From contig JARDZO010000122.1 in assembly GCA_029240815.1 (NCBI GenBank), positions 1-15,254 on the forward strand: a DNA stretch of 15,254 bases, in the 5' to 3' direction. Made by a program: the position numbers and the translations under genes. The number at the start of each line of letters is the position of its first letter. Position 1 is the first letter of the stretch. This document shows positions 1 to 15,254 of this stretch, piece by piece. The DNA is from Brevibacillus sp. Its GTDB lineage: Bacteria; Bacillota; Bacilli; Brevibacillales; Brevibacillaceae. The notes under the pieces were generated by a model. It worked only from the letters and a program-made list of their open reading frames with translations, did not search any database and was not told where the DNA came from.

Positions 1-543
1 TTCACTCGTTTTTGCTTGCTCGTTCACCTCAAAAGTTGAAGTTGCTTGCACCGCATCCCCATTGGACATATCGATAAAGCAGAGTGGCGGGAACAGAACG
101 CACCACCAATTTTGCCCCTTTGCTTCCCCGATTTGTACGCGCAGCGCTTTGTAATTACCTGCCGGGTAGACGTAGGAGCCATACAGTTTTGTCGGGAATG
201 GAACCTGACCGAAATCAACCACTGCCTGATAGGAAAAACCGCGGTCGCGAATCGTTTGATCCACCACTTGCTGCATCACGGGCAGATTGGCGGCCATCAC
301 CTTTTCCGCCTCTTCAAATGATCCGATGTCTTTTGCCCACTTATCCATTTGCGCGATGAGCGCGTCACGCACTTCCCGCTTTAGCCACTGATCCTGAAAG
401 GAATCGCTGTTGGCAATGATCCGCAGACGAATTGATTCTTGAGGGATCGGCCCATTATCCATCACATTGGCCGAAGTAAGCTGTCCCTCCCAGCTCATCA
501 TTAGCATCAATACACAAAATACCATCAACACTGTCCGTTTCAT
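1..543 (-). CDS. spoIIR: Stage II sporulation protein R, 5' part (runs off the window)
   Basis: The first 181 codons of an open frame read leftward past base 1, so the C-terminus is missing (the B. subtilis protein is a little over 220 residues). The start is ATG at 543-541, preceded by an AGAGGGAG ribosome site about 8 bases upstream. Residues 1-25 form a Sec signal peptide (MKRTVLMVFCVLMLMM core). The mature part begins with the family's signature, IPQESIRLRIIANSD, followed by DQWLKREVRDALI. In the known family SpoIIR is made in the forespore under sigma-F, is secreted into the intermembrane space and triggers SpoIIGA to process pro-sigma-E in the mother cell. The position downstream of prfA-prmC matches B. 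subtilis. I could not find a convincing sigma-F promoter in the 131 bases before it. The identification is strong; only the C-terminus is unseen. Confidence 0.93.
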   Translation of the reverse strand, partial: MKRTVLMVFCVLMLMMSWEGQLTSANVMDNGPIPQESIRLRIIANSDSFQDQWLKREVRDALIAQMDKWAKDIGSFEEAEKVMAANLPVMQQVVDQTIRDRGFSYQAVVDFGQVPFPTKLYGSYVYPAGNYKALRVQIGEAKGQNWWCVLFPPLCFIDMSNGDAVQATSTFEVNEQAKTSE

Positions 544-650
544 ATGCAACCGCTCCCTCTATACTGTGCTTTTTACGTCTCTCTTTTTCTCTATAGCATC
601 AGTATGGGCAGAAGGTTCTGAATTCAAACATCAATTAGAAAAACGTATAG

Positions 651-683
651 CAAAAAGGCGAGACGAGCGGGCACTTATCGTCT
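651..683 (-). terminator. Possible weak intrinsic terminator at the end of prmC
   Basis: On the minus strand AGACGA (683-678) can pair with TCGTCT (666-661) around an 11-base loop, followed by CGCC and five T (656-652). The left arm is made of the last two arginine codons of prmC and the stop lies in the loop. The stem is only 6 bp and the T run starts a few bases late, so it would be leaky at best. It would separate prmC from spoIIR. Confidence 0.35.
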
Positions 684-1565
684 GACACCGATAACTACCC
701 GTTCGATTCCCGCCAAATCAGAAACAATATGCACCTCGTCAATCACACCGGAAGCCATCATCAGATCAGCTACATCACGCGCCTGATGAATACCCACTTC
801 ATAGGCGACAAGCGCTCTCGATCTCAGCACGTCTGGCAGCGCCTCGCACAAGCGGCGATAGCAATCCAAGCCATCCATACCTCCATCCAAGGCCAACCGC
901 GGCTCATGCTCGAGCACCTCGGCGTCTAGCTCGTCTACATCCGTGCTCGGGATATAAGGTGGATTGGAAACAAGGATATCCACTTGCTCGGCTGCCGTGA
1001 GTAACGGCTGTACCAGATCCCCTTGCAAAAAGCGTATCTGTGCACCCAGTCGTTCGGCGTTTTCTTTTGCGATAGCCGTCGCATCTGGAGAAAGGTCAAC
1101 AGTCGTGACGTTCCAGCCCGGTCGTTCACAAGCAAGCGTAATACAAATAGCTCCGCTCCCCGTTCCGATATCGGCTACTTCCAGACTACGACTGTCTTGC
1201 CACAGCTTTTCTGCATGTAAGATCACCTGCTCTACCAGTATCTCGGTTTCAGGTCGAGGAATCAGCACCCCAGGCCGTACGGCGAAAGGACGTCCGTAAA
1301 ACTCCTGGGAACCAAACATGTACTGCAACGGTTCGTGCTGGGCACGCCGCTGGAGCAACTGATCCAATCGTTCAATCGTCTCTGGAGTGATAGGATCCAT
1401 CATGGAAATCAGAAATCGCGTGCGATCCCAGTCCAGGCAATGCCGAATCAACAGCTCCGCTTCAAACACGGGATCTTTGGCCTCGTTCTCGCGTAAAAAG
1501 GAAGAAGCCCGTGTCAGGGCTTCTCGAATCGTCGTGACATCAGACCAATCAAGCTGTGTTTGCAT
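675..1565 (-). CDS. prmC: Peptide chain release factor N5-glutamine methyltransferase
   Basis: A 296-residue protein, normal for PrmC/HemK. It transfers a methyl group from S-adenosylmethionine to the glutamine of the GGQ motif of release factors in the cytoplasm, which improves peptide release. An N-terminal helical substrate-binding domain covers about residues 1-90. A Rossmann methyltransferase domain follows, with the SAM-binding loop DIGTGSGAI at 132-140 and the catalytic NPPY motif at 201-204, diagnostic of N5-glutamine methyltransferases. The start is ATG at 1565-1563. It lies inside the 3' end of prfA, overlapping it by 17 bases in another frame, so enzyme and substrate are almost certainly translationally coupled. 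Nothing looks damaged. Confidence 0.97.
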
Positions 1566-2625
1566 GGCTTTTCAACAACTCCGTCTGTTCATGCATGATC
1601 AGGTTGTCGATCACTTCATCCAGCTCGCCTTCGAGAACCGATTCCAAACGGTGCAACGTCAGGCCGATACGGTGGTCGGTTACACGGCTTTGTGGATAAT
1701 TGTAAGTACGAATACGCTCACTGCGGTCACCAGTACCCACCAAGCTCTTGCGATTGGCATCTACTTCGGCGTTTTGCTGCTGCATGTAAAAATCGTACAG
1801 ACGAGCACGCAATACACGCAATGCTTTATCTTTGTTGGAGTGCTGAGACTTCTCGTCCTGACAGGAAACCATGATGCCTGTAGGAAGATGGGTTACACGA
1901 ACGGCAGACTTGGTGGTATTAACACTCTGTCCGCCAGCACCACTAGAACAGAAGGTGTCGATACGGATATCTTTGTCGTGTACTTCTACTTCGACTTCTT
2001 CTGCTTCCGGGAGTACCAGAACTGTCGCCGTAGAGGTATGGATGCGCCCGCCGGACTCTGTAGCCGGAATACGCTGTACGCGGTGAGCTCCGCTTTCGAA
2101 CTTCATTTTGCTATAAGCGCCGCGACCGCTAAGCGAGAAGACGATTTCCTTGTATCCACCGATATCGGTAGGGCTTGCTTCCAATACTTCGATCTTGAAG
2201 CCGTTACGCTCGGCAAAACGAGTGTACATACGGAACAGTACCGCTGCAAACAAGGCAGCCTCGTCTCCGCCTGCTGCACCACGCACCTCGACGATGACGT
2301 TCTTTTCATCGTTTGGATCTTTTGGCAGCAACAGGATTTTCAAGCGGTCTTCCAATTTTTCCTTACGCGAAGCCAATTCGCTGATTTCCAGCTTGACCAT
2401 TTCACGCATTTCATCGTCCAGTTTTTCTTCCAGCATGGCCTTGGCATCATCCATCTGGGATATCACTGATTTATATTCACGGTAGGTCGTCACGGTTTCT
2501 TCCAGGGAAGACTGTTCCTTGGACAATTCACGCAAGCGTTTTGTATCACTAATGACGTCGGGGTCACATAGGAGATTGGTCACTTCTTCAAAACGCTCTT
2601 CAACTGCGGATAAGCGTGTAAACAC
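1549..2625 (-). CDS. prfA: Peptide chain release factor 1 (RF1)
   Basis: A 358-residue class I release factor that recognises UAA and UAG in the ribosomal A site and triggers hydrolysis of peptidyl-tRNA. The stop-codon recognition tripeptide is PAT at 187-189 (in [10 protein letters not shown]), which marks it as RF1 rather than RF2 (SPF). The catalytic GGQ is at 231-233. Length is as expected. The start is GTG at 2625-2623, placed 6 bases after a GGGGTGA ribosome site; there is no better ATG nearby. The gene has its own near-consensus sigma-A promoter about 55 bases upstream and overlaps prmC, whose product methylates the glutamine of this GGQ. Confidence 0.98.
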
Positions 2626-2676
2626 TGTACTTCACCCCAATCGTAAAGAATACAAAAATACAATCATAACAGATAA

Positions 2677-2705
2677 ATTATAGGAGGAAACATGAAATAA
2701 GTCAA
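2677..2705 (-). promoter_or_regulatory. Sigma-A promoter of prfA-prmC
   Basis: The -35 box TTGACT (2705-2700) and the -10 box TATAAT (2682-2677) are separated by exactly 17 bases. This is one mismatch from consensus and is the strongest promoter visible in the window. Expected initiation near 2670 gives a leader of about 45 bases before the GTG start of prfA. No leader structure stands out. Confidence 0.85.
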
Positions 2706-2743
2706 AGCGCATTATTTTACTGGGAAAAGGATTCCATAGATGC

Positions 2744-2770
2744 AAAAACAGGCCCGGCGATGCCGAGCCT
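2744..2770 (-). terminator. Intrinsic terminator after the YhcN-like lipoprotein gene
   Basis: On the minus strand AGGCTCGGC (2770-2762) pairs with GCCGGGCCT (2758-2750), a 9-bp stem with one G-T pair and a three-base loop. One base and then five T follow (2748-2744). It lies about 45 bases after the lipoprotein stop and upstream of the prfA promoter, so it separates the two units. On the plus strand the stem is followed by only four T. Confidence 0.85.
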
Positions 2771-2812
2771 TTTCGCTTGATCCGCACCGCAGTTGCACAA
2801 CTGACACAGATG

Positions 2813-3310
2813 CTAGCGATGAAAACCTTCGTTTGAGGTTACATGGAAATCGTAGCGAGGTATTTTCTGCTTCAGTCCTGTAATAACCTCTTTTTCGATC
2901 GTCCGCGCTTGGTTAGCTGTGATGTTATGCACCAGATCAAGAGTAACATATGCGTTACCGCCGTTCAGTGTGATACGTGCATTCTCTACGCCTGGCACAG
3001 ATTTGGCCATCATCTCCATATTGTTCAGATCGACCTGGGATCCACGCGTTTGGTTATGTCCAATAATCAGATTTGGATTCTGGTTTCGTCCCATCAGCCC
3101 GTCCCGATCTTCAGTCGGAGTCGCAGGACGATGAATGGTATCGCCACTTGTCTCCCCTTTAATCGCGGTATTGTGCTGTCGATCCAGGTTTTGGGTTCCG
3201 TAGCCCTTCTCCTGTGTCATGGTTCGATTGCATCCGGTAGTCAGCACGGAAGCAAGGGCAGCCACACAAAGCACCGCCATCGAGCTTTTCCAAATGGGCA
3301 AGCGTCGCAT
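2813..3310 (-). CDS. YhcN/YlaJ-family sporulation lipoprotein
   Basis: A 165-residue secreted protein starting at ATG 3310-3308, 7 bases after a strong AGGAGGTGG ribosome site. The N-terminus has positive charges (MRRLPIWK), a hydrophobic stretch (residues 10-25) and a lipobox-like TTGC with Cys27 as the lipidated residue. The residue at -3 is Thr rather than Leu/Val/Ile, so the lipobox is imperfect. Residues 28-95 are polar and low in complexity (linker). The C-terminal 70 residues, with VPGVENARITLNGGNAYVTL, match the YhcN/YlaJ domain found in spore lipoproteins of Bacillus, whose members occur at the inner spore membrane and affect spore germination or outgrowth. The exact role is unknown. 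It follows tdk by 86 bases with no terminator between, so it could be read from tdk; no clear sporulation promoter is seen. It ends before a good terminator. Confidence 0.85.
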   Translation of the reverse strand: MRRLPIWKSSMAVLCVAALASVLTTGCNRTMTQEKGYGTQNLDRQHNTAIKGETSGDTIHRPATPTEDRDGLMGRNQNPNLIIGHNQTRGSQVDLNNMEMMAKSVPGVENARITLNGGNAYVTLDLVHNITANQARTIEKEVITGLKQKIPRYDFHVTSNEGFHR

Positions 3311-3396
3311 GAAAAAGCCACCTCCTGTTTTGCCTTAGTCTGCGCATCGCTTCGGATGCTCATGCACGGGCGAACAGGTGTGGCACGTAACCACAA

Positions 3397-3987
3397 TCAA
3401 TCTTCTTTCCGTTCCAGACTGGCTGGCGGATGGTAGTAATGACGTCGACAGACACTGCTGTAAGTATCATTTCCAGCAATTTCAATCGTCTCTCCGCTAT
3501 AGACAGGCTTTCCATTTTTAAACTTGAGGATATGAGTCGCCTTTTTATTGCAGTAGACGCAGACGGTTTTAATTTCTTCTACCTTATCTGCCTCACACAG
3601 CAACGCTGCACTTCCCGGGAAAAGCTCGTTTTTAAAGTTTTTCAACAGCCCGTAGACGATCACAGGAATCCCGAGCTCGTCCACAATCGCCACCAGTTGC
3701 TCGACATGATGCTTGCCAATAAACTGAGCTTCATCCACAAGCACACAATGCGGCTTTCGTTCCTCCGCTGCGACGGTTTCATACAGATTGGTTTCTTCTG
3801 TAATCGGATAGGCTTCCCGACTGATCCCCACACGCGAAGCCACTTTCCCCACTCCAAAGCGGTCGTCGACTGCCGGAGTAAACACCATCACTTTTTTTCC
3901 TGATTGCTCGTAGTTATGAGCGACTGTCAAAAGCTGAATCGATTTGGAAGCGTTCATTGCTCCATAGCGAAAGTAAAGTTGTGCCAC
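3397..3987 (-). CDS. tdk: Thymidine kinase
   Basis: This enzyme phosphorylates thymidine to dTMP with ATP (pyrimidine salvage, cytoplasm). I place the start at GTG 3987-3985, giving 196 residues beginning MAQLYFRYGAMN, because an AAGGGAG ribosome site lies 8 bases upstream. A TTG seven codons earlier (4008) keeps the frame open but would put the ribosome site inside the coding region. The P-loop is GAMNASKS at residues 9-16, with Lys15 but Ser14 where Gly is usual. The Walker B/catalytic segment is VLVDEAQF (Asp85, Glu86). Zinc ligands are Cys143, Cys146, Cys180 and His183. The sequence resembles the E. coli enzyme (LYF, AMNA, DDRFG.GKV.SR) more than B. subtilis Tdk. A decayed photolyase fragment ends 28 bases upstream. 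No clear promoter was found. Confidence 0.95.
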   Translation of the reverse strand: MAQLYFRYGAMNASKSIQLLTVAHNYEQSGKKVMVFTPAVDDRFGVGKVASRVGISREAYPITEETNLYETVAAEERKPHCVLVDEAQFIGKHHVEQLVAIVDELGIPVIVYGLLKNFKNELFPGSAALLCEADKVEEIKTVCVYCNKKATHILKFKNGKPVYSGETIEIAGNDTYSSVCRRHYYHPPASLERKED

Positions 3988-4015
3988 GTTTCTATCTCCC
4001 TTTATCAAGAAGTGA

Positions 4016-4290
4016 TTACTCTGTCTTTGTCAGATGACGATCTTTGGCCTCCTGAAATAGAGACAGAGCGAGCTTCCTTCTTTGCGTATGGTCCACGCAC
4101 GGAGGCGGTTTTTTCAGACCGATGACGCATCCCGTTTGCTCTTGTAAACTCTGCGGCATTTCCCACGGTTTATGGATATATTGTAGTGGTACTTACTGCA
4201 GCTCGGGAAGATATTTTTTTACAAAAGCCCCATCCGAGTCAAATGCTATCCATTCACAATAGCGCTATATGAGTAAGTAAAAGATCCGGA
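4016..4290 (-). pseudogene. phrB: C-terminal relic of a DNA photolyase (cryptochrome/photolyase family)
   Basis: No intact gene lies between rpmE and tdk, but one minus-strand frame reads as the end of a photolyase. From 4243 it gives FDSDGAFVKKYLPELQ, a TAA stop (4195-4193), then VPLQYIHKPWEMPQSL, and from 4126 IGLKKPPPCVDHTQRRK with a final TAA at 4018-4016. This matches the conserved tail of CPD photolyases (FDPDG..I..YLPEL..VP..YIH.PW, then YP.PIVDH...R..AL..Y). Further upstream CGG ATC TTT (RIF, 4288-4280) probably corresponds to the conserved RIFNP motif, and a TAG (4267-4265) sits where a Gln codon is expected. The flavin and antenna domains, about 400 residues, are absent: the rpmE terminator begins directly beside the relic. 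There are two in-frame stops, no start codon and no ribosome site, so it should be inactive. Family assignment is from memory of the motifs. Confidence 0.8.
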
Positions 4291-4291
4291 G

Positions 4292-4325
4292 AAAAACAAA
4301 ACCAGGCAGATTGCTCTACCTGGTT
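4292..4325 (-). terminator. Intrinsic terminator of rpmE
   Basis: On the minus strand AACCAGGTAGA (4325-4315) pairs with TCTGCCTGGTT (4310-4300) over 11 bp with one G-T pair. The loop is GCAA, a stabilising GNRA tetraloop, and a T-rich tail with five consecutive T follows (to 4292). It lies 17 bases after the rpmE stop and abuts the photolyase relic. Confidence 0.92.
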
Positions 4326-4342
4326 GCTCCAATCCTTTCCGA

Positions 4343-4543
4343 TTAGGAAAGATTGTATTTGCGTTTGAAACGGTCTACACGGCCGCCAGCGTCAACGAAT
4401 TTTTGTTTACCGGTGAAGAAAGGATGGCAGTTGGAGCAGATCTCCACTTTCAGCGCTTGCTTCACAGAACCGGATTCAAACTCGTTACCGCATGCACATG
4501 TTACCTTCACAGTGTTGTACTGTGGATGAATACCTTGTTTCAT
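4343..4543 (-). CDS. rpmE: Large ribosomal subunit protein bL31 (zinc-binding form)
   Basis: A 66-residue ribosomal protein of the 50S subunit, which contributes to the bridge with the 30S head. The start is ATG 4543-4541 ([10 protein letters not shown]), 7 bases after an AGAGGTG site. The open frame extends 28 codons further upstream, but that part is not L31-like and lies in the leader. It carries the four-cysteine pattern CAC near residues 16-18 and CSNC near 37-40, that is, the zinc-containing C+ form, which in Bacillus is exchanged for a zinc-free paralogue under zinc starvation. The [20 protein letters not shown] segment is typical. It has its own promoter (4607-4635) and terminator (4292-4325), so it is a single-gene unit. 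Confidence 0.97.
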
Positions 4544-4606
4544 CTCAATGCACCTCTTTCCGCCCTGAATCGTTTGCCGAAACAGAGTTATATAAACACA
4601 TAAAAA

Positions 4607-4635
4607 ATAGTAGCACGCCGTCCGCACAAATGCAA
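4607..4635 (-). promoter_or_regulatory. Sigma-A promoter of rpmE
   Basis: The -35 box TTGCAT (4635-4630) and the -10 box TACTAT (4612-4607) are 17 bases apart. Initiation near 4600 gives a leader of about 57 bases. The -35 box lies just after the stop of the radical SAM gene, in the loop of a GCCGTC/GACGGC inverted repeat (4617-4622 and 4642-4647). Confidence 0.7.
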
Positions 4636-4647
4636 CTGGTAGACGGC

Positions 4648-5913
4648 TTAGGCCATGTTTTTCCTGCGTCGCAGCTGCTCCGGAGGAATGTGTGTAAACG
4701 ACCCGATCACAACATCTGGCAGCTCTTCCTGATAGATCTCAATGGCTTGCTTCATCCCAAACACTTCACCCTGAGCCTTCGGAATCATCGACAAGTAGCT
4801 CTCCGGATCAATGTTTAGGTTGCGCATCTGGATCAGTTTGATTCCTGTTCTGCGGATGAAGGTAATCATTGCTTCCATCTCTTCTTCACGGTCAAAAACA
4901 CCCGGGAAACACAAGTAATTGATGGAAGTATATACTCCTTTGGAAGCTGCATACTCGGCAGAACGCGCCACATTTTCCAAGGTGTAGTTGCGCGGTCGAT
5001 AGTACGCGTTATAATGCTCATCGATCGCGCTGATAATACTGACCCGCATCAGATCAAGCCCTGCGTCCACGATCCCTTTGATATGGTCAGTCAGGCCTGC
5101 GTTGGTGTTGATATTGATGTAGCCCATATCCGTCTGCTCCCGTACGCGACGCATCGCCGGAACAATGATGGATGCCATCGTGGAAGGTTCCCCTTCACAG
5201 CCTTGTCCAAAACTGATGATGCTCTCCGGATCCTGCAGGTGATGAAGCATAACTTCCACCAGCTCATCCTCTGTTGGCTTGAAGTTCATCCGCGTCTGCG
5301 GAGACGGGAAGCCGCTGTCTTCGGGCTGCTCGGAAATACAGCCGTAGCAGCCAGCATTACAGGTATAAGAAACCGGCAAGCTTCCTTCCCAGCGATGGAA
5401 GAAGTTATTGGAAGCCGTCAGACATTCATACTCCAGCGCACAATGAGATAGATGGTTCAAAATCCGGTTCTGCGGAAACTGCTCCAACGTTTTCTCCACG
5501 CGCTGACGTAGCTCGTCCATAGGGAAGTTGAGTGGATCCCATTTATAGATGTCGTCACTCGCCCGTCCCGCTACCCAGAAACTTCCATCCTTCCAAACAA
5601 CTGCGGAATAACCGAAAAGAGGCAGCTTGCTATCCTTGTTTGATTTCACATATCCAGGAAGCAGCAACCGCGTAATTCCTTGAGGAACAAGTGCTCCCAC
5701 CGCCGTGCAACCGTCCAGCTTTACCATTTCACCCGTATCCGGGTCCATCCCGATTGGTACGGTATCTGGCAAGCTGACCAAGGTTGCTCCTTCCGGCAGC
5801 GGAATCAGCTCTTCCTCCAGAATTTCAGTCAATATATCACCGTTACGTGCCACCGACAGCAAGCCGGGGTGGTCGTACACATTACCTTTTTCATCTGCGT
5901 ACACTAAATACAT
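4648..5913 (-). CDS. Uncharacterised radical SAM protein with a beta-rich N-terminal domain
   Basis: A 421-residue soluble protein that I cannot assign to a named function. Residues 1-130 are an N-terminal region rich in predicted beta strands (with [23 protein letters not shown] near 99-121). The radical SAM core starts near 180: [11 protein letters not shown] carries the [4Fe-4S] cysteines Cys185, Cys189 and Cys192 in the canonical CX3CX2C spacing. GQGCEGEPS (237-244) fits the SAM-contacting GGEP motif, and NINTNAG (268-273) and RVSIISAI (290-297) are typical barrel strands. Additional cysteines occur at 69, 158, 164, 239 and 335, but I see no clear SPASM or second-cluster signature. Such enzymes cleave SAM to a 5'-deoxyadenosyl radical; the substrate here is unknown. 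The start is ATG 5913-5911 after GTGAGG. It has its own sigma-A promoter and no obvious partner gene nearby. Confidence 0.85.
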
Positions 5914-5944
5914 GGGAAAATCGCCTCACTTCTTTGCTTTGCCC

Positions 5945-5973
5945 ATTGTAACGCATTGAAAAAGCAATGTAAA
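5945..5973 (-). promoter_or_regulatory. Sigma-A promoter of the radical SAM gene
   Basis: TTTACA (5973-5968) and TACAAT (5950-5945) are separated by 17 bases, each box close to consensus. Initiation near 5938 leaves a leader of about 25 bases with the GTGAGG ribosome site. The spacer contains a small CATTG/CAATG inverted repeat. It lies just after the stop of the M23 gene, which has no terminator of its own. Confidence 0.75.
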
Positions 5974-5983
5974 TTGTGAAGGG

Positions 5984-6883
5984 TTACCTGCCGAGGTATG
6001 GGAGCGGGTTGATCGGCACGTCGTCCTGCCGTACCTCAAAGTGCAAGTGGTACCCCGTGGAGTCGCCAGTCTGTCCCATAAACCCGAGCATGTCGCCCGT
6101 TCCTACCGATTGACCAGGAGCGACAATAATGCTGCGCATATGTGCATAGAACGTTTGCAATCCGTCCCCGTGATCAAGCACCACCATCCGCCCGTAACCA
6201 GATCGATTGCTCCCCGCCTCGATTACAACCCCGGATTTGGCTGCATATATTGGTGCTTTGGCCTCGTTTTCATTCCACAGGTCTACCCCTTTGTGAGCTT
6301 TTCCCCAGCGTACCCCGAATCCACTCGTGATCGTTGCACCTTTCACCGGCCATTCCATTCGTTCCCGGACGCGCCCAATCACATTTCTGCTCGCTGCCTG
6401 AGATGTATTTCGTTTTTGCTGCAAGTCTTCTGCCTGCAACGGTCGATCCGCGATAATGGGGACATACACGACCTGTCCCACATAAAGGTTGTCCGACAGC
6501 CACTTGAGCAAAGGATTACGATCTACCAACAGTTCCCTGCTGACACCGTATCGTGTCGATATGTAGTTGAGTGTTTCTCCGCGTTTGACGATATGCTTCA
6601 CTTCATCCCGACTGATGATCAGCTTCATCCCGACTCCAACAAAATTGGGATTATTGATCTTGTTCATTTCGACCAGCTTTCTCAATGTAAGTCCATACCG
6701 ATTGGCAATGTCCGAGAGGGTATCCCCCTGGTTCACGGCATACACCATGACACTATTTTTTGATGGCGCATCGGATTTAGCCAAGCTCGCATAAGGATTG
6801 AATGCTTGAAACAAGGTCTGTTCCACGACCACCCTTTTGGCTTCCTCCGGGCTCCCTATGTGAGCTGGTTGCACGTAATCCAC
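5984..6883 (-). CDS. LysM-domain M23 family metallopeptidase, no visible signal peptide
   Basis: A 299-residue protein with two LysM domains (about 46-90 and 96-142; YAVNQGDTLSDIANRYGLT, HIVKRGETLNYISTRYGVS), which bind peptidoglycan. A linker (about 145-175) and an M23 (lysostaphin-like) endopeptidase domain (about 180-297) follow. The zinc site is complete: His197 and Asp201 in HKGVD, and His281 in HLHFEVR, with His248 in YAHM as catalytic histidine. It should cut peptide cross-links in the wall. The start is GTG 6883-6881, 6 bases after GGGGGAG. An in-frame TAG 11 codons upstream rules out a longer form. The N-terminus (MDYVQPAHIGSPEEAK) is neither a signal peptide nor a membrane anchor, which is odd for a wall hydrolase. 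It sits between rho and the radical SAM gene. Confidence 0.88.
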   Translation of the reverse strand: MDYVQPAHIGSPEEAKRVVVEQTLFQAFNPYASLAKSDAPSKNSVMVYAVNQGDTLSDIANRYGLTLRKLVEMNKINNPNFVGVGMKLIISRDEVKHIVKRGETLNYISTRYGVSRELLVDRNPLLKWLSDNLYVGQVVYVPIIADRPLQAEDLQQKRNTSQAASRNVIGRVRERMEWPVKGATITSGFGVRWGKAHKGVDLWNENEAKAPIYAAKSGVVIEAGSNRSGYGRMVVLDHGDGLQTFYAHMRSIIVAPGQSVGTGDMLGFMGQTGDSTGYHLHFEVRQDDVPINPLPYLGR

Positions 6884-6918
6884 AGAAGACTCCCCCTTCG
6901 TTCGATTTTCTATTCCCT

Positions 6919-6948
6919 ACGGTATGCCTAAAGGCAAAAAAAAATGAC
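6919..6948 (-). promoter_or_regulatory. Candidate sigma-E-like promoter of the M23 gene, overlapping the rho terminator
   Basis: GTCATTTT (6948-6941) and CATACCGT (6926-6919) are 14 bases apart and resemble the mother-cell sigma-E boxes (ATATT-type -35, CATACA.T -10). The -35 falls in the base of the rho terminator and its T run. Because the terminator isolates the M23 gene from rho, some promoter is expected here, but this match is imperfect and partly built from a T run. Confidence 0.25.
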
Positions 6949-6973
6949 GGTGAGTCATCAAGAACTCACCGTC
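6936..6973 (-). terminator. Intrinsic terminator of the fbaA-rho unit
   Basis: On the minus strand GACGGTGAGT (6973-6964) pairs perfectly with ACTCACCGTC (6955-6946), 10 bp, with an 8-base loop, followed by A and nine T (6944-6936). The left arm is coding sequence: the rho stop codon (6960-6958) lies in the loop. Confidence 0.93.
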
Positions 6974-8235
6974 GTATTTGCTGTTCTTCCGCGACTTTGC
7001 TTGGATTCCAGCGTTTGTAAAAATTCCTCATTGGTTTTGGTATCCGCCAGCTTTTTGATGAATGAATCCACGAATTCGTTGGTCTCATTCATGTTCTTGC
7101 GGATCATCCACAACTTGTCCAGCTCTTCCTTGGTGAGAAGCAATTCTTCACGCCGCGTCCCGGAACGACGAATGTCGATCGCAGGAAAAATCCGACGTTC
7201 TGACAGCTTTCGATCCAAATGAAGCTCCATGTTCCCCGTACCTTTGAACTCTTCGTAAATGACATCATCCATACGAGAGCCGGTTTCTACCAGTGCAGTA
7301 GCCAAAATGGTCAGGCTGCCACCTTCTTCGATATTCCGCGCTGAACCAAAAAAGCGCTTGGGACGATGGAAAGCAGCTGGATCGATACCACCAGACAACG
7401 TCCGACCGCTTGGTGGAATAACCAGATTATAGGCGCGCGCCAACCGTGTGATCGAGTCGAGCAAAATTACGACGTCTTTTTTGTGTTCGACCAGACGTTT
7501 TGCGCGTTCAAGCACCAGTTCTGCTACCTTGATATGATTTTCAGGCAATTCATCAAAGGTAGAAGCTACGACTTCCCCTTTAACAGAACGCTGCATATCG
7601 GTTACTTCCTCAGGGCGTTCATCAATGAGCAACACAAATAAATGAATATCCGGGCGACTCTCCGTGATGCTGTTGGCGATTTCTTTTAGCAACATGGTTT
7701 TACCCGCTTTGGGCGGAGCCACAACGAGTCCACGCTGACCCAGTCCAACAGGGGAGAGGAGATCCATCAGGCGGGTGGAAACACGATCAGGAGATGTTTC
7801 CAATACGAGCTTGGTTTGAGGATACAGCGGTGTCAAAGCGGGGAAATGCAAACGCTCTGCAGCTGTTTCGGGATCTTCTCCGTTGACTGCCTCTACTTGC
7901 AAGAGTCCGAAATAACGTTCGTTCTCCTTTGGCGGCCGCGCTTTACCCGAAACTACGTCCCCCATCCGCAGATCAAAGCGTCTGATCTGCGATTGGGAGA
8001 TGTAGATGTCCTCGGAGCTAGGGAGATAGTTGATCGGGCGCAGGAAACCGTATCCTTCCGGCAGGATATCCAGTACACCCTCCATAAACATGAGACCGTC
8101 TTTTTCTGCTCTGGCACGAAGAATCGCAAAAATCAATTCCTTCTTCTTTAACTGAGAATAGTACGGAATGTGAAATTCTTTTGCCAGTTTGTAGAGATCG
8201 GTCAGTTTCTTTTCTTCTAGTTCAGAAATTAACAT
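6958..8235 (-). CDS. rho: Transcription termination factor Rho
   Basis: A 425-residue hexameric RNA-dependent ATPase/helicase that ends untranslated transcription and suppresses antisense RNA. The N-terminal Rho-N helical domain (about 1-45) is followed by the cold-shock-like RNA-binding domain (about 48-120) with GYGFLR (61-66) and DIYIS (76-80). The RecA-type core carries Walker A APPKAGKT (173-180) and Walker [18 protein letters not shown]. No long N-terminal insertion is present. The start is ATG 8235-8233 with a GTGGTGG site quite close upstream; no alternative in-frame start exists before a stop. It is the last gene of the fbaA-tal-murA-glpX-rho series and ends within its own intrinsic terminator. 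Confidence 0.98.
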
Positions 8236-8303
8236 ACATCCACCACTCTTTATTTACTCTTCTTGCGATGTGAAAGGTTTCATGTGGCCATAGGCGATCG
8301 TGT

Positions 8304-9260
8304 CTATAGCGTCGGTTTGCGCTCCAGTCGGTGATTCCCTTCAATAAAGCGTACCGTACCCGTTTTTGCCCGCATGACCACAGAATGAGTCGATGCACGG
8401 GACCCTTGGAAACGCACGCCTTTCAGGAGGTCACCATCGGTTACACCGGTAGCGGCAAAAATGGCATCGTCGCCTTTTACCAAATCGTCCATGAACAGGA
8501 CTTGATGCGGGTTGGTCAGCCCCATTTTAATACAGCGTTCGATCTCTTCCTGGTTCTGCGGCAAAAGCTTGCCTTGGATTTCTCCACCCAGGCATTTCAA
8601 TGCTACAGCAGCCAAGACGCCCTCAGGTGCTCCACCAGAGCCGAACATGATATCTACCCCTGTATCCATAAATGCCGTATTGATAGCCGCAGCTACGTCC
8701 CCATCAGAAATGAGGCGGATCCGGGCACCAGCTTCGCGGATTTCATGAATAGCTTGTTGATGGCGGTCACGATCCAGCACGATGGCCACCAAGTCACTGA
8801 TATCCTTGCCTTGCGCCTGTGCAACAGCCTTCAGGTTGTCACGAATCGGCGCGTTGATGTCGATCTTGCCAACTGCCTTTGGTCCTACTGCTATTTTCTC
8901 CATATACATGTCAGGCGCATGCAACAGATTTCCGCGGTCTGCAATAGCGATTACCGAGATTGCTCCCCACGTACCTTTGGCGAGGATGTTTGTTCCTTCC
9001 AACGGGTCTACCGCTACATCGACGGCAGGAGAAACACCTTGCCCCAGACGCTCTCCAATATAGAGCATCGGCGCTTCGTCCATTTCCCCTTCACCGATCA
9101 CGACGATTCCGTCCATCGGCACTTTTTCAAACTCTTTTCTCATTGCCGTTGTAGCTGCATCGTCAGCCTCATCTTTTTTGCCAAGACCCATCCAACTAGC
9201 CGAAGCCAAAGCTGCAGCCTCGGTCACACGTACCAGTTCAAGTGTTAAACTGCGTTCCAT
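8304..9260 (-). CDS. glpX: Fructose-1,6-bisphosphatase, class II
   Basis: A 318-residue GlpX-type phosphatase that converts fructose 1,6-bisphosphate to fructose 6-phosphate in gluconeogenesis (cytoplasm, divalent metal dependent). The metal-site residues known from E. coli GlpX are at the same positions: Asp33, Glu57 in GEGEMDEAP, Asp85 and Glu88 in DPLEGTN, and Glu213 in GSGGAPEGV. The start is ATG 9260-9258 after a GGAGAGGAG site. It follows murA by 28 bases and precedes rho by 68, with no terminator in either gap. It corresponds to B. subtilis ywjI in the same place. Encoding it beside the opposing glycolytic aldolase gene fbaA means both directions of the pathway share a transcript, so flux control is presumably allosteric. 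Confidence 0.97.
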
Positions 9261-9288
9261 TCTGGAAGACTCCTCTCCTGGTGATTCT

Positions 9289-10572
9289 TTAACGTTGGTG
9301 ACTTTCTGAGTGATGCAAGCCTATCCGTACCACATCGGCTCCTAGTGTTTGCAGCTTGCCTACTAAATTTTCATAACCCCGGTCAATATGATCCAAGCCT
9401 TCCAGCTCTGTTGTTCCATTCGTAGCCAGACCCGCGATGAACAGGGCTGCTCCCGCCCGCAGATCTGACGCCACCACTTTCGCTCCATTCAGGCTGCTGC
9501 CACCTTCAATCACGGCAGACCTGCCTTCAACTTTCAGCGTCGCTCCCATGCGTCGCAGTTCATCGACATGGCGAAAGCGCGAGCTGTAAATATTGTCTGT
9601 GACGATACTTGATCCTTTTGCCAATGTCAAAAGGGTCGTTATCGGTTGTTGAAGATCGGTAGGAAATCCTGGATACGGACTTGTTTTCACATCAATAGAG
9701 CGGTAGACTTCTTGACCGATTACCTGAATGCAATCGTCCATTTCCACCACTTGTGCCCCAATTTCACGCAGCTTCGCAGTCAGTGATTCGAGATGCTTGG
9801 GGATGACGTTCTCCACCAAAACATTACCGTTCGTCGCTGCCGCTGCAATCATATAGGTCCCTGCCTCGATCCGGTCGGGAATAATCGTATGGCGACAGCC
9901 GCGCAAACGCTCCACGCCCTGAATGCGAATCATATCTGTGCCCGCTCCCTTGATGTTGGCACCCATATTATTTAATAGGGTAGCCACATCGACGATCTCC
10001 GGTTCGCGAGCTGCGTTTTCAATAATGGTCACGCCCTCTGCTTTGGCAGCAGCCAGCATGATGTTAATAGTTGCACCGACACTGACCAGGTCGAGATAAA
10101 TCCGCGCTCCTTGGAGTCGGCCATTTTTCGCTTTGATGGTCATGACGCCGTTCTTATTTTCCACCTGAGCGCCCATCGCCTCAAAGCCTTTGATATGCAA
10201 ATCTACCGGTCTCGGCCCTAAATCACAGCCACCCGGCAATCCTACCTGTGCTTCTCCAAACTTCGCTAGCAGTGCTCCCCAGAGATAATAGGAAGCGCGC
10301 AGCTTTTTAATACGGCCGTTGGGCATCAGCATCAGCCTCATCGCCCGCCCATCGACTTCCATCCAGTCATCCTCAAAAAGTACGTCAGCTCCCATTTCTT
10401 GCAGGAGCTCACAGTAAATGTCCACGTCCTGAATACGGGGCAAGTTTTCAATGACGACTGGCCCATCCGCCAGAAGCGCTGCCGGAATCAAGGCGACTGC
10501 GCTATTTTTCGCTCCGCTGATGGTTACCGTCCCCGCGAGCGGTTTCCCACCATTGATGATCAGCTTATCCAT
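9289..10572 (-). CDS. murA: UDP-N-acetylglucosamine 1-carboxyvinyltransferase
   Basis: A 427-residue enzyme that transfers enolpyruvate from phosphoenolpyruvate to UDP-GlcNAc, the first committed step of peptidoglycan synthesis. Substrate residues Lys22 and Asn23 (SGAKNS), Arg92 ([11 protein letters not shown]) and the catalytic Cys116 in [13 protein letters not shown] are present. Having Cys rather than Asp at this loop predicts fosfomycin sensitivity of this copy. The FPTDLQQP segment with the catalytic Asp is intact. By position (tal-murA-glpX-rho) it is the second Bacillus copy, called murAB or murZ; the other copy would lie elsewhere. The start is ATG 10572-10570, 8 bases after GAGGAG. 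The 78-base gap from tal contains a hairpin. Confidence 0.97.
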
Positions 10573-10604
10573 ATTCTGCTCTCCTCAGGCGTAATCGGGA
10601 AAGA

Positions 10605-10631
10605 AGCACCTTCCCAGGTGGAAAAGGTGCT
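10605..10631 (-). other. Hairpin between tal and murA
   Basis: AGCACCTT (10605-10612) and AAGGTGCT (10624-10631) form a perfect 8-bp inverted repeat with an 11-base loop that can partly pair further. In the minus transcript it is followed by TCTTTCCC, too poor in T for an efficient terminator. It could be a leaky attenuator or an RNA processing site that sets murA expression relative to the sugar genes. Confidence 0.5.
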
Positions 10632-10650
10632 CGGACCTATTAATACGTTC

Positions 10651-11295
10651 TTATTTTTGCATGCTTGCCCAGTCAGCAAGAAACTTCTCCAGACCACTGT
10701 CCGTGAGAGGATGGGCAATGATTTGCTTAAATACTTTTACTGGGATGGTAGCGAAATGGGCTCCACGCTTTGCCGCTTCCGTCACATGGACTGGATGGCG
10801 AACCGACGCCGCGATAATTTCTGTTTCGATCCCATGAACGGAAAAAATTTCAGAGATATCATCGATCAGATTCATGCCATCTTGGCCGATATCGTCCAAA
10901 CGTCCCAAGAACGGAGAAACGTAGCTCGCTCCTGCACGTGCAGCCAACAAAGCTTGGTTAGCAGAAAACACCAGGGTAACGTTGGTTTTGATCTTTCTTT
11001 TGGAGAAGTACTTCGCCGCTTTCAAGCCTTCTGCTGTCATCGGGATCTTAATCACGATGTTCTTGGATAGGGAAGCCAGCTTTTCGCCCTCTTCAATCAT
11101 GCCCTTCGCTTCGGTGCTGATGACTTCGGCGCTGATGGGGCCATCGACAATGTCGATAATCTCTTTGAGTGTTTCGACGAAATCTCGTCCTTCCTTAGCA
11201 ACCAGGGAAGGGTTGGTGGTCACGCCTGCAAGAACGCCCCACTCGTGAATTTCGCGAATTTCGTCGACATTTGCTGTATCTATCAGAAAACGCAT
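10651..11295 (-). CDS. tal: Transaldolase, small (fructose-6-phosphate aldolase-like) type
   Basis: A 214-residue single-domain TIM-barrel aldolase of the pentose phosphate pathway, equivalent to B. subtilis YwjH. The Schiff-base lysine is Lys83 in [10 protein letters not shown]; Asp6 (LIDTAN) and TTNPS (26-30) are conserved. Two residues separate true transaldolases from E. coli fructose-6-phosphate aldolase: the latter has Gln59 and Tyr131, whereas this protein has Glu57 (SAEV) and Phe129 (SPFLGRLD) at the matching places, favouring transaldolase activity. The start is ATG 11295-11293 after AAGGAGGAT, 15 bases after the fbaA stop, so the two are co-transcribed. Confidence 0.94.
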
Positions 11296-11310
11296 GTTTA
11301 TCCTCCTTGG

Positions 11311-12165
11311 TTACGCGCGGTTGCTACTGCCAAACAGGCGCATTTTTCCTTTTACTACTTCCTTGATCGCGTCGCGAGCAGGGCCCAAGTATTTGCGCGG
11401 GTCAATCTCGTTCGGCTTGGCAGCCAACACTTTGCGAATCATTTCGGTGCATGCGACTTGAGATTCCGTATTCACGTTAATTTTACCAACGCCCAGGCTG
11501 ATCGATTTGACAATCGCCTCATCCGGTACGCCGGAACCACCGTGCAGCACGATTGGTGCGCCGATGTTGCTCGCTACTTTTTCGATAATGTCGTAACGGA
11601 TTTTAGGAACGCCTTTATACATACCGTGCGCTGTACCAACAGCGATCGCTACATAGTCTACTTTGGTTTCTTCCCAGAAGCGGATTGCTTCCTCTGGATT
11701 TGCCAGAGTTGCGTCTTCTTCGTCTACGGAGAGATCGTCTTCCACCCCACCGATCGTACCGAGCTCGCCTTCTACAGAAACGCCAACAGCGTGCGCAGCT
11801 TCTACTACTTGCTTCGTCAGGCGAAGGTTGTCTTCAAAAGAGTGATGAGAACCATCAAACATAACGGAAGAGAATCCAGCGCGGATGCACTTCATTACCA
11901 TGTCAAAGTTGCTGCCATGGTCCAAGTGGAGAGCGACTGGAACACCAGCACGTTCCGCTGCCACTTTGGAGATGGCTACGGTATAGTCAATGCCCATGTA
12001 TTTAAGAGCACCCTCAGACACTCCGAAGATAACTGGCGACTTTTCTTCCATCGCTGCTTCGGTAATCGCTTGAGTGAACTCCAGGTTGTTCAAATTGAAT
12101 TGTCCGACGGCGTATTTATACTTTTTGGCGTCTTCGGTAAAAGCGGTCATAGGTACGAGTGGCAT
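11311..12165 (-). CDS. fbaA: Fructose-1,6-bisphosphate aldolase, class II
   Basis: This zinc-dependent aldolase cleaves fructose 1,6-bisphosphate to glyceraldehyde 3-phosphate and dihydroxyacetone phosphate. I choose ATG 12165-12163 (MPLVPMTAF, 284 residues), because AGGAGG lies 10 bases upstream and B. subtilis FbaA also begins MPLV. An ATG ten codons earlier would place the ribosome site inside the gene. Zinc ligands His83 (HLDHG, with catalytic Asp82), His180 (GTAHGMYKG) and His208 (VLHGGSG) are all present, as is GQFNLNNLEF near the N-terminus. It follows spo0F by 97 bases but has its own extended -10 promoter there, and it leads the tal-murA-glpX-rho series. Confidence 0.97.
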   Translation of the reverse strand: MPLVPMTAFTEDAKKYKYAVGQFNLNNLEFTQAITEAAMEEKSPVIFGVSEGALKYMGIDYTVAISKVAAERAGVPVALHLDHGSNFDMVMKCIRAGFSSVMFDGSHHSFEDNLRLTKQVVEAAHAVGVSVEGELGTIGGVEDDLSVDEEDATLANPEEAIRFWEETKVDYVAIAVGTAHGMYKGVPKIRYDIIEKVASNIGAPIVLHGGSGVPDEAIVKSISLGVGKINVNTESQVACTEMIRKVLAAKPNEIDPRKYLGPARDAIKEVVKGKMRLFGSSNRA

Positions 12166-12195
12166 TTTAGTAAATCCTCCTCTAGCAGACTTCAA

Positions 12196-12237
12196 TCTGT
12201 GGCTTATTATATCACAGACACCTGCTTGTTAACAGGT
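12196..12237. repeat. Two inverted repeats bracketing the fbaA promoter boxes
   Basis: TCTGTG (12196-12201) and CACAGA (12213-12218) flank the -10 box with an 11-base spacer. ACCTG (12220-12224) and CAGGT (12233-12237) flank the -35 box with an 8-base spacer. Both are perfect. They could be operators for a dimeric regulator; no known operator consensus was recognised. Confidence 0.45.
12206..12232 (-). promoter_or_regulatory. Extended -10 sigma-A promoter of fbaA
   Basis: A perfect TATAAT (12211-12206) is preceded by TGA (12214-12212), making an extended -10 element. The best -35 is TTAACA (12232-12227) with a short 15-base spacer, tolerable with an extended -10. Initiation near 12199 gives a leader of about 35 bases. 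It lies between the spo0F stop and fbaA, allowing fbaA expression independent of spo0F. Confidence 0.75.
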
Positions 12238-12262
12238 ACGCATGTCTAGGATGCCTCTGGGA

Positions 12263-12637
12263 CTAACAAGCTAATTGTTGGTGCACCGCCATACGCAGTT
12301 CGTCGATATCAAACGGCTTGGTGAAGTGTGTCAATGCGCCTAATTGCGTCGCTTCTTTTATCATGTCCAGCTCACCGTAAGCTGTCATCATGATAACCTT
12401 GATGTCCTGATTGATTTTTTTGATATGCTTCAAAATCTCGATTCCGTCCATCCCCGGGATCTTCATATCTAGAATAACCAGATCAGGAGATTCCTTTTCA
12501 ACGATTTCCAATGCCATCTTTCCATTGGCCGCCTGAAACGTCTTGTAACCTTCCTTACCTAGTACTTCGTATAACAAGATGCGGATTCCGTACTGATCGT
12601 CTACCACCAACACTTTTTTATCATGTTTGTCCAACAA
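12263..12637 (-). CDS. spo0F: Sporulation response regulator Spo0F
   Basis: A 124-residue stand-alone receiver domain, the second messenger of the sporulation phosphorelay: it takes phosphate from sensor kinases (KinA-type) and passes it through Spo0B to Spo0A. The acidic pocket Asp13-Asp14, phosphorylated Asp57 in [11 protein letters not shown], Thr85 ([10 protein letters not shown]) and Lys107 (FTKPFDIDE) are present, and the sequence is very close to B. subtilis Spo0F. There is no output domain. The start is TTG 12637-12635, about 6 bases after GGGGGGA; a second TTG follows directly, and no ATG is available in frame. It is divergent from amj and upstream of fbaA. A sigma-H-like promoter lies in front. 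Confidence 0.97.
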
Positions 12638-12680
12638 TTAGATTCCCCCCTGACCAGAGCCTTTTCCTTAATGACATAAG

Positions 12681-12706
12681 GTTCGCCTAAATTTAGGAAA
12701 CTCCTT
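12681..12706 (-). promoter_or_regulatory. Candidate sigma-H promoter of spo0F
   Basis: AAGGAGTTT (12706-12698) resembles the sigma-H -35 (AGGA followed by A/T) and GCGAAC (12686-12681) its -10 (GAAT), 11 bases apart. B. subtilis spo0F is known to use a sigma-H promoter. Nearly all of the spacer is one half of a perfect 12-bp palindrome, CCTAAATTTAGG (12686-12697). The -10 departs from consensus in the last base. Confidence 0.4.
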
Positions 12707-12746
12707 CCTGATTTCGTTGAAATTTTCCCAGTTCAATGCTTTGGAG

Positions 12747-12752
12747 TATAAT
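12747..12752 (+). promoter_or_regulatory. -10 box upstream of amj
   Basis: A perfect TATAAT sits 40 bases before the amj start. At 17 bases upstream only TTTCCC is available as -35 (12724-12729), so the promoter may be weak or need an activator. I did not find a sigma-M type pair (TGAAAC and CGTC) although B. subtilis amj depends on sigma-M. Confidence 0.45.
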
Positions 12753-12792
12753 AGGGATACCATTTTTTAGCTGAGTAAGGAGCCGACATACC

Positions 12793-13590
12793 ATGATGGA
12801 CGCCGTCTTGCTGATCTGCTTGTTAACTTTCATTATCCATACGACGGAAACTCTTTCCTACGCAGTTCGCTATGCAGGAGTACAGACAGGGAGATTGGCT
12901 GTTGCCCTTTCGCTCGTAGGAATTATCCTGCTTTTGTCCCGAACGTCCAATCTGATACAAGGTCCCTTTACCGGAGGACTGATCGATCAAGCAGCGCTCA
13001 TGCACACCGATCCGAGCCTGAAGCTGCACCTGATTATCGCTGCCGCCTCACTCGGCACATTGTCCGCTATCTTGCTCTTTCCGACTGCTGCACAGCTCTC
13101 AAAACGACTGATCGCCCATCTGGAACTGGCCGGTTCGATCCCGCAGATGCTGCGCACAGCTGTCACCATTGACAGCATCCGGAGTGTCCGGCACCATGTA
13201 CGCGTGCCTAGTCTCCATGTCATTTCCCGCTTTCGAATCAAAGGCGTGCCCAAACGCCTCTTGCTGTTAAACTGCATCGGCACTGGCATCTATACGAGCA
13301 GCATCCTGTCTGTTCTCTACGCAACTCTGCTGGCGCCTGACTACAAGGCAACCGTGCTGATGTCATCCGGGATGATCAACGGCTTTGCCACCATTTTCAT
13401 GACGATATTAGTGGACCCGCAAGTAGCGCTCATGACGGAAAAGGCGATGCAGGGCAAGTCTTCTTATGAGTCAATCCGCGATATGTACATGTGGTTGATG
13501 ATCTCCCGTTTTTTTGGGACGCTGCTCGCTCAGCTCTTGCTCATCCCCGCAGCGTACTGGGTAGTTTGGATCACTCCCATGTTCCACTGA
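12793..13590 (+). CDS. amj: Lipid II flippase, Amj family
   Basis: A 265-residue polytopic membrane protein with about six hydrophobic segments (roughly 3-23, 34-56, 76-98, 157-181, 186-206 and 234-263). The N-terminal block FIIHTTETLSYAVRYAGVQTG (13-33) and SRTSN (49-53) match YdaH/Amj, the alternative lipid II flippase of B. subtilis that can replace MurJ. It would move lipid-linked peptidoglycan precursors to the outer face of the membrane. The start is ATG 12793-12795, 10 bases after AAGGAG; the next codon is also ATG. It is the only plus-strand gene here, divergent from spo0F and convergent with pyrG. In B. subtilis a DUF2529 gene (ywjG) holds this place, so the location is unusual. Family assignment is from motif memory and is fairly secure. 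Confidence 0.87.
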   Translation: MMDAVLLICLLTFIIHTTETLSYAVRYAGVQTGRLAVALSLVGIILLLSRTSNLIQGPFTGGLIDQAALMHTDPSLKLHLIIAAASLGTLSAILLFPTAAQLSKRLIAHLELAGSIPQMLRTAVTIDSIRSVRHHVRVPSLHVISRFRIKGVPKRLLLLNCIGTGIYTSSILSVLYATLLAPDYKATVLMSSGMINGFATIFMTILVDPQVALMTEKAMQGKSSYESIRDMYMWLMISRFFGTLLAQLLLIPAAYWVVWITPMFH

Positions 13591-13595
13591 TATGT

Positions 13596-13637
13596 AAAAA
13601 ATGCACCTGCGACAATTTTAGCGCAGGTGCATTTTTT
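13596..13637. terminator. Bidirectional intrinsic terminator between amj and pyrG
   Basis: AAAAAATGCACCTGCG (13596-13611) and its exact reverse complement (13622-13637) form a 16-bp perfect stem with a 10-base loop. The GC-rich upper part is followed by six T on either strand, so it can terminate both convergent genes. It lies 5 bases after the amj stop and 11 bases after the pyrG stop. Confidence 0.95.
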
Positions 13638-13648
13638 AGTTAGGACTA

Positions 13649-15253
<1,605 letters not shown>

Positions 15254-15254
15254 T

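Follow-up and report, generated by a model that had tools for sequence, protein, structure and literature searches.

The interval between rpmE and tdk in a 15,254-nucleotide stretch of Brevibacillus DNA (contig JARDZO010000122.1, hereafter the window) contains what is identified with certainty, from its sequence, as a real relic of a class I DNA photolyase gene (phr). The best reading is that the Brevibacillus tdk promoter probably lies inside the 3' end of phr and is carried by this relic, and that the promoter would shield the phr 3' end from deletion. It appears less likely that the relic is mere debris than that a regulatory element of tdk persists in it. The features concerned are as follows.

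3397..3987, minus strand: tdk (thymidine kinase), an open reading frame with an assumed GTG start; the gene downstream, which the proposed promoter would serve
4016..4243, minus strand: phr relic, the last 75 codons plus stop with one internal stop, identified by translation, Pfam, nhmmer and blast
4180..4185, minus strand: candidate -10 of the tdk promoter, TACAAT, matching TATAAT at 5/6 positions, 192 nt before the tdk start
4193..4195, minus strand: in-frame TAA within the relic, in the spacer of the candidate promoter
4204..4209, minus strand: candidate -35 of the tdk promoter, TTCCCG, conserved in position with the -10 and matching TTGACA at 3/6 positions
4244..4291, minus strand: stretch between the terminator tail and the relic, with no phr homology detected, resembling the corresponding sequence of genome G014
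4300..4325, minus strand: terminator-like hairpin after rpmE
4343..4543, minus strand: rpmE (ribosomal protein L31), assigned from its open reading frame, tblastn to relatives and the L31 leader; upstream neighbour

The rpmE-tdk interval of the window is 358 bp, and the window Tdk is 95% identical to that of B. centrosporus over 189 residues. Translated on the minus strand from 4291, the sequence gives FDSDGAFVKKYLPELQ, a stop, VPLQYIHKPWEMPQ...VDHTQRRKLALSLFQEAKDRHLTKTE and a final stop. The initial annotation had recognized the C-terminal tail of a photolyase in this frame, and the assignment was borne out: the relic matches Pfam FAD_binding_7 (PF03441) with E=2.6e-16 and 60.1 bits (cut-off 27), its top match among solved structures of cryptochromes and photolyases has E=7.1e-14, these two values exclude chance, and blastx and nhmmer agree. 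Profile positions 138-202 of 203 are all that the relic retains of PF03441. An nhmmer profile of the phr genes that are intact in 10 Brevibacillus genomes places the start of the relic at 4244 (profile 1230-1444, 159.8 bits); blastp and blastx place it at the codons for FD, base 4243. It is 91% identical across 75 amino acids to the intact protein P0003. Judged by what is left, the relic is not a working enzyme, as about 84% of the 485-codon gene is gone (close to the 85% first estimated), including the N-terminal DNA_photolyase domain and the full FAD pocket that a working enzyme requires, and the remainder is interrupted by a stop.

Two in-frame stops had been attributed to the relic. The TAA at 4195-4193 does lie within it and is followed by 58 stop-free codons, as claimed, but the TAG at 4267-4265 lies outside and was rejected as part of phr, because homology by nhmmer and blast begins downstream, near 4243 and not at 4290. 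The earlier placement of the relic right at the rpmE terminator (4290) was accordingly revised, with about 47 bases between; phr homology was sought in 4290-4244 with the nhmmer profile and blast and none was detected, and the 'RIF' motif match reported upstream falls in these bases. A supposed CAG to TAG substitution was likewise not upheld, since the relic's stop is TAA where B. centrosporus (G001) has the His codon CAT. The downstream limit was correctly placed 28 bases before tdk (phr stop 4018-4016, tdk start 3987). An RNA element inside the relic was rejected: over 3900-4700 the sole Rfam listing is L31-Firmicutes, a ribosomal protein leader that precedes rpmE (4587-4554, minus strand, 41.9 bits, E=3.4e-07).

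The same interval was compared, as had been suggested, in the 26 Brevibacillus genomes returned by a genus search, all of which contain tdk, giving 27 intervals with the window. Intact phr occupies the rpmE-tdk gap in 10 of these genomes and is broken or undetected in 16; the intact orthologues carry both PF00875 and PF03441, and protein-level pieces of phr lie between rpmE and tdk in five further genomes. Where phr is intact the interval measures 1569-1593 bp, and in the remaining genomes 84-1150 bp. Nine of the ten intact genes have 483-485 codons; in the tenth (G022; loci L122 and L135) phr meets no stop before tdk and one open frame of 700 codons spans both, possibly because photolyase and thymidine kinase are fused or because phr lacks a stop and is read on into tdk. 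A second photolyase of phr's family was sought in the 26 relatives and rejected, with no match away from the rpmE-tdk locus at E<=0.001. Extra sequence of some tens of bases was also seen in the gaps of G015 (L150), G019 (L141) and G038 (L186), with an inverted-repeat look by eye and ends in similar, AAGCCRAGTTTTTCT-like letters; it may represent a terminator or else a small mobile repeat.

An ancestral photolyase directly before tdk had been proposed, and agrees with the ten intact genes at this place and with phr before tdk in the outgroup genome G028. The alternative offered with it, an insertion of phr later removed by deletion, is not needed and was ruled out on the same outgroup. In alignments of 11 genes (10,661 columns) the genome nearest to the window is G014 (88.4%), followed by B. 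centrosporus G001 (86.5%). On the resulting tree, midpoint-rooted for drawing and with the true root not fixed, intact genomes are sister to relic or loss genomes at three places: G003 beside eight intact genomes, G006 and G017 beside intact G002, and G023 and G027 beside intact G022. No intact phr occurs among the genomes compared in the clade of G001, G013, G014 and the window, or in a further group of eight genomes. The two phr pieces of G001 are 99% and 97% identical to intact P0006, and the G027 relic is 91% identical to intact P0004. Provided it was never regained, phr would thus have been lost at least five times, sometimes recently. In G001 (L128) a frame-changing deletion of about 147 codons splits the gene, perhaps a very recent, strain-specific loss or an assembly error.

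The candidate promoter was searched for in the 27 intervals as the 31-bp pattern TTCCCG-N18-TACAATA, which occurs exactly once in the window and in 0 of 200 shuffles. The stretch is kept in 21 of the 27 intervals, 11 of which have a broken phr. Eighteen copies are exact, in the 10 intact and 8 relic intervals, and three are altered (GTTCCG in G004 and G008; TTCACG and TAAAAT in G018). In five intervals the phr profile detects only 57-79 bp, each time around the stretch: G014 (1245-1323, 41.6 bits), G004 (1245-1308, 18.1 bits), G009 (1253-1322, 15.2 bits), G008 (1254-1310, 12.4 bits) and G015 (1256-1322, 11.4 bits), where the best score in 3400 shuffled intervals was 4.0 bits. The ten relics that the profile detects share segment 1256-1308. 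The weakest member is G018, in which the profile finds nothing and the anchor score of 11/13 was reached by 11 of 2000 shuffles. For the retained segments, a random-placement product of 6e-6 was obtained, a post hoc value for a pattern found after looking, with placement not strictly uniform and any bias to keep the phr 3' end ignored.

The rival that survives best, though it is unlikely, is that dead phr is being removed by random deletions that leave its 3' end for now, those reaching the tdk ribosome site being selected against, and that the stretch survives by chance. The longer relics (window, G001, G003, G006) do retain nearly the whole phr 3' end, some relics are young, as the G001 pieces illustrate, and six intervals (G013, G017, G019, G020, G023 and G024) have lost the stretch, among them the counter-case G017, which keeps a 16-bp scrap of phr from downstream of it. 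Neutral erosion of this kind fits less well with G004, G008, G009 and G015, which show the stretch with no phr end detected nearer tdk, or with G014, which by eye additionally retains about 27 bp of the phr end and so was trimmed to either side of the stretch. Against it also stands the finding that 13 of the 18 listed pairs of relics have a higher similarity across the 31 bp than across fourfold sites, with P<0.05 (window-G004, 23/31 vs 0.41; G014-G015, 24/31 vs 0.43; G009-G015, 22/31 vs 0.51), although the pairs are not independent, the anchor hexamers inflate similarity in the stretch, and the other five fail (G004-G015, 19/31 vs 0.53; G004-G008, 29/31 vs 0.86; and G018 with G004, G009 and G015).

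Constraint on the stretch as DNA was also evident in intact genes. Three lineages (G002, G022 and G012) were compared at the degenerate codons that encode the same amino acid in all of them: the 10 such codons in the blocks VKKYLP and PLQY are all identical, against 74 of 297 overall. In permutations within amino-acid classes, 23 of 5000 equalled 10/10 in any 15-codon window and 1 of 5000 at this place. A second phr stretch, near codon 349, ties for top codon identity in a separate pairwise 13-codon scan, so the promoter stretch is not the only odd place in phr. The Leu-Gln pair, which CTACAA encodes here, occurs in 6 of the 120 photolyases listed out of 3904 matched, and these six are the closest to the query. 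Codon invariance and survival in remnants show the stretch to be conserved as DNA, independently of the protein, with 6 of the 27 intervals lacking it. Two bases after the -10, all ten intact genes have T, and G at this position would make a stop; in the 11 relics, G is found in the six most reduced and T in the other five, a pattern requiring at least two changes on the tree. A review describes G at -5 as stabilizing open complexes in E. coli and T. aquaticus sigma-A as preferring GGG after the -10 (PMC4496709).

The two hexamers of the candidate promoter are separated by a spacer of 18, the -35 is poor, and a consensus scan of the window does not list the site; the scan lists another match in the relic, TTGACT-18-AAAAAT at 4242-4213, with 0.9 expected by chance. 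Plain consensus scoring covered the last 230 nt, with the G022 site outside the scanned part. The site is the sole top in the window and in G002, G003, G009, G010, G011, G012, G015, G016, G018, G021 and G026; in G004 the stretch is the only site among the three listed. It is tied by others in G007, G025, G014 and G027 and beaten in G001, G006 and G008, and these seven genomes lower the confidence in the promoter reading. In G009 and G015, interpreting CATACAATA as a sporulation-type sigma-E element was considered and set aside, as no matching -35 was seen by eye and the other sequences are without the CA. In the six intervals lacking the stretch no convincing substitute promoter was seen, indicating that the stretch is dispensable; the hairpin after rpmE is still visible in all six species, so tdk there would be read through from upstream or from an unrecognized promoter.

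The same observations bear on the possibility that the stretch is a regulator binding site or another DNA element of tdk and not a core promoter. Two conserved blocks 18 bp apart would suit such an element, as would the poor -35, the conservation of TTCCCG about as firm as that of TACAAT, and the equal promoter scores of other sites in several genomes. The block spacing and TACAAT nevertheless fit a sigma-A promoter, and the G018 copy, if homologous, has drifted to TTCACG/TAAAAT, 9/12 to consensus; this alternative is considered improbable.

Seven outgroup loci were examined (G028, G029, G030, G031, G005, G038 and G039), the matches G032-G037 (Tdk 27-30% identical) being outside the comparison. 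Four of the seven (G028-G031) have TTGGCG-17-TATGAT with TG, 44-58 nt before tdk, which appears a better candidate tdk promoter than the Brevibacillus stretch; in G005 a TATGAT is paired with a poor -35, and other or weaker matches occur in G038 and G039. In G028, of the same family, a phr frame of 500 codons without TACAAT lies directly upstream of tdk with a 50-bp spacer; here (L179, 2981-3009) the final codons of phr contain the candidate -35, and the -10 follows immediately on the phr stop, so that phr and the tdk promoter appear to overlap there too, possibly as a half-way stage. The phr-tdk spacer in nine of the ten intact Brevibacillus genomes is 28-32 bp, which we infer is too short for a promoter and leader.

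The age of the decay in the window is uncertain. It had been called recent, and differences between the relic and G001 do favor third codon positions (8/4/20 by position), suggesting that the relic remained coding until late. Upstream of the relic, however, about 47 bp (4291-4244, minus strand) resembles the sequence of G014 (1 of 2000 shuffles as good), and the big deletion may therefore predate the window-G014 split. An old shared deletion and a late coding state pull in different directions. That phr was an ordinary gene recently disrupted, with nothing functional left in the window's genome, would fit the third-position excess and the intact copies in close kin, but is improbable given the likeness to G014 and the conserved stretch in other species, which it leaves unexplained.

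Under the preferred reading, that of a tdk promoter within phr, ancestors had phr between rpmE and tdk, as synteny indicates, and TTCCCG-N18-TACAATA would have served as the tdk promoter from within the coding sequence, some 55 codons short of the phr stop. As phr was lost repeatedly (if not regained), the site would have had to be spared by any deletion after which it still drove tdk, so that the promoter piece would often outlive phr. In the window, the remaining 228 bp would act as the tdk promoter and a 5' leader of roughly 185 nt. A fuller account, to which we give slightly less than an even chance, is that the promoter arose in its neighbor's coding sequence, changed the protein (Leu-Gln replacing the usual residues), froze codons and governed decay; deletions would have carved phr down to the promoter, which would later have gained a base that the reading frame forbade, the G two bases after the -10.

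Ten intact copies and graded, partly independent losses in one genus make this locus a natural test of embedded regulatory sites, namely of whether such sites inside a dying gene decide what remains of it. The death of a bacterial gene is generally portrayed as random erosion. The locus also cautions that a 'pseudogene fragment' lying upstream of a gene may be that gene's promoter, and that what the next gene needs can dictate an enzyme's synonymous codons and even its amino acids. For UV repair, no whole photolyase gene of phr's family was found in 16 of the 26 Brevibacillus genomes.

Literature searches, judged from the search results, returned nothing on this relic, on the order rpmE-phr-tdk or on bacterial promoters outliving their host gene. 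Each part is of a known kind; what is new, as far as searched, is a promoter outliving its host gene in several losses. Within the class I photolyase/cryptochrome family (PF00875 plus PF03441), the relic corresponds to the C-terminal end of the FAD-binding domain and departs from family members in its extensive deletion and internal stop. Promoters of the sigma-A type are known to lie within the 3' end of the preceding gene, and the stretch resembles them in its TACAAT, in the hexamer 18 bp upstream and in the short spacer to the next gene; unlike them, it has a weak -35 and a host gene that died repeatedly while the proposed promoter remains. A further comparison is gtsB, where synonymous changes create or adjust internal promoters (PMC6692132). 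In gtsB as in phr, coding sequence appears constrained by the transcription of downstream genes; the gtsB case is experimental, whereas the phr case is comparative and draws on survival after gene death.
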